Positions 1 through 57,860 of a stretch of DNA of 57,860 nt are shown here, one piece after another. The notes under the pieces were generated by a model. That model was not told where the DNA came from, searched no databases, and saw only the letters and a list, made by a program, of their open reading frames with translations. The position numbers and the translations under genes were made by a program. The number at the start of each line of letters is the position of its first letter. Positions within the stretch are counted from its first letter, which is position 1. The stretch comes from an uncultured Bacteroidales bacterium (GTDB taxonomy: Bacteria; Bacteroidota; Bacteroidia; Bacteroidales; P3), in the NCBI GenBank assembly GCA_900317285.1, contig ONGA01000013.1, forward strand, positions 1-57,860. Reading direction: 5' to 3'.

Positions 1-2
1 GA

Positions 3-88
3 CATAGGAGCATCATATACGCATCATATACGCATCATAGGAGAACCCAAGGAGAAGTATAGGAGAATGGTAGTACAACCATAGGAGG
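3..88 (-). repeat. CTCCTATG-family dispersed repeat, copy 1 (inverted)
   Basis: Read on the minus strand this is almost identical over its whole length to the element at 36614-36700 and closely similar to 18578-18666. It consists of a hairpin word (ATGGT, six bases, ACCAT), several TCTCCTATG-like units and three copies of a GATGCGTATAT-like unit. It lies outside any gene, beyond the 3' end of tRNA-Ser. I know no name for the family. Confidence 0.8.
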
Positions 89-223
89 CGTTTTTTCGCC
101 AAACGAAAAAAAATTTCTCCTATCCCATTCGCCGCTTTTCCGCATTTTTCTCCTATCTCCCGACGATTCCAAACAAAAAAACAAAGAAAGGACGGAACCA
201 CTGTCCATCCTTTCCTTTCGTCG

Positions 224-308
224 CGGAGAGAGAGGGATTCGAACCCCCGGACCCTCGCAGGTCAACGGTTTTCAAGACCGCCGCAATCGACCACTCTGCC
301 ATCTCTCC
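224..308 (-). tRNA. tRNA-Ser (anticodon TGA)
   Basis: The minus strand folds as a class II tRNA: 7-bp acceptor stem GGAGAGA/TCTCTCC, discriminator G as expected for serine, anticodon loop CTTGAAA with anticodon TGA (reads UCA), a long variable arm, and a T-arm with TTCGAAT loop. CCA is not encoded. A Bacteroidota promoter sits just upstream at 338-367. Confidence 0.93.
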
Positions 309-337
309 GAGTGCTTTCCTCTTCCGGAAAGCGGCTG

Positions 338-367
338 CAAAAATACTACATTTCCCCGACATGGCAA
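338..367 (-). promoter_or_regulatory. Promoter of tRNA-Ser
   Basis: On the minus strand TTG (367-365) is followed after 19 bases by TAGTATTTTTG-type sequence whose core TATTTTTG occupies 345-338. This matches the Bacteroidota -33/-7 pattern and faces the tRNA about 30 bases downstream. Confidence 0.75.
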
Positions 368-424
368 AATTTATTTTTTCACAGCACGTTGAAAACTTTG
401 CACGCGTATGTAAAAATTAATTCG

Positions 425-432
425 TATTTTTG
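425..432 (+). promoter_or_regulatory. Promoter -7 element of the acyltransferase gene
   Basis: TATTTTTG ends only eight bases before the ATG at 441, so the predicted transcript has at most a few leader bases. No Shine-Dalgarno sequence fits in that space. A TTG at 398-400 is somewhat far (24 bases) for the -33 element. Confidence 0.6.
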
Positions 433-440
433 CAGCCGTT

Positions 441-1001
441 ATGAGAAAAATTTGGATTGCATTTGTCAAGCTTCTCGGCTGGAAACTCATCCTCCCCGCC
501 GAGGGCTCGCGCCCCGAACTGCAGCGCTGCGTCATCCCCGTCGCCCCGCACACGTCAGCCCTTGATTATCTGATTGGTACCACCTTCCTCTGGAGCCTCG
601 GCGTCAACGGCAAAATCTTCATCAAGAAAGAGTTTTTCAAAGGCCCCCTGGGACCCGTCATGCGTCGCCTCGGCGCCATCTCCATCGACCGCGGAAACCG
701 CCACAACGACATGATCGGCACCGCCGTGCGCGAATTCGCCAAGGGCGGCCCGCTGACAATCGTCATCACCCCCGAAGGCACTCGCAAGCCCACCAAACGC
801 TGGAAACGCGGCTTCTGGGAGATTGCCCACCAGGCCGGCGTGCCCCTCGTGCCTGCCTACTGGGACTTCAAAAAGAAAGAAATCGGACTTTTCGACACCA
901 TCTGGACCACCGACGACTACGAGGCCGACCTCCGCAAGGTCCGCTCCCTCTACCGCAAGGAGATGGCGAAATACCCCGACCAGTTCATCGAAGTTGAATA
1001 A
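441..1001 (+). CDS. PlsC-like lysophospholipid acyltransferase
   Basis: This 186-residue protein is a short member of the 1-acylglycerol-3-phosphate acyltransferase superfamily, which transfers an acyl chain to a lysophospholipid at the inner membrane. The two diagnostic motifs are visible: HTSALD (HX4D, residues 37-42) and PEGTR (111-115), in the right order and spacing. There is no long N-terminal membrane segment, only a hydrophobic stretch near residues 4-20. The substrate cannot be told from sequence; it could equally serve lipid A, ornithine lipid or glycerophospholipid remodelling. It is followed 15 bases later by purL and may be cotranscribed. The start is set by a promoter ending almost at the ATG. 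Confidence 0.85.
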   Translation: MRKIWIAFVKLLGWKLILPAEGSRPELQRCVIPVAPHTSALDYLIGTTFLWSLGVNGKIFIKKEFFKGPLGPVMRRLGAISIDRGNRHNDMIGTAVREFAKGGPLTIVITPEGTRKPTKRWKRGFWEIAHQAGVPLVPAYWDFKKKEIGLFDTIWTTDDYEADLRKVRSLYRKEMAKYPDQFIEVE

Positions 1002-1016
1002 AAAAAACATCACAAT

Positions 1017-4000
1017 ATGGTAAGAAGAATCTTTGTAGAGAAGAAAGCTCCCTTTGCCGTGAAGGCAAAAGAGCTGAAGAACGAAATGAGCGAGTACCTC
1101 GGCATCGAGGCCGAAGAAGTGCGCGTGCTGATACGCTACGACGTGGAGAACGTCTCCGACGCCACCTTCGCCCAGGCCAAGCAGACCGTGTTCAGCGAAC
1201 CCCCCGTGGACAACATCTACGACGAGGATTTCCCCCACAAGGCCGACGACTTCTGCTTCACCGTGGAATACCTCCCCGGCCAGTTCGACCAGCGCGCCGA
1301 CAGCGCCGAGCAGTGCGTCAAACTGCTCAACGACAGCGAGGAACCCATCATCAAGAGCGCCACAACATACGTAATCTCTAGCAGCTCTAGCTTATCTAGC
1401 GAATCTAGAGAACAGATCATCAAGCACTGCGTCAACCCCGTCGACAGCCGCGTCACCGACGAGCCCAAGCCCGCCACCCTCGAGGACCACTTCGACGAAC
1501 CCGCCGACGTCATCACCTTCGACGGCTTCAAGGACATGGCCGAGCCCAAGCTGAAAGAACTCTACGACGGCCTCGGCCTTGCCATGACCTTCGCCGACTT
1601 CAAGCACATCCAGCGCTACTTCCACGACGAGGAGCACCGCAACCCCACCATGACCGAAATCCGCGTCCTCGACACCTACTGGAGCGACCACTGCCGCCAC
1701 ACCACCTTCGCCACCGAACTGAAGGACGTGAAGTTCGACGAGGGTTATTACAAGCCCCTCATCGAGGGCGCCTTCCAGCAGTACCTCGCCGACCATAAGG
1801 AGCACTACGCCGGTCGCACCGACAAATTCGTCTGCCTGATGGACATTGGCACCCTCGCCGCCAAACGGCTCAAGAAAGCCGGCATCCTCGACGACCAGGA
1901 GCCCAGCGACGAAATCAACGCCTGCTCCATCGTGGTGCCCGTCGTCATCGACGGCAACAAGGAGGAGTGGCTCATCAACTTCAAAAACGAGACCCACAAC
2001 CACCCGACGGAAATCGAGCCCTTCGGTGGTGCCGCCACCTGTCTCGGTGGTTGCATCCGCGACCCGCTTTCGGGACGCACCTATGTCTACCAGGCCATGC
2101 GCGTCACCGGCGCCGCCGACCCCACCAAGCCTCTCAACGAGACCCTCGCCGGCAAGCTGCCCCAGCGCAAGATTGTCACCACCGCAGCCCACGGCTACAG
2201 CTCCTACGGCAACCAGATTGGTCTTGCCACTGGCCTGGTGAACGAGATCTACCATCCCAACTACGTCGCCAAGCGCATGGAAATCGGCGCCGTCATCGCC
2301 GCTGCGCCACGCCGCGCCGTGAAACGCCTCACCTCCGACCCTGGCGACGTCATCATCCTGCTGGGTGGCCGCACCGGCCGCGACGGCATCGGCGGTGCCA
2401 CGGGTGCCTCCAAGAGCCACACCACCAAGAGCCTCACCACCTGCGGTGCCGAGGTGCAGAAGGGCAATGCCCCCACCGAGCGCAAGATCCAGCGCCTCTT
2501 CCGCCGCGAGGAAGTCTCCAGCATCATCAAGAAGTGCAACGACTTCGGCGCAGGTGGCGTCAGCGTGGCTATCGGTGAACTGGCCGACGGCCTGCAGATC
2601 AACCTCGACCGCGTCCCCAAGAAATACGCCGGTCTCGACGGCACCGAGCTCGCCATCAGCGAAAGCCAGGAACGTATGGCCGTCGTCGTCGACCCCAAGG
2701 ATGTCGACCTCATGCTGAAATATGCCGACGAGGAGAACCTCGAAGCCACCGTGGTCGCCACCGTCACCAAGGAACCCCGCATGGTCATCAGCTGGCGCGG
2801 CAAGGAGATTGTCAACCTCTCCCGCCGCTTCATCGACACCAACGGTGCCCACCAGGAGACCACCGTCAGCGTCACCATGCCTAAAAAAGCCACAGTGTCC
2901 GAGGCATCAGCCTCGGATATAAAAGGACTCTGGCTCAACACCCTGGCCGACCTCAACGTCTGCTCCCAGAAGGGCCTGGTCGAGATGTTCGACAGCAGCA
3001 TCGGTGCCGGTAGCGTGGTGATGCCCTTCGGCGGCAAATACCAGCTCACACCCACCCAGAGCATGATTGGCAAGCTGCCTCTCCTAGATGGCAAATGCGA
3101 CACCGTCACCATCATGTCCTACGGCATGGATCCCTACCAGACCACCTGGTCCCCCTTCCACGGTGCTGTGTATGCCGTGCTGAGTTCAGTGGCTAAGGTT
3201 GCCGCCGCCGGTGGCGATGCCAGCCGTGTGCGCCTCACCTTCCAGGAATATTTCAAGAAACTCGGCAACGATCCCTACCGCTGGGGAGAGCCCTTCACCG
3301 CCCTCCTCGGCGCCTACCACGCCCAGATGGGTCTCAAGCTGCCTGCCATCGGCGGTAAGGACTCCATGTCCGGCACCTTCAACGACATCGACGTGCCGCC
3401 GACGCTCTGCTCCTTCGCCGTGGGCATCAGCGACCTGCAGCATGTAGTCACCCCCGAGCTGAAACAAGCCGGCAGCCGCCTGGTGTTGCTCGACATCAAG
3501 GAAAAGGAATTCGGCATGCCCGACTACGATGACGCCCTCAACCAGTATGCCGCCCTGCGGAAAGCCATCGAGGCCGGTCAGGTGCGCAGCGCCTACGCCC
3601 TCGGCTTTGGCGGCATCATCGAGGCCGTCAGCAAGATGGCGTTCGGCAACAAGCTGGGCGTCCGCCTAGCCACCATGTCCGAGGCATCAGCCTCGGAACT
3701 GACAGCCAAGCACTACGGCTGGATTGTCGTCGAGGTGAAGGATGCCAAAGGATTGCCCTTCCGCTGCAAGGAAATTGGCGAAGTGACCGCCGAACCCGTC
3801 TTCGAGTGCAACGGCGAAAAGATTGCCCTCGAGGAGGCCCTCGCCGCCTGGCAGAAGACCCTCGAAGGAGTCTTCCCCACCAGAACCACTTCGCCCATTA
3901 GCCCCATTAAACCCATTAAACCCATTCACTTCGACACCGTCTACCAGTGCAAGCACAAAGCCGCCAAGCCGCATGTCTTCATTCCCGCCTTCCCGGGCAC

Positions 4001-4763
4001 CAACTGCGAATACGACAGCGCACGTGCCTTCAACCGCGCCGGTGCCGAAAGCGAGATTATCGTCTTCCGCAACCAGAACGGCCAGCAGATCCGTGAGAGT
4101 GTCGACGCCTACGTGAAGGCCATCAGCAACAGCCAGATCATCATGATTCCCGGCGGTTTCAGTGCAGGCGACGAGCCCGAAGGCAGCGCCAAGTTCATCA
4201 CGAGCGTCTTCCGCAACCCGCGCATCGCAGAGGCTGTAATGGAACTCCTCAACAAGCGCGACGGTCTGATGCTGGGCATCTGCAACGGCTTCCAGGCCTT
4301 GGTGAAACTCGGTCTTGTGCCCTTCGGCGAGATCCGTCCGCAGGCCGAAGACGCCCCCACGCTGACCTTCAACACCATCGGCCGCCACCAGAGCAAGATG
4401 GCGTTCACACGTGTCACCTCCAACCTCAGCCCCTGGCTGCAGCGTGCCGAACTGGGTGCCACCTACGCCATTCCCATCTCCCACGGCGAGGGCCGCTTCG
4501 TGGCACCGCAGGAGTGGATTGAACGCCTGTTCAAGAACGGGCAGGTCGCCACACAGTACTGCGACCTCTCGGGCATGCCCACCATGGACGAGGAGTACAA
4601 CATGAACGGCTCCTACTGCGCCATCGAGGGTATCACCAGCCCCGACGGCCGCGTCCTCGGCAAGATGGGCCACTCAGAGCGATGGAGCAAAGGTTCCGCC
4701 ATGAATATCCCCGGCAACTTCGACCAGCAGCTCTTCGAATCCGGCGTGGAATATTTCAAATAA
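1017..4763 (+). CDS. purL: Phosphoribosylformylglycinamidine synthase, single chain
   Basis: This enzyme converts FGAR, glutamine and ATP to FGAM in cytosolic purine synthesis. At 1248 residues it is the large, fused type. The synthetase half contains the glycine-rich GGRTGRDGIGGATGASKSHT run; the C-terminal glutamine amidotransferase has PGGFSAGDEPEGSAKF, the nucleophile C1089 in GICNGFQ, and the likely H1219/E1221 pair in GHSER. Four repetitive tracts lie in frame without breaking it: a serine-rich CTAG tract near residues 121-133, two copies of a 20-bp palindrome encoding SEASAS (residues 628 and 888), and an SPISPIKPIKPIH linker near residues 959-970 between synthetase and amidotransferase parts. 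These look like tolerated insertions at surface loops or linkers. Confidence 0.97.
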   Translation: MVRRIFVEKKAPFAVKAKELKNEMSEYLGIEAEEVRVLIRYDVENVSDATFAQAKQTVFSEPPVDNIYDEDFPHKADDFCFTVEYLPGQFDQRADSAEQCVKLLNDSEEPIIKSATTYVISSSSSLSSESREQIIKHCVNPVDSRVTDEPKPATLEDHFDEPADVITFDGFKDMAEPKLKELYDGLGLAMTFADFKHIQRYFHDEEHRNPTMTEIRVLDTYWSDHCRHTTFATELKDVKFDEGYYKPLIEGAFQQYLADHKEHYAGRTDKFVCLMDIGTLAAKRLKKAGILDDQEPSDEINACSIVVPVVIDGNKEEWLINFKNETHNHPTEIEPFGGAATCLGGCIRDPLSGRTYVYQAMRVTGAADPTKPLNETLAGKLPQRKIVTTAAHGYSSYGNQIGLATGLVNEIYHPNYVAKRMEIGAVIAAAPRRAVKRLTSDPGDVIILLGGRTGRDGIGGATGASKSHTTKSLTTCGAEVQKGNAPTERKIQRLFRREEVSSIIKKCNDFGAGGVSVAIGELADGLQINLDRVPKKYAGLDGTELAISESQERMAVVVDPKDVDLMLKYADEENLEATVVATVTKEPRMVISWRGKEIVNLSRRFIDTNGAHQETTVSVTMPKKATVSEASASDIKGLWLNTLADLNVCSQKGLVEMFDSSIGAGSVVMPFGGKYQLTPTQSMIGKLPLLDGKCDTVTIMSYGMDPYQTTWSPFHGAVYAVLSSVAKVAAAGGDASRVRLTFQEYFKKLGNDPYRWGEPFTALLGAYHAQMGLKLPAIGGKDSMSGTFNDIDVPPTLCSFAVGISDLQHVVTPELKQAGSRLVLLDIKEKEFGMPDYDDALNQYAALRKAIEAGQVRSAYALGFGGIIEAVSKMAFGNKLGVRLATMSEASASELTAKHYGWIVVEVKDAKGLPFRCKEIGEVTAEPVFECNGEKIALEEALAAWQKTLEGVFPTRTTSPISPIKPIKPIHFDTVYQCKHKAAKPHVFIPAFPGTNCEYDSARAFNRAGAESEIIVFRNQNGQQIRESVDAYVKAISNSQIIMIPGGFSAGDEPEGSAKFITSVFRNPRIAEAVMELLNKRDGLMLGICNGFQALVKLGLVPFGEIRPQAEDAPTLTFNTIGRHQSKMAFTRVTSNLSPWLQRAELGATYAIPISHGEGRFVAPQEWIERLFKNGQVATQYCDLSGMPTMDEEYNMNGSYCAIEGITSPDGRVLGKMGHSERWSKGSAMNIPGNFDQQLFESGVEYFK
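2898..2917. repeat. 20-bp palindromic element in purL, copy 1
   Basis: TCCGAGGCATCAGCCTCGGA is a perfect 8-bp inverted repeat around ATCA. An identical copy lies at 3678-3697, in the same reading phase, so both encode SEASAS plus D or E. Confidence 0.9.
3678..3697. repeat. 20-bp palindromic element in purL, copy 2
   Basis: This is identical to 2898-2917, including the two preceding bases TG. The gene has no other similarity around the two sites, which argues for insertion of a mobile or copied word rather than gene-internal duplication. Confidence 0.9.
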
Positions 4764-4776
4764 TCCAGCAAAATCG

Positions 4777-4815
4777 ACACGGGGCATGGATACCTGCATC
4801 CACGCCCCGTGTTTT
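4777..4815 (+). terminator. Terminator after purL
   Basis: A 15-bp stem (4777-4791 with 4798-4812, one non-Watson-Crick position) around a six-base loop is followed by GTTTTC. It begins 13 bases after the purL stop. The T-run is short. Confidence 0.65.
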
Positions 4816-4828
4816 CAGTAACAATCCC

Positions 4829-5641
4829 ATGAAAAAACTGACTCTTTGCCTCTCTCTAGCCGTCCTTTTGTTGGCTGGCTGCAGACATGACAACAAGGAA
4901 TTCAAGACACACACCATCAGTGGAGAAAAGTGCTGGCTTCAGATTTTTGACGAGCCGTACGTTTTCGACCTCGATACTATCGGTGTGAAGGTAACCTACT
5001 CCCTGCAATGGCCCGACAAGGGCGTGATAAGTCCGGCGGCCGAGCGGGAGCTGATGTTCCTTTGCTTTGGTGACAGCAACAAAGTCAATGTGGAGTCCGC
5101 CATCCAAGGCTGGATTGTGGAAGACGTCAACGATTTGCAACCCGTGGAGAGCTTCAACGAGGAACCTGGTTACAGCTATCTCGACATCCAGGGCACCTGC
5201 CGTAAAGACAGCACGCTTGCAACCTTTATCATCCAAACCGAAGGCTTCCCTTTCGGAGCTGCACATGGCATGCACTCGACCAACTTCCTGACTGTCGACC
5301 TTGAAACCGGCAATGCCATCCACCTTCCCGACCTCGTCGCCGACACCAACCTCCTCTGTGAGGCCATCGCCCATGCCATCCAGGACCTTGAGGTCAACAA
5401 GGAGATTCTGGAATGCCTCTTCGACGAGTTCCGCAATGTGGAGCGCATGCCTATGCCCGAGGACTTCTTCATCGACTCCACCCGCAGCACCATCGTCGTC
5501 AACTACGGTCTCTACCACATCGCCCCCTACGCCTGCGGCATCCAGAGCGTGGTGCTCCCCATCTTCTGGCTCTCCAAGCACGTCGCCCTCACCCCCTACG
5601 CCAAGCGCCTCTTCGGACCCGGAAGTAGCCTCACCCCCTAA
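4829..5641 (+). CDS. RsiV-like (DUF3298-type) lipoprotein
   Basis: The chosen ATG gives a lipoprotein signal peptide with lipobox LLAGC; the upstream extension to 4682 lies in the purL end and its terminator and is rejected. The mature part (about 250 residues) has the pattern of the DUF3298/RsiV fold: a GFPFGAAHGMHSTNFLTVDL stretch near residues 130-150 and a C-terminal YHIAPYACGIQSVVLPI segment. In other bacteria this fold senses or binds envelope ligands such as lysozyme; here the ligand is unknown, and no sigma factor gene is adjacent. The last residues (SLTP and the stop) are supplied by a REP-like element at 5627-5666, so the native C-terminus may have been replaced. Confidence 0.75.
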   Translation: MKKLTLCLSLAVLLLAGCRHDNKEFKTHTISGEKCWLQIFDEPYVFDLDTIGVKVTYSLQWPDKGVISPAAERELMFLCFGDSNKVNVESAIQGWIVEDVNDLQPVESFNEEPGYSYLDIQGTCRKDSTLATFIIQTEGFPFGAAHGMHSTNFLTVDLETGNAIHLPDLVADTNLLCEAIAHAIQDLEVNKEILECLFDEFRNVERMPMPEDFFIDSTRSTIVVNYGLYHIAPYACGIQSVVLPIFWLSKHVALTPYAKRLFGPGSSLTP

Positions 5642-5666
5642 CCCCTCTCCAAGAGGGCGAGGGGAG
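5627..5666 (+). repeat. CCTCACCCC-type REP element, copy 1
   Basis: This GC-rich word (AGCCTCACCCC, AACCCCTCTCC, AAGAG, GGCGAGGGGAG) can fold by pairing CCCCTCTCC with GGCGAGGGG. It recurs at 55954-55991 and, inverted and slightly diverged, at 56050-56084. Here it overlaps the 3' end of the lipoprotein gene and supplies its stop codon. Confidence 0.85.
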
Positions 5667-5817
5667 TTGATAGCGGGAGCAAATCCAAATTCCTTCAGAT
5701 TTCCAGGATTTTCCCCGACACGACGAAAGAAAAAAGCAGAAAAAAAATTTTCCAAGATTTCCAATATCTCGCGAAGCGGGAGAAGACAAGAACGATAACA
5801 AAAAAACATATAGAATC

Positions 5818-7281
5818 ATGAAAAAGCAAGACGTTTTAAAAGGACTCAAACCAGAGCGCGTGTGGCACTGGTTCGGTGAAATCATGCAGATTCCGCGCCC
5901 CTCGAAGCACGAAGAGCGCATCTCGGCCTACCTCGTGAACTGGGGCAAGGAGCACGGTCTCGAGACCAAGAGCGACAAGCTGGGCAATGTGCTCATCCGC
6001 AAGCCCGCCAGCAAGGGCTACGAGAAGAGCGCCGGCGTGTGCCTGCAGGCTCACATGGACATGGTCTGCGAGAAGAACAGCAGCAAGAAGTTCGACTTCA
6101 TGAAAGACCCCATCCAGCCCGTGCTGGACGGTGAGTGGCTCACGGCCGACGGCACCACCCTCGGCGCCGACGACGGTATCGGCGTGGCCGCCATCCTCGC
6201 CATCCTCGAGGACAAGAAGATTGCCCATCCCGCACTCGAAGCCCTCATCACCGTGGACGAGGAGACGGGTCTCACTGGCGCCAACGGCCTCAGCAAGAGC
6301 TGGCTCAAGAGCGACATTCTCCTCAACTTCGACGACGAGGACGAGGGCGAGTACTGCATCGGCTGCGCCGGCGGCATCGACACCACCGCCGAGATGGACT
6401 ACAAGCTGGTGCCTGCCGTGAAGGGTCACAAGGCTTTCAAGGTGAAGGTGAGCGGCCTGGTGGGCGGCCACAGCGGCGACGACATCAACCGCGGCCGCGC
6501 CTGCGCCAACAAGCTGCTGAACCGCATCCTCTGGGAGGGTACCTATAAATACGGCATGCGCCTCGCCACCATCGACGGAGGCAACCTGCGCAACGCCATC
6601 GCCCGCGAGGCCGAGGCCCTCGTCACCGTGCCCGACGACAAGGTGCGCGCCTTCAAGACCATGGTCACCAAGATGGGCAAAGCCATGGTGTTTGAGTTCC
6701 GCAGCACGGAGCCCGAGATGGAGTTCGAGATTCGCGACGTCAAGGAGATGCCGAAGAAACTCATCGACAAGGACACTCAGGAGCGCTTGGTGAACCTCCT
6801 CTACGCCTGCGCCCACGGCGTGCTGGCGATGAGCCGCGAGATTGAGAACTTCGTGGAGACCTCCACCAACCTCGCCTCCATCAAGATGCGCGACGGCATC
6901 ATCCACATCGCCACCTCGCAGCGCAGCTCCGTGGAGAGCGCCAAGATGGCCGCCGCCGCCAAGATGGAAAGCACCTTCCGCCTGGCGGGCTGCCGCGTGA
7001 AGCACAGCGACGGCTACCCCGGCTGGACGCCCAACCCCGACAGCCGCGTGCTGAAGGTGGGCGTCGAGGTCTACAAGAAGATGTACGGCAAGGAGCCCGT
7101 GGTCCGCGCCATCCATGCCGGCCTCGAATGCGGCCTCATCGGCGAGAAATATCCCAACATGGACATGATCAGCTACGGTCCCACACTGCGCGGCGTCCAT
7201 AGCCCCGACGAGCGCATCGAAATCAAGACCGTCGAGATGTTCTGGAACCAGACGCTGGAAATCCTCAAGAAGTTGAAATAA
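5818..7281 (+). CDS. pepD: Cytosol non-specific (aminoacyl-histidine) dipeptidase
   Basis: This 487-residue protein is an M20C metallopeptidase that cleaves Xaa-His and many other dipeptides in the cytosol. Metal-binding signatures are present in order: AHMDMVCEK, GADDGIGVAA, DEETGLTGANG and the SGLVGGHSGDDI dimerisation-domain motif, with length as usual for PepD. No signal peptide is visible. It is preceded by about 175 bases without a gene that hold part of a REP element and an A-rich leader, and is closed by a good terminator at 7302-7340, so it is probably monocistronic. Confidence 0.95.
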   Translation: MKKQDVLKGLKPERVWHWFGEIMQIPRPSKHEERISAYLVNWGKEHGLETKSDKLGNVLIRKPASKGYEKSAGVCLQAHMDMVCEKNSSKKFDFMKDPIQPVLDGEWLTADGTTLGADDGIGVAAILAILEDKKIAHPALEALITVDEETGLTGANGLSKSWLKSDILLNFDDEDEGEYCIGCAGGIDTTAEMDYKLVPAVKGHKAFKVKVSGLVGGHSGDDINRGRACANKLLNRILWEGTYKYGMRLATIDGGNLRNAIAREAEALVTVPDDKVRAFKTMVTKMGKAMVFEFRSTEPEMEFEIRDVKEMPKKLIDKDTQERLVNLLYACAHGVLAMSREIENFVETSTNLASIKMRDGIIHIATSQRSSVESAKMAAAAKMESTFRLAGCRVKHSDGYPGWTPNPDSRVLKVGVEVYKKMYGKEPVVRAIHAGLECGLIGEKYPNMDMISYGPTLRGVHSPDERIEIKTVEMFWNQTLEILKKLK

Positions 7282-7301
7282 ACCTCAACACACTGAAAAC
7301 C

Positions 7302-7340
7302 AACAGGGAGTGGACCGATTCCGCTCCCTGTTATTTTTTT
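7302..7340 (+). terminator. Terminator after pepD
   Basis: AACAGGGAGTGGA (7302-7314) pairs with 7320-7332 with one G-T wobble, followed by ATTTTTTT. This is a classic intrinsic terminator 20 bases after the stop. Confidence 0.9.
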
Positions 7341-7388
7341 GTCGTGAAAAAAAATCAAAATATTTCTCGGAGGGTAAGAAAAAAGTTG

Positions 7389-7396
7389 TATCTTTG
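7389..7396 (+). promoter_or_regulatory. Orphan Bacteroidota promoter
   Basis: TATCTTTG is a full match to the -7 consensus, but the next plus-strand gene is more than 2 kb away and the next gene is on the opposite strand. The roughly 110 bases downstream include a small hairpin (GGATA/TATCC) and end in two T-runs near 7486-7508. It could drive a small RNA or be left from a lost gene. Confidence 0.5.
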
Positions 7397-7532
7397 TCGG
7401 TGCAAAACAGGATAAAACCGCTATCCGTTATTTAAAATAAGCACTGACACACAGACAGTTAGTCTTTTCAGCAGCAGCATCGGAGCGTTTTTTCATTTGT
7501 TTTTTTTCATTAACACCCAATAGATTCCGGAC

Positions 7533-7622
7533 GGTAGGTCTATACTAGGTCTATGGTACCTCTATTGTAACTCTATGGTAGGTCTATGGATGCGTATATG
7601 TCGCAACTATGTTGCACCTATC
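7533..7622 (+). repeat. Degenerate CTATG-family repeat
   Basis: The stretch consists of short tandem units of the form GGTCTATG or TACCTCTAT plus one ATGCGTATATG unit. It shares the last word and the general architecture with the 18578 and 36614 elements but not the overall sequence. With the orphan promoter it accounts for the gene-free 7341-7671 interval. Confidence 0.55.
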
Positions 7623-7671
7623 CCGGCCCTATGTCATTGGGGGAGGGGAAAATGGACATATGGACAATGCT

Positions 7672-8349
7672 CTAAAACGCGGAATGCACGGCACGCACGG
7701 ATTGGCCTTCAAGACGGTGTGCATCCTCCATGCCCTGAGCGTATTCGTCAAATTCGAAGTCCCACGCCTGGAACGGTCGGTCCGTATTGAGCGAGGCGGA
7801 CCAGTAGAGGCCGTCTCTGCCTGCGTACCAGAGTTTGGAGCCTTCGCGAAAGCCAGCAGCGGGCAGGAAAAGGCTGTTGCCGTTAACGGCGGTGCAGAGG
7901 CAGCCGTTTACGCCGTCAACAGACGTCCATTCCACGGTGGTATTGTCGAGGAGTTCCTGCCACTCTTCCTTGGTGGGGATGCGTGCACCGTTGCCCAACC
8001 AGATGGCCGCGACATCGTCGTTGGGAGACAAGGTGGTCAGGTTGTCGGTGAAGCCGTTGAGACCATACTCCGGTTTGTTGCAGTACTTGGACAATTTGTC
8101 CCCGGCGTCGCCATAAGCATAGGTGCTCCATTCGTACACGTTCTTCGTACCGATCTCCCCCCAGGCAAAGTAGTCGCCATATTCCACTGGGGCGCTGGCG
8201 CCCACGTTGCATGAAGCCCACAACAAGCCACTCGGCAAGCCGAGGTCAACCCACTCGACCGTTGCATTGCTGCTGTTGTTTTCTTCCTTGCCGCAGCCCA
8301 CATAGGTCACAGTCATCATGACCACAACAGCCGCAAGCATTGTTTTCAT
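7672..8349 (-). CDS. FISUMP-type (Fib_succ_major) lipoprotein
   Basis: The ATG at 8349 gives a 225-residue lipoprotein with a hydrophobic signal and lipobox TYVGC; a GTG four codons upstream is an alternative. The body carries hallmarks of the Fibrobacter succinogenes major paralogous domain: WVDLGLPSGLLWASCNVGA near the mature N-terminus, GDYFAWGE, a RIPTKEEWQELL helix and LFLPAAGFR and GLYWSAS near the end. These C-type-lectin-like domains are abundant in Bacteroidota surface proteins; the ligand is unknown. A promoter faces it at 8430-8437, giving a leader of about 75 bases. It stands alone, between the degenerate repeat and the AT-rich cassette. Confidence 0.85.
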   Translation of the reverse strand: MKTMLAAVVVMMTVTYVGCGKEENNSSNATVEWVDLGLPSGLLWASCNVGASAPVEYGDYFAWGEIGTKNVYEWSTYAYGDAGDKLSKYCNKPEYGLNGFTDNLTTLSPNDDVAAIWLGNGARIPTKEEWQELLDNTTVEWTSVDGVNGCLCTAVNGNSLFLPAAGFREGSKLWYAGRDGLYWSASLNTDRPFQAWDFEFDEYAQGMEDAHRLEGQSVRAVHSAF

Positions 8350-8429
8350 AGTTTGTTTCACGGTATTGAAATTTATTGAACGTTTGATTTATTGCGATTT
8401 ACAAGCCCAGAGCCCCTCATAACACCATG

Positions 8430-8437
8430 CAAATATA
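8430..8437 (-). promoter_or_regulatory. Promoter of the FISUMP lipoprotein gene
   Basis: TATATTTG on the minus strand followed by CA matches the -7 consensus. No convincing TTG at -33 is visible. Confidence 0.6.
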
Positions 8438-8457
8438 CGAAAAAGGAAATACACTGA

Positions 8458-9372
8458 CTACTCCTCCTTTGCATACATTTCGCACATTTGGGATATTTTT
8501 TCCTTTACGGTATCTCTTAAACCAACCGGAGATAATACCTCGACTGAATCGCCATAAGACAGTATTTCTTGAATAAAATCAGAGGTGGGTCGAATGGACA
8601 AACAAAACAAGCTATATTCATCGGTTCTCTTTACTTCTTTTTGAGAAATGTGTAACGGCAGCGAGCGCAAGTAATTAGCTCTTGAAGGAGTCGCTTTAAG
8701 TTTGACTATTTCTACTGGAATGGATTTATCGACATACACACCATAAGCGCCAGAAAAGAAATCCCCTGCGTCATAGTCATGGGGTAAAACAAAAGATTCC
8801 TCCTCTAACTCTACGTTTGTCATTCGGTCGATGGAATATATCCTTTCTTTCTTGTTTCCACAATAGCCAACAACATACCACCGACGCTTGAAAAGTTTTA
8901 TACAAAGAGGGATGAAAGCCGCATAATGAATTACGTCGTTAGTCCAGAATGGCGAGTAATCAAACCGGGCCTTCCTATTTTCATGAATGGCAGTTAGCCA
9001 TGTGGGGAGTGATTGTTCTGCTGATGGAATTTCTTCAAGTAAAATCCGTTCACATATCTTCTTGTTTTGTACTAAGACGTTGTTTACAGACACCGACGAT
9101 AAAAGCCATTGACGGAATCGCGACATACCCTTTATTTCGTCCTCATCCGCTATGTAATAACGATAGCCATCAGTATCGCAACAGATTTCAATGCCGAAGA
9201 TTTCTTCAATATCCTTTCTGTGATTGTGAAAAGTTCTGATATTGTACGAAGAACCGCCTGATATTGCATCTGCATATTGGTACTTTCGACAAATCTCTTC
9301 AAATGTTATTCCTTCGCTTCCAGCACGACTAACCGTGTCTATCAACCATACGTATTTGTTTAGGATGCTCAT
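8458..9372 (-). CDS. WYL-domain transcriptional regulator
   Basis: The ATG at 9372 lies just downstream of a clear promoter and yields 304 residues; the longer reading to 9534 crosses that promoter. The N-terminal 70 residues look like a winged helix (LIDTVSRAGSEGITFEEICRKY). The middle carries a WYL-like core (ARFDYSPFW, then PLCIKLFKRRWYVVGYC and RIYSIDRM near residues 165-215). A C-terminal extension follows, as in PafC/BrxR-type regulators. WYL regulators often repress defence operons and respond to nucleic acid or nucleotide ligands. It diverges from the 9466-11432 operon, with both promoters inside a 93-base gap, which suggests it controls that operon. It is AT-rich compared with the flanks. 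Confidence 0.82.
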   Translation of the reverse strand: MSILNKYVWLIDTVSRAGSEGITFEEICRKYQYADAISGGSSYNIRTFHNHRKDIEEIFGIEICCDTDGYRYYIADEDEIKGMSRFRQWLLSSVSVNNVLVQNKKICERILLEEIPSAEQSLPTWLTAIHENRKARFDYSPFWTNDVIHYAAFIPLCIKLFKRRWYVVGYCGNKKERIYSIDRMTNVELEEESFVLPHDYDAGDFFSGAYGVYVDKSIPVEIVKLKATPSRANYLRSLPLHISQKEVKRTDEYSLFCLSIRPTSDFIQEILSYGDSVEVLSPVGLRDTVKEKISQMCEMYAKEE

Positions 9373-9387
9373 GCAAAATATTTTTTG

Positions 9388-9395
9388 CAAAGATA
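9388..9395 (-). promoter_or_regulatory. Promoter of the WYL regulator
   Basis: TATCTTTG followed by CA on the minus strand, 15 bases before the ATG. It lies back to back with the plus-strand promoter at 9439-9446. Confidence 0.75.
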
Positions 9396-9438
9396 CGAAA
9401 AAAAATACCCTATGAATCATTTTTTCACACCTCTTTAG

Positions 9439-9446
9439 TATATTTG
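9439..9446 (+). promoter_or_regulatory. Promoter of the cassette operon
   Basis: TATATTTG followed by CA, 19 bases before the ATG at 9466. The 43 bases between the two divergent -7 elements would hold any shared operator; I see no obvious long palindrome there. Confidence 0.75.
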
Positions 9447-9465
9447 CATTAAATAAAAACAAGAC

Positions 9466-9771
9466 ATGGAAAAGAAAAACATCAAACAAAGTACTGACAC
9501 AGAGCACATAAGCGAGTTTGTCAGAAAAATCCAAAACGGGGAAATACCATTCGTTGTGTCAAAGACACCTGCAAGAAACAAGTATCATAAGTATGGTTCG
9601 CTTAAAACACTGGACAAATTGGTTGACTCCCCAGACCTTGAGGACAGAATTAAGGCTGCGAAGATGGGATATGGACTTGAGAAATTGATGGACGACAATG
9701 ATGATCGTGTGTTGAATGCTGTCTGGGAATATACTAAACCTCAGGATGAAGAATCTGAGAGTGAGCAGTAA
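9466..9771 (+). CDS. Small acidic protein with a HEAT-like C-terminal helix pair
   Basis: This 101-residue protein is not recognised as a whole. It has no signal peptide or membrane segment. Residues about 45-85 (SPDLEDRIKAAKMGYGLEKL then DDNDDRVLNAVWEY) fit the pattern of one variant HEAT/leucine-rich repeat unit, which usually mediates protein contacts. The last ten residues are strongly acidic (DEESESEQ). It is the first gene downstream of the promoter divergent to the WYL regulator and precedes the nuclease-like gene by 42 bases that contain a second promoter. A regulatory or antitoxin-like role for the nuclease is possible but unsupported. Confidence 0.6.
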   Translation: MEKKNIKQSTDTEHISEFVRKIQNGEIPFVVSKTPARNKYHKYGSLKTLDKLVDSPDLEDRIKAAKMGYGLEKLMDDNDDRVLNAVWEYTKPQDEESESEQ

Positions 9772-9803
9772 CGGAAAACAAGAACTGATTATTAAAAAAA
9801 ATG

Positions 9804-9811
9804 TATCTTTG
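9804..9811 (+). promoter_or_regulatory. Internal promoter just upstream of the nuclease-like gene
   Basis: TATCTTTG followed by CA lies only two bases before the ATG at 9814. If used, transcription would begin at or next to the start codon, giving a leaderless message. No good TTG at -33. Confidence 0.5.
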
Positions 9812-9813
9812 CA

Positions 9814-10815
9814 ATGGGAAAAGACAATAATAAATATAGTGAAATAGACGCTGAAGTCAAACCATTATTAAATAATAGTATGGATATAATTAAAGAAAAG
9901 CAACGGGTTTGGGCCATACGCAACGGGAAAAAGTTGCGAAATGACTATGATTTATACATAACCAATGTTGAAGATAATATTTTCAATGGTCTATCCCAAA
10001 AAACAAGAAAAGAATTCGATGATGCAAGGGGTGGTGAACTTAAAGATATTGAAAAGCATCCCGCAAAAATGTCTGCCCTACTCTCTTCATCGGCGTTGTG
10101 TGTAAATATTTTCCAATATTTTCAAGACAAATCGAAAGAATTGAAGTTGCTTTTGTTAAGAGAATGCAAACTGGTACGTAATGACTACAATTGTGACGAT
10201 GTTATCATCAAGTTTGAATGCACAGATTATCCAATTTGCTCTGGTAAAGAAATAATTGCCACGCCTAACATTGATATAGTTATTATAACTATCAAAAACA
10301 ATGAAGAGGATAAGATATTCGCCATTGAAAGCAAGTTCACTGAACCTTATAAAAAGTCTCATCATTATTTCCTGAACGAGAAATACTATAAAGATGGACA
10401 AAACGCGCCATATTGGAAATCGATGGGAGACCTGTACGAGAAACTTGGAATTGAATATGCAGAAAAAAAGGAATACAAGAACAAAAATGATATTCTGCAT
10501 GGAAAAGAAATAGATGAACTCAAAAGATATAAATATCTTAACGCATTACAACTGATAAAACACCTTATGGGTGTCCGGTGTAAATGGAGAAACAAAAGCC
10601 AAATCAAGTTGGTTTATTTTTTCTATGATTCTTTGGGACAAGAAGGAAATATCCATCGCACCGAAATATCGAAATTCAATACCTTTATTGAAAAAGCAAC
10701 TGGTGTTGGCTTCAATTATATTTCTTACCAAGAACTCATTTGTAATCTAACGAAAGCCTTACCTTATAACGAGCATAAAGAATATATAGATTATATTACG
10801 GAAAGGTATTTATAA
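9814..10815 (+). CDS. PD-(D/E)XK nuclease-like protein, putative restriction endonuclease
   Basis: This 333-residue soluble protein has a candidate PD-(D/E)XK active site: D154 in PNIDIVI, then E172 and K174 in FAIESKF, on two predicted strands. The rest (ALQLIKHLMGVR near residues 245-257, LVYFFYDS, EISKFNTFIEKA and YQELI) resembles, from memory, proteins labelled PGN_0703-type putative restriction endonucleases. No methyltransferase or specificity gene is next to it, so if it is a restriction enzyme it acts without a linked modification gene, or it is the effector of a different defence mechanism. Codon use is AT-rich. It is followed after five bases by the phosphoesterase gene. Confidence 0.65.
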   Translation: MGKDNNKYSEIDAEVKPLLNNSMDIIKEKQRVWAIRNGKKLRNDYDLYITNVEDNIFNGLSQKTRKEFDDARGGELKDIEKHPAKMSALLSSSALCVNIFQYFQDKSKELKLLLLRECKLVRNDYNCDDVIIKFECTDYPICSGKEIIATPNIDIVIITIKNNEEDKIFAIESKFTEPYKKSHHYFLNEKYYKDGQNAPYWKSMGDLYEKLGIEYAEKKEYKNKNDILHGKEIDELKRYKYLNALQLIKHLMGVRCKWRNKSQIKLVYFFYDSLGQEGNIHRTEISKFNTFIEKATGVGFNYISYQELICNLTKALPYNEHKEYIDYITERYL

Positions 10816-10820
10816 TAAGC

Positions 10821-11432
10821 GTGGAAGTTTGCACATTGAAGATATTGCACATTTCGGACACTCATGGTAAGCACCGTGAACTAAATACATTGCCAACAGC
10901 AGACGTACTTGTTCATAGTGGGGACTTTACGATGGGTGGCAGCGATAGTGAGGCTTTGGACTTCCTGGAATGGTTGTGCATCCTTCCATATAATCACAAG
11001 ATATTCATTGCCGGAAACCACGACGACTGCATGATGGACGCGACACTAGAGGGCTTGCCAGATGGGGTTCATTATCTTGCTGACAGTGGGGTATGTATTG
11101 ACGGCGTATATTTCTACGGCATGCCTATGTTTTGTGGCGTTGCAAATGGTAAAATGCAAGAAATAGAACGATGTGGAGATATTCCGAATAAGGTGGATGT
11201 TCTGATAACCCACCGCCCTCCATTTGGCATTTTGGATGGTGACGAAAACAAACACTTCGGAAGTGCCTCTTTACTTCATAAAATCATTGACATTCAACCT
11301 CACGTACATCTATTTGGGCATGCTCACAAAGGATACGGAATGAAGGAATGGAAAAAAATTATTTTCAGTAATGCCAGTGTGGTTGATGAAAATTATAACA
11401 TCACAAATGCGGCGAAGTTGATAAGTTACTGA
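10821..11432 (+). CDS. Calcineurin-like metallophosphoesterase
   Basis: This roughly 200-residue protein has all metallophosphoesterase motifs in order: DTHGKH (from residue 13), GDF, GNHDD, THRPPFG and GHAHKGYG. Such enzymes hydrolyse phosphodiesters in nucleotides or nucleic acids using two metals; small single-domain members of this type are often called YfcE/UPF0046-like. The start is uncertain: GTG at 10821 (used here) or TTG at 10836, with no ATG before the first motif. It sits five bases after the nuclease-like gene, so the two are very likely coupled. Inside a putative defence cassette it might trim nucleic acids or degrade a signal nucleotide, which is inference only. Confidence 0.85.
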   Translation: MEVCTLKILHISDTHGKHRELNTLPTADVLVHSGDFTMGGSDSEALDFLEWLCILPYNHKIFIAGNHDDCMMDATLEGLPDGVHYLADSGVCIDGVYFYGMPMFCGVANGKMQEIERCGDIPNKVDVLITHRPPFGILDGDENKHFGSASLLHKIIDIQPHVHLFGHAHKGYGMKEWKKIIFSNASVVDENYNITNAAKLISY

Positions 11433-11475
11433 TTTTTTTTTCCTTGCAGCAAATTTTCACTAGAGATGAGGGGAA

Positions 11476-11502
11476 GGATTGCGAGCGTGAAGCTCGCGAT
11501 CC
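11476..11502. repeat. REP-like hairpin
   Basis: An 11-bp stem (11476-11486 with 11492-11502, one G-T wobble) around GTGAA. It has no T-run and looks like a stand-alone palindromic module beside the larger structure at 11518-11654. Confidence 0.8.
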
Positions 11503-11517
11503 TAGAGGGAGGGACTT

Positions 11518-11649
11518 TACCAAAATCAAAAGTGAGCACCGCTTTGCGGTTCTTATTTTTTTATACACATACCACAGCCTGAAAGCGAGCTTTCGCCGTG
11601 GTATGTGTATAAAAAAAAGCAGGACTGGCGTCCTGCTCACTTTTGATTT

Positions 11650-11654
<5 letters not shown>
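11518..11654. repeat. Nested inverted-repeat structure abutting tRNA-fMet
   Basis: Two pairs of perfect 20-bp arms are nested: outer arms 11518-11537 and 11635-11654, inner arms 11556-11575 and 11598-11617. Small private hairpins sit between the arms: ACCGC/GCGGT on the left, GAAAGC/GCTTTC at the centre and AGCAGGAC/GTCCTGCT on the right. The right outer arm runs into the 3' end of tRNA-fMet (TGGTA). Runs of seven T follow the left small hairpin on the plus strand and the right one on the minus strand, so it can end transcription from both sides. Confidence 0.9.
11611..11637 (-). terminator. Terminator of tRNA-fMet
   Basis: On the minus strand AGCAGGAC-loop-GTCCTGCT is followed by TTTTTTT. 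It begins 12 bases after the tRNA CCA end and is part of the larger inverted repeat. Confidence 0.75.
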
Positions 11655-11724
<70 letters not shown>

Positions 11725-11792
11725 CTCTCTTAAATTGAAATTTGAGAATTTAAAACTGAAAATTTTGTCTTCTCTCGTTTCAAAACCGGGTG

Positions 11793-11823
11793 CAAAAGTA
11801 CGAACTTTTCCCGAAATGACCAA
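11793..11823 (-). promoter_or_regulatory. Promoter of tRNA-fMet
   Basis: On the minus strand TTG (11823-11821), 20 bases, TACTTTTG (11800-11793). The 5' leader would be about 65 bases. Confidence 0.7.
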
Positions 11824-11844
11824 ATTTTTCTTGTTTTTTATTTG

Positions 11845-13668
11845 CTATTGTTTGATTATATGCTTGTTAAATACACCCACATCGGTCTTCACACGGAGGG
11901 TGTAGGTACCTGCAGGGAGCCCTTCGAGCGAGATTTTGAGGTCGCCGGAGAGGGTCGTCTTGGGGTTGTCGTCGCGAAGGACGGTACGACCCAACGCATC
12001 GACGAGCAGGAGCTGCGTGGCAGAGAGGCCGGAGAGGGAGAGCTGCACGTCGCCAACGGTGGGGTTGGGACTGAGGGTGACGGGGTCGGCGGCATCGTCG
12101 AGGTCGCGGATGCCGGCAAGGTTGCTGGCGGTGGTGTCCTGCCAGATGGCGAAGAAGGTCCAGTTGCGGTCGACATAGGCAATGGAGCCGGGCTGATAGA
12201 TGGTGTCGAGACCCTCGCTGTTACGGCACCAGCCAAGGAAGATGCAGTTTTTCTTGGTGAAGGTGCACTGGGGCATTTCAACGCCGTCGCGCGAACAGTA
12301 GGTCTTGGTGTACATGAGTCCGCTGCCGCTGTTGGGGTTGAGGTAGATATAGTTGTTGGAGATGGTCTTGAGATGGAGGCGGCAGACGGTGTCGAGGTGC
12401 TGGAGGAGGGTGTCGTAGGTGCCGCCGGGGAGGGTGTAGTCGAAGAAGGTATACTCGGTGTTGAGGCGGCAGATGGTGTCGTAGTAGTCGACGGTGTCGA
12501 ATGTTTCGGGGATGGGTTTAATGTTGAAGAGGGCGCCCTGGTTGTAGTTGAAGGTGTAGGTGGCATTGCCGCCCGCGCCACCGGAACCCGGGGCGAGGTT
12601 GTTGACGGTGTAGTAGCCGTCGCCGCTGCCGCTCCAACCCCAGTTGAAGTGGTAGTAGCCGGTGCCGGAGGCGCCGTCGAGGACGAAGGCGTGGCCGCCC
12701 TCACGGTCGTAGCCGTAGTAGAGGATGGGGCGACGTGCCGCCATCTCGGTGTCGATGTAGGCAGTCCACTCGGCTTCGGAGGAGAGGTTGTCGCGGGTGA
12801 CGGAGAAGATGGAGGTGTCGTATTTGAAGTACTGGACGAAAGCGTTCTCGGCGCAGGGGGACTCGGGACCGTACCAGGCGGCTGTGAAAGCGCCGCTGGA
12901 GGCGCCATAGTCCATGTCCACGGCGACGCCGCAATGGTAGGAGATGGTGGCGAGGGCGGCAGTCTGTTCGGAGGTGGCGGCCATGCGGACACGGTTGGGC
13001 ATGCGCGACCAGTGGTAGGTGGTGTTGGCGAAGTCGGCGGAGAGGGTGCCGTAGTTTTCGTGGGTATAGGAGTGGGAGCCGGTGCCGCAGGAGGGGTGAC
13101 CCCAGAATTTCATGATTTGCGCCATTGCAGTGGCGACGCATCCCACGACGGTGCGGAAGCGACCTTCCTGGTCGTAGGGGCAGAGGTTGTTGTAGGGAGA
13201 GCCCTGGTCCCAGGTGGTGGAGAGAAGCGGGCCGATGGTGTCGCTTGAGGTGGAGAAGAGCGGAGTACCGGGGGTGGCGAGGGCCTGCCAGGCGCTGGCG
13301 ACGGCGGGAGAGGTCTCCCCCACCTCGGCGGCTGCGGCGACCTGCGCATCATAGCCACGGAGCCAATAGCGGAGCTCGCTGTTGAGCTGCTTGGACAGGG
13401 GGGCGTCGAAGGCGTAGCCGAGGATGGGCTGGACACAGTCGTCGGCGGGGAGGATAACGAAGCCGGCCTCGCCGTTGACGAAGAGGTAGAGATGCTGCAG
13501 CTCGTCGACCATCAACTCGTCGAGCCATTCGACAGGCTTGACGTTGCTCGGGCGATGGCTGTTCCAGAAATGGATGGCGGCATTGCGGGCGGTGTTGACG
13601 CCGACGGGTGCCGCGAAAGCGGAGGAGAGGAACAATATTGCCGAAAGGATGGCGATTGATTTTTTCAT
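11845..13668 (-). CDS. Secreted C10-family cysteine peptidase with T9SS-type C-terminal domain
   Basis: This 607-residue protein is a streptopain/interpain-like peptidase. It starts with a signal peptide (ending near AFAAP), then a propeptide of about 130 residues with the Spi-like FVILPADD segment. The catalytic domain carries C177 (GCVATAMAQIMKFW) and H326 (GGHAFVLDGA), followed by HFNWGWSGSGDGYY. After it come an InlB/Listeria-Bacteroides-type repeat (CIFLGWCRNSEG to WTFFAIW) and a C-terminal sorting domain with SPNPTVGDVQL, LVDALGRTV and LPAGTYTLRV, as expected for type IX secretion. It probably degrades proteins outside the cell. It is the last gene of a minus-strand run with dsbD, 20 bases away. 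Confidence 0.92.
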   Translation of the reverse strand: MKKSIAILSAILFLSSAFAAPVGVNTARNAAIHFWNSHRPSNVKPVEWLDELMVDELQHLYLFVNGEAGFVILPADDCVQPILGYAFDAPLSKQLNSELRYWLRGYDAQVAAAAEVGETSPAVASAWQALATPGTPLFSTSSDTIGPLLSTTWDQGSPYNNLCPYDQEGRFRTVVGCVATAMAQIMKFWGHPSCGTGSHSYTHENYGTLSADFANTTYHWSRMPNRVRMAATSEQTAALATISYHCGVAVDMDYGASSGAFTAAWYGPESPCAENAFVQYFKYDTSIFSVTRDNLSSEAEWTAYIDTEMAARRPILYYGYDREGGHAFVLDGASGTGYYHFNWGWSGSGDGYYTVNNLAPGSGGAGGNATYTFNYNQGALFNIKPIPETFDTVDYYDTICRLNTEYTFFDYTLPGGTYDTLLQHLDTVCRLHLKTISNNYIYLNPNSGSGLMYTKTYCSRDGVEMPQCTFTKKNCIFLGWCRNSEGLDTIYQPGSIAYVDRNWTFFAIWQDTTASNLAGIRDLDDAADPVTLSPNPTVGDVQLSLSGLSATQLLLVDALGRTVLRDDNPKTTLSGDLKISLEGLPAGTYTLRVKTDVGVFNKHIIKQ

Positions 13669-13688
13669 TTTTTAATCCTGTGGGGTTT

Positions 13689-15752
13689 TTATCTGTTGAA
13701 ATTTGCTTTTCCTTCGTTGAGCCAGTCGATGAACTGCTGCACGTCGCGGTCGTACTTGTAGTTCTCGGCGGTGAGCACGCGGCCGTCGGCGTCGATGACG
13801 ACGTAGTAGGGCTGGGCGTTCATGTCGAAGGCCGTCTTCTCGAAGTTGAGGTTGCGACGGCCGAGGGTCTTGATGGTACGACCCTTGTCGTCGACGACCC
13901 ACTCGCTCTCGGGCAGTTCGATAGTGTTGGCGTCGCAGTAGAGGGAGACCATGACGTAGTCGTTGTTAAGGATGCGTTTCACCTCGGGGTCGCTCCACAC
14001 GTAGTGTTCCATCTCACGGCAGTTGGCGCAGGTTTTGCCGGTGAAGTCGATGAAGATGGGTTTGCCCTGCTGGCGGGCGAAGGCTTTTGCCTCGTCGAGG
14101 TCGAAGAAGGCCTCGAATCCCAGGGGCATGTGGAGCTGGTCGGTGTACTTGCGGTCGGCGGGGAGTTTGCCCACCTGTGCGGTGCCGACGGATGCCGAGG
14201 GCTGGTTTTCGACGACTATTTTCTCGATGTTGAAGTCCTGGGTCTCCATGGGGGGGACGAAGCCGGAGATGCCCTTGAGGGGGGCGCCCCAGAGACCGGG
14301 AATCATGTAGACCACGAAGGAGAGGTCGAGGATGGCGAGAAGGAGGCGGCCGGTGCCGAGGTGTTCGACGGGGTCGTCGCCCTTGAAACGCAGTTTGCCG
14401 AGGAGGTAGAAACCGAGGAGGGCGAAGATGACAATCCAGAGGGCGAGGTAGATTTCGCGGTCGAGGAGACCCCAGCCGCAGTAGAGGTCGGCCTGCTGGA
14501 GGAACTTGAGTCCGAACGCCAGTTCGAGGAAGGCGAAGACGACCTTGACGGTGTTGAGCCAGGAGCCCGATTTCATGTTCTTGAGGAACTGGGGGAACAT
14601 GGCGAGGAGGGTGAAAGGCGCGGCAAAACCGATGCCAAAGCCCAGCATGGTGACGAGGGAGACCCAGCGGTCGGTGGAGCTGGTGGTGAGACCCACGAGG
14701 GCAGCGCCGAGGATAGGACCGGTGCAACTGAAGGAGACCAGCACGGTGGTCAGCGCGATGAAGAAGGGGGCGAGGAGACCGCCCTTGTCGGCCTGCTCGT
14801 CGCTGGAGTTGATCCACTTCTCAGGCATCTTGATTTCAAAGAGGCCGAAGAAACTGAGGGCGAAGGTGAAGAAGATGCAGAAGAAGAGGAGGTTGGGAAT
14901 CCAGTGGGTACCCATGACGTAGAGCGACTCGGGACCGAGGATGAGCGCGAGGATGGCGCCCAGGACGGCGAAGAGGAAGACGATGCTAAGGCCGAAGAAC
15001 CATGCCTGACGGCGACCCTTGCGCTTGTTTTCGACGCCGCGCATGAAGAAGTTGACGGTCATGGGAATCATGGGGAAGACGCAGGGGGTGAACATGGTGA
15101 GGATGCCGCCGCCAAAGGCGAGGAGGAATATCACCAAGAGGCTCTGGTGCTTTTCTGCGTTACTCTCAGGCTCGCTCTCCGCGGCCACAGTATCTTGCGA
15201 ATCATCGCTGCTTTCGGCGGCTGTCACGCTGTCCTGTTGCTGTTCCACAGCTTCAGCTGCCGCTGCTTCTTTTGCTTCGACTTTGGCGCCAGGCACCGTG
15301 AAGGAGAAGTCGCGGTCCTCGGGGGCGATGCAGCTGCCGTCGTTGCAGAGCTGGTAGCTGAAGGTGCCCTTGACGGAGAAGTCCTTGCCGGAGAGGCGCT
15401 TCACTTTCTGACGGAAGACGACGGTGCCGCTGAAGGACTTGACGACGCAGCCAAAAATCTCGTCCATCTCCTCGTGGGGTTTGGGTTCCAGGACTTTGCC
15501 CACACGCTGGTAGTCGGGCGAGGCTGTGAATTCGAAGTTGATGGCGAGGGGGCCGTTGGGGTCGGTATGCTGCGAGTAGAGATGCCATCCGGCGTCGAGC
15601 TTGGCGGTGAACACCAGTTCGGCCTCGTCGGCGGAGGTCTCCTTGACGGAGAAGGACCATTTGACGGGGTCGAGTTGCTGGGCTTTGAGGGTCGTGAGTT
15701 GGGAACCGAGAATCAGGCTGAGGAAAAACAGCAATAAGGATTTCTTTTTCAT
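13689..15752 (-). CDS. dsbD: DsbD-family thiol:disulfide interchange protein
   Basis: This 687-residue inner-membrane protein passes electrons from cytosolic thioredoxin to periplasmic thiols. After a signal peptide there is an N-terminal DsbD alpha-like domain (residues about 30-160, GWHLYSQHTDPNGPL), an acidic/Ser-rich linker, and a block of about eight membrane segments (residues about 205-490) with GGILTMFTPCVFPMIPMTV and FSCTGPILGAALVG, whose cysteines form the membrane redox centre. The C-terminal thioredoxin-like domain has CANC (C575, C578). It is followed by the secreted cysteine peptidase, which suggests support of envelope thiol chemistry. Confidence 0.94.
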   Translation of the reverse strand: MKKKSLLLFFLSLILGSQLTTLKAQQLDPVKWSFSVKETSADEAELVFTAKLDAGWHLYSQHTDPNGPLAINFEFTASPDYQRVGKVLEPKPHEEMDEIFGCVVKSFSGTVVFRQKVKRLSGKDFSVKGTFSYQLCNDGSCIAPEDRDFSFTVPGAKVEAKEAAAAEAVEQQQDSVTAAESSDDSQDTVAAESEPESNAEKHQSLLVIFLLAFGGGILTMFTPCVFPMIPMTVNFFMRGVENKRKGRRQAWFFGLSIVFLFAVLGAILALILGPESLYVMGTHWIPNLLFFCIFFTFALSFFGLFEIKMPEKWINSSDEQADKGGLLAPFFIALTTVLVSFSCTGPILGAALVGLTTSSTDRWVSLVTMLGFGIGFAAPFTLLAMFPQFLKNMKSGSWLNTVKVVFAFLELAFGLKFLQQADLYCGWGLLDREIYLALWIVIFALLGFYLLGKLRFKGDDPVEHLGTGRLLLAILDLSFVVYMIPGLWGAPLKGISGFVPPMETQDFNIEKIVVENQPSASVGTAQVGKLPADRKYTDQLHMPLGFEAFFDLDEAKAFARQQGKPIFIDFTGKTCANCREMEHYVWSDPEVKRILNNDYVMVSLYCDANTIELPESEWVVDDKGRTIKTLGRRNLNFEKTAFDMNAQPYYVVIDADGRVLTAENYKYDRDVQQFIDWLNEGKANFNR

Positions 15753-15764
15753 GAGGGTGGGCCT

Positions 15765-17051
15765 TTAGTATTTCAGGTTGAATTTGATGCGTTTCTCGCC
15801 GCGATGGGTGGATACCACGACGGTATAGTTCCCCTTGGGCATGCGGTTGATTTTGATTTTCTGGTTGTTGGTATAGTTGTCGACCGTTTTGACGGTTTTG
15901 CCGTTGCTGTTGATGAAGGTGACGGTGGCGTAGGCACTTTCGATGGAGATGGTGATGTAGCCGTCGGCGAGGTGGGGGTTGATGTGCACATGCTCGTCGC
16001 TTGCCTGACGTTCGGAGTCGCGAGTCTGTTTGCCGCGGGCATTGTTCTGTGCGACAGTCTTCTCGGGCATCTGGAAGCCGGAGAGGCGCGCCAGGCCGCG
16101 GGTGTCGTTGCCGAACCAGATGTTGCCGTTGCCGTCGCTGACGACTTTGTAGATGTTGCCTTCGGGAATCTGGCTGTTGCGGGAGGTGAAGGTTTCCCAG
16201 CGGCTGACGCCGTCGAAGACGGCAGCACCCTGGCTGGTGGCAATCCAGAGGAGGCCGTTCTCGTCGATGGCGATGTCGTTGACCTGGTTGCTGGGGAGGG
16301 GGCTGTTGGAGGTGTTCCACACGCGCCAGTTGTCGCCGTCGTAGGAGACGAGGCCGGAGAGGGTGCCGAACCATTTGACATTGTCCTTGTCGATGGCGAC
16401 AGCGGGGACGATGTTGTCGGGGAGGCCTGAGTTGCCGGTGGTGTAGCTTATCCAGCGCTTGCCGTTGTAGAGGCTGATACCGGCGTTGGTGGTGATCCAC
16501 TTGCGGTTGGAGCGGTCGACGGCGATGTCGAGGATGAAGTCGCTGAGGAGGCCGCAATCGTCGGGGGTGTATTTTTCCCAGTCGTTGCCGTCGTAGGAGA
16601 TAAGGCCGCCGAGGGTGACGCCTATCCAGAGGACGCCGTCCTGGTCGATGACCATTTCTTTGACGAATTTCATTTTGAGGCGGCGGGTGACGTCGTTGTG
16701 CTCGGTCCAGTGGGTGCCGTCCCACTCGATGACGCCGTAGTCGTCGGTGCCAATCCAGAGGATGCCGCGCGGGTCGGTCATCAGGCAGTTGACGGATTGG
16801 TTTTCAAGCTTTTCGTTGAACATGGCGTAGTCGGTCCAGGAGAGCCCCTTGAGGCGGCAGAGACCTTGGTAGGTGCCCGCCCAGACGCCGTCGGCATCGG
16901 CGGAGATGGCGGAGATGTTGTTGCCGCAGATGTCGGAGTTGCGGACATCGAAGAGCACCCAGGAGCCGTTGTTCTGTGCAAATGATTCAGTTCCTATGAG
17001 ACCCAAGAGGCCGATGAGGGCGATGAGGGCGAGTGTTGATTTTCTTGTCAT
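15765..17051 (-). CDS. Exported beta-propeller protein (two-component regulator propeller repeats)
   Basis: This 428-residue protein has a signal peptide (ending near SFAQ) and about seven blades of the two-component-regulator propeller type, each ending in patterns such as GVLWIGVTLGGLISYDG, KWITTNAGISLYNG and LLWIATSQGAAVFDG. The last 75 residues (YITISIESAYATVTFINSNG, then MPKGNYTVVVSTHRGEKRIKF) resemble a short type IX sorting or DUF3244-like tail. No histidine kinase part is present, so it is a free propeller, not a hybrid sensor. The start overlaps the upstream gene's stop by four bases, indicating coupling. The ligand is unknown. Confidence 0.82.
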   Translation of the reverse strand: MTRKSTLALIALIGLLGLIGTESFAQNNGSWVLFDVRNSDICGNNISAISADADGVWAGTYQGLCRLKGLSWTDYAMFNEKLENQSVNCLMTDPRGILWIGTDDYGVIEWDGTHWTEHNDVTRRLKMKFVKEMVIDQDGVLWIGVTLGGLISYDGNDWEKYTPDDCGLLSDFILDIAVDRSNRKWITTNAGISLYNGKRWISYTTGNSGLPDNIVPAVAIDKDNVKWFGTLSGLVSYDGDNWRVWNTSNSPLPSNQVNDIAIDENGLLWIATSQGAAVFDGVSRWETFTSRNSQIPEGNIYKVVSDGNGNIWFGNDTRGLARLSGFQMPEKTVAQNNARGKQTRDSERQASDEHVHINPHLADGYITISIESAYATVTFINSNGKTVKTVDNYTNNQKIKINRMPKGNYTVVVSTHRGEKRIKFNLKY

Positions 17052-18355
17052 GTTTTATGTTTTTCTTTCTTTGCTGCAGGGAACAGGATATTATTGAGTA
17101 TCAGACGATAGCCGGGAGAGTTGGGATAGAGGGAGAGGTCGGTGGGCGGGTCGCCGACATAGTGGCGGTAGTCCTCGGGGTCGTGACCGCCGAGGAAGGT
17201 CCAGGTGCCCTTGCCGTAGTCGCCGTGGAGGTAGCGCACCTCGTTGAATTCCTTGTTTTCGGCGAGGATGATGCAGCTGGTTTTGACGGTTTCGCGGCGG
17301 AAGGCAGTGGTCTGGCCCATGAAGCCGTGGACGATGCGTGTGTGGTTCTGGGTGAGCATGGTGGGAATCCAGTCCCATTTGGCGGAGAAGTCGAAGAGGA
17401 GGAAGAAGTCGTTTTTCTCGTTGACGGTGCGCTGGCGGGAGCGGTCGTCGATGTCGATGGTGGAGATTTCGTATTCGGAGGGGTTGGTGCTGATGCGGAA
17501 ATCCTTGAAGGCAAAGCACTTGCTGTAGTCGAGGAGTTCCTGTGCGTTGGGCTGCATGGGGTCGCCGTCGAACATGACATCGCAGATGTCGACGCCTTCA
17601 GCGGCGAGGGCGACATCGTAGCTGTCGGGTGCGGAGCACATGGCGAAGAGGAATCCGCCGCCCATGACGAAGTCGCGTATTTTCTTCGCAACGGCGAGCT
17701 TGAGCTGGCTCACTTTGCTGAATCCAAGCTTGTTGGCCATTGCCTCCTGGGTGCGGACATCCTCGATGTACCACTGCTGGTTGTGGTGGCTGCCCCAGAA
17801 CTTGCCGTATTGGCCGGTGAAGTCCTCGTGGTGGAGGTGGAGCCAGTCGTAGGTGGGGAGGACGCCGGAGACGACTTCTTCGTCGTAGACGACGTCGTAG
17901 GGTATTTCGGCGTAGGTGAGGACGAGGGTGACGGCGTCGTCCCAGGGGAGTTTGCTCTTGGGGGAGTAGACGGCGATGCGGGGCGCTTTCTGGAGCTTGA
18001 CGGCATCCATGTTGACGGCGGGGTCGGCGATGTGGCTGAGGATGGCGCTGCTCTGGCCGTCGGCGATGATTTCACAGGTGACGCCGCGGAGACGGCACTC
18101 GCGCTCGATGGCGTCGGCGTGTTTCATCATGAAGGCGCCGCCGCGGTAGTTGAGGAGCCAGGTGACCTCGACGTCGCGCTGGAGGGCCCAGTAGGCGATG
18201 CCGTAGGACTTGAGGTGGTTTTTCTGCATGTCGTCCATGGGGATGAGCAGGTAGCTCGCGTGCGCGTGCGCGAACAAAAAAAGGAGAAGCAACACGGTGG
18301 TCACACGTTTCAGGTGTGTCCCAAGGGGGCTGCCGATATGGTTTTCGATTCTCAA
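17048..18355 (-). CDS. Exported conserved Bacteroidales protein of unknown function
   Basis: The product has about 420 residues with a hydrophobic export signal (VLLLLFLFAHAHA) and no further membrane segment. In some Bacteroidota genomes similar proteins carry the label asparagine synthetase B, but I see no AsnB motifs and do not accept that. Conserved-looking blocks include YLLIPMDDMQKNHLKSYG at the mature start, GGGFLFAMCSAPDS (a beta-strand/Cys loop that recalls class I glutamine-amidotransferase-like folds) and LGGHDPEDYRHYVGDPPTDL near the end. There is no in-frame ATG at the start; TTG 18355 or GTG 18304 are candidates. It overlaps the propeller gene by four bases. Confidence 0.65.
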   Translation of the reverse strand: MRIENHIGSPLGTHLKRVTTVLLLLFLFAHAHASYLLIPMDDMQKNHLKSYGIAYWALQRDVEVTWLLNYRGGAFMMKHADAIERECRLRGVTCEIIADGQSSAILSHIADPAVNMDAVKLQKAPRIAVYSPKSKLPWDDAVTLVLTYAEIPYDVVYDEEVVSGVLPTYDWLHLHHEDFTGQYGKFWGSHHNQQWYIEDVRTQEAMANKLGFSKVSQLKLAVAKKIRDFVMGGGFLFAMCSAPDSYDVALAAEGVDICDVMFDGDPMQPNAQELLDYSKCFAFKDFRISTNPSEYEISTIDIDDRSRQRTVNEKNDFFLLFDFSAKWDWIPTMLTQNHTRIVHGFMGQTTAFRRETVKTSCIILAENKEFNEVRYLHGDYGKGTWTFLGGHDPEDYRHYVGDPPTDLSLYPNSPGYRLILNNILFPAAKKEKHKT

Positions 18356-18375
18356 TTTTCAGTTTTCAGTTGTTG

Positions 18376-18457
18376 TGCGGATAGGGGGACTCGAACCCCC
18401 ACTCTTTTCAGAACCAGATCCTAAGTCTGGCGCGGCTACCGATTACGCCATATCCGC
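18376..18457 (-). tRNA. tRNA-Leu (anticodon TAG)
   Basis: The minus strand gives GCGGATA/TATCCGC acceptor pairing with discriminator A, anticodon stem CCAGA/TCTGG with loop CTTAGGA (anticodon TAG, reads CUA), a long variable arm and a T-arm with GGGGG/CCCCC. CCA is not encoded. The exported-protein operon starts only 20 bases downstream. Confidence 0.93.
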
Positions 18458-18476
18458 GGTTTGGATTTTCGGGGTG

Positions 18477-18484
18477 CAAAGATA
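18477..18484 (-). promoter_or_regulatory. Promoter of tRNA-Leu
   Basis: TATCTTTG followed by CA on the minus strand, 20 bases before the tRNA. The downstream exported-protein genes show no separate promoter and may be read through from here. Confidence 0.7.
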
Positions 18485-18544
18485 CGCACTTTTTTCGAAA
18501 CGGGGTCTTTTTTAAGATTTTTTTTTCTTTCGGCATGGGGGGGG

Positions 18545-18666
18545 ATAGGAGAAATTTCTCCTATGTGGGGTTGGGAAGCCTCCTATGGTTGTACTACCAT
18601 TCTCCTATGGTTCTCCTATGGTTCTCCTATGATGCGTATATGATGCGTATATGATGCGTCTATGTC
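18545..18666 (+). repeat. CTCCTATG-family dispersed repeat, copy 2, with a 20-bp palindrome
   Basis: The block 18578-18666 matches the copies at 3-88 (inverted) and 36614-36700, with an altered number of CTCCTATGGTT units. Just before it, 18545-18564 is a perfect 20-bp palindrome, ATAGGAGAAATTTCTCCTAT, made from the same words. The repeat ends five bases before the stop codon of msrA. Confidence 0.85.
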
Positions 18667-18670
18667 GGGG

Positions 18671-19183
18671 TCATTTGCGGGCGTTGGCGCGTCGGGCCAT
18701 CTCGAAAAGTGCTGCCGGGAGGTGGCAGTAGCCGTCGGGATGCTTGTCGAGATAGTCCTGGTGACTTTCGTCGGCGGGGAAGAAGGCGCGGAGGGACTCG
18801 ACCTCGACGGCGAGGGGGTTGCTGTAGCCGTGCTGCACCTGTCGGAAGACCTCGTTGATGACGGGGCAATCCTCGGGGTCGATGTAGTAGATACCAGTGC
18901 GATAGCGCGTTCCCTCGTCCTCGCCCTGCCGGTTGACGGAGGTGGGCTCGATGCAGAGGAAGTAGAGGTCGAGGAGCTTGCGGAGGGGCAGGATGTCGGG
19001 GTCGAAGACCACGCGGACGGTTTCGGCATAGCCCGTGCGGTCGGTGTAGACCTGCTCATAGTCAGGGTTTTCGGTGTTGCCGTTGGCGAAGCCTGTCTGG
19101 GTTTCAAGGACGCCGTTGATCTGCTTAAGATAGTGCTGGACGCCCCAGAAGCAGCCGCCAGCAAGGAATATCGTCTTGGTCAT
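18671..19183 (-). CDS. msrA: Peptide-methionine (S)-S-oxide reductase A
   Basis: This 170-residue cytosolic enzyme reduces S-methionine sulfoxide in proteins using thioredoxin. The catalytic GGCFWG motif (C11) lies at the N-terminus, followed by GFANGNTENPDYEQVYT and the RYRTGIYY segment. The final residues carry no resolving-cysteine motif; a cysteine at DPEDCPV may serve, but this is uncertain. Length is typical of the single-domain type without MsrB. Its stop lies five bases from the CTCCTATG-family repeat. Confidence 0.95.
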   Translation of the reverse strand: MTKTIFLAGGCFWGVQHYLKQINGVLETQTGFANGNTENPDYEQVYTDRTGYAETVRVVFDPDILPLRKLLDLYFLCIEPTSVNRQGEDEGTRYRTGIYYIDPEDCPVINEVFRQVQHGYSNPLAVEVESLRAFFPADESHQDYLDKHPDGYCHLPAALFEMARRANARK

Positions 19184-19286
19184 GTCAGTGCGAGTTGAAA
19201 TTGAAAAGGATAACGCGGGAAGCGGGGAAATATTGTGTTGTGCCGGAAAAGGGGGTCTGCCGCAGGAAAATCATTAGTTTTAGGGA

Positions 19287-19317
19287 TTGCACGGCTGGAG
19301 GGGGGTGCGTACCTTTG
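19287..19317 (+). promoter_or_regulatory. Promoter of the truncated methyltransferase gene
   Basis: TTG (19287-19289), 20 bases, TACCTTTG (19310-19317). It points into the gene remnant at 19386, leaving a leader of about 65 bases. Confidence 0.65.
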
Positions 19318-19385
19318 CAACAGGAAAACAAAATACCGGACTATCTGTAAACAACTAATTATCAAACAAACAAAAAAGAAAAAGC

Positions 19386-19565
19386 ATGGGACTTTTTAGC
19401 AAAATCTTCAGCAATGCGCGCAAACCGGAAGGTTTTATGGGGCGCATGATGGTGAACGGGATGAACGGCGGCCCGCACGCCCGCATGGCGGAATGGGGTT
19501 TGTCGTTCGTGTATCTGGCCGAGATGACTCATTATACCCATTTTCAAAATCGATTGGCGTTGTAA
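19386..19565 (+). pseudogene. N-terminal fragment of a class I SAM methyltransferase
   Basis: The first 40 codons (MGLFSKIFSNARKPEGF, then MMVNGMNGGPHARMAEWGLS) resemble the start of a roughly 200-residue Bacteroidales class I SAM methyltransferase. The reading frame then runs into the first 41-bp tandem repeat and stops at codon 60. No glycine-rich SAM-binding motif remains. A normal promoter is retained upstream. I infer that the rest was replaced or deleted when the AT-rich segment to the right arrived. The family assignment is from memory. Confidence 0.6.
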
Positions 19566-19646
19566 TGATTCATTTTAGGCATTTTCAAAATCATTTGGGA
19601 CTGTAATGATTCATTTTAGCCGTTTTCAAAATCATTTGGAAGCCTA
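19524..19646 (+). repeat. Three tandem 41-bp repeats
   Basis: Units start at 19524, 19565 and 19606 with exact 41-base spacing. Each contains ATGAYTCATT, then TTTTCAAAATC and ATTGG-type words; units 2 and 3 are nearly identical and unit 1 is diverged. The words ATGATT and AATCAT can pair within a unit. The array marks the left edge of the AT-rich segment. Confidence 0.9.
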
Positions 19647-19666
19647 AAAAAACTTTCTGAGCACCG

Positions 19667-20371
19667 TTATTGTTGTTGGTTCATGATTTCTTTGATTTTG
19701 ATATCTAATTCTTCCATGACATTTTCATATTCCCTTTTAATCCGATAATATTGTTTGTGTTCTTTGATTTGTTCATCATTTTCTTCTATGTTTTTTCTAA
19801 ACTCCTTGATTGCATGTTCAACAGACCTGCCATTGTATGGAGAGCGTTTATCATGTATTATCCTTTTACCATTAGCATTCTCTACAATCATATTTGCTCC
19901 AGTTAGGGACATTTCAGATAACTCGCTAATAAAAATGCTTAAATAACCGAAAATATTCGTAAAATCATCTCTTTCGGAATTAAGCGCAGATAAGATTGCA
20001 TGGTGCATAAATATTACAGCATCCGCATCGTGCATCAGTCCCAGCTGATTCTGGTATGATATGAGCGAATGCATAATGTCGATATTCTCTTGCGACCGCT
20101 TTTCGTACATATCCACTTGATTTTGCAGTTGTTCAAATTCCTCTGCAATCTTCTCGTTACGTCTGATGGATTCTTTCACATCAATGGTATTCCAAATCTG
20201 ATAACCAACCATAAGCGTAGCACAAATGGCAATTAGTCCTACTGCAACGCCAATATAGTTGATTTCGCAGCCGCAAATGGTTACTCCATAGGTCAAAGAT
20301 ATAACTAAAGCCACCACGGAGAGTACCGTTGCCAAAATACTGAAAAACTTTGCTGAATCTTTATGTTTCAT
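19667..20371 (-). CDS. Unknown two-pass membrane protein with coiled-coil domain
   Basis: This 234-residue protein is not recognised. It has two hydrophobic segments (residues about 9-29 and 38-60), then a long charged, mostly helical region with coiled-coil character (EKIAEEFEQLQNQVDMYEKR and later ENDEQIKEHKQYYRIKREYE). The topology suggests a membrane-anchored cytosolic helical domain. It is 12 bases downstream of the secreted unknown at 20384, so they form an operon. Composition is AT-rich compared with msrA and zupT, suggesting transfer. A phage-defence or surface function would be a guess. Confidence 0.6.
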   Translation of the reverse strand: MKHKDSAKFFSILATVLSVVALVISLTYGVTICGCEINYIGVAVGLIAICATLMVGYQIWNTIDVKESIRRNEKIAEEFEQLQNQVDMYEKRSQENIDIMHSLISYQNQLGLMHDADAVIFMHHAILSALNSERDDFTNIFGYLSIFISELSEMSLTGANMIVENANGKRIIHDKRSPYNGRSVEHAIKEFRKNIEENDEQIKEHKQYYRIKREYENVMEELDIKIKEIMNQQQ

Positions 20372-20383
20372 TTTGATATATTA

Positions 20384-21805
20384 TTATTCTCTTAATTCTG
20401 GATATTTCCATTCCCATTTTAATGTAAACGTGAAAATGTAGGTGTACGTTGTTGAGCCTACCTGCACTGGCAGCATCAATCTCATTTCTTTTCCATCATT
20501 CACTCCACCATTATTATAACCTCCGTAACCGCCCATCAACCGCTTACCTCCATAGTATTTCTCAGAACAAAAAAAGTCTGATAGCTGTGCAAGCGCTGGT
20601 ATTATGGCCGGTTGTTGGCTTTTTTGGAGCGCTTCAATATCAGCCCCTTTGTGTAGTATCCTTTCCGTAAACCCATCGAAGTTCACGATTATAGCTTCAT
20701 CCCATAGCAACTTCATCGTACTGTTCGTCATGTTTTTTAACATAAAGTCGAATCTCATGTCATACTCAAGAGCATTCCACTTGATTGATATTATATTATC
20801 TTCATAAATTGAACTATTTGTAATCTTACCCTTTCTTACATTTTGGTTTTTGGGCTTTTCAACTTTTGTAAGCTCAAAATGATAATCACCTGCATTTTTT
20901 TTCCCTTGCAGAATAACGGTATTGATTGAGTCTATTTTACTCTTCTCATGCAGTTCTTTTGATGCAAGGTCATTGCCCGTATACACGTAGATTCCACTAC
21001 TCAAGTTCGAGTTGACCCACCAATGATCATACCGTTTATCATATGAAACTGCTTTGATACAAACCGAATCATCGCTTCTAGTGTAGGATAGTGTTATATG
21101 GGGATTTGAAGAGAACCTGTACTTATATGAGACAGCAACATCCATAATGGTAATTTTCTTGAAGTAGACATATTCCGTCCAATTGTCATATATTCTTCTA
21201 TTTTCCGCGCGATGATTATTTATGGTCAAGATTCTATAATCATAATTTAATGTGTCCCTACCATGTACACGTACATAGAGATTAGGTTTAATAATTTCAG
21301 AAGAAAGAGAGCCGATATTGCACAAGTTGATATAGTCATACAGATTTTTTGTTTTCTTTAGGACATAATCGCTTTCGAAAAATCTAATTGTATCTCTATC
21401 ATACGTGTTTAATAGGAATATTATTTTGTATCTAACATGAATTCCACCGGTAATTTTATATTGTATTTGACCATCTGAAATTGATAGTACAACCATTTTT
21501 TTGTTAGCTATAGTGGATGATGGGGTATACTCATTTTCTGACGTTCCACCATACACAAGTATTGGATGTTTTTTCCGTTTATCCTTTATATCATATCTAT
21601 TATTGGTATAAAAAAAACCATCACAATAGTAGCCATCGCATACCGTTGGCTCAATGTTCCTACTTTTGTCGTAGCAAAAAATTATTGTATCACCTACATG
21701 TATTCCCCTATCGAAATACTCTTTCTTCAAAAGATTTTGCTGTGCAAATGCTGTGCTTACCATTGCAATAAATGCGATTGAGAGAATAGCTGTTTTTTTA
21801 TTCAT
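20384..21805 (-). CDS. Unknown secreted protein, AT-rich
   Basis: This 473-residue protein has a clear signal peptide (cut near AFAQQ). The mature part is rich in beta-type sequence with many Tyr, Asn and Ile residues and no motif I can name. Near its end is a Gly/Tyr-rich loop (GGKRLMGGYGGYNNGGVND). No lipobox or sorting domain is visible. It is the first gene of a two-gene minus-strand operon, and no clear -7 element is visible upstream. The AT-rich codon use contrasts strongly with the flanking genes. Confidence 0.6.
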   Translation of the reverse strand: MNKKTAILSIAFIAMVSTAFAQQNLLKKEYFDRGIHVGDTIIFCYDKSRNIEPTVCDGYYCDGFFYTNNRYDIKDKRKKHPILVYGGTSENEYTPSSTIANKKMVVLSISDGQIQYKITGGIHVRYKIIFLLNTYDRDTIRFFESDYVLKKTKNLYDYINLCNIGSLSSEIIKPNLYVRVHGRDTLNYDYRILTINNHRAENRRIYDNWTEYVYFKKITIMDVAVSYKYRFSSNPHITLSYTRSDDSVCIKAVSYDKRYDHWWVNSNLSSGIYVYTGNDLASKELHEKSKIDSINTVILQGKKNAGDYHFELTKVEKPKNQNVRKGKITNSSIYEDNIISIKWNALEYDMRFDFMLKNMTNSTMKLLWDEAIIVNFDGFTERILHKGADIEALQKSQQPAIIPALAQLSDFFCSEKYYGGKRLMGGYGGYNNGGVNDGKEMRLMLPVQVGSTTYTYIFTFTLKWEWKYPELRE

Positions 21806-22093
21806 ATCAGTTAATTATTAATTATACGTTCTAAGTAAAACATCCCACCCCGCCGCAAGTTTGCGGCAGAGAGAGGCAAATGAATTAAAAACAAAAAGAG
21901 ATTGCAACGCACCAAGGCTCCTCTGCGCGAGCCACAGGCTCTTGCACCCCGGACGATTACCTGTGCAATTCGTGGGGGTAGAACTCAGCGAGTTATGAGC
22001 GTTGCAAATCATATACCGTTTTTCTTACGCCATATTTAACGTCAACTCACCGAAAATATTGTGCCAGCCGGGAACTAAATATGCAACATAAAG

Positions 22094-22134
22094 AGCCATC
22101 CGCCAAGGAGGTGTGGTTCCCGAGGCGGATGGCT
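22094..22134. terminator. Possible terminator hairpin
   Basis: AGCCATCCGCC (22094-22104) pairs perfectly with 22124-22134 around a 19-base loop. Short pyrimidine tails (TCTTTG on plus, CTTTAT on minus) follow on both sides. No intact gene ends next to it, so it may be a relic. Confidence 0.5.
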
Positions 22135-22164
22135 TCTTTGCTTCGGATGGGATAAATGCGGGTT

Positions 22165-22400
22165 TTACTCCTTCCCGTCGATGGAGACCAGCTTGTACTG
22201 GCGGCTGCCGAGGCCTATCTTCTCGGCGTGCTCGACACCTACCACGCCTTACGCACCGAAGAGCCCTACGACTGGATGTCGTCGCGTACCCGTGCCCGGG
22301 GAGAGTTCCGTCTCGAGAAAGACGGCGGCGGAATGTTCGTCTCCGCCAACCTCGTGTACAATGCCCTGCACAAGGACCTGTCCGGCTTCCAATTATTACA
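22165..22400 (+). pseudogene. Unidentified coding remnant
   Basis: One plus-strand frame has the strong third-position C/G bias of host genes and a natural-looking composition (AEAYLLGVLDTYHALR and GGGMFVSANLVYNALHKDL), but no proper start and no recognised family. It breaks into AT-rich sequence near 22392. A minus-strand reading ending in LGSRQYKLVSIDGKE at 22170 is another option. I regard it as debris of a lost gene. Confidence 0.3.
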
Positions 22401-22463
22401 AAACACGATTTTTGCCACTTTTCCGGAAAGCAGATTAAAAACTGAAGAGTGGATTGAATTCCC

Positions 22464-22492
22464 TTGTATCTGAAACAAATTTTGTATTTTTG
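22464..22492 (+). promoter_or_regulatory. Promoter of zupT
   Basis: TTG (22464-22466), 18 bases, TATTTTTG (22485-22492) followed by CA. The ATG at 22513 then has a leader of about 15 bases. Confidence 0.8.
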
Positions 22493-22512
22493 CAGCAAGA
22501 TTGTTTAATGTC

Positions 22513-23271
22513 ATGAATGCCGTAATCATCGGAATATTAATACCTTTGATAGGAACAATGCTGGGATCGGCATTTGTTTTCTTCATGAAGAAGGACATCC
22601 CCGACCGGCTGCAGAAGACGCTGCTGGGATTTGCCAGCGGGGTGATGGTGGCGGCGAGCGTATGGTCGCTGCTGATACCGTCGATAGAGATGGCCCGAGA
22701 GAGCGTGGTGCCTGCCGCCGTGGGGTTCCTGGCGGGCATTGTGTTCCTGCTGCTGATTGACGAATTGACGCCGCACCTGCATGTCGGTGCCCAGAAAGCC
22801 GAAGGACCTCACAGCCGCCTCTCACGGACGATGATGCTGGCGCTGGCCGTAACAATACATAACCTGCCGGAAGGTATGGCTGTGGGTGTAGTATTCGCCG
22901 GAGAGGCCCAGGGGCTGACACTCAGCGCCGCGCTGGCGGTCTCCATAGGCATAGCCATACAGAACATTCCTGAAGGGGCCATCATCTCGATGCCGATGCA
23001 CGCCGAGGGCAACTCGCGAGGGAAGTCGTTCCTCATCGGCACCCTGAGCGGCGTGGTGGAGCCCGTCGGCTCGGTGGCGATACTGCTCCTGGCGGGAGTG
23101 CTCGGCGTAGCCCTACCCTACCTGCTTGCGTTTGCAGCAGGTGCCATGATGTATGTCGTGGTGGAAGAGCTCATCCCGGAGACCGCCCAAGGCAGACATA
23201 CCAATCTCTCCACCATCGGTTTCGCCGTGGGATTCGTGCTGATGATGGTGATGGACGTGCTGCTGGGGTAG
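22513..23271 (+). CDS. zupT: ZIP-family metal transporter
   Basis: This 252-residue inner-membrane protein has about eight membrane segments and imports divalent metals such as zinc or manganese. The metal-site helices are visible: HNLPEGMAVG in the fourth segment and QNIPEGAIISMPM in the fifth; a short histidine-containing loop (PHLHVGAQ) lies between segments 3 and 4. The ATG at 22513 is chosen because the TTG at 22501 sits almost at the predicted transcription start. It converges with the glutathione peroxidase gene, with three bases between stops. Confidence 0.9.
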   Translation: MNAVIIGILIPLIGTMLGSAFVFFMKKDIPDRLQKTLLGFASGVMVAASVWSLLIPSIEMARESVVPAAVGFLAGIVFLLLIDELTPHLHVGAQKAEGPHSRLSRTMMLALAVTIHNLPEGMAVGVVFAGEAQGLTLSAALAVSIGIAIQNIPEGAIISMPMHAEGNSRGKSFLIGTLSGVVEPVGSVAILLLAGVLGVALPYLLAFAAGAMMYVVVEELIPETAQGRHTNLSTIGFAVGFVLMMVMDVLLG

Positions 23272-23274
23272 AGG

Positions 23275-23817
23275 CTAGAGCATCGCCTCAATATCTTTCT
23301 CAAAGTCCTTGGGCTCGGTGGTAGGGGCATAGCGCTTCACCACGGTGCCGTCGCGCGAGATGAGGAACTTGGTGAAATTCCACTTGATGTCGCTGTCTTT
23401 CTCGACGCTCTTGCTGATGGTCTTGAAGAGGGCGGCGGCACCTTTGGCCTTGAGACCGTGGTACTCCTCGGAGGGCGCCACAGTCTTGAGATACTCGAAG
23501 ACGGGGTGAGCCTCAGGACCGTTGACGTCGATTTTCTTCATAATCTGGAAGGTGACGCCGTAGTTGAGGCGGCAGAACTCCTCGATTTCGCCGTCGGAGC
23601 CGGGATCCTGTTCCTTGAACTGGTTGCAAGGGAAGCCGATACATACGAGACCGCGGTCGCGGTATTTCTCATTTAGAGCCTCGAGACCGTCGAACTGGGG
23701 TGTGAAACCGCATTTGCTGGCGGTGTTGATGATGAGCAGCACCTTGCCCTTGAAGTCGGCAAAGTCAATCTCCTTGCCGTTGCTGGCGAGGGCTTTGAAA
23801 TCGTAAATGGTTGCCAT
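23275..23817 (-). CDS. Glutathione peroxidase family protein (thiol peroxidase)
   Basis: This 180-residue protein reduces hydroperoxides. The peroxidatic cysteine is C36 in [11 protein letters not shown], with the usual GFPCNQF segment and the KWNFTKFLI motif that supplies Trp and Asn of the active site. It uses Cys, not selenocysteine, and in bacteria of this kind the electron donor is probably thioredoxin, as Bacteroidota generally lack glutathione. No signal peptide. Convergent with zupT; no promoter recognised in the 100 AT-rich bases upstream. Confidence 0.93.
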
Positions 23818-23921
23818 AATATGAAGTTTAATGGATTTGCGCCTTTTTAAAGTGCAAAATTAATAATTTTTTTTTGATATGGAATCAAAAAGTTTTTTTT
23901 CACAAAAAAGGAAATAAAATT

Positions 23922-23951
23922 TTGCCAGTTCGAAAAAAGGTCGTATCTTTG
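23922..23951 (+). promoter_or_regulatory. Promoter of rpmE2
   Basis: TTG (23922-23924), 19 bases, TATCTTTG (23944-23951) followed by CA: a full-consensus Bacteroidota promoter, with a leader of about 70 bases. Confidence 0.88.
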
Positions 23952-23984
23952 CAGCACGAAAAAAATAAACGGAATATAAACAAT

Positions 23985-24009
23985 CGTCTAACAATTAACG
24001 GGTTAGACG
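23985..24009 (+). promoter_or_regulatory. Hairpin in the L31 mRNA leader
   Basis: CGTCTAAC (23985-23992) and GTTAGACG (24002-24009) form a perfect 8-bp stem with a 9-base loop, ending 15 bases before the rpmE2 start. The position suits autoregulation by binding of L31 or control of ribosome access. Confidence 0.55.
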
Positions 24010-24024
24010 GCAAAAAGTAAGAAA

Positions 24025-24288
24025 ATGAAAAAAGGAATTCATCCCGAAAACTACCGCCTCGTGGTGTTCAAAGACATGTCGAACGACAATATGATTCTCA
24101 CCAAGAGCTGCGCCAGCACCAAAGAGACCGTTGTCTATACCGATGGTAAAGAGTATCCCGTTGTGAAGCTCGAAATCTCGAACACTTCGCACCCCTTCTT
24201 CACCGGTAAGCTGAAACTCGTTGACACCGCTGGACGCGTCGACAAGTTCATGAACAAGTACAAAAAGTACGCCAAGAAGGCCGAATAA
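24025..24288 (+). CDS. rpmE2: 50S ribosomal protein L31, type B
   Basis: This 87-residue protein begins [21 protein letters not shown] and contains the [11 protein letters not shown] motif conserved in L31. It lacks the CxxC zinc cysteines, so it belongs to the zinc-independent type B form. The gene is monocistronic: strong promoter at 23922-23951, a leader with a stable hairpin, and a terminator at 24330-24355. The nearness of zupT fits zinc-related physiology, but no shared control element is visible. Confidence 0.96.
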
Positions 24289-24329
24289 GAAAAGAAAAGG
24301 TAATTTGTTTTAGATTTTTAGATTCAGAG

Positions 24330-24355
24330 ACCCCGCCCGAACAAGGCGGGGTTTT
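24330..24355 (+). terminator. Terminator of rpmE2
   Basis: CCCCGCC (24331-24337) pairs with GGCGGGG (24345-24351), followed by TTTT. Confidence 0.85.
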
Positions 24356-24361
24356 CTATTT

Positions 24362-24450
24362 TCCCTGAGCATATTTAACGTAAATGTACCGTGAATTACC
24401 GTAAATTAGTTTATGACAATTGCAGGTTAATTCACGATAATTCACGTTCA
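24362..24450. repeat. Short AT-rich repeat spacer
   Basis: Words such as GTGAATTACCGTAAATTA and the inverted TTAATTCACGATAATTCACG alternate here, giving weak internal complementarity. Similar word-play fills other gaps (11741-11770, 30695-30727, 31394-31481, 57686-57720). No gene is supported. Confidence 0.55.
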
Positions 24451-24507
24451 TACAAAAGCGCGTCAAACAATCTTTCATGTGTCGGTGTCAGTATCGGGAA
24501 AAATTTG

Positions 24508-24515
24508 TATCTTTG
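24508..24515 (+). promoter_or_regulatory. Promoter of the first bleomycin-hydrolase-like gene
   Basis: TATCTTTG followed by CA, 29 bases before the ATG. Confidence 0.8.
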
Positions 24516-24544
24516 CACCGCGAAAAATAAAAACAATATAAAAT

Positions 24545-25972
24545 ATGAACTTCAAGTACATTACATTAGTCCTCGCCTCGACGCTGGTTTTCGGCACGGC
24601 GACAGCACAGAAGAAAAAACAGGCACAGCCTAAAGACAACGGCGGCATCACCACCGAGATGATGCAGCAGATGAAAAAAGGGTTCGGCGGCAACGCCAGC
24701 GACAAGGCGCTGCGCAACATCATGGTGAACAACAGCCCAGCCAAACTGGCCATGAACTACGAAAATGCCACCAAGTTTGACTCGCACTTCTCGAACCGCG
24801 TGGTCAGCAAGGCCGTCACCGACCAGAAGTCGAGTGGCCGCTGCTGGATGTTCACCGGCATGAACGTGCTGCGCAACCAGGCCATCCGCCACCACAACCT
24901 GCCCGCCGACTTCCAGTTCTCGCAGGCCTACCTCTTCTTCTACGACCAGTTGGAGAAGAGCAACCTCTTCCTGCAGGCTGTGATTGACACGTATAAAAAG
25001 CCCATGATCGACCAGGAGGTCGAGTGGCTCTTTAAAAACCCCATCGGCGACGGCGGACAGTTCACCGGCGTGGCCAACCTCATCAGCAAGTACGGCCTTG
25101 TGCCCAGCGACGTGATGCCCGAGACCTTCAATACCAACAACACCTCCAGCATCAGCAACCTCATCGCCCTCAAGCTGCGTGAGGACGGTCTCCAGCTGCG
25201 CGAGATGGCAGCCCAGAAGGGCATGACCCCGCAGAAACTGCAGGCCAAGAAGACCGAGATGCTCGCCACCATCTACCGCATGCTGGCTCTCACCTTCGGC
25301 GAGCCCCCTGCGCAGTTCACCTGGCAGCAAAAGGACGCCAAAGGCGAGATTGTGGAGACTGCCACCTACACCCCGATGGAGTTCTACGAGAAATTCGCCA
25401 AGACCGACTTCTCGAAGTACTACATGGTGATGAACGACCCCACCCGCGAGTACTACAAAGTGTATGAAATCCAGTACGACCGCCACGTCTACGACGGCCA
25501 GAACTGGCGCTACCTCAACCTGCCCATGGAGGAGATCGCCCCCATGTGCATCGCCTCCATCAAGGACAGCACCATGATGTACTTCAGCTGCGACGTGGGA
25601 AAATTCCTCAACCGTGACAACGGCCTCATGGACATGAACAACTACGACTACGAGAGCCTGATGGGCACCACCTTCGGCATGGATAAGAAGCAGCGGGTGG
25701 CCACCTTCGCCAGCGGCTCGAGCCACGCCATGACCCTCTGCGCCGTCGACCTCGACAAGGACGGCAAGCCCGTGAAGTGGATGGTCGAGAACAGCTGGGG
25801 CCCCAACTACGGCTGGCAGGGCAACCTCATCATGACCAACGACTGGTTCAACGAGTACATGTTCCGCGTCGTCCTCGAAGAGAAATATATCCCCGCCAAC
25901 ATCCGCGCCATGATGGACCAGAAACCCATCATGCTCCCCGCCTGGGATCCGATGTTCGCACCAGAAGAGTAG
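24545..25972 (+). CDS. Exported bleomycin-hydrolase-like aminopeptidase (C1B)
   Basis: This 475-residue protein has a signal peptide (ending GTATAQ) and then a C1B papain-like peptidase. The catalytic residues are visible: Q before C100 (DQKSSGRCWMFTGMN), H394 (SSHAMTLCAVD) and N416 (VENSWGPNYGW). Members normally form hexameric cytosolic aminopeptidases (PepC); here an export signal places it in the periplasm or envelope, as in other Bacteroidales. A second, more diverged paralogue lies at 27219-28475. The gene has its own promoter and ends just before the composite palindrome at 25978. Confidence 0.93.
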   Translation: MNFKYITLVLASTLVFGTATAQKKKQAQPKDNGGITTEMMQQMKKGFGGNASDKALRNIMVNNSPAKLAMNYENATKFDSHFSNRVVSKAVTDQKSSGRCWMFTGMNVLRNQAIRHHNLPADFQFSQAYLFFYDQLEKSNLFLQAVIDTYKKPMIDQEVEWLFKNPIGDGGQFTGVANLISKYGLVPSDVMPETFNTNNTSSISNLIALKLREDGLQLREMAAQKGMTPQKLQAKKTEMLATIYRMLALTFGEPPAQFTWQQKDAKGEIVETATYTPMEFYEKFAKTDFSKYYMVMNDPTREYYKVYEIQYDRHVYDGQNWRYLNLPMEEIAPMCIASIKDSTMMYFSCDVGKFLNRDNGLMDMNNYDYESLMGTTFGMDKKQRVATFASGSSHAMTLCAVDLDKDGKPVKWMVENSWGPNYGWQGNLIMTNDWFNEYMFRVVLEEKYIPANIRAMMDQKPIMLPAWDPMFAPEE

Positions 25973-25977
25973 TAGGA

Positions 25978-26170
25978 AGCCCCGTAGGGGCGACATTGTT
26001 TAGCCGTGGGCGTAAGCCCACGGTATACAACAAACAAAAACCGCTGAGCCCCGTAGGGGCGACACAAACCATCGTCGGAATGTGCCGCCCCTACGGGGCT
26101 CCCTTTTTGTGGTGGGTCTCTTGTCCGTGGGTTAGCACCCACGGCTAAATTCTACCGCCCCTACGGGGCT
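25978..26170. repeat. Composite REP palindrome between convergent genes
   Basis: Two palindromic modules alternate. Module A (AGCCCCGTAGGGGCGACA-like) is at 25978, 26047, 26086-26100 (inverted) and 26155-26170 (inverted). Module B (CCGTGGG-loop-CCCACGG) is at 26004-26023 and 26125-26144. The left half A-B-A is mirrored by the right half, so the whole 193 bp is one imperfect inverted repeat. It fills the gap between convergent genes and could end transcription from both. Confidence 0.9.
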
Positions 26171-26190
26171 AGTACAATATAAATATCTCT

Positions 26191-26871
26191 TTAGAACGAA
26201 ATGCTCAATGAAAGCGACGGAGCGATGCCAGAAGCGCCATTAGTAGCGGCAATAGTATTGTACTGCATGCCAGGAGTGAGTGACACAACGTAGCCATTTT
26301 CCTTATTTTTTCTATCGGCCGTCTTTACTGCATCAACCGTTCCCCAGATGTAATCAATAATAAGCGTAAGTCCAGACAACAGCATGATGGCGCCCGAATT
26401 ACTTTCGCTCGTACTATTATTGTGGTTGGCAGCATTTGCAACGTTAGAATAGGACACGTTAAAGGCTATTGAGGAAACTATGCCAATGCCCATAAACCAT
26501 AATCCTTTTCCAATTTCGTCGTTATAAAACTGACCTAAGCCTGGTATGGTCGAGAATGCGAATGCGGCAGCAGGGTTCTTATACGGTGGATTGACACCCA
26601 CAGTCGTCATCGAAGGATTGCTCGTAGACTTCTCTTTCGAAATAAAGTTGATGTACCTACCATCGTGATAGCGGAGTTCCTTGATTTTTTCGATGTCCAT
26701 AACATATGTAATGCCATCTGATTGCGGATAGTCTTGGTATTGGACATTCGTGCGATCAACCATCTTGATTGTTGCCAATTGAATTCTCCCTGTACGGGTT
26801 ATGATTGTATCCTGTGCCGACATTGTAAATGAAAGCATCAGCAAAAAAACAATTGTAAATACTTGTTTCAT
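26191..26871 (-). CDS. DUF5683-like membrane-associated protein
   Basis: The ATG at 26871 is preceded by AAGGAGATAAAT, a good ribosome site, and gives 226 residues; the longer reading to 26988 is rejected. A signal peptide (ending MSAQ) is followed by a small beta domain (TIITRTGRIQLATIKMVDRT) and then by two hydrophobic segments. The first contains AAFAFSTIPGLGQFYNDEIGKG, a pattern shared with DUF5683/TM2-type proteins; the second is near SGAIMLLSGLTLIIDYIWG. Function unknown. Its promoter lies far upstream at 27104-27133, so the message has a leader of about 230 bases. Confidence 0.75.
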   Translation of the reverse strand: MKQVFTIVFLLMLSFTMSAQDTIITRTGRIQLATIKMVDRTNVQYQDYPQSDGITYVMDIEKIKELRYHDGRYINFISKEKSTSNPSMTTVGVNPPYKNPAAAFAFSTIPGLGQFYNDEIGKGLWFMGIGIVSSIAFNVSYSNVANAANHNNSTSESNSGAIMLLSGLTLIIDYIWGTVDAVKTADRKNKENGYVVSLTPGMQYNTIAATNGASGIAPSLSLSISF

Positions 26872-27098
26872 ATTTATCTCCTTTCTTTTTATTGTTATCA
26901 AGGATATAATAAAGCGTGGCCTCATCACCACTTCTCCGAGTAGAGGCCGTGAGAATTGCCCTGATATGTAGAAATGGAAACAGTCCACGCTAATACACGC
27001 GAACCGTCATACCACTCTTGCATATCAATAATAGAAGTTTCTCACGTTTCTACTCGCAAGACGAAGATACAACGCTTCGTTGATTTCCTCATGAAATC
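26872..27098 (-). promoter_or_regulatory. Long 5' leader of the DUF5683-like gene
   Basis: About 230 bases separate the promoter and the start. The stretch contains complementary words: GTAGAAA...GAAAC with GTTTC...TTCTAC, and AGCGTGG with CCACGCT. A structured leader is plausible; I match it to no known riboswitch. Confidence 0.4.
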
Positions 27099-27103
27099 GG
27101 GTG

Positions 27104-27133
27104 CAAAATTACGACAAATATTTCATTCTGCAA
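27104..27133 (-). promoter_or_regulatory. Promoter of the DUF5683-like gene
   Basis: On the minus strand TTG (27133-27131), 19 bases, TAATTTTG (27111-27104) followed by CA. Confidence 0.7.
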
Positions 27134-27164
27134 AAATTATTTTCTCCACGTCGGAAAAATTCCG

Positions 27165-27172
27165 TATCTTTG
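27165..27172 (+). promoter_or_regulatory. Promoter of the second bleomycin-hydrolase-like gene
   Basis: TATCTTTG followed by CA, 46 bases before the ATG at 27219. It is divergent from the 27104-27133 promoter. Confidence 0.8.
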
Positions 27173-27218
27173 CACCGCATTTAATACGTAAAATCAATTA
27201 TAAAATAACAATAAAACA

Positions 27219-28475
27219 ATGAAGAAAGCATTTTTATTCCTTGGCGCTATGGCTATTTGCGCCAGCGCTGTGTTCGCACAGGATGAGAAAAAAGAGGACG
27301 AGGGCTACAAGTTCGACACCATCAAGGTGCTGCCCATCACCTCCGTCAAGAACCAGAACAACGCCGGTACCTGCTGGAGCTACTCTGGCATCGCCTTCCT
27401 CGAGAGCGAGCTGCTCCGCATGGGCAAGGGCGAGTATGACCTGAGCGAGATGTACGTGGTCGAGAAGACCTACAACGACCGCGCCTATGCCGCAGTGCGT
27501 ACCCACGGCGACGTGAGTTTCAGCCAGGGCGGTGCCTTCAACGATGTCATTTACTGCCTCCGCAACTACGGCATGGTGCCCGACGAGGTGATGCCCGCTG
27601 GCAAGATGTACGGCGACACCCTCTCGAACCACACCGAACTCAGCGCCCTTACCGATGTGATGGTCGAGGCCATCGCCAAAGGCAAACTGAAAAAACTCCA
27701 GATGAGCCCCGACGGCCAGCCCCTGTGGCAGAAAGCCATCGCCGCCGTCCACGAGACCTACCTCGGTCCCATCCCCGAGAAGTTCAAATACAACGGCAAG
27801 GAGTACACTCCGAAGAGCTTCGGTGAGAGCCTGGGTCTGAACCCCGACGACTACGTCAGCATCACCAGCTTCACCCACCATCCCTTCTACGAGCAGTTCG
27901 TTATCGAAATCCAGGACAACTGGCGCTGGGGCCAGAGCTGGAACCTGCCGCTGGATGAGATGATGGAGGTCTTTGACTACGCCATCGAGAACGGCTACAC
28001 CGTGGCTTGGGGTGCCGACGTCAGCGAGCCCGGCTTCCGCTACAGCCGCAAAGGCTTCGCCGTCCTGCCTGCCACCGAGGCTCCCAAAGCTGGCGTGGGT
28101 AGCGACCAGGCCAAGTGGAGCGGCATGAAGGCCGGCGAAATTGCCGACGAGGCCGCCAAACACCCCACTCCCCAGCGCTGGGTGACCCAGGAGGAGCGCC
28201 AGCAGGCCTACGACAACTGGGAGACCACCGACGACCACGGCATGCTGATCTTCGGCACCGCCAAGGACCAGATGGGCAACGAGTACTACATGGTGAAGAA
28301 CAGCTGGGGCCTGTACAACGGCGAGTTCGGCGGCAACTTCTTCTGCAGCAAGGCCTTCGTCCGCTACAAGACCATGAACATTGTGGTCCACAAGGACGCC
28401 ATCCCCGCCCACATCAAGGCTAAGCTCGGCATGACCGACAGCAAAGCCAACACCAAAAAAGGTAAAAAGAAATAA
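27219..28475 (+). CDS. Exported C1-family peptidase, bleomycin-hydrolase-like paralogue
   Basis: This 418-residue protein has a signal peptide (ending SAVFAQ) and a papain-type core: KNQNNAGTCWSYS with C52, H340 (TDDHGMLIFG) and N361 (VKNSWG). It lacks much of the insertion found in classical PepC and has a Lys-rich tail. It shares only the motif regions with the 24545-25972 protein, so it is an old paralogue. Export suggests use of peptides in the periplasm or outside. It has its own promoter and a strong terminator at 28491-28524. Confidence 0.92.
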   Translation: MKKAFLFLGAMAICASAVFAQDEKKEDEGYKFDTIKVLPITSVKNQNNAGTCWSYSGIAFLESELLRMGKGEYDLSEMYVVEKTYNDRAYAAVRTHGDVSFSQGGAFNDVIYCLRNYGMVPDEVMPAGKMYGDTLSNHTELSALTDVMVEAIAKGKLKKLQMSPDGQPLWQKAIAAVHETYLGPIPEKFKYNGKEYTPKSFGESLGLNPDDYVSITSFTHHPFYEQFVIEIQDNWRWGQSWNLPLDEMMEVFDYAIENGYTVAWGADVSEPGFRYSRKGFAVLPATEAPKAGVGSDQAKWSGMKAGEIADEAAKHPTPQRWVTQEERQQAYDNWETTDDHGMLIFGTAKDQMGNEYYMVKNSWGLYNGEFGGNFFCSKAFVRYKTMNIVVHKDAIPAHIKAKLGMTDSKANTKKGKKK

Positions 28476-28490
28476 TCATTCACATTGATT

Positions 28491-28524
28491 AAAAAGCCCT
28501 CCGTTGGCTCGGAGGGCTTTTTTT
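28491..28524 (+). terminator. Terminator after the C1 peptidase
   Basis: AAAGCCCTCCG (28493-28503) pairs perfectly with 28510-28520, followed by a T-run to 28524. The next gene starts seven bases later, so it is probably transcribed from read-through or an unseen promoter. Confidence 0.92.
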
Positions 28525-28530
28525 GATATT

Positions 28531-30204
28531 ATGCGAATTCTGCTCATCACACCGCCGCTCACGCAATTGAATACCCCCTACCCTGCCACGGCGTATCTGA
28601 AAGGTTACTACAAGGCGCAGGGTGCGGAAGTGCGGCAGGTGGACCTCGGCATCGAGGTGGCCGACCGAGTGCTTTCGCGGGAATTCCTCGCGGGCATCGA
28701 CCTTGAGGAGCAAGCGCGGCTGATAGAGCCCGTCAAACGCTTCCTCCGTGGGCAGGACGACACTTTGGGACCCAGGATTGCCAACCGTTCTTTATTACCC
28801 GAGGGCAAACGCTTTGAGCAACTGGACGAGGACAATCTCGAGTGGTCGTTCGGCATCAGTGGCACCACCGACAAGGCGATGCACCTCGCTACATTATTTA
28901 TAGAGGACATCGCCGATTATGTTAGGGAACACGTCGACCCTCACTTCGACCTTGTCCGCTACGCCGAGTACCTCAGCAACGATGCACCTACCTTCGACCC
29001 GCTCTACGCGGAGCTGCAGCAGGAGCCGTCGGTCATCGACCAGATGATGCTCACGCTGCTCGCCGACTGCGTATCGGAATTCAGCCCCGACAAGGTATGC
29101 TTGACTGTACCTTTCCCAGGCTGCCTCTACGGTGCCCTGCGTTGTGGCCAGTGGCTCAAAGCAAACACCAAGGCCACTATCGAGATAGGCGGCGGATTCC
29201 CCAATACCGAATGGCGGCAGCTCTCTGACCAGCGCATCTACGAGTTCTGCGACGAGGTGGTCATTGACGGCTGCCGCGAAGCCGACCAGTATTGTCCAGA
29301 CTTCAGCGACCTGCCGCTCGACAAATATCTTTCGCTCACCGAGATAACCAACCCCATGCACCGACTGTGGAGTCAGGGGCGGTGGAATAAGATGGTGATG
29401 GCCCACGGCTGCTACTGGCACCGCTGCGCCTTCTGCGACACCTCGCTCGACTATATCGGCAACTACCGCGCTCCCAAGGCTGCCACGGTGGTAGACCACA
29501 TGGAGCGCATCATGGAGCAGACCCACCGCACGGGTTTCCACTTTGTCGACGAGGCACTGCCACCCAAGCTGCTGCGTGAAGTAGCCGAGGAGATACTGCG
29601 CCGCGGCCTGGCCGTCAGCTTCTGGGGCAACATAAGGTTCGAAAAGGCCTACACCGCCGAGTTGTGCGACCTGCTAGCCGAGGCCGGCATGGTGGCTGTC
29701 AGCGGCGGACTGGAGGTGGCCAGCGACCGCCTGCTGAAACTCATCGACAAGGGCGTCACCATCCAACAGACCGTCGAGGCCTGCCGCCACCTGCGCGATG
29801 CTGGCATCATGGTTCACACCTACCTCATGTACGGATTTCCCACAGAGACGCTGCAAGAGACCGTCGATGCCTTGGAAACCGTACGTCGCATGTTCGACGA
29901 GGGCATTGTGCAGAGTGCCTTCTGGCACCGCTACGCCATGACCTGCCACTCGCCCAGCGGTCTTAACCCAGAACGCTATGGTGCCCGCCGCGTGACATTG
30001 GAGCCGAATTCCTTCTGCAATAATGAAGTCGACTGGGAGCCTGCAGATGGGGCTAATGGGTTGAATGGGCAGTTCCCCTATGACATCGACGCTGTGGGGG
30101 CGGCCTTGCGGCTGGCTACATATAATTATATGAACGGTCTCGGTCTTGAGCAGCCGGTACGTTCGTGGTTCCCCATTAAAGTTCCGAAACCTTCGATTAA
30201 ATAA
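28531..30204 (+). CDS. B12-binding-type radical SAM protein
   Basis: The ATG at 28531 follows the terminator and gives 557 residues; the upstream extension runs through the terminator and is rejected. The N-terminus (MRILLITPPLTQLNTPYPAT) and the region up to about residue 250 resemble the cobalamin-binding Rossmann-type domain of this class, though no DxHxxG motif is seen. The radical SAM part carries C294, C299 and C302 in HGCYWHRCAFCD, a CX4CX2C spacing instead of CX3CX2C. GGLEVASDRLLKLIDKG and YLMYGFPTET follow as expected for the barrel. Near residue 507 the tract ANGLNGQ is encoded by a TAATGGGTTGAATGGG repeat. The substrate is unknown. Confidence 0.82.
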   Translation: MRILLITPPLTQLNTPYPATAYLKGYYKAQGAEVRQVDLGIEVADRVLSREFLAGIDLEEQARLIEPVKRFLRGQDDTLGPRIANRSLLPEGKRFEQLDEDNLEWSFGISGTTDKAMHLATLFIEDIADYVREHVDPHFDLVRYAEYLSNDAPTFDPLYAELQQEPSVIDQMMLTLLADCVSEFSPDKVCLTVPFPGCLYGALRCGQWLKANTKATIEIGGGFPNTEWRQLSDQRIYEFCDEVVIDGCREADQYCPDFSDLPLDKYLSLTEITNPMHRLWSQGRWNKMVMAHGCYWHRCAFCDTSLDYIGNYRAPKAATVVDHMERIMEQTHRTGFHFVDEALPPKLLREVAEEILRRGLAVSFWGNIRFEKAYTAELCDLLAEAGMVAVSGGLEVASDRLLKLIDKGVTIQQTVEACRHLRDAGIMVHTYLMYGFPTETLQETVDALETVRRMFDEGIVQSAFWHRYAMTCHSPSGLNPERYGARRVTLEPNSFCNNEVDWEPADGANGLNGQFPYDIDAVGAALRLATYNYMNGLGLEQPVRSWFPIKVPKPSIK

Positions 30205-30207
30205 GTC

Positions 30208-30690
30208 TTATCGGGCAATGTCCTCGTCGTCGCTGTCGTTGCGCTTGCTGCGGCGGAGGCGTTTGATGTAGAGCTCGATGCTCTTGAGTCCCCAGTTGAT
30301 TAGGATAACCACGGCGACGGCGATGAGGGCTTCGCGCCACATGCCGTAGCCACAAAGGCATCCCACGGCAGCGCTGCACCAGATGGTGGCGGCGGAGGAG
30401 AGACCGTGGATGGTGAGGCCGTTCTTCATGATAACACCCGCGCCAAGGAAGCCAATGCCTGTAACCACCTGCGAGAGGACGCGTAGGTTGTCGTTGTTCA
30501 CCGGACCACCTGCCAGTTTGGCACTCATGATGACACTCTCGCTTATCAATATAAAAATACAGGCACCCACGGCCACCAGGGAATTGGTGGTGAGACCAGC
30601 CTGGCGCTGCTTGAGTTCGCGTTGCGTGCCGATGATGATGCCAGCGAGGAGAGCGCAGGCGAGGCGGAAGATAAAGACTTCGATGGGCAT
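30208..30690 (-). CDS. MgtC/SapB family membrane protein
   Basis: This 160-residue inner-membrane protein has four or five hydrophobic segments with family signatures: GTQRELKQRQAGLTTNSLVAVGA near residues 21-43, GIGFLGAGVIMKNG and GLSSAATIWCSAAVG. It lacks the C-terminal ACT-like domain of long MgtC proteins. The family is linked to magnesium limitation and to modulation of the ATP synthase, but the role here is open. The tail is charged (KRNDSDDEDIAR). It converges with the radical SAM gene, three bases between stops. Confidence 0.9.
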   Translation of the reverse strand: MPIEVFIFRLACALLAGIIIGTQRELKQRQAGLTTNSLVAVGACIFILISESVIMSAKLAGGPVNNDNLRVLSQVVTGIGFLGAGVIMKNGLTIHGLSSAATIWCSAAVGCLCGYGMWREALIAVAVVILINWGLKSIELYIKRLRRSKRNDSDDEDIAR

Positions 30691-30694
30691 GAGG

Positions 30695-30727
30695 GAATTG
30701 AAAAATGAGAATTGAAAATTGAAATTA
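30695..30727. repeat. AATTGAAAATTG spacer
   Basis: A run of near-repeated GAATTGAAAA / GAGAATTGAAAATT words fills the gap between mgtC and rsmI. The inverse word AATTTTCAATTCTC occurs at 57686-57720. Confidence 0.6.
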
Positions 30728-31393
30728 TTCTTTCCCGGCGAGGATGACGACTATCTCGCCTTTGACTTCTTTCTGCTGGAAATGGGCGAGGACGTCGGCG
30801 AGGATTCCGCGGGCGGTCTCGGCATGAAGCTTGCTGATTTCGCGGCTCACACTGACCTGACGGTCGGGACCGAGAACCTCGACGAGCTGTTCCAAAAGTT
30901 TTACCAAGCGGTAAGGACTTTCGTAGATAATCATCGTGCGCTCCTCGTCGGCGAGGGCATTGATGGCCGTCTGGCGGCCCTTCTTATGCGGCAGGAAGCC
31001 GAGAAAGACGAAACGGTCGCACGGCAGACCACTGTCGATAAGCGCCGGCACGAAGGCTGTGGCGCCCGGCAGACACTCTACTTCGATGCCCTCTTTCACC
31101 GCTTCGCGCACCAGCAGAAAGCCCGGATCGCTGATACCGGGGGTACCGGCGTCAGTGACCACGGCGATGGTGGTGCCGCCCTTCAGCCGCTCGACGAGCC
31201 CCGCCACCGTCTGGTGCTCGTTGAAGATGTGGTAGCTCTGCAACGGAGTGTCGATGCCGTAGTGCTGCAGGAGCACACGGGAGGTGCGGGTGTCCTCGGC
31301 GAGGATGAGGTCGACAGACTTGAGAACCTCGACGCCACGGAAAGTCATGTCGCCGAGGTTCCCAACAGGTGTCGGTACTAAAAACAACTTCAT
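30725..31393 (-). CDS. rsmI: 16S rRNA (cytidine1402-2'-O)-methyltransferase
   Basis: This 222-residue cytosolic enzyme methylates the ribose of C1402 in 16S rRNA using SAM. The tetrapyrrole-methylase-type fold is evident from LVPTPVGNLGDMTFR at the start, AEDTRTSRVLL, the TDAGTPGISDPGF loop that binds SAM, and FLGFLPHKKGRQ. It lacks the C-terminal extension of the E. coli enzyme, as often in this phylum. An AATTGAAAATTG repeat spacer follows its stop, and a TTTAAGGTTTAAGG spacer lies upstream. Confidence 0.95.
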   Translation of the reverse strand: MKLFLVPTPVGNLGDMTFRGVEVLKSVDLILAEDTRTSRVLLQHYGIDTPLQSYHIFNEHQTVAGLVERLKGGTTIAVVTDAGTPGISDPGFLLVREAVKEGIEVECLPGATAFVPALIDSGLPCDRFVFLGFLPHKKGRQTAINALADEERTMIIYESPYRLVKLLEQLVEVLGPDRQVSVSREISKLHAETARGILADVLAHFQQKEVKGEIVVILAGKE

Positions 31394-31481
31394 TGTTTTT
31401 GGTTTAAAGTTTAAGGTTTAAGGTTTAAGGTTCTGGACCGCAAAGCTGCCGTAAACCGTAAACATTAAACCTTAAACCGGA
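31394..31481. repeat. TTTAAGG repeat spacer
   Basis: Tandem TTTAAGG words (four copies near 31401-31430) face the inverse AAACCTTAAACC near 31468-31479, so the spacer can fold back on itself. It separates rsmI from the yebC gene; no T-run terminator is visible. Confidence 0.65.
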
Positions 31482-32222
31482 TTATTCCTCTTCGAAATCG
31501 TCGGGGATTTCCATGTCGTGGAAGACGTTGGTCACATCGTCGTCCTCCTCGAGGATGCCGATGACCTTCATGACTTTGCGGATGGTCTCTTCGTCGACCT
31601 GACGCAGGGTGTTGGGGATGCGCTGGAGCTCGGCGCTCTCGCACTCGATACCCTTCTCTTCGAGAGCCTTGACCATGTTGCCAAAGTCTTCGAAGGCGGT
31701 GTAGAGGGTCAGGTATTCATCGTCGACTTCCATCTCTTCGAGACCGGCGTCGATGAGATCCATCTCAAGCATCTCGACATCCATATCGGCCTTACGGGGC
31801 ACCATGAAGACGCCCTTGCGGGTGAAAAGGAAGGCAAGGCTGCCGTTGGTCTCAAGCGTGCCGCCGTACTTGTTCATGATGGACTTGACGTTGGCGACGG
31901 TACGGTTGTTGTTGTCGGAGAGGGCCTCAATGAAGAGGGCGATACCGTGGCTGACGTGGCACTCGAAGGTGAGTTCCATCATCTGGGCGGCGTCCTTGTC
32001 GTTGGCCTTGTTGATGGAGCGCTGCAGGGTGTCCTTGGGCATGTTGCAGCCGCGGGCATTCTGCACGAGCAGACGCAGACGGGGGTTGCTGTCGGGGTCG
32101 GGACCGCCTTCGCGCACGGCGATAGCGACCTGTTTCAGAATGTTACTCCACTGTTTCGAGCGCTTGGCATCTGCTGCACCTTTGGCTCTCTTAATCTTTG
32201 ACCATTTGTTGTGTCCTGACAT
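31482..32222 (-). CDS. YebC/PmpR-family protein
   Basis: This 246-residue cytosolic protein begins with the family signature MSGHNKWSKIKRAKGAADAK and continues with SNPRLRLLVQNARGCNMPKD and a C-terminal acidic domain ending in DDDVTNVFHDMEIPDDFEEE. YebC proteins have been described as transcription regulators and more recently as factors helping ribosomes through difficult sequences. It lies 32 bases after trmB in the minus-strand run driven from 36491. Confidence 0.95.
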   Translation of the reverse strand: MSGHNKWSKIKRAKGAADAKRSKQWSNILKQVAIAVREGGPDPDSNPRLRLLVQNARGCNMPKDTLQRSINKANDKDAAQMMELTFECHVSHGIALFIEALSDNNNRTVANVKSIMNKYGGTLETNGSLAFLFTRKGVFMVPRKADMDVEMLEMDLIDAGLEEMEVDDEYLTLYTAFEDFGNMVKALEEKGIECESAELQRIPNTLRQVDEETIRKVMKVIGILEEDDDVTNVFHDMEIPDDFEEE

Positions 32223-32254
32223 AATGATTAATTTTTATTTTGTTATTATTGTTT

Positions 32255-32917
32255 TTAATTGTTTTTCCATTGAATATAGGTAATCGGCATCCCCTTCTCG
32301 AGGAACATCTTCTCGTAGAAGGTCTGCGTGAGCTTAGCTTCGCCGTCGTAGTCGGTGCGGTAGAGGTCGTTGGTGTTGAAAACCGCCTCGACGTTGCGCG
32401 TCGGCAGCACCTCGTTGAGGGTGTAGTCGTAGAGTTCCTGACTGTCGGTCTTGAGGTGCATAATGCTGCCGGGGGCGAGGAAACGGCTGTAGGTATCGAG
32501 GAAGCGGGGCGAGGTGAGGCGCTTGTTGGGCTTCTTGAGCTGCGGGTCGCAGAAGGTAATCCACACCTCGGAGACCTCAGCTTCGGCAAAGAAGCGGTCG
32601 ATAAGCTCGATGCGTGTGCGGATGAACGCCACGTTCTTCATCTGCTCCTCATTGCTGGTCTTGGCGCCGCGCCACAGGCGTGCACCCTTGATGTCGACGC
32701 CGATATAGTTGCGGTCGGGATGGATGCGGGCCAGCGCGATGGTATAGTCGCCCTTGCCGCAACCCAGTTCCAGCGTGATGGGATTGGAGTTGCCGAACTG
32801 CTCGCGCCAGTGTCCCCTCAGGGCAAACCCCTCCTTTTCCAGTTGGTCGAAACCTACCTGGAAAAGATTGGGGAATGTGAGGTTCTCGGCGAACCGTTGC
32901 AATTTATGATGGCCCAT
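32255..32917 (-). CDS. trmB: tRNA (guanine46-N7)-methyltransferase
   Basis: This 220-residue SAM enzyme modifies G46 in the tRNA variable loop. Signatures: LELGCGKGDYTIALA (SAM site, near residues 52-66), GVDIKGARLWRGA, and the WITFCDPQLKKPNKRLTSPRFL segment that matches the catalytic PDPWPKKRH-type motif. Four bases separate it from the HU/SPOR gene, showing tight linkage. Confidence 0.95.
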   Translation of the reverse strand: MGHHKLQRFAENLTFPNLFQVGFDQLEKEGFALRGHWREQFGNSNPITLELGCGKGDYTIALARIHPDRNYIGVDIKGARLWRGAKTSNEEQMKNVAFIRTRIELIDRFFAEAEVSEVWITFCDPQLKKPNKRLTSPRFLDTYSRFLAPGSIMHLKTDSQELYDYTLNEVLPTRNVEAVFNTNDLYRTDYDGEAKLTQTFYEKMFLEKGMPITYIQWKNN

Positions 32918-32921
32918 GGGC

Positions 32922-35006
32922 TTACAACTCTTTGATTACGATGTCGCCGTCGTACCACGACTTGATGTGGTTGTAGAGAGCCTCGGCCTTGGTTCGGGTC
33001 GGAGCGCTACCCATGGAGACGTAGAACATGTCGTTCTTCTCGATGATGTAGGCGTCGCAGCCCTGCTCGTGCAGGCGGGCAGTCATCTTGGCGGCAGTGC
33101 TCTTGTTGAGGTAGAAGCCGGCGATGATGTCGAAGCCCTGCTTGCTGTCCTTCTCGACATACACATACACGGGGTTTTCACCAGCGGCGGTCTTCTTCTT
33201 CACGGTGGCGGGCTTTCCTGCCTCCTGGGCTGCAGTCTGCTGCACTTCGGGAGCGGTGCGGGGAGCGTCGCTGGGGGCGATACCCAGTTCGTCAACCAGC
33301 TGGTTGAGCATCTCGTCAAGGGCACCCTCGTTCATCAGCTCACCTTGCACCTTATAGCGGGTGGCAGTAGCATAGGTAACCTTCAGCCACGGTTCGGCGG
33401 CTTTATAGATGTAGTCGTTGTAGGGAATCAGTCGCTGCACGGCGAAACGCGGACCCATGAGCGTGGAGAGGCGTTCCTCGGCATACTGGCGCACGCGGTC
33501 CATCATCGGCACACGGGCGCTGGAGTAGCTGCGGTCGGCGAGGAAGCTGTTGATATAGTCGGTCATCACCAGGCAGACGAGGTCGCGGTTGTGAGCAATC
33601 TCGCGGTTGTCGTAGATGATCATGTCGGGATTGAAGGTGAGGGGGTTGACAGCAGAGACATCGAGGTGCTTGCCCTGATTCTGTGCCACAACGGCGGGAG
33701 CCTTCGTTGCGGGGGCCATAGCCACAAAGTAGTAGGTGGCGGCACCGCCCAGGAGCAGCACCAGGAGAATCAAGGTAATGACCAATCCCTTGTGGGACTT
33801 GCGTCCTTCTTTCTGCTGTTTCAACGCTGCCTTGGCCTGCTTGCGTTCCTCTTTCATGCGGCGTGCGGCCTCCTTCTCGGCGGCAGCGGCAGCAGCGGCC
33901 TGAAGTTTTTTCTCTGCTCGTTCTTCGGCGCGGGATTTGCGGGCTTCCTGACCCGAGGCAGCGACACTTTCGGCGGCAGCGCTCTGGGTGGCGGTACCCT
34001 GTGCGGCAGCAACGGCAGCGAGGGCGGCAGCACGCTTCTCGGCCTTGATGCGTTCCTCTTCGGCTTTCAGTTCGGCCCTCTGGAGCATTTCGGCTTGGAG
34101 CTTTTCTGTACGGAGGCGTTCGGCTTCGGCTTTTTCCTCGGCGACGCGCATAGCTTCTTCGGCGTGGCGGCGTTCCTCGGCGAGGCGACGTTCCTCGGCT
34201 TCGCGCTGCTGGGCGGCGAGGCGTTCGGCGGCTTCGCTTTCCTTGGCGGCGCGTTTCTGCAGTTTTGCACGTTCCTTCTCGGCCTTGGCTTCGGCTTTCA
34301 GGCGTTCTTTCTCGGCTTTTTCCTCGGCTTTGAGGGCTGCTTTCGACTTGGGAAGCTCGTCGAGCTTGCGGAGCGACTCTTCCCACTGGTTGCTCACAAC
34401 GGGTTGTTCCTCCGCTGCGGCAGGCTGTTCTACGACGGGTTCAGGTTCGGGAGCAGGCTCAGGTTGAGGTTCAGGTTCGGGCTGGGGTTCAGGTTGAGGT
34501 TCGGGAGCGGGAGTAGGCTCTTTCTTGCTCACAACGGTGACCTTCGGCTCGTCCTCCTCGAACTGTGCGAAGGGGTCGTCGTTGGCGTTGAAGGCATAGG
34601 TCTTCACGTCGGTGATGGGTGTCTCACCGGCGTTGCCGGCATCGAGGATGAGGCCTTCGGCGACGGCGAAGGAGTAGGCCTGCCCGTCGTAGGACATGGT
34701 GCCCAGTTTGCCGAACTGGTGGCTGCCCGAGCGTTTGAGCTTGTCGCCCAGGGCGTCGATGTAGTTGCGCCACATCTGTTTGGCAACCTCCACTCCCACG
34801 CATTCGCGCTCGGCGATGGTAGGCGTCAGGTCGCCTTCGCCCGACACTTGCCCGTTGAACACGATGCTGCGGGTGGCGGGATAGTAGGTGTGCGTTGCCT
34901 CGTCGTGGCGGGGGCTCTGCATCACGCTGTCGAGCGTTCCGATGCCCGGCAGGTCAACCTTATGACCCTGCTGCAGTCTTTCTACGATTAAATCAGTTAT
35001 GTTCAT
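32922..35006 (-). CDS. HU-domain and SPOR-domain envelope protein
   Basis: This 694-residue protein has, in order: two small HU-like domains typical of Bacteroidales (residues about 1-130), a PEPQPEP-rich linker (about 155-190), a long Ala/Glu/Lys/Arg coiled coil (about 215-400), one membrane segment (about 405-430, VITLILLVLLLGGAATYYFV), a periplasmic region and a C-terminal SPOR domain (about 615-690). SPOR domains bind denuded glycan at division sites, so a role in cell division or envelope organisation is likely. The cytosolic HU-like part may touch the nucleoid. It is 10 bases from kdsB. Confidence 0.88.
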   Translation of the reverse strand: MNITDLIVERLQQGHKVDLPGIGTLDSVMQSPRHDEATHTYYPATRSIVFNGQVSGEGDLTPTIAERECVGVEVAKQMWRNYIDALGDKLKRSGSHQFGKLGTMSYDGQAYSFAVAEGLILDAGNAGETPITDVKTYAFNANDDPFAQFEEDEPKVTVVSKKEPTPAPEPQPEPQPEPEPQPEPAPEPEPVVEQPAAAEEQPVVSNQWEESLRKLDELPKSKAALKAEEKAEKERLKAEAKAEKERAKLQKRAAKESEAAERLAAQQREAEERRLAEERRHAEEAMRVAEEKAEAERLRTEKLQAEMLQRAELKAEEERIKAEKRAAALAAVAAAQGTATQSAAAESVAASGQEARKSRAEERAEKKLQAAAAAAAEKEAARRMKEERKQAKAALKQQKEGRKSHKGLVITLILLVLLLGGAATYYFVAMAPATKAPAVVAQNQGKHLDVSAVNPLTFNPDMIIYDNREIAHNRDLVCLVMTDYINSFLADRSYSSARVPMMDRVRQYAEERLSTLMGPRFAVQRLIPYNDYIYKAAEPWLKVTYATATRYKVQGELMNEGALDEMLNQLVDELGIAPSDAPRTAPEVQQTAAQEAGKPATVKKKTAAGENPVYVYVEKDSKQGFDIIAGFYLNKSTAAKMTARLHEQGCDAYIIEKNDMFYVSMGSAPTRTKAEALYNHIKSWYDGDIVIKEL

Positions 35007-35016
35007 ATTTCAAATT

Positions 35017-35787
35017 TTATTCTTTTTCTTTTTTCAGTTCCTGTTCGGCAGCCGCGAGGTCCTCGGGGGTGTCGATGCCCACGTTGGCATGTTCGGTGAC
35101 GCGCACCGCGATGCGGTAGCCGGCTTCGAGCCAGCGCAGCTGTTCGAGTTTCTCGCAACGCTCCAGCGGGCTCACTTCCAGGCGGCAGACCTCGGCCAGG
35201 GTGCGGCTGCGGAAGGCGTAGATGCCCACGTGCTTGTAGTATTCCGCACCGTCGAGCCACGCTTCGGTGTCCACGCCGCGACGGAAGGGAATGGGCTGGC
35301 GGCTGAAGTAGAGGGCGCTGCCGTCGGCGGCGCACACCACTTTGACGTTGTTGGGCGAGAGGAGCTCGGCGACGCTGCGGATGCGGGTCTTCAGGGTGGC
35401 TATCTCGACCTCGGGGCTGTCGAAGCATTCGACGAGGGCTGTGAGTTGGGCAGCCTCGACGAAGGGTTCGTCGCCCTGGAGGTTGATGACGACATCGTAG
35501 TTTTCGCCGCGGGCCTGGAGTTTTGCCAGCACTTCGCCGCAGCGGTCGGTGCCGCTCTGGTGGTTGGGCGAGGTCATCATGACGCTGTCCTTGCCGAAGG
35601 TCTGCTCCATGTGGGAGAAGATGCGCTCGTCGTCGGTGGCGACCACGGCGGCGGCGATGCCAGGTGTGGCCTGGGCGGCGGCGTAGGCGTAGTCGACAAT
35701 GGGTTTGCCTCCCAGCAGTGCCAGGGGCTTGCCGGGGAAGCGCGTGGAGGCGTAGCGCGCAGGAATCACTGCCAATACTCTGCTCAT
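35017..35787 (-). CDS. kdsB: 3-deoxy-manno-octulosonate cytidylyltransferase
   Basis: This 256-residue cytosolic enzyme makes CMP-Kdo for LPS inner core. The nucleotide-binding PARYASTRFPGKPLALL start, the QSGTDRCGEV segment, the NLQGDEPF motif and the late VTEHANVGIDTPEDL motif are all present and in order. The stop of the upstream kinase overlaps its start by four bases. Its presence indicates an outer membrane with Kdo-containing lipid A. Confidence 0.96.
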   Translation of the reverse strand: MSRVLAVIPARYASTRFPGKPLALLGGKPIVDYAYAAAQATPGIAAAVVATDDERIFSHMEQTFGKDSVMMTSPNHQSGTDRCGEVLAKLQARGENYDVVINLQGDEPFVEAAQLTALVECFDSPEVEIATLKTRIRSVAELLSPNNVKVVCAADGSALYFSRQPIPFRRGVDTEAWLDGAEYYKHVGIYAFRSRTLAEVCRLEVSPLERCEKLEQLRWLEAGYRIAVRVTEHANVGIDTPEDLAAAEQELKKEKE

Positions 35788-36410
35788 TCTTTCACCTCCC
35801 CGAACAGACTGTTGAATTCCGCATCGATGCGGTTGATGATGTGTCCCAGGTCTTCGCGGCTCTCGACGAAGTCGATTTCGTCGGTGTCGACGATGAGCAT
35901 TTTGCCGTCGTAGGTCTCGGCCCAGCTCTCGTAACGGTTGTTGAGGTTGGTGAGGTAGTCGAGGCGGATGCTGCTTTCGTACTCACGTCCGCGCTTCTGG
36001 ATGTGGCGGATGAGTGTAGGCACGTCGCCGCGGACGTAGATGAGCAGGTCGGGTTTGGGAAGGAGCGAGTAGGTGGTCTCGAAGAGTTTGGTGTAGGTGT
36101 TGAGGTCGCGCGAGGTCATGAGTCCCATGCTCTGGAGGTTGGGCGCGAAGACGTAGACGTCGTCGTACATGGAGCGGTCGCGGATAAAGCTCTCGCCGGA
36201 GGCGTTGAGTTCGGCCATCTGCTTGAAGTTGGCGTAGAGCGAATGGACCATCATGTTGAACGACCACCGGCGCATGTCCTCATAGAAGCTGTTGAGGTAG
36301 GGGTTTTCCTCCGAGGGGCCGTAGACGGCCTTGTAGCCGTAATGCCTCGACAGGAGCTTTGTGAGCTCCGTCTTGCCTGCTCCGATATTTCCCGAGATTG
36401 CTATCTGCAT
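35784..36410 (-). CDS. Deoxynucleoside kinase
   Basis: This 208-residue enzyme phosphorylates deoxynucleosides in the salvage pathway. It has the P-loop SGNIGAGKT (residues 6-14), the E-N-P motif PSEENPYL, the FIRDRSMYDDVYVFA segment with the DRS motif, and the LID arginines in HIQKRGREYE. Sequence type fits the bacterial deoxyadenosine/deoxyguanosine or deoxycytidine kinases; substrate preference cannot be told. It is the first gene of the run down to yebC, with a promoter at 36491-36498 and a leader of about 80 bases. Confidence 0.93.
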   Translation of the reverse strand: MQIAISGNIGAGKTELTKLLSRHYGYKAVYGPSEENPYLNSFYEDMRRWSFNMMVHSLYANFKQMAELNASGESFIRDRSMYDDVYVFAPNLQSMGLMTSRDLNTYTKLFETTYSLLPKPDLLIYVRGDVPTLIRHIQKRGREYESSIRLDYLTNLNNRYESWAETYDGKMLIVDTDEIDFVESREDLGHIINRIDAEFNSLFGEVKE

Positions 36411-36490
36411 AGTCTTTTTCTGGTGTCTACAATACGTTTTTATTTGATACAGAATAAAATGAGCGTATTATCCTGTAGTCTTTAAAAACG

Positions 36491-36498
36491 CAAATATA
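36491..36498 (-). promoter_or_regulatory. Promoter of the kinase-kdsB-HU/SPOR-trmB-yebC run
   Basis: TATATTTG followed by CG on the minus strand. The five genes downstream are separated by at most 32 bases or overlap, so they likely share this start. Confidence 0.65.
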
Positions 36499-36613
36499 CG
36501 CATTTTTTTTATATTACCGTAAAAAAACTTGCTTTTTTTGTGCTTTTTAGGGGGCGGACGGGAGGGGGTGTGGGATGGAGATAGGAGAAAGTGGGACGAA
36601 ATGCGTAAAAAAT

Positions 36614-36700
36614 GCCTCCTATGGTTGTACTACCATTCTCCTATACTTCTCCTTTGGTTCTCCTATGATGCGTATATGATGCGTATATGATGCTCCTATG
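36614..36700 (+). repeat. CTCCTATG-family dispersed repeat, copy 3
   Basis: Nearly identical to the inverse of 3-88 over 87 bases and similar to 18578-18666. It lies between divergent promoters of the kinase operon and nadC. An ATAGGAGAAA word, matching half of the 18545-18564 palindrome, precedes it near 36580-36589. Confidence 0.85.
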
Positions 36701-36767
36701 TCGGGGGTGGAAAATCGGCAAATGGACACCTGAAAAAATAAATTCGGCGGGAATGAAATTTTTTCAG

Positions 36768-36775
36768 TATTTTTG
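36768..36775 (+). promoter_or_regulatory. Promoter of nadC
   Basis: TATTTTTG followed by CA. The leader to the ATG at 36841 is about 60 bases and contains a CCCG...TGC/GCA...CGGG fold. Confidence 0.7.
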
Positions 36776-36840
36776 CAGAATCATCCCGCCTGCGGAAAGC
36801 AGCCGGGAAAGTGGATTATATAACATAGAACCAGGCTATT

Positions 36841-37686
36841 ATGACGAACATTGACAATCTGGACGAGCTTATAAAAATGGCTCTTCGCGAAGACATCGGC
36901 GACGGCGACCACTCAACCCTCGCCTGTATTCCCCCCGACGCCGTGGGCACTGCCAAGATGGTGGCGAAGCAGGAGGGTATCCTCTGTGGCGCGGAGGTGG
37001 GAGAGCGAGTGTTTATGCTTGTCGACAACAGCCTGAAAGTAAGCCTTCTGAAGCATGACGGCGAGGAAGTGAAGAAGGGCGATGTGCTGATGACCGTCGA
37101 GGGTCACAGCGGCTCGATTCTCACCGCCGAGCGCACGGCGCTGAATTTCATGCAGCGCCTCTCGGGCATCGCCACGGAGACGCACCGCATGGTAGGAATG
37201 CTGCAAGGTACTCATACCAAGCTACTTGACACCCGCAAGACGACGCCCAACATGCGCCTGCTGGAGAAGTACGCCGTGAAGTGCGGCGGCGGCACGAACC
37301 ACCGCATCGGGCTGTATGACATGGTGATGCTGAAGGACAACCATATCGACTTTGCCGGAGGTATCGAGGCAGCCATCGACCGCACGCGCGACTATCTGAA
37401 AACCAAAGGAAAAGACCTCAGGATTGAGATTGAAGTGCGCAATCTCGACGAGTTGCAGCGCGTGCTGGACCACGGCGGCGTGGACCGCATCATGCTCGAC
37501 AATTTCGACACGGGGACGCTGCGCGAGGCCGTGAAGCGTATCGACGGCAAATACGAGACCGAGGCCAGCGGCGGCATCACGGAGCAGACGCTCCGCGCCT
37601 ACGCCGAGACGGGTGTGGACTTCATTTCCGTGGGCGCACTGACCCACCACATCAAAAGCATGGATATCTCCCTGGTGAAGAAATGA
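36841..37686 (+). CDS. nadC: Nicotinate-nucleotide pyrophosphorylase (carboxylating)
   Basis: This 281-residue enzyme makes nicotinate mononucleotide from quinolinate and PRPP in NAD synthesis. Typical segments: REDIGDGDHST near the start, AERTALNFMQRLSGIAT, DTRKTTPNMRLLEKYAVKCG with the substrate-binding Arg/Lys residues, NHRIGLYDMVMLKDNH, and IEVEVRNLDE-type and ASGGITEQTLRAYA-type barrel motifs. It leads a five-gene run; the next gene overlaps its stop by four bases. No nadA/nadB neighbours are present. Confidence 0.96.
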   Translation: MTNIDNLDELIKMALREDIGDGDHSTLACIPPDAVGTAKMVAKQEGILCGAEVGERVFMLVDNSLKVSLLKHDGEEVKKGDVLMTVEGHSGSILTAERTALNFMQRLSGIATETHRMVGMLQGTHTKLLDTRKTTPNMRLLEKYAVKCGGGTNHRIGLYDMVMLKDNHIDFAGGIEAAIDRTRDYLKTKGKDLRIEIEVRNLDELQRVLDHGGVDRIMLDNFDTGTLREAVKRIDGKYETEASGGITEQTLRAYAETGVDFISVGALTHHIKSMDISLVKK

Positions 37687-38765
37687 GCTGGATAAAGGTC
37701 TGGATACGGATGCTGCGGATCAAGGGTAAGCAGCTCGGTCGCAAACTGCTCTACAAGCGGAAGGTGCGCCAGGCATTGTATTTCATGTACAATGTGCCGT
37801 TTCCGGGAGGCAAGGGAGTACCCATCTATCATGTTCTCAGCTATTTCCTCGTCAGTTCGCTGGGCGGAGGCTCCATTCCGCAGCGAGCCAAAGGCTTGGC
37901 CTACTCGTTCCTGGCCGCAATGCCGCCACTGATGATTTTCTTTTTCTCGCTGGTGGCCTATTTCCCACTCGACGGCATTCAGGACGAACTGCTTAACGGC
38001 ATGGGAGGCATCGTCCCCGAAAAGATATTAGGACCGCTGTCCAACACCGTCAACGACATCATGGGTCACCGCCACTCCACGCTGCTCTCCATCGGTTTTA
38101 TCGGCTCCATCTTGCTGGCAGCCAATGGTATGAACGGATTCATCCTCTCGCTCAACTTCGCCAACAAAAGTCTCGAGAAGCGCCCCTTCCTGCAGCGCTT
38201 TCTCATCTGCATCGGACTGGTGTTCATCATGTATCTCCTTGTGGTGCTGGTGCTCTGCCTGCTCATCGGGCACAAACAACTGCTGCATCTCATTTTCAGC
38301 CAGGGATGGCTGACCGACACGAAAGCCAACACGCTGATGTTCAACACTGGGCGCTGGGTACTACTCTCGCTGGCCATGCTGATGGGCATCTCGACACTTT
38401 ACTATTGGGCACCAGCCAAGAAGCAGCGCGTCAGTTTCTTCTCTCCAGGAGCAATGCTATCCACGGGCATGTTCTTCCTGCTGACGTGGGGCTTCGGGGT
38501 GTATATCAACAACTTCAGCCGATACAACCTGCTCTATGGTTCCATCGGCACCTTGCTGCTACTCATGCTGTGGGTCTACTTCAGCTGCATTGTTCTGCTG
38601 GTGGGCTATGAGCTGAATATCAGCATCTACAACGGGACCCTGCGCGGCAAACGCCGCGAGGCCCGACGCGAATTGAAAGACAGAATACAAATTTTCAAAG
38701 ATGATAATACAAAAGAAACACGGGAAGGTGGTGCCGGTAGAAAGCACCAAGAAAGAGACGTTTAG
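37683..38765 (+). CDS. YihY/BrkB family inner-membrane protein
   Basis: This 360-residue protein has about six membrane segments and family patterns: GLAYSFLAAMPPLMIFFFSLVAYF, LLAANGMNGFILSLNFAN, PGAMLSTGMFFLLTWGFGVYINNF and YGSIGTLLLLMLWVYFSCIVLLVGYELN. The family was once mislabelled as RNase BN; a lipid-related transport role is proposed but unproven. N- and C-terminal tails are basic. It overlaps nadC by four bases, and the next methyltransferase reading may overlap its last 65 bases. Confidence 0.9.
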   Translation: MSWIKVWIRMLRIKGKQLGRKLLYKRKVRQALYFMYNVPFPGGKGVPIYHVLSYFLVSSLGGGSIPQRAKGLAYSFLAAMPPLMIFFFSLVAYFPLDGIQDELLNGMGGIVPEKILGPLSNTVNDIMGHRHSTLLSIGFIGSILLAANGMNGFILSLNFANKSLEKRPFLQRFLICIGLVFIMYLLVVLVLCLLIGHKQLLHLIFSQGWLTDTKANTLMFNTGRWVLLSLAMLMGISTLYYWAPAKKQRVSFFSPGAMLSTGMFFLLTWGFGVYINNFSRYNLLYGSIGTLLLLMLWVYFSCIVLLVGYELNISIYNGTLRGKRREARRELKDRIQIFKDDNTKETREGGAGRKHQERDV

Positions 38766-39948
38766 GATGGTCGCCAAGACCATGGTCAACCTCGAGGAAG
38801 TGCTCGCCGAAGAGTTGCGCCAGATGGGTGCCGAGAATATCACCGTCGGGGCACGCGCTGTAGAGTTTGAAGGCGATATGCGCCTGCTCTACCGTGCCAA
38901 CTACTGCTGCCGCACGGCACTCGCCATACTCAAGCCCTTCGCCGAATTCGACGCCAACGACGAGCAGGAGCTCTATGACCAGGTGTACAAAATCCGCTGG
39001 GAGAAAATCCTCGATGTCGACGGCACCTTCATGATTGATTCCACCACCAGTGGCGAGGTGTTCACCCACAGCTACTACGCCGCCCTGAAAACCAAGGACG
39101 CCATCGTCGACCGCTTCCGCCGCAACTTCGGCAAGCGCCCCAATATCGACACCGAACAACCTGATTACAAGTTCAATCTGCATATCCGAGACAACCATAT
39201 CACCCTGCTGATGAATGCCAGCGGCGACTCGCTGCACAAACGCGGCTACCGCCAGGGAGTGGGCATCGCCCCCATCAACGAGGTGCTCGCCGCAGGCCTG
39301 CTGAAACTGGCCGGATGGGACAAAGCAATTCAGAATTCAGAATTCGGAATTCAGAATTTCTACGACCCCATGTGCGGCTCGGGCACCATGCTCATCGAGG
39401 CCGCCATGATGGCAAACAACATCCCCGCACAATACTACCGCAACCGCTTCGGTTTCATGAAGTGGAAGGAATTCAACCTTGGCGAGTGGAAAAGCGTCAA
39501 GAACGAGGAAGACCGCAAGATTGGCGCCCTCGACTTCGAAGGTGAGATTTGGGGCAACGACATTGACGAGATGGTCATCCAGCAGTGCGAGAAAAACCTG
39601 GAATACACCAAGTTGCACAAGGATGTAATGCTCCACATCGGCGACTTTGCCGACCAGGAACCTCCCGAGGGCAAGACCCTGATCGTCACCAACCCGCCCT
39701 ACGGCGAGCGCATCAAGGTCGAGGACCTCAACGCCATGTACGAGAAACTGGGCGACACCTTCAAGCAGAAGTATGGCAAGGATTGCGATGTCTGGCTGAT
39801 TACAAGCGATTTCGAAGCCATGAAGCACATCGGTCTCCACCCCTCTGCCAAGATTCCCGTGCAGAACGGCTCCCTCGACTGCCGCTTCCTCCACTTCGAA
39901 CTCTACGAAGGCAGCAAGAAAGTCAAGAATCAGCAGGATGCTGAGTAG
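38701..39948 (+). CDS. THUMP-domain class I SAM RNA methyltransferase (RlmL N-half/Trm11-like)
   Basis: This roughly 400-residue protein has an N-terminal ferredoxin-like and THUMP region (VAKTMVNLEEVLAEELRQMG; YKFNLHIRDNHITLLMNASG) and a methyltransferase with FYDPMCGSGTMLIEAAMMA and the catalytic TNPPYGERI motif, as in COG0116 enzymes that make N2-methylguanine in 23S rRNA. Two starts are possible: ATG 38701 (long overlap with the previous gene, used here) or ATG 38767 directly after its stop. Between WDK and FYDPMCGSG, just before the SAM motif, lies an inserted AIQNSEFGIQNF tract encoded by AATTCAG repeats (39326-39359). The queG gene overlaps its end by 11 bases. Confidence 0.9.
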   Translation: MIIQKKHGKVVPVESTKKETFRMVAKTMVNLEEVLAEELRQMGAENITVGARAVEFEGDMRLLYRANYCCRTALAILKPFAEFDANDEQELYDQVYKIRWEKILDVDGTFMIDSTTSGEVFTHSYYAALKTKDAIVDRFRRNFGKRPNIDTEQPDYKFNLHIRDNHITLLMNASGDSLHKRGYRQGVGIAPINEVLAAGLLKLAGWDKAIQNSEFGIQNFYDPMCGSGTMLIEAAMMANNIPAQYYRNRFGFMKWKEFNLGEWKSVKNEEDRKIGALDFEGEIWGNDIDEMVIQQCEKNLEYTKLHKDVMLHIGDFADQEPPEGKTLIVTNPPYGERIKVEDLNAMYEKLGDTFKQKYGKDCDVWLITSDFEAMKHIGLHPSAKIPVQNGSLDCRFLHFELYEGSKKVKNQQDAE

Positions 39949-40678
39949 CGAAGAGGTGAAACACATAGCCCTCCAAGTGGGCTTTGACGACTGCGGCATC
40001 GCCCGCGCCGACGCCCTCACCGACGAGGAATACCCCCTGCGCGAGTGGCTACGCCGCGGCTGGCACGGCGACCTCGACTACATGGAACGCAATGCCGACA
40101 AGCGCATGGATCCGCGCCTGCTCGTCCCCGACGCCAAGAGCGTCATCTGCTGCGTCAGTGCCTATTCCCCTCCCGACAATATCGGTGGCGCTGCAGCCTA
40201 CGCCCGCACACGCGAATACCATAAAGTAATCAAAGACATGCTCTTTGCCTTGCGTGAACGGTTGGGAATCGACGGCAAGTGCTGCTGCGACACCGTTCCC
40301 ATCAGCGACAAACACTGGGCAGCCCGCGCCGGATTAGGCTGGATAGGCCGCCACACGCTACTTATCACCCCGCAGTGGGGCTCATGGGTCAACCTGGGCG
40401 AAATAGTGACAACCGAGGAGGTCTCTGAATACTCCACGCATTCCGAATACTCAGAATTTTGCTCAAAATGTGGCCGTTGCGTCGCCGCCTGTCCCAACCA
40501 GGCACTCGCCCTTGACGGTCCGCCGATGCTCAACGTCACCCGCTGCACCGCCTACTACACCACCCACCACCAGCGAGAGTTGCCACCCGACATCAACACC
40601 CAAGGATACACCATGGGCTGCGACCTCTGCCAACTTGCCTGCCCTTTCAACCAGAAAACTATTTTTAACAACAAATAA
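39938..40678 (+). CDS. queG: Epoxyqueuosine reductase, short form
   Basis: This 246-residue cobalamin and iron-sulfur enzyme performs the last step of queuosine synthesis on tRNA. It shows RAGLGWIGRHTLLITPQWGS, then two 4Fe-4S motifs, CSKCGRCVAACP and CDLCQLACPFNQ. It ends 10 residues after the second motif, whereas usual QueG proteins run on to about 310-380 residues, so the C-terminal part is missing or never present in this lineage. Just before the first cluster motif is a repetitive SEYSTHSEYSEF tract (40425-40458). It overlaps the upstream methyltransferase by 11 bases, and a TonB receptor follows after three bases. Confidence 0.9.
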   Translation: MLSSEEVKHIALQVGFDDCGIARADALTDEEYPLREWLRRGWHGDLDYMERNADKRMDPRLLVPDAKSVICCVSAYSPPDNIGGAAAYARTREYHKVIKDMLFALRERLGIDGKCCCDTVPISDKHWAARAGLGWIGRHTLLITPQWGSWVNLGEIVTTEEVSEYSTHSEYSEFCSKCGRCVAACPNQALALDGPPMLNVTRCTAYYTTHHQRELPPDINTQGYTMGCDLCQLACPFNQKTIFNNK

Positions 40679-40681
40679 TCA

Positions 40682-42688
40682 ATGTACAAAAACACCAACC
40701 AATCCACACGTGCGTTCCGTTTCCGGCGTTTCTGTCGGGCGGGATGGGCAGCCTATAGCTCGATGCACCGCGAAGTGACCATCGGACGGCTGGCAGTCCA
40801 TGTCGCCAACCACAGCTTCGCCAAAGGGACCGTCGTTATTGCGCTGGCCGCCACCCTTTCGCAGGGCAGCCTCATGGCACAGAGCGACGACGACCGCGAG
40901 ACACGCACCTTGCCGGAGGTGACAGTCACGCTCACCACCGACTCCATGGGCTCCACAGCTGAGCCCGCGGCGGTAATCATTGCTGCAGATTTTCAACAAT
41001 CAACCATTCATTCCATTGGCGACCTCGTGGCACAACTCCCCGGGGTAGATCTCCGTGTGCGCGGCGGTGGCGACGTACAAGGCGACCTCTCGATGCGCGG
41101 AGGCACCTTCGACCAGATGCTCGTCATGCTCAACGGCATCAACTTCACCGATGCCCAGACAGGTCACCACACCCTCGATATCCCCATCGACATCACGATG
41201 GTAGAACGCATCGAGTTGCTGACGCCCGCCCAATGTATGGCACGTGGTATCGTGGCCTTCTGCGGAGCCGTAAACATCGTGGTCTGCGAGCAGTACCGAG
41301 ACCGACTGTTGGCCGACATCAGCGGCGGCAGCTATGGTACCGTCAATGCCTCGCTACTTGGCACAAAGGCCGTCGACCGCTGGACCATGACCGCAGCGAC
41401 ATCTTTCCATCGCAGCGACGGATACATGAGGAATACCGACTACCGGCATGGCAGCCTCTTCCTTCAGGCGCTGCGACACGGCGAGCGTAGCGACTGGCAC
41501 ATGCAGCTCGGCGGTCAGATGAAAGACTTCGGCGGCGCAGGATTCTACTCCACCACCTATCCCGACCAGTACGAGTCGACCCGCACCCTTGTGGCTTCCG
41601 TGAGCAACGATCTCAAAATCTCCGATTTCAAGATTCATTTTATGGCTTATGGGCGTCTTCACAGCGATTGTTTTGAACTCTTTCGCGACGGCTATGCCGA
41701 CAGCGTTCCCGCCTGGTACAGCGGGCACAACCACCATGTTTCCTCCCTCACCGGAGCCAAGATGCGTTTGGTGAAACCCCTAGGCATCGGCAATCTGATG
41801 GCTGGTGGCGAGGTGCGTCGCGAGGGCATCTGGAGCAACGTCCTCGGTACGCCCGACAGCACCCTACCCCACCCTTATACCCATTCCGCCAGCCGCACTT
41901 CGGCAAACATCTTCGGAGGCTATAGCATATCCTACCGGAAGTTCAGCGCAGAAGCCGTCGCACTCGCGCTATACAACTCCCACTTCGGCACCGATTTCGC
42001 ACTATCGGCAAATCTACATTTCTCTCACTTCAATCTTCAGTTTGCCAGAACCTTCCGTCTTCCCACTTTTACAGACCTCTACTACCAAGGTGCCAACCAA
42101 ACGGCCAACCCCAACCTCGACCCCGAGAGCAGCACCAACATAGAATTGGCAAGCATGTTCGGTGGTCGAACTTTCAAATTCCGAACCAGCGTCTACTATC
42201 GCGCCGGACAAGATATCATCGACTGGGTACGGCGGCCGACGGCCGAGATGTGGTACTCGATGAACCACACGGCTGTCGACGCCCTCGGCTTTGATATTCA
42301 AACGAACATACAACTCTCTGTTTTCAAATTACAATCCACATACTCCTTCTGCCATATCAATCAAGATGCCGGGGAGTGGATCTCTGGCTCCGCGCTCGAC
42401 TACCTGCGGCACCAGTTCCGTACCACTTTAATTTTAGACTTCTCCCCATTCATCTTTAACCTCTCCACTTCCTACCGCTTCCGCGAGGGGCACTATGTAC
42501 TCGCCGACGGCAACACAAAACCCTACGGAGGCGTACTACTGACAGAGGCCCGCGCATCATACGTCCTCAGCCACGCCACAATCTACCTCGAAGTTCACAA
42601 TCTCCTCAACACCTCATGGCGAGACCACGGCGGAGTACCCCAGCCGGGGCTTACCCTGTTGGCTGGAGTGCGGTTTGATATTGAATAA
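40682..42688 (+). CDS. BtuB-like TonB-dependent outer-membrane receptor
   Basis: This 668-residue protein has an unusually long N-terminus: a basic, aromatic stretch (FRFRRFCRAGWAAYSSMHREVTI region, residues 12-34) before the hydrophobic signal and a cut near SLMAQ. Then come a plug domain (SIGDLVAQLPGVDLRVRGGG, DVQGDLSMRGGTFDQMLVML) and a barrel ending in an aromatic strand. It resembles vitamin B12/vitamin-type receptors more than SusC, being short and without a carboxypeptidase-like N-domain. Linkage to queG, a cobalamin enzyme, makes a cobalamin or corrinoid substrate attractive but unproven. It is the last gene of the nadC run. Confidence 0.88.
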   Translation: MYKNTNQSTRAFRFRRFCRAGWAAYSSMHREVTIGRLAVHVANHSFAKGTVVIALAATLSQGSLMAQSDDDRETRTLPEVTVTLTTDSMGSTAEPAAVIIAADFQQSTIHSIGDLVAQLPGVDLRVRGGGDVQGDLSMRGGTFDQMLVMLNGINFTDAQTGHHTLDIPIDITMVERIELLTPAQCMARGIVAFCGAVNIVVCEQYRDRLLADISGGSYGTVNASLLGTKAVDRWTMTAATSFHRSDGYMRNTDYRHGSLFLQALRHGERSDWHMQLGGQMKDFGGAGFYSTTYPDQYESTRTLVASVSNDLKISDFKIHFMAYGRLHSDCFELFRDGYADSVPAWYSGHNHHVSSLTGAKMRLVKPLGIGNLMAGGEVRREGIWSNVLGTPDSTLPHPYTHSASRTSANIFGGYSISYRKFSAEAVALALYNSHFGTDFALSANLHFSHFNLQFARTFRLPTFTDLYYQGANQTANPNLDPESSTNIELASMFGGRTFKFRTSVYYRAGQDIIDWVRRPTAEMWYSMNHTAVDALGFDIQTNIQLSVFKLQSTYSFCHINQDAGEWISGSALDYLRHQFRTTLILDFSPFIFNLSTSYRFREGHYVLADGNTKPYGGVLLTEARASYVLSHATIYLEVHNLLNTSWRDHGGVPQPGLTLLAGVRFDIE

Positions 42689-42699
42689 TACCACCCGAA

Positions 42700-42742
42700 C
42701 TGACATTTTGGCAGACATGTGCCATATGGCACGAGAATTGTT
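42700..42742 (+). promoter_or_regulatory. Control region of htpG with sigma-54-like promoter
   Basis: An imperfect inverted repeat CTGACA-TTT-TGGCAG (42700-42714) precedes a perfect 14-bp palindrome GTGCCATATGGCAC (42719-42732). The latter runs into TGGCAC-N5-TTGTT (42727-42742), which fits the sigma-54 -24/-12 pattern except for one base at -12. No TAnnTTTG element is seen. Confidence 0.5.
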
Positions 42743-42782
42743 TATCGTACAATGTATTTATGACAATAAAAACATCACAGAT

Positions 42783-44675
42783 ATGCAAGGCAAACTTAAC
42801 GTACAGACCGAGAACATCTTTCCGGTCATCAAGAAGTTCCTTTATTCGGATCATGAGATTTTCCTGCGCGAGCTGATTAGCAACGCCGTTGACGCCACAC
42901 AAAAGCTGAAAACCCTCTCAACCCGCGGCGACTTCAAGGGCGAGTTGGGCGACCTGACCATCGACGTCAAAATTGATTCCAAGAAGAAGACCCTCACCGT
43001 GAGCGACCGCGGCATCGGCATGACCGCCGACGAGGTGGAGAAGTACATCAACCAGATAGCTTTCAGCGGCGTGACCGACTTCATGGAGAAGTACAAGGAC
43101 AGTCACGAACAGCTTATCGGTCACTTCGGACTCGGATTCTATAGTGCCTTCATGGTCAGCGACAAGGTGGAGATTTTCACAAAATCGTGGAAAGAGGAGC
43201 CAGCACAGCACTGGAGCTGCGAGGGTAATCCTGAGTTCAACATGGAGGAGGACAAAAAAGCCGACCGCGGCACCGACATCGTGCTGCACATCGCCGACGA
43301 CTGCAAGGAGTTCCTCGAGGAGAGCACCATCCTGCAGCTGCTCAAGAAATATTGCCGATTCATGCCCGTGGCCATCCGCTTTGGCGAAGAGACCGTCTGG
43401 GTGGACAGCGAAACGGATTGCGACAAAGACGGCAAGCCCAAACGTGTGGAGAAAAAGCAGCCCCGCATCATCAACGACCCCGAGCCCGCTTGGAAGAAAT
43501 CGCCTTCGTCGCTTACCGATGAAGACTATAAAAAATTCTACCACGAGCTGTTCCCCATGAACTTCGAGGAGCCGCTGTTCCAGATTCACCTCAACGTCGA
43601 CTACCCCTTCAACCTCACGGGCATCCTCTACTTCCCGAAGGTGCGCAAGACCATCGACCCCAACCGCAACAAGATACAGCTCTACTGCAACCAAGTGTTC
43701 GTCACCGACCAGGTGGAAGGCGTGGTGCCCGACTACCTGATGCTGCTGCACGGTGTACTCGACTCGCCAGATATCCCGCTGAACGTCAGCCGCTCCTACC
43801 TGCAAAGCGACGGCAACGTGAAGAAAATCTCCCAGCACATCAGCAAGAAAGTGGCCGACAAGCTGGAGGAAATGAGCAAGAAGAAAGAAGGTGAGGAGAA
43901 GAGTGCTTTGGAAGAAAAGTGGGACGATATTAAAATCTTCGTCCAATACGGTATGCTAACCGACGAAAAATTCTGTGAGCGCGCCATGAAGTTCTACCTG
44001 CTCAAAGGCGTGGACGGCACATATTACACTCTCGACAGCTACCGTGAGAAGATTGCAGCCCTGCAAACCGACAAGGACAAGACGGTCTGCTACCTCTACG
44101 CCAGCAATTCCGATGAGGAGCACGCGTACATAGAGAAAGCCAAAGCCAAGGGCTACAACGTCCTGCTCATGGACTCGCCACTTGAGAGCCACTTCATCAA
44201 TCTCCTTGAGCAGAAAATTGAGAAGACCCGCTTCGTCCGCGTCGACAGTGACACCGTGGAAAAACTCATTCCACATGACGACAGTATCCCCGAGAAACTC
44301 TCTAAGGAGGAAAAAGAGAAACTGCAACCCATCATCGAAGGCGAGATTGACAAACAACGCTTTACCGTCCAACTGGAGAGCCTCGAAGAGAGCGATGCAC
44401 CTATGCAGGTGACGCAGAGCGAATTCATGCGCCGCTACCGTGAGATGGCGCAGACCTCGGGCGGCGGCATGGGTTTCTACGGCGAACTGCCGGAAAGCTA
44501 CAATCTGGTGGTAAATATCAACCACCCACTCATCAGCCGTCTCCTCAACGAGACCGACAACGAGAAACAGAAGGAACTTGTCCATCAACTCACCGACCTC
44601 GCCCTGCTGGGCAACGGATTGCTGAAAGGCGAAGCACTCAGCCGATTCCTCAAACGTTCGGTCGAGATGATTTAA
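42783..44675 (+). CDS. htpG: HSP90-family chaperone HtpG
   Basis: The conserved N-terminus MQGKLNVQTENIFPVIKKF fixes the start at 42783, giving 630 residues; the upstream extension runs through the control region. The GHKL ATP site is visible (ELISNAVDATQKL, DRGIGMT, GHFGLGFYSAFMV), followed by the middle domain with the NLTGILYFPK and LNVSRSYLQSDGNVKKI segments and a C-terminal dimerisation region with QVTQSEFMRRYREMAQ. HtpG refolds client proteins in the cytosol under stress. Its promoter region looks stress-specific, and a perfect 17-bp terminator stem follows. Confidence 0.96.
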   Translation: MQGKLNVQTENIFPVIKKFLYSDHEIFLRELISNAVDATQKLKTLSTRGDFKGELGDLTIDVKIDSKKKTLTVSDRGIGMTADEVEKYINQIAFSGVTDFMEKYKDSHEQLIGHFGLGFYSAFMVSDKVEIFTKSWKEEPAQHWSCEGNPEFNMEEDKKADRGTDIVLHIADDCKEFLEESTILQLLKKYCRFMPVAIRFGEETVWVDSETDCDKDGKPKRVEKKQPRIINDPEPAWKKSPSSLTDEDYKKFYHELFPMNFEEPLFQIHLNVDYPFNLTGILYFPKVRKTIDPNRNKIQLYCNQVFVTDQVEGVVPDYLMLLHGVLDSPDIPLNVSRSYLQSDGNVKKISQHISKKVADKLEEMSKKKEGEEKSALEEKWDDIKIFVQYGMLTDEKFCERAMKFYLLKGVDGTYYTLDSYREKIAALQTDKDKTVCYLYASNSDEEHAYIEKAKAKGYNVLLMDSPLESHFINLLEQKIEKTRFVRVDSDTVEKLIPHDDSIPEKLSKEEKEKLQPIIEGEIDKQRFTVQLESLEESDAPMQVTQSEFMRRYREMAQTSGGGMGFYGELPESYNLVVNINHPLISRLLNETDNEKQKELVHQLTDLALLGNGLLKGEALSRFLKRSVEMI

Positions 44676-44689
44676 TCACGATGCATCTA

Positions 44690-44731
44690 AAAGGGAGGGC
44701 GCCGCAGAAAATTTTGCGGCGCCCTCCCTTT
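44690..44731. terminator. Bidirectional terminator between htpG and the GtrA gene
   Basis: A perfect 17-bp stem (44690-44706 with 44715-44731) and 8-base loop with A-rich and T-rich ends works for both converging genes. Confidence 0.93.
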
Positions 44732-44746
44732 CTATCTTGCAATTCG

Positions 44747-45175
44747 CTATTTCTTTTTCGTAAACAGCAGGTACTTCCTGGCAAAGAAATTCCAGAAAAA
44801 CACGATAGCCGTCGAGATAAGCTTGGAGACCATATAGTGGATATGCATCAAATCGGTGCAAGCATACATTATCAACTCGTTGAATCCCAATCCCACCACT
44901 CCAATAACGGCAAAGAACAGAAATTCCTGCCAACGGCTCAAACTCCCTCTATTGCGGAAGACCCAACTGATACTGAGCAGATAGTTGGCAACCAATCCCA
45001 AGACAAAAGCAATGGCAGCCGACCATAGGTACTGCACGCCTACATTGTTCGTTAGGACAAACAGCGTCGCATAATCGACCACAAAGGCTGCCCCTCCAAC
45101 AAAACCATAGCGGAACAGTTGCAGGAGAACATTCTCCGTAGGCTCTACAAAGAGCTTGTTAACCCATCTATTCAT
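44747..45175 (-). CDS. GtrA-family membrane protein
   Basis: This 142-residue protein has four membrane segments, with RYGFVGGAAFVVDYATLFVL, NYLLSISWVFRNRG and FFWNFFARKYLLF, matching GtrA-type proteins that are thought to help flip polyprenyl-linked sugars. It is the last gene of a minus-strand operon with a polytopic glycosyltransferase-like protein and an FAD oxidoreductase, overlapping the former by four bases, which supports a role in decorating a surface glycan. Confidence 0.92.
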   Translation of the reverse strand: MNRWVNKLFVEPTENVLLQLFRYGFVGGAAFVVDYATLFVLTNNVGVQYLWSAAIAFVLGLVANYLLSISWVFRNRGSLSRWQEFLFFAVIGVVGLGFNELIMYACTDLMHIHYMVSKLISTAIVFFWNFFARKYLLFTKKK

Positions 45176-46773
45176 ATAGCATCAGTCGTTTTTAGTTCCT
45201 TCGCCGCCAGTTCGCGGTTGAAACGGATTAGGTATGTATGAGTATCATCATAATGCGTCACTATCTCCTGGAAAAATTGCGGGTACTGCTGCACCGCTGG
45301 GAAAAGATAAAGATAGGTGGAACTGTAGCCCAACGCATCCAGCACCACATAATCCACTTTTCTCTCCACCAAGTCCTCCAAGAGTTCCTTCGCATCCTTG
45401 GTGTATTTGTAATTCACCCCAGGCAATCCAGACTCGAGCCACAACATCTGGGGCTTCCGGCTACAGACAACCGTGCCTTCAGGAGCTATCGATTTGAGCG
45501 TCTTACCTATCTGGAAGAATTCCTTGTACGGCAACGGATAATTCTGCTTCGCCTGCTCAATCTCGCTCTTAATACCATTGCTGGAAGAGAAGAACAGAAG
45601 GCACATTACCAAAGCAAACGGCCACTTGCTTTCAGCCAGAGACCATTTAATCTTGCCTGCCAACCACACGGCAATGGTCCAAATACCACAAATCAGACCC
45701 GCATAGAAGAGTGGGAGCACTGAAGCAATGTAACGACTGCCGCTTGGCGTGGAGAAGATGGAAATGAGGCCTAACGTACCCAACAGATAGCCAATCATTC
45801 CCCAACGCAATTTACCCATCTTCCAATAGCCGATGAGCATGATGCCCAGGACAAGAATACCCACAAGGTAGATACCGAAGGAAAATTCAGGACTGTCGGG
45901 ATTCACCTCCGAATAAGGATAAATAGTGCTCGGAATCGCATTGAAGACAAGCATCTTCAGCGTCTCGAAAAAACGATGCACAACCTCCCCAATCGTCAGC
46001 GTTCCAGCATCTGGTTGGAAAGGATTGCTCAACATAATCGTGTCCATGTATCGGTTGCCATTCAGTCCCAACACACGATTGCGAATGATATAGGGCAGGC
46101 ATCCCACCGCAAATCCTACTACCGTGGTTCCCAATGCAACCCAACGGCGACGCACCAGTAACAACAGTCCCACACCCGCTACTAGAGCCAGACCCTGCGT
46201 GCGGATATGATACGTCAGTACCAGCCCCACAATCATAGCCCACAGCCACGGATTCTTCACATCTGCCCACCAGGATTTCTTTTCCTCCTGTTCAGACGAC
46301 CAGCAGCAAGCCAGCGCATAGAACACAAAGGCTGAAACACAGAAGAACGACGCCTCGCTCATCATCATGGTCGAGAAGTGCCACAATCGCGGACAGAACA
46401 GTCCTGCAGCTGCTGCCACCACACTCACATCCCACCGCATCCTCAAACGCAGCATCGTGAAGAAAATAAGTAGCACACCTATCAGCACAAACACCTCATT
46501 CAGCCACTTTTGTGCCACCACACTGTCGGTTATGAAACGTAACGGCGTCATCAGCAGCGGATATCCCGGAGGAAAATTGGATGTCGCTCCCATGCTGGGA
46601 GTCGATAAATCCGAATAGCCATGACCTGTAGCCAAACTCGTCGCATAAATATAATAATAGAAGTTGTCGCCGTTTAGGTCTGGCTTCGGATTGAACGTCT
46701 TCGATGCCAGCAAAGCCCACACTAACACCAGTGCGGCACAGCATATAATCAATGTTGACTTACTTGCTTTCAT
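45172..46773 (-). CDS. Polytopic GT-C-type glycosyltransferase-like protein
   Basis: This 533-residue protein has about ten membrane segments. Near the N-terminus, after the first segment, lies [20 protein letters not shown] followed by NFPPGYPLL, the arrangement seen in GT39/ArnT-like enzymes that use polyprenyl-phosphate sugars, with D/N residues in the first outer loop. A C-terminal soluble region of about 130 residues follows ([38 protein letters not shown]). The substrate is unknown. It overlaps the FAD oxidoreductase gene by 14 bases and GtrA by four. Confidence 0.78.
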
Positions 46774-48340
46774 GATATTCGGTCTCTGTATTCACATTCC
46801 AAATCAAGGACTTATCACTAATCTTCCCGCTCTTGATGGCATCCACTGTCTCAAAAGCCGTCAACATCGAGTGGTCCATATTGTTGTACCTGTGCTGACC
46901 ATTACGACCCAGGCAGAAGAGATTGGGGATAGTGTCCAGGAACTCCCGCACCTTGTCCAGCTCATAATAACTGCCGTAATAAGCCGGATAAGCCTTCTGA
47001 ATCTTCACGTGGCAGGCATCCAGCACATCACCCGCGTCGATAATGTCAATCTTCGCCAATTCGCCCTTCGCCATCTCGATAAAGGCATCGGCAGGCATAT
47101 TCCACAACTCGTCCCCTTCGGTGCAGAAGTATTCGAGTCCAATCCACATCGTGTTCTCGTAATCTTTCACCAGATACGGCGACCAGTTGTTGAACACCTG
47201 CAAACGACCAATCTTCACATCTCTCTCCTGAATGTAGATCCATGTATCAGGCACACGACCAGCATAGGTGCGTAGCTTCGTCTCATTGCGGATTTTCATC
47301 TTGTTCACCAGCAGGCCCACCGTGATAAAATCACGATAGGGAAGCTCGTCGGCAATACGGAGCACATTGTCCGGAATATTGACACCTTTGATGGCTGGCA
47401 CAAGATCCTTGATGGGCATGGTAGAGAGAAAATAATCACATGTAATCTTTTCCTCCGAGCCGTCGGCGTGCTTCAGCGTCACCAAGGTCACGTTCCCATT
47501 CTCAACCTCCACACTCACAACTTCCGTCTCCATTTTCACCTCACCACCCATGGACTCCACATCCTTCGCCACGGTCTCCCACAACTGGCCGGGACCATAT
47601 TTCGGATAGATAAACTGTTCTATCAGCGAAGTCTCCACCTCCTTGCCGTCCTTCTTGCCGAAGGCCTTTTGCATCATATCCTTCAGCACGGCACGTATCG
47701 AGAGACCCTTCACACGCTGGCTACCCCAGTCGGCGCCTAACTTCGACGGATGCACTCCCCACACCTTGGCGGTATAGTCCTCAAAGAACATCTCATACAG
47801 CGGACGACCAAAACGATTGATGTAAAAATTCTCCAGCGAATCCTCGGGCAGTTTGTGAATGCAAGCCCACAGGTAACCGAAGCCCGCGCGCATCATGCGC
47901 ACAAAGCCCATGTTGAGGAAGGTCTCCTTCTTCATCGAAATGGGATAGTCGAAGAACTTGCGCAGGAAGAAGATGCGGCTCACGCGACGACGCACCAGCA
48001 TCGTGCGGTCTTCCCTCTCGGGGTCAGGTCCTTCTTTGGCGAACTCCTTTTCTCTTTCGTCCAGCAAAATATCGTCCTTCGATGGCTTGGCCTGCATAGG
48101 CATAATCTCTTGCCACCAATTCATCACCTTGTCGCTCTTCGAGAAAAACCGATGGCCACCGATATCCATACGATTCCCGTGATATTCCACAGTTTGCGAA
48201 ATACCACCAATCCGAGCGGTCTTTTCGCACACTATTGGCTTCACATCCGTCTGGCGAAGCAACTCGTATGCTGCCGTCAAACCTGCGGGACCACCGCCCG
48301 CAATGACAGCAATCTTCTGTCTCTCTGTATTCTGTGTCAT
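46760..48340 (-). CDS. FAD-dependent amine-oxidase/UDP-galactopyranose-mutase-like oxidoreductase
   Basis: The ATG at 48340 gives 526 residues beginning with the FAD-binding [19 protein letters not shown], followed by [26 protein letters not shown] and a late [20 protein letters not shown] motif. The layout is that of NAD(P)/FAD proteins near polyprenyl-sugar genes, such as UDP-galactopyranose-mutase-like or protoporphyrinogen-oxidase-like enzymes. With GtrA and the GT-C protein it probably modifies a sugar or lipid carrier of the envelope. A clear promoter lies at 48374-48403. Confidence 0.85.
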
Positions 48341-48373
48341 ATATATTATAATTTCATTACTATATACTCGCTG

Positions 48374-48403
48374 CAAAATTACGAAAAACAAATCATATGG
48401 CAA
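48374..48403 (-). promoter_or_regulatory. Promoter of the FAD oxidoreductase-GT-GtrA operon
   Basis: On the minus strand TTG (48403-48401), 19 bases, TAATTTTG (48381-48374) followed by CA. Confidence 0.78.
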
Positions 48404-48476
48404 AATAAAAAAATAAAAAAGCACAATATTTAACCAACATCCACGTTATACAAATTAAATCAGACAATCAAGCAAT

Positions 48477-49607
48477 ATGAACATCATCATCACCGGAGGT
48501 GCCGGATTCATCGGAAGCCATGTGGTACGGTTGTTTGTCAACAAGTACCCGCAGTACAGGATTATCAACCTCGACAAGCTGACCTACGCCGGCAACCTCG
48601 CCAATCTCAAGGATATCGAAGATAAGCCGAACTACAAGTTCGTCCGCATGGACATTTGTAACTTCGACGGCGTGTACAAATTGATGCAGGACGAGCACAT
48701 CGACGGCATCATCCACCTCGCTGCCGAGAGCCATGTGGACCGCTCCATCAAAGACCCCTTCACCTTTGCGCAGACCAACGTGATGGGCACCCTCAGCCTT
48801 CTCCAAGCCGCAAAGCTTTATTGGGAGAGCCTGCCGGAGAAATTCGAAGGAAAACGATTCTACCACATCTCCACCGACGAGGTTTACGGCGCCCTGGAGA
48901 TGACTCATCCCGAAGGTATCATGCCCCCCTTCACCACTAAGGCCTCTAGCGGAGAACACCACCTGGCTTATGGAGAAAAATTCTTTACAGAAGACCTTAA
49001 GTACCAGCCGCATAGTCCCTACAGTGCCGCCAAAGCCTCAAGCGACCATTTCGTGCGCGCTTTCCACGACACCTATGGTCTCCCCACTATCGTCACCAAT
49101 TGCTCCAACAACTACGGTCCCTACCAGTTCCCAGAGAAGCTCATCCCCCTGTTCATCAACAACATCCGCCACCGCAAGCCACTGCCCGTCTACGGCAAGG
49201 GCGAGAATGTACGCGACTGGCTCTATGTCGAGGACCACGCCCGCGCCATCGACCTCATCTTCCACAAGGGCAAGATTGCCGAGACCTACAACATCGGTGG
49301 CTTCAACGAGTGGAAGAACATCGACATCATCGAAGTGGTTATCAACACCGTTGACCGTCTCCTCGGCCGTCCCAAGGGACAGGATATGGACCTCATCACC
49401 TACGTCACCGACCGTGCCGGCCACGACATGCGCTACGCCATCGACTCCTCCAAACTCCAACGCGAACTCGGCTGGGAACCCAGCCTCCAGTTCGAGGAAG
49501 GCATTGAAAAGACCGTCCGCTGGTACCTCGACAATCAGGAATGGATGGACAATGTCACCTCTGGCGACTACCTAAAATACTACGAGGACATGTACGCAGG
49601 CAGATAA
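48477..49607 (+). CDS. rfbB: dTDP-glucose 4,6-dehydratase
   Basis: This 376-residue cytosolic NAD enzyme makes dTDP-4-keto-6-deoxyglucose, a precursor of rhamnose and other deoxy sugars. It has the nucleotide-binding ITGGAGFIGSHVVRLF start, HLAAESHVDRSI, the STDEVYGAL catalytic loop and the YSAAKASSDHFVRAF motif with the active Tyr and Lys, then NNYGPYQFPEKLIP. No rfbA, C or D genes are near. A strong terminator follows, so it is a single-gene unit divergent from the FAD oxidoreductase operon. Confidence 0.96.
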   Translation: MNIIITGGAGFIGSHVVRLFVNKYPQYRIINLDKLTYAGNLANLKDIEDKPNYKFVRMDICNFDGVYKLMQDEHIDGIIHLAAESHVDRSIKDPFTFAQTNVMGTLSLLQAAKLYWESLPEKFEGKRFYHISTDEVYGALEMTHPEGIMPPFTTKASSGEHHLAYGEKFFTEDLKYQPHSPYSAAKASSDHFVRAFHDTYGLPTIVTNCSNNYGPYQFPEKLIPLFINNIRHRKPLPVYGKGENVRDWLYVEDHARAIDLIFHKGKIAETYNIGGFNEWKNIDIIEVVINTVDRLLGRPKGQDMDLITYVTDRAGHDMRYAIDSSKLQRELGWEPSLQFEEGIEKTVRWYLDNQEWMDNVTSGDYLKYYEDMYAGR

Positions 49608-49629
49608 AACATTGTAAAACAACCATCTA

Positions 49630-49663
49630 TTAGAGGGCACGAATGTGCCCTCTAATTTTTTTT
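49630..49663 (+). terminator. Terminator of rfbB
   Basis: TTAGAGGGCAC (49630-49640) pairs perfectly with 49645-49655, then eight T. Confidence 0.95.
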
Positions 49664-49701
49664 GTCTTAAACACAATATATAGATAAAACTCCCGTTATT
49701 T

Positions 49702-49737
49702 AACTATAATTTTAATTACTGAACAATACATATAGTT
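49702..49737 (+). promoter_or_regulatory. Possible BlaI operator
   Basis: AACTATA (49702-49708) and TATAGTT (49731-49737) form a 7-bp inverted repeat with 22-base spacing, the right half touching the ATG of the blaI-like gene. Its position suits repression of the operon by its own product. Confidence 0.4.
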
Positions 49738-50088
49738 ATGACAAGGGAACTGACAAAAGCAGAAGAACAGGTGATGCAAGCCTTATGGAAAATCGAAAAA
49801 GGATTTGCAAATGAGATTGTTGCATCTGTAGAAAGTGATGCCGCGTACAACACGGTACTTACGGTGGTGCGCATTCTGGAGCAAAAAGGTTATGTGGCGC
49901 ATGAGACCTTCAACCGCTCAAACCGCTACTATCCACTCATTACGCGTGAAGAGTACATGCACCAGCAGCTGGGACGGCTAACCAAGAGCTACTTCGGTTC
50001 GGCACGGGCATTGGTGTCGTTTCTCGTCGACAAAAAGGAAGTCAGCCTCGAAGACCTAGAGGCCATCACTAAAGCCATTGAGTCATGA
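49738..50088 (+). CDS. BlaI/MecI-family repressor
   Basis: This 116-residue winged-helix protein begins MTRELTKAEEQVMQALWKIEKG and contains NTVLTVVRILEQKGYVAHE, the recognition helix and wing of the family. Such repressors dimerise on short palindromes and are cleaved after their M56 partner senses an envelope signal. The partner gene overlaps its end by four bases. No beta-lactamase gene is nearby, so the regulated process is unclear. Confidence 0.94.
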   Translation: MTRELTKAEEQVMQALWKIEKGFANEIVASVESDAAYNTVLTVVRILEQKGYVAHETFNRSNRYYPLITREEYMHQQLGRLTKSYFGSARALVSFLVDKKEVSLEDLEAITKAIES

Positions 50089-51422
50089 TACGCTGGATGA
50101 TTATTTCGACGTTGGCCGCAGGTCTTTTCTACGCGCTCTACCTCTGGCTCTTCCGCCGCGACCGCTGGTTTGAACTTTCGCGCGCGTATCTAACTATAGT
50201 ATTAGGATTCTGTTGTCTGTTTCCGTGGCTTCGGTTGCCCGCGGGCGTGACGCCAACGACACCTGCAACGGAATTCCTGATGACGGTCGACAGTCCCGAG
50301 GTATTTATCAGCGAGAGCGCCCCTCTGGTGGAACCCACAGTGTCGCTCAAGTTGGACATCATTCCGAATGTCTATATTGGGGGCATAGCCCTGACATTGG
50401 CAATACTCATCATCCAACTGACGGTACAGACGGTGCGCATTCGCAGGCTTCGCCGGGAGTACCCTGTCTATGGCCGCGGCAACGGATTCGAGATTCCCAA
50501 AGGGGCGCTACTCATCCTCGTCCCCGACAACACGGAGCCTTACTCGTTTTTCAAGCATATCGTTGTCGGAACACATGATCTCGACGAGGAGGAGATGCGA
50601 TGCATCCTCGCCCATGAGTCGGTGCATGTGAGCCGGAACCATTCGCTCGACATCGTGTGCATGCGATTGATTTGCTGCATCATGTGGTTCAATCCCTTCG
50701 CTTGGATGATGCTGCATGAACTGAAGGCAGTACATGAGTATCAAGCCGATGCGGCAGCCGCCAACATTGACAACAAAGACTATTTACGTCTGCTCTACCG
50801 GCAGACCACTGGTTTCGGATATGGCCATATCACCAACGTTGCGCAAAGCGAAGGCAGAGGGGGCTTGCTCACTATGCTGAGCCAAAGCAACGTCGCCGTA
50901 GGTAATAATTTCAACAGTATTAACATCAAAAACCGTATCGTTATGATGAACAAAAAGAAATCGCGCTTCGGCGCATGGAAAGTAGCGGCAGCGTTGCCCC
51001 TTGTGGCACTACTAATGGTAGTGGGCTGCAAGCCTGCTGCTCCTGATTCCGAGGAGCAGGCGGTGACTGAGACACAAGCCACCGTCGAGCCCGAACTCTT
51101 CGATCCTCAAACGACTCCCGAGGGATTTATTCCTCCCGAGTATCCCGACGGCATGGAAGCCCTCTACAAGTTTTTTGCCGAAAATATCCAATATCCCGAA
51201 CAGGCCAAGACCGACGGCATCGAGGGTAAAGTGTACGTCCGTTTCATTGTGATGGACAACGGCGACATCGTCAATGTCGAGGTAGCCCACGGCATCGGCG
51301 GCGGCTGCGACGAGGAGGCAATGCGTGCGGTTAAAGCCATGCCCAAATGGAAACCGGCCACACATGAAGGCAAGCCCGTCAACGTGCAATACGTCATTCC
51401 CATCAACTTCCAACTGCAATGA
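50085..51422 (+). CDS. BlaR1-like M56 metallopeptidase with TonB-type C-terminal domain
   Basis: This 445-residue membrane protein has N-terminal segments, a cytosolic zinc peptidase with HESVH (H177, E178, H181), a further membrane segment (VAAALPLVALLMVVGC), and instead of a penicillin-sensing domain a TonB C-terminal domain (NIQYPEQAKTDGIEGKVYVRFIV, then AMRAVKAMPKWKPA). This design is frequent in Bacteroidota; the signal is unknown. It is coupled to the repressor upstream and the lipoprotein downstream by four-base overlaps. Confidence 0.93.
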   Translation: MIRWMIISTLAAGLFYALYLWLFRRDRWFELSRAYLTIVLGFCCLFPWLRLPAGVTPTTPATEFLMTVDSPEVFISESAPLVEPTVSLKLDIIPNVYIGGIALTLAILIIQLTVQTVRIRRLRREYPVYGRGNGFEIPKGALLILVPDNTEPYSFFKHIVVGTHDLDEEEMRCILAHESVHVSRNHSLDIVCMRLICCIMWFNPFAWMMLHELKAVHEYQADAAAANIDNKDYLRLLYRQTTGFGYGHITNVAQSEGRGGLLTMLSQSNVAVGNNFNSINIKNRIVMMNKKKSRFGAWKVAAALPLVALLMVVGCKPAAPDSEEQAVTETQATVEPELFDPQTTPEGFIPPEYPDGMEALYKFFAENIQYPEQAKTDGIEGKVYVRFIVMDNGDIVNVEVAHGIGGGCDEEAMRAVKAMPKWKPATHEGKPVNVQYVIPINFQLQ

Positions 51423-52123
51423 GAAGACTCACTTTTGTTGCAGTTTTCATCGTCGTGCTGCTGGCCGGCTGCGGTGCCTCGCGGCCGGTCGGCAGCCGGG
51501 CGACTTGCGAGTGCGAGCGGGTGGTGAAGGTGCCGGATGAGGCGTTCCGGGCGTGGCTGGTGGAGAATAGGTATGCCGAGAAGGCTGGATGGAAGAAATT
51601 AAGAGCTACCGAGGAAGGGTGCATGTTGAAAGAGTTGGAGTGTTACGGTCATGGTATCGAGAGCCTTGAAGGTATCGAGTTGTTCCCGCAGTTGGAGCAA
51701 CTGACTTGCAGCGATAATCCCATCGAAAAATTGAATATCAATGGGTTGCCGTATCTGGAACGACTCTATGCTCTCAATGTGCCGCTACGACGGTTGGAGA
51801 TGGACAGCTGCCATCATCTGAAGCGTGTGCAGATAAGCTATACGAAACTCACAACCATTGACCTCGCGCCGTTTCCTGAGTTGGAGTTGCTGCTCTTTAT
51901 CTTCTCTCCGCTGAGAGAGATAGACCTCACGCCTTGCAGTAACCTCAAGCAACTCTATATCCGTGGCACACAGATACAGGAGGTGGATTTGCGTCCTTGT
52001 GTCAATCTGGTTGATCTCCATGCACTTGACACTCCACTAGAAAAAATCATCGTATCACCCCAACAATATGATGAGGGGTTAAAGGCGTCGGTGGGTGACT
52101 CGGTGAGAATAGAGGTGCGCTAG
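51419..52123 (+). CDS. Leucine-rich-repeat lipoprotein
   Basis: This 234-residue protein has a lipoprotein signal (VVLLAGC) and then about six leucine-rich-type units of 20-21 residues (LFPQLEQLTCSDNPIEKLNI, LPYLERLYALNVPLRRLEM, CSNLKQLYIRGTQIQEVDLR), as in cysteine-capped Bacteroidota LRR proteins. It overlaps the BlaR1-like gene by four bases, so it belongs to that operon and may be part of the sensing at the envelope. No enzyme motif is present. Confidence 0.82.
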   Translation: MRRLTFVAVFIVVLLAGCGASRPVGSRATCECERVVKVPDEAFRAWLVENRYAEKAGWKKLRATEEGCMLKELECYGHGIESLEGIELFPQLEQLTCSDNPIEKLNINGLPYLERLYALNVPLRRLEMDSCHHLKRVQISYTKLTTIDLAPFPELELLLFIFSPLREIDLTPCSNLKQLYIRGTQIQEVDLRPCVNLVDLHALDTPLEKIIVSPQQYDEGLKASVGDSVRIEVR

Positions 52124-52156
52124 GCAATAAACGATCCCCATTGCCGTTACTATGGC

Positions 52157-52741
52157 ATGAAAAACATCATCTTCGACTTCGGCAATGTGCTGGTGCAGTG
52201 GCACCCGGAACTGATATATAAAGATCATTTTGGCGACGGGGCAAAAGCCTGGTGGTTCCTGCGACATATCGCCGACGCCAACTGGCGCAACCGCATCGAT
52301 GCCGGCGAAAGCACCGACACCTGTATCGCCGAACTCAAGCAACAGCACCCCCAATACCACGATGCCATCGAACTCTACCGCTCGCGCTGGAAAGAGATGC
52401 TCACCGACGAGGTACCCGGCATGCGGGAACTGCTGACAGAAGTGCTAAAGAAATATGAGGTCTTCGGCCTCACCAACTGGAGCATGGAGACTTTCCCCGA
52501 GGCACGCGAACGCTTCGGCATCCTGCAGATGATTGACCGTTACGTTGTCTCCGGCGAAGAGCACCTCATCAAGCCCGACCCGCGCCTCTTCCAGGTGCTG
52601 CTCGACCGTTACCAACTCAACGCCGCCGATTGTATCTTTATAGACGACAACCCCGACAACGTGGCTGCCGCCTGCCGCATGGGCATGCACGGCATCCACT
52701 TTATCGGGGCCGACGATTTGCGCCAAAAACTGGCGTTGTAG
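52157..52741 (+). CDS. HAD-family hydrolase
   Basis: This 194-residue cytosolic protein has all HAD motifs: FDFGNVLVQW (motif I), GLTNWS (motif II), the Lys in LIKPDPRLF (motif III) and FIDDNPDNV (motif IV), with a helical cap between I and II. It resembles YihX-type sugar phosphatases; FGNV in place of the classic DxD nucleophile spacing fits that subgroup. Its substrate cannot be told. It lies 33 bases after the LRR gene and may be read together with it. Confidence 0.9.
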   Translation: MKNIIFDFGNVLVQWHPELIYKDHFGDGAKAWWFLRHIADANWRNRIDAGESTDTCIAELKQQHPQYHDAIELYRSRWKEMLTDEVPGMRELLTEVLKKYEVFGLTNWSMETFPEARERFGILQMIDRYVVSGEEHLIKPDPRLFQVLLDRYQLNAADCIFIDDNPDNVAAACRMGMHGIHFIGADDLRQKLAL

Positions 52742-52746
52742 TTTCC

Positions 52747-53535
52747 TTATTCGCTCTTGCGGACGCTCTTGTAGCCGCTCATCAGACCTGTGGTGGCGCT
52801 GCCAATGAAAGCAAGGATCTGCTTGCCCTCGTCGGTCTGGCCGTAGCGTTCCTTCACCTGTTCCACGGCATCGCTGACATTCAGTCCCTTCACGAAGATA
52901 TAGCGATAGATGTCGCTGATGCGGTTGATGCTCTCCTGGGTGAATCCACGACGTTGCAGGCCGAGGCTGTTCACACCGCAGTACTGGATGGGATAACGGG
53001 CAGCCTTCACATAGGGAGGAATGTCCTTGTCAATAAGCGCACCGCCCTGGGTGATGACGTGCGAACCGATGTGGATAAACTGCAAGCAGGCAGTCTTGCC
53101 ACCGAGGATGACATAGTCGCCCATGATGATGTGGCCGGCCAGCGTGGCGTTGTTTGCCAACACGCAGTTGTCGCCCACCACACAGTCATGTGCCACATGC
53201 ACATAAGCCATCAGCAGGTTGTTGTTGCCTATCACCGTCTTGCCGCTGGCGGCAGTGCCACGGTTGATTGTGCAGCACTCGCGGATAACATTATTGTCAC
53301 CAATCTCAACAGTGGTGTACTCACCTGCAAACTTCAGGTCCTGCGGCACCGCAGCAATCACGGCACCGGGGAATATCTTGCAGTTCTTACCGATACGTGC
53401 ACCGGGGAAAATGGTTACATTCGGACCAATCCACGTGCCGTCACCAATCTCCACATCCTCATAGATGGTGGTAAAATTTGAAATCTTGACGTTCTGTCCA
53501 ATCTTGGCGTCAGGGTGTAAATCGTATAATGTCAT
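52747..53535 (-). CDS. lpxA: Acyl-ACP:UDP-N-acetylglucosamine O-acyltransferase
   Basis: This 262-residue enzyme performs the first step of lipid A synthesis. It consists of left-handed beta-helix hexapeptide repeats (GNNNLLMAYVHVAHDCVVGD region with the catalytic His in AHDC, then LGGKTACLQFIHIGSHVITQGGA) and a C-terminal helical domain (ESINRISDIYRYIFVKGL). It lies 18 bases downstream of lpxC on the minus strand, as in Bacteroidales lpx clusters. lpxD is absent from this window. Confidence 0.96.
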   Translation of the reverse strand: MTLYDLHPDAKIGQNVKISNFTTIYEDVEIGDGTWIGPNVTIFPGARIGKNCKIFPGAVIAAVPQDLKFAGEYTTVEIGDNNVIRECCTINRGTAASGKTVIGNNNLLMAYVHVAHDCVVGDNCVLANNATLAGHIIMGDYVILGGKTACLQFIHIGSHVITQGGALIDKDIPPYVKAARYPIQYCGVNSLGLQRRGFTQESINRISDIYRYIFVKGLNVSDAVEQVKERYGQTDEGKQILAFIGSATTGLMSGYKSVRKSE

Positions 53536-53553
53536 TATATATAATATGTTTAT

Positions 53554-54489
53554 TTATTCTTGTTGAGGATTCTTTTTCATATAATCCATCAGGAAACCCG
53601 CAAAGGCCGCATTCGCCTTGTGTCCCGGCTTGTAAATGTTGAACTTCGCGTTCAGCATCGGTCCTGCCAGACGCACATCACCCACAAAATCAAGCAACTT
53701 GTGGCGCGCAGGCTCATTCGGATAGTAAGGGTTCGTCGTGTTCAGCACTCCATCGTGCACCTTGAAATTGTTGGGGTCTTTGTTGAATATCTTGCACAGG
53801 CGCTTCAACTGCCTCGGCTTCAGCTCCTCGTTCACATACACCAGCGCATTGTCCAGACTGCCCCCCTTGATGAGGTTGAAACGCAGCAACGGCTCAATCT
53901 CGTGCAGAAACACGAAAGTGCGGCAAGGAGCAATGCCGGCAGGATACTCCGACATGTCGTTCATGTCCGCCTCCTGACGGCCAATGACGCTGTTGGGGAA
54001 ATCTATCACGCAGTGCACCGCGAAATGGTCGCAGGGCTCCACGTCGAATATCGACCCCGTCGAGGGGAATTCGAAATGAAGGGGTTCCTTGAAGGTATAG
54101 CTGTGGCGCGGCGCCGACACCGGGCGTATCCCCACTCGGGCCAGTTCCAGCATCCACGGACGCGACGAACCGTCGATAATCGGCACCTCGCCTCCGTCAA
54201 GTTCTATCAGTGCATTGTCCACACCCATGCCGTGCAACGCCGACATCAGGTGCTCGATTGTCGCTATCGAATGCCGTCCCGAGCCCAGCGTGGTGCCGCG
54301 CGAGGTGGCGCCCACATTGTTCGCCAATGCCGGCTGCGTGATGATATTTGTACGGTCCGTACGGCGGAAGGCAATGCCGAAATCCTCAAAGGCCGGCTTC
54401 ACCGTCACCGTCACAGTGCGCCCCGTATGCAACCCGGGGCCTGTCACACGAAACTCTTTCTGTATAGTATTTTGATATTCCATTTCCAT
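53554..54489 (-). CDS. lpxC: UDP-3-O-acyl-N-acetylglucosamine deacetylase, not fused to FabZ
   Basis: This 311-residue zinc enzyme commits lipid A synthesis. It has the zinc His in TIEHLMSALHGMGVDNALIE (H80), the SSRPWM segment and the HKLLDFVGD motif with the other zinc ligands. In Bacteroides-type genomes LpxC is normally followed in the same chain by a FabZ dehydratase (about 460 residues in all); here the protein stops just after FAGFLMDYMKKNPQQE and lpxA begins 18 bases on, so FabZ is absent at this site. Two ATG codons (54489, 54483) are possible starts. Confidence 0.95.
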   Translation of the reverse strand: MEMEYQNTIQKEFRVTGPGLHTGRTVTVTVKPAFEDFGIAFRRTDRTNIITQPALANNVGATSRGTTLGSGRHSIATIEHLMSALHGMGVDNALIELDGGEVPIIDGSSRPWMLELARVGIRPVSAPRHSYTFKEPLHFEFPSTGSIFDVEPCDHFAVHCVIDFPNSVIGRQEADMNDMSEYPAGIAPCRTFVFLHEIEPLLRFNLIKGGSLDNALVYVNEELKPRQLKRLCKIFNKDPNNFKVHDGVLNTTNPYYPNEPARHKLLDFVGDVRLAGPMLNAKFNIYKPGHKANAAFAGFLMDYMKKNPQQE

Positions 54490-54498
54490 TTCTGATTC

Positions 54499-56025
54499 CT
54501 AATTTCTCACCGCAATCAACCTCAGCCCTTCCATTTTATACAACTGCGGCTGGTCGTTCTCCAGCCCCGCACCGCTGCGGCTGAAATGCAGCGGATGGAT
54601 GAGAGTCGGCAGCGTACCTGTCGGCGAGGTCCAGAAGTCCGTATTGCGGCGGCGCAACCCGTCAACGATATACATTGCCAGGTCATAGCCCGTGGCGGCC
54701 AGCGGCGTCGTGGGTTCCGACCCGTATGTCTGGCGGAAATTGCGGAGGAAGTCCACATGCACCTGGTTCGTCATGTCCCACGACGTGGAGAAGGTGTGGT
54801 AGCTCACCTGCTGCAGCTGTGCAAAGTCCACATCCGGCAGTTCCTTCGTCCAGTCACTCACAGTATACAGTGTCGGCGGCTGGCTCTTGAAGGCCGCCAG
54901 GCGGTTCAGCAGGTTGCTCGCAAACACGCGGTTCTTGTCCTTCCCTTCATCATACAGGCTCACCACGCTGCAACCCGGCGTCGACTTCAGGAATGTCGAC
55001 AGCTTCGCGCTCTGCGACCAGTTGAACACCGTGTATTTGATATCCTTGCGCTCGTCGAGCTGCCGTTTCATCTCGTCAAGCATCGCTCGCTCCGACTTCG
55101 CACCCGAATGCACTATGTACAGGTGCCCGTCGGGGCGCTCTGCTTTCATGTTGTCAAGCATCTGCGACACCATTCCCGCCACCGAGGGCTGTATCTTCAC
55201 CACAAAGGGATTGTCGGCACAGATCTCGTTGCGTGTCGACATGGGATTGACGATATACACACCCGAATCCTTCGCCATCGCCGCCGCCTGCGCAAAAGCG
55301 TCACGCAGCAGCAATGCCACGATGAAGTCCGACTGCGCCACGCGCCGTTCGGCAAAGGCCTTCTTCACCGCCTCGGCGCTGTTCTCCGACACATCCACCA
55401 CGTTCAGCTCCACATTCACACCCTGCTGTGCCATCTCGTCGAGAGCCATGCGCAGTCCTTCATAGAACTCGATAAACTCAAACTGCCGGTAGCTCTTCTT
55501 GCCCCGCTGCTCCACATCGAACTTCGAGGTCGAGATTTCGTCTATCTGGTCCAGGTGCAGCGGCATCATCAGCGACACACGCACCGTCTTGCCAATCTTG
55601 CGCGACAGCTTCGGCGGCGCCACATGCTCTTCCCCACCCTTCGGGGTCGGGTGCATCACCGTCGGTGCCACACTGCGCTGCTGTTCGGCGCTCTTCTTGG
55701 GCTCCGCGGGTGTGGCGGGCGTGGCGGCGGGCTCGGGCAACTGTCCACGGCAGGGTATCCACACCGTGTCGCCGGGATGCAGGAAGTGGATATCCACATG
55801 CGTCACCGCATCGTAGCTCTCCACCTTGTAGGCCTTCGAGATGCTGTACACCGTCTGGCCCTTCTCCACAATGTGCACGAAATACTTCTTCCCGTGCATC
55901 ACCTGCGTTTCGGTCGAGATTTTGACCGGCGCCGTCCCCGGTGCCTGCGCTAGAGCCTCACCCCCAACCCCTCTCCAAGAGGCGAGGGGAGCGATTAGCA
56001 TCAGCAATATCAGTATTTTTTTCAT
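54499..56025 (-). CDS. LysM-domain lipoprotein-like exported protein with periplasmic-binding-type domain
   Basis: The ATG at 56025, behind TTAGGAGAAAG, gives 508 residues. The signal peptide is odd: KKILILLMLIAPL is followed by ASWRGVGGEA, encoded by a REP element (55954-55991), before ALAQA. Next comes a LysM domain (HIVEKGQTVYSISKAYKV, residues about 50-90), a Pro/Ala linker, and a type 1 periplasmic-binding-like domain (VRVSLMMPLHLDQIDE to the end) as seen in Bacteroidota LysM/amino-acid ABC-type proteins. It probably binds peptidoglycan and an unknown ligand. It ends nine bases before lpxC starts. Confidence 0.82.
   Translation of the reverse strand: MKKILILLMLIAPLASWRGVGGEALAQAPGTAPVKISTETQVMHGKKYFVHIVEKGQTVYSISKAYKVESYDAVTHVDIHFLHPGDTVWIPCRGQLPEPAATPATPAEPKKSAEQQRSVAPTVMHPTPKGGEEHVAPPKLSRKIGKTVRVSLMMPLHLDQIDEISTSKFDVEQRGKKSYRQFEFIEFYEGLRMALDEMAQQGVNVELNVVDVSENSAEAVKKAFAERRVAQSDFIVALLLRDAFAQAAAMAKDSGVYIVNPMSTRNEICADNPFVVKIQPSVAGMVSQMLDNMKAERPDGHLYIVHSGAKSERAMLDEMKRQLDERKDIKYTVFNWSQSAKLSTFLKSTPGCSVVSLYDEGKDKNRVFASNLLNRLAAFKSQPPTLYTVSDWTKELPDVDFAQLQQVSYHTFSTSWDMTNQVHVDFLRNFRQTYGSEPTTPLAATGYDLAMYIVDGLRRRNTDFWTSPTGTLPTLIHPLHFSRSGAGLENDQPQLYKMEGLRLIAVRN
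55954..55991 (+). repeat. CCTCACCCC-type REP element, copy 2, inside a signal peptide
   Basis: It matches 5627-5666 with two small deletions that keep the reading frame of the minus-strand gene open. It encodes SWRGVGGEA-like residues (about 12-24) in the LysM protein. Confidence 0.88.
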
Positions 56026-56049
56026 ATTTCTTTCTCCTAACAACCTATT

Positions 56050-56084
56050 CCCTCTCCCCTTGGAGAGGAGTTAGAGGTGAGGCT
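56050..56084 (-). repeat. CCTCACCCC-type REP element, copy 3 (inverted)
   Basis: On the minus strand AAGCCTCACC, TCTAACTCC and TCTCCAAGGGGAGAGG follow directly on the guaA stop codon. It diverges from copies 1 and 2 but keeps their layout, and may act as the guaA transcript end. Confidence 0.75.
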
Positions 56085-57610
56085 TATTCCCACTCAATCG
56101 TTGCCGGCGGCTTCGAGCTGATGTCGTAGCACACGCGGTTCACACCCTTCACCCTATTGATGATTTCGTTCGATATCTTCGCCATGAAGTCATACGGCAG
56201 GTGGCTCCAGTCGGCAGTCATGCCGTCCACGCTCTCCACGGCCCTCAGTGCCACCACGCTCTCATAGGTGCGCTCGTCGCCCATCACGCCCACACTCTGC
56301 ACAGGCAGCAGCATGGCGCCGGCCTGCCACACCTTGTCGTACAGGCCCGCATCGCGCAAGCCCTGGATGAAGATGTGGTCCACCTCCTGCAGGATGTGCA
56401 CCTTCTCGGGCGTCACATCGCTCAGGATTCGGATGGCCAGACCGGGACCCGGGAAGGGGTGACGGCCGATAAGTTCGTCCTTGATACCCAGCTGACGGCC
56501 CACGCGCCTCACCTCGTCCTTGAACAGCGAGCGCAGCGGCTCCACAAGCTTCAGCTTCATATAGTCGGGCAAACCGCCCACATTGTGGTGACTCTTGATG
56601 GTCTGGCTCGGACCCTTCACGCTCGAACTCTCAATCACATCGGGATAGATGGTTCCCTGGCCCAGCCACTTGGCGTCGGTAATCAGCTTCGCCTCGGCAT
56701 CGAACACATCGATGAACGTCTTGCCGATTCCCTTGCGTTTCTTCTCGGGGTCCTTCACACCCGCCAGCACATCGTAGAAACGCTGCTTGGCATCCACACC
56801 CTTTACATTCAGACCCATATTCTTATAGCTCTCAAGCACACTCTCGAACTCGTTCTTGCGCAGCAGGCCGTTGTCGACGAAAATGCAGTGCAGCTGGTGA
56901 CCGATGGCACGGTTCAGCAGCACGGCAGCCACTGTGCTGTCCACTCCGCCACTCAAGCCAAGCACCACCTTGTCGCCTCCCACCTTCTCACGCAACTCCT
57001 TCACAGTGCTCTCGATGAAACTCTCCGGCGTCCACTCCTGGCGGCAGCCGCAGATATCCACCACAAAATTGCGCAGCAGCGTCACACCGTCGGTCGAGTG
57101 ATGCACCTCGGGATGGAACTGGATAGCGTAAGTCTGCTCACCCTCAATCTGATAACCCGCATACTTCACATTCTCCGTCGAGCAGATAGTCTTGTAACCC
57201 TCCGGCAGCACCTCGATAGTGTCGCCGTGGCTCATCCACACCTGGCTGCCCATCGGCACACCCTTCATCAAAGGATTCGTGCTGTCGATAAAATTCAGGT
57301 TCGCACGGCCATACTCGCGAATCTTGCTCTGCTGCACGCGCCCGCCGCCCCATTTGGCGAGGTACTGCGCACCGTAGCACACCGCCAGCAGCGGCAGCTT
57401 GCCCTTGATATTGCCCATCTCGGGCACCGGAGCGTCGGCAGCGTTGCAGCTATACGGGCTGCCGGAAAAAACAACACCCTTCACATCGGGAGTGAGGGCG
57501 GGAATCTTGTCGAAAGGATGGATTTCGCAGTAAACATTCGCCTCGCGAATCTTGCGCGCAATCAACTGAGTGTATTGAGAGCCAAAGTCTAAGATGATTA
57601 TCGTGTCCAT
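56084..57610 (-). CDS. guaA: GMP synthase (glutamine-hydrolysing)
   Basis: This 508-residue enzyme makes GMP from XMP. The N-terminal amidotransferase has C78 ([13 protein letters not shown]) and the QFHPEVHHS motif with the catalytic His and Glu. The ATP pyrophosphatase part has the P-loop [13 protein letters not shown], and the C-terminal dimerisation part ends [17 protein letters not shown], the standard end. The gene has a full promoter at 57633-57662 and ends at a REP element. Confidence 0.97.
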
Positions 57611-57632
57611 ATATTGTAATAATTTAAAAATG

Positions 57633-57662
57633 CAAAAATAACAAACTTACACGACATGGCAA
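57633..57662 (-). promoter_or_regulatory. Promoter of guaA
   Basis: On the minus strand TTG (57662-57660), 19 bases, TATTTTTG (57640-57633) followed by CA. Confidence 0.82.
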
Positions 57663-57685
57663 AATTTTTTTTCACCACCCTCCCC

Positions 57686-57720
57686 CAATTCTCAATTTTC
57701 AATTCTCAATTTTCAATTCA
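57686..57720. repeat. AATTCTCAATTTTC spacer
   Basis: Two and a half copies of the word AATTCTCAATTTTC lie between guaA and the window end. The same word occurs near 18350-18371 and inverted at 30695-30727. The rest of 57611-57838 holds no gene that I can see. Confidence 0.65.
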
Positions 57721-57838
57721 TGAACAATATTTCCCCGACCCTGCCGTTATCCATTCACATTGAAGCGAGGTAAGGCTTCAGTAATACATCAGTAAGAGTT
57801 GATACCCGTAATTGAATAAAAATTAAACACATACCGTC

Positions 57839-57860
57839 ATGGCAAAACTCCATCAAGGCA
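57839..57860 (+). CDS. Start of a gene cut by the window edge
   Basis: An ATG opens a frame reading MAKLHQG up to the last base. The AT-rich upstream stretch (AATAAAAATTAAACACATACCG) would suit a leader. Too short to identify. Confidence 0.3.

Follow-up and report, generated by a model that had tools for sequence, protein, structure and literature searches.

What function is served by four AT-rich genes that lie together in the genome of an uncultured Bacteroidales bacterium, encoding a WYL-type regulator, a small protein, a PD-(D/E)XK-like nuclease and a metallophosphoesterase? The initial annotation of the window (the whole 57,860-base stretch of DNA analysed here) proposed a compact defence unit in which the last two enzymes cooperate. 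We examined the locus by protein family searches, gene neighbourhood analysis and comparison with known systems.

Cassette layout and genomic setting

Composition analysis revealed a GC content of 0.374 for the cassette versus 0.574 and 0.597 for the left and right flanks. The WYL gene and the gene for the 101-aa protein diverge from a 93-bp gap, and only 5 bp separate the nuclease and phosphoesterase genes; coordinates, strands and both spacings agreed with the initial annotation (Table 1). No methyltransferase was found among the four cassette genes or in the two flanking ORFs scanned (7672–8361 and 11845–13668).

Table 1. Positions of the cassette and its features in the window
Feature	Position	Strand	Basis
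Four-gene cassette	8458–11432	WYL gene (-), other three (+)	
WYL-WCX transcription regulator, 304 aa from ATG 9372	8458–9372	-	Pfam, PADLOC
Divergent promoter-like gap, 93 bp	9373–9465	.	TAnnTTTG motifs facing both ways
TAnnTTTG motif	9388–9395	-	Consensus match
TAnnTTTG motif	9439–9446	+	Consensus match
101-aa protein	9466–9771	+	Homologue in L118
TAnnTTTG promoter-like motif	9804–9811	+	Match to assumed consensus only
REase-ARP family PD-(D/E)XK nuclease, 333-aa ORF	9814–10815	+	Pfam
MPPED2-like metallophosphoesterase	10821–11432	+	PADLOC PDC-S10, PDB 3rl4, Pfam

The cassette occupies a variable spot between a dipeptidase gene and tRNA-Met. The same spot carries no insert in three relatives (G009, G093, and G086) and holds a nucleotidyltransferase/HEPN pair in a fourth (G002). 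An inverted repeat at 11518–11654 was considered as the end of a mobile element and rejected: it had no second genome match, and both G002 and G086 have the stretch conserved next to their tRNA-Met, so it is part of the flank.

A phage origin of the cassette was also rejected. Relatives of the phosphoesterase are common in viral contigs; among the 38 loci examined of the 80 viral-contig phosphoesterase loci returned, none carried a WYL, MBL or RtcB gene and one carried a REase-ARP nuclease. The nuclease matched no plasmid record and a single phage-labelled one ("Bacteriophage sp."), which derives from human feces and has no annotation. Neither the nuclease nor the 101-aa protein matched a viral contig in a scan reaching close relatives only.

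Predicted proteins and conserved residues

The regulator matched the Pfam WYL (7.8e-10; 39.0 bits, cut-off 21.8) and WCX (4.3e-11; 43.4 bits, cut-off 23.9) domains as well as the PADLOC WYL model (4.1e-29). Its nearest relatives were the WYL proteins of cassettes L118–L120 (1e-103 to 1e-107), followed, at about 1e-60, by a group to which the WYL proteins of RtcB loci belong. The WYL protein differs between cassette types and so is constant only as a domain. The divergent gap contains two copies of TAnnTTTG, which we take to be a promoter consensus and which matched 28 times in the window on both strands. A CACACC half-site in this gap is also present in the gaps of L118–L120; the left half of the palindrome found in those three gaps is absent here.

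The 101-aa protein had been labelled HEAT-like. This label is unproven: a Pfam search returned no family above cut-off and no HEAT match at E values up to 1, and the structure model was helical with low confidence (66.8). The protein showed 49% identity over 75 aa to a 98-aa protein at the same place in L118. A 397-aa protein that itself matches HEAT only below cut-off was 33% identical to it over 57 aa (E 1e-4).

The nuclease matched Pfam PF22558 REase-ARP over residues 34–333 (2.5e-22; 80.2 bits, cut-off 27) and PF20796 PDDEXK_13 (3.2e-7). In an alignment of 12 sequences, the window protein and 11 relatives with 16–56% identity to it, D154, E172, K174, and E177 were invariant, so that the nuclease-like D154...E172-x-K174 pattern reported earlier lies in a family match with its catalytic residues intact, a point set beforehand as a check on the defence proposal. 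The AlphaFold2 model (pLDDT 39.6) was too low in confidence for fold assignment, and a PDB sequence search with the nuclease gave no match. The true start is probably M23 (9880, 311 aa), because the 56%-identical homologue in L220 begins there and a TAnnTTTG motif lies directly before the first ATG.

Metallophosphoesterases are recognised by the motifs DxH, GD, GNHD, H, and GHxH. The full set claimed for the window protein was confirmed, with the metal-site residues D13, H15, D35, N66, H131, H167, and H169 invariant in 18/18. The protein matched Pfam Metallophos (1.1e-11), MPPED2 (PDB 3rl4, 1.3e-24) and, over nearly the full model length, the PADLOC phage-defence candidate PDC-S10 (2.5e-71). 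Translation may start at GTG 10821 or at TTG 10836, where the aligned family begins.

Recurrence of the cassette and exchange of partners

The defence proposal would have failed had homologues of the four genes never been neighbours elsewhere. It passed this check, and the genes form a recurring unit: in the congener G049, locus L118 holds the WYL gene, the 101-aa homologue, a REase-ARP nuclease and the phosphoesterase in one cassette. WYL and phosphoesterase genes also accompany a distantly related nuclease in G036 (L065/L150), G034 (L113/L157), and L222, and these nucleases had no REase-ARP Pfam match. The phosphoesterase family occurred in 25 of 198 genomes, and the 101-aa gene in two of the 198 (the window genome included), each time within this cassette.

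To characterise the neighbourhood, we used the loci of 80 phosphoesterase relatives, the best among 426; two of these loci (L195 and L203) carry identical phosphoesterases. Within about 6 kb, a REase-ARP gene was found at 11 of these 80 loci. An RNase J-like MBL protein was found near the phosphoesterase at 21, and RtcB-family genes, in other Bacteroidales, likewise at 21 (15 with a close RtcB, five with distant relatives only and one with a fragment); one locus had a T4 Rnl2-type RNA ligase nearby. The window genome had no RtcB match.

At 43 of 78 loci, the phosphoesterase was preceded on its own strand by a gene no more than 60 bp away. These upstream genes encoded MBL proteins (19), REase-ARP-type nucleases (6), DUF6946 proteins (4), PDDEXK_4 nucleases (2), GmrSD (2), the 397-aa protein (2), a WYL protein (1) and unclassified products (7, three of them unscanned). 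The PDDEXK_4 partner in L174 matches a further PADLOC candidate, PDC-S26. At the level of predicted family, the nuclease slot is exchangeable, being filled by REase-ARP, PDDEXK_4, GmrSD or an RNase J-like MBL protein. Partner labels on the phosphoesterase tree, counted without 14 duplicate loci and without L127, required 32 changes versus a shuffled mean of 50.2, which indicates repeated partner swapping; the labels are coarse, some loci (L167, L188, and L184) being scored as "other" yet holding a nuclease by Pfam.

WYL genes lay near 45 of the 78 phosphoesterase loci versus about 0.007 expected per locus; the 33 loci without one include some that end at contig edges. In a set of 61 genomes, 12 of 15 phosphoesterase genes (counted by hand from gene coordinates) had a WYL gene within 8 kb versus 0.0066 expected per gene. 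From the side of the nuclease, no phosphoesterase was found beside REase-ARP at 30 order-level places (high-scoring ones among 63) or, in a scan of 50 stretches, at 32 distinct places across the phylum; many stretches reached only 1.5 kb out. REase-ARP is not tied to the phosphoesterase and elsewhere occurs mostly without it.

Function and relation to known systems

We interpret the locus, with moderate confidence and from sequence evidence, as a compact nuclease cassette of phage-defence type that is regulated by WYL and exchanged horizontally; the wider family is probably an anti-viral modular system with exchanged nucleases. In such a cassette, the WYL protein would bind the divergent gap and keep transcripts low until phage infection or damage to nucleic acids gave rise to a nucleotide or nucleic-acid ligand that released it, and the nuclease would then cut nucleic acid. 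The substrate of the phosphoesterase would be a phosphodiester, perhaps a cyclic one: either the ligand of WYL, so that hydrolysis turns the response off, or the ends of damaged RNA. Cuts by PD-(D/E)XK and RNase J-type enzymes normally carry a 5'-phosphate and a 3'-hydroxyl. Since such ends need no phosphoesterase and the family also occurs near RtcB, we lean slightly towards signal erasure or 2',3'-cyclic-end processing over trimming of the nuclease's own cuts. The defence unit of the initial annotation is supported in part, by its recurrence, intact residues and PDC-S10 match; the nuclease–phosphoesterase cooperation it proposed is hypothetical. MBL and RtcB-family neighbours each outnumber REase-ARP, and the phosphoesterase could just as well erase a WYL signal. 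The suggested adaptor or inhibitor role of the 101-aa protein is likewise conjectural. If the phosphoesterase does erase the WYL ligand, its substrate should also be the molecule that WYL binds, and purified proteins could show directly what these regulators sense.

The RtcB-family neighbours are as compatible with RNA repair or stress as with defence, and the cassette could instead serve an RNA damage response, in which WYL would detect damage to RNA or tRNA, the phosphoesterase would mend 2',3'-cyclic ends and the nuclease slot would provide RNA turnover. In the RtcR-RtcBA repair operon, RtcR responds to tRNA fragments with a terminal 2',3'-cyclic phosphate (PMC7790460, excerpt), and the cassette family similarly sets a presumed ligand-sensing regulator beside RNA-end enzymes, although the RtcR regulator is a CARF/sigma-54 protein and not a WYL protein. 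The RtcB-family and RNA ligase neighbours, the RNase J-like partners and the resemblance of the window WYL protein to those of RtcB loci point the same way. However, the nuclease of the cassette is of restriction type and its genome has no RtcB match, 13 of the 15 close RtcB genes and the phosphoesterase are on opposite strands and so do not form one operon, and the phosphoesterase and one partner are PADLOC defence candidates. We regard an RNA damage response as unlikely for this locus. An equally unlikely generalisation would make WYL and the MPPED2-like enzyme a general sensor/eraser pair, in which a phosphodiester signal (e.g., RNA with a 2',3'-cyclic phosphate) switches WYL and the phosphoesterase destroys it. 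The effector next to the pair would be exchangeable, the RNA ligase RtcB serving repair in one lineage and nucleases of restriction type or RNase J-like kind serving defence in others; on this view the cassette studied here is a minimal version with four genes.

The small gene directly before the nuclease, together with the nucleotidyltransferase/HEPN pair at the same spot in a relative, would suit an addiction or toxin–antitoxin-like island kept for its own maintenance, the nuclease acting as a toxin restrained by the 101-aa protein or the phosphoesterase; the rarity of the 101-aa gene against the wider spread of the phosphoesterase makes this improbable. Least probable, and by our estimate very much so, is that unrelated cargo genes share an insertion hotspot: the spot is variable and REase-ARP mostly occurs apart from the phosphoesterase, but neighbours of the same kinds turn up at different sites in other genomes and WYL proximity is far above its density. 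Chance neighbourhood is disfavoured by the recurring layout.

Returning to the defence-type reading, the prefix PDC-S presumably denotes a single-gene candidate. PDC-S10 is listed as a lone candidate, whereas the window gene that matches it is part of a WYL/nuclease unit; the candidate thereby gains a setting among other genes, namely a WYL regulator and an exchangeable-nuclease slot, and other Bacteroidales have RtcB-family RNA ligases next to this enzyme. Its source is a preprint (Payne et al., bioRxiv 2024, cited in PMC13356809, excerpt). In the literature collection searched, we found no paper on REase-ARP or PDC-S10, no title or abstract start describing a unit of this kind among the matches listed, and nothing useful on MBL/phosphoesterase pairing. 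The window nuclease shares family match and catalytic residues with REase-ARP nucleases, which elsewhere mostly lack a phosphoesterase or WYL gene nearby. WYL proteins are predicted ligand-binding regulators of defence (PMC4012209, excerpt), and BREX with BrxR is a WYL-controlled defence operon (PMC9122589, excerpt). The window likewise places a WYL regulator beside a defence-type operon, but with two enzymes only and no recognised BREX genes. The phosphoesterase belongs to one sequence family with MPPED1/MPPED2 but is a predicted enzyme of bacterial, operonic origin. A metagenomic metallophosphodiesterase, PdeM, showed no cAMP hydrolysis (PMC4320098, excerpt), and fly dMpped, a class III phosphodiesterase of the MPPED1/MPPED2 type, hydrolyses cAMP and cGMP (PMC10547211, excerpt).

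Layout and proteins of the cassette

The four genes and their spacing are as the initial annotation had described, with the WYL gene separated from the divergent operon by 93 bp and the nuclease ORF from the phosphoesterase ORF by 5 bp. The GC content of the block was 0.374, compared with 0.574 and 0.597 in the left and right flanks. The divergent gap carries TAnnTTTG motifs, matching a Bacteroidota promoter element, in both directions, and another lies immediately upstream of the nuclease ORF. A palindrome between WYL and the operon in loci L118–L120 (GGTRTG-N11-CRCACC) is a candidate operator; the gap beside WYL in the window has only its right half.

Features of the cassette and its borders
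Feature	Position	Strand	Remark
Dipeptidase gene (presumed)	5818-7281		left border of variable spot
WYL gene	8458-9372	-	ORF
101-aa ORF	9466-9771	+	ORF
Nuclease ORF	9814-10815	+	ORF
Phosphoesterase ORF	10821-11432	+	ORF
tRNA-Met	11650-11724		right border of variable spot

The WYL protein matched Pfam WYL and WCX, both above cut-off, and the nuclease matched REase-ARP (2.5e-22) and PDDEXK_13 (3.2e-7). Its catalytic residues are intact: D154, E172, K174, and E177 were invariant in all 12 sequences of alignment A2, most of the others being 16–23% identical to the window nuclease. The true start of the nuclease is probably M23 (9880), the position at which a 56%-identical homologue in locus L220 begins; the AlphaFold2 model of the nuclease was of too low confidence for use (pLDDT 39.6). 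The phosphoesterase matched PADLOC PDC-S10 (2.5e-71) and MPPED2 structures (E down to 1.3e-24), with metal-site residues invariant in 18/18 sequences. The 101-aa protein had no family match in profile searches including Pfam; of 198 genomes, only its own and G049 had it, in the cassette both times, the G049 protein (98 aa) sharing 49% identity over 75 aa.

Cassettes in near relatives

The phosphoesterase occurs in 25 of 198 genomes, its own included (E ≤ 1e-15). Recurrence elsewhere, on which the unit proposed in the initial annotation depended, was found in G049 (locus L118), whose cassette holds homologues of all four genes in the order WYL (- strand), 98-aa homologue, short ORF, 301-aa protein, REase-ARP nuclease (2.6e-41), 397-aa protein, and phosphoesterase. 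In G014 and G040, the phosphoesterase is accompanied by WYL, REase-ARP, and the 397-aa protein. G036 and G034 carry WYL, a 239- or 182-aa protein, a nuclease distantly related to that of the window, and the phosphoesterase after gaps of 1 and 5 bp; the G036 nuclease matched that of the window at 5e-8, the G034 nuclease was linked via G036, and neither had a Pfam match. In 14 of 26 near-relative loci (one ending at a contig end), the nuclease is replaced by an RNase J-like MBL protein (PDB 6k6s, 3.8e-11), with a 4-bp overlap into the start of the phosphoesterase gene. At L104 and L110, the proteins occupying the nuclease position (313 and 358 aa, respectively) had no Pfam match.

The G034 cassette (L113) has an additional 540-aa DnaE-like protein. 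It is one of several sister cassettes (L104, L106, L107, L109, L113, and L114) with DnaE-like proteins of 476 to 545 aa; the one scanned (L104) matched only the Pol III alpha NTPase and finger domains of Pfam.

Partner exchange and proposed function

A genome-contig scan yielded at least 426 phosphoesterase relatives, and the best 80 loci were analysed; 13 (L150–L162) were same-genus loci already counted, and L229 (Mollicutes, 3.9-kb contig) was the one locus whose title did not name a Bacteroidota group. Among the 78 of these best 80 with an upstream ORF of at least 100 aa, 43 had a same-strand ORF within 60 bp upstream. These partners comprised MBL (19), REase-ARP type (6; L195, L203, and L190 by profile, L150, L157, and L222 only by similarity to the window-type nuclease), DUF6946 (4), PDDEXK_4 (2), GmrSD (2), the 397-aa protein (2), WYL (1), and seven unclassified proteins, of which the family scan covered all but those of L193, L202, and L213. 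On a tree of 91 phosphoesterases, partner labels required 32 changes versus 50.2 in shuffles; partners therefore swap repeatedly, though non-randomly. The clade holding the window phosphoesterase has 19 members and support of 98/87, and comprises 13 MBL and 6 nuclease-only cassettes.

Across the same best 80 loci, REase-ARP was present in 11, a T4 Rnl2-type ligase in 1, and RtcB-family genes within about 6 kb in 21 (close RtcB in 15, distant relatives alone in 5, a fragment in 1), with 13 of the 15 close RtcB genes on the strand opposite the phosphoesterase. An RtcB–WYL pair divergent from the MPPED2-like phosphoesterase is a recurrent layout (L191, L193, L204, L216, L228, and others of L150–L229), which suggests that Bacteroidales have an RNA repair cluster linked to WYL.

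WYL homologues lay near the phosphoesterase in 45 of the 78 loci, a count only approximately comparable with the expected density because its WYL profile was custom rather than Pfam's. In 61 genomes (~170 Mb), 70 WYL matches correspond to an expectation of 0.0066 for the 8 kb on each side of a gene, and by hand count 12 of 15 phosphoesterase genes had one in that range. Phosphoesterase distances correlated with those of WYL (r 0.60, 48 loci, 0/2000 permutations) and MBL (0.70, 25 loci), both values still including shared descent. Counting against linkage, REase-ARP, present in 59 of 393 order genomes, usually stands apart from the phosphoesterase, which was found at 0 of 30 high-scoring order-level places (of 63) and 0 of 32 distinct phylum-level places (of 36; 50 stretches). 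WYL was present at 3 and MBL at 1 of those 30.

The component proteins all belong to known families; no description of the unit was found among the papers listed by literature searches, which covered neither bioRxiv nor most subscription papers. WYL would control both divergent transcripts, the nuclease would be the effector, and the phosphoesterase may act on a phosphodiester. For the latter, erasing a signal is as likely as trimming ends, because the ends normally produced by PD-(D/E)XK and RNase J-type enzymes need no phosphoesterase and because RtcB is another frequent neighbour. In Salmonella, the RtcB operon is switched by tRNA fragments with 2',3'-cyclic phosphate ends (PMC7790460), and nucleotide derivatives are predicted ligands of WYL domains (PMC4012209). 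The substrate cannot be read from sequence: cAMP and cGMP are substrates of a fly MPPED enzyme (PMC10547211), the metagenomic metallophosphodiesterase PdeM lacks cAMP hydrolysis (PMC4320098), and a phage metallophosphoesterase-like protein harms host DNA (PMC12287305).

The insertion spot

The spot between dipeptidase and tRNA-Met is variable among relatives. Two of the six fetched were uninformative; the insert was absent in G009, G093, and G086 (~680, 580, and 190 bp between flanking matches), and in G002, with a 99% identical dipeptidase, different cargo of ~4.8 kb occupied the spot, among it a nucleotidyltransferase/HEPN pair (L340 12895-13625; Pfam 1.6e-11 and 1.3e-14).

A second AT-rich islet lies near tRNA-Leu (19667-21805), and its two ORFs (234 and 473 aa) had no Pfam match. 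Adjoining tRNA-Met, positions 11518-11654 contain nested inverted repeats (arms of 21 and 23 nt), which occur at a single place in the genome, in a stretch conserved in two relatives.
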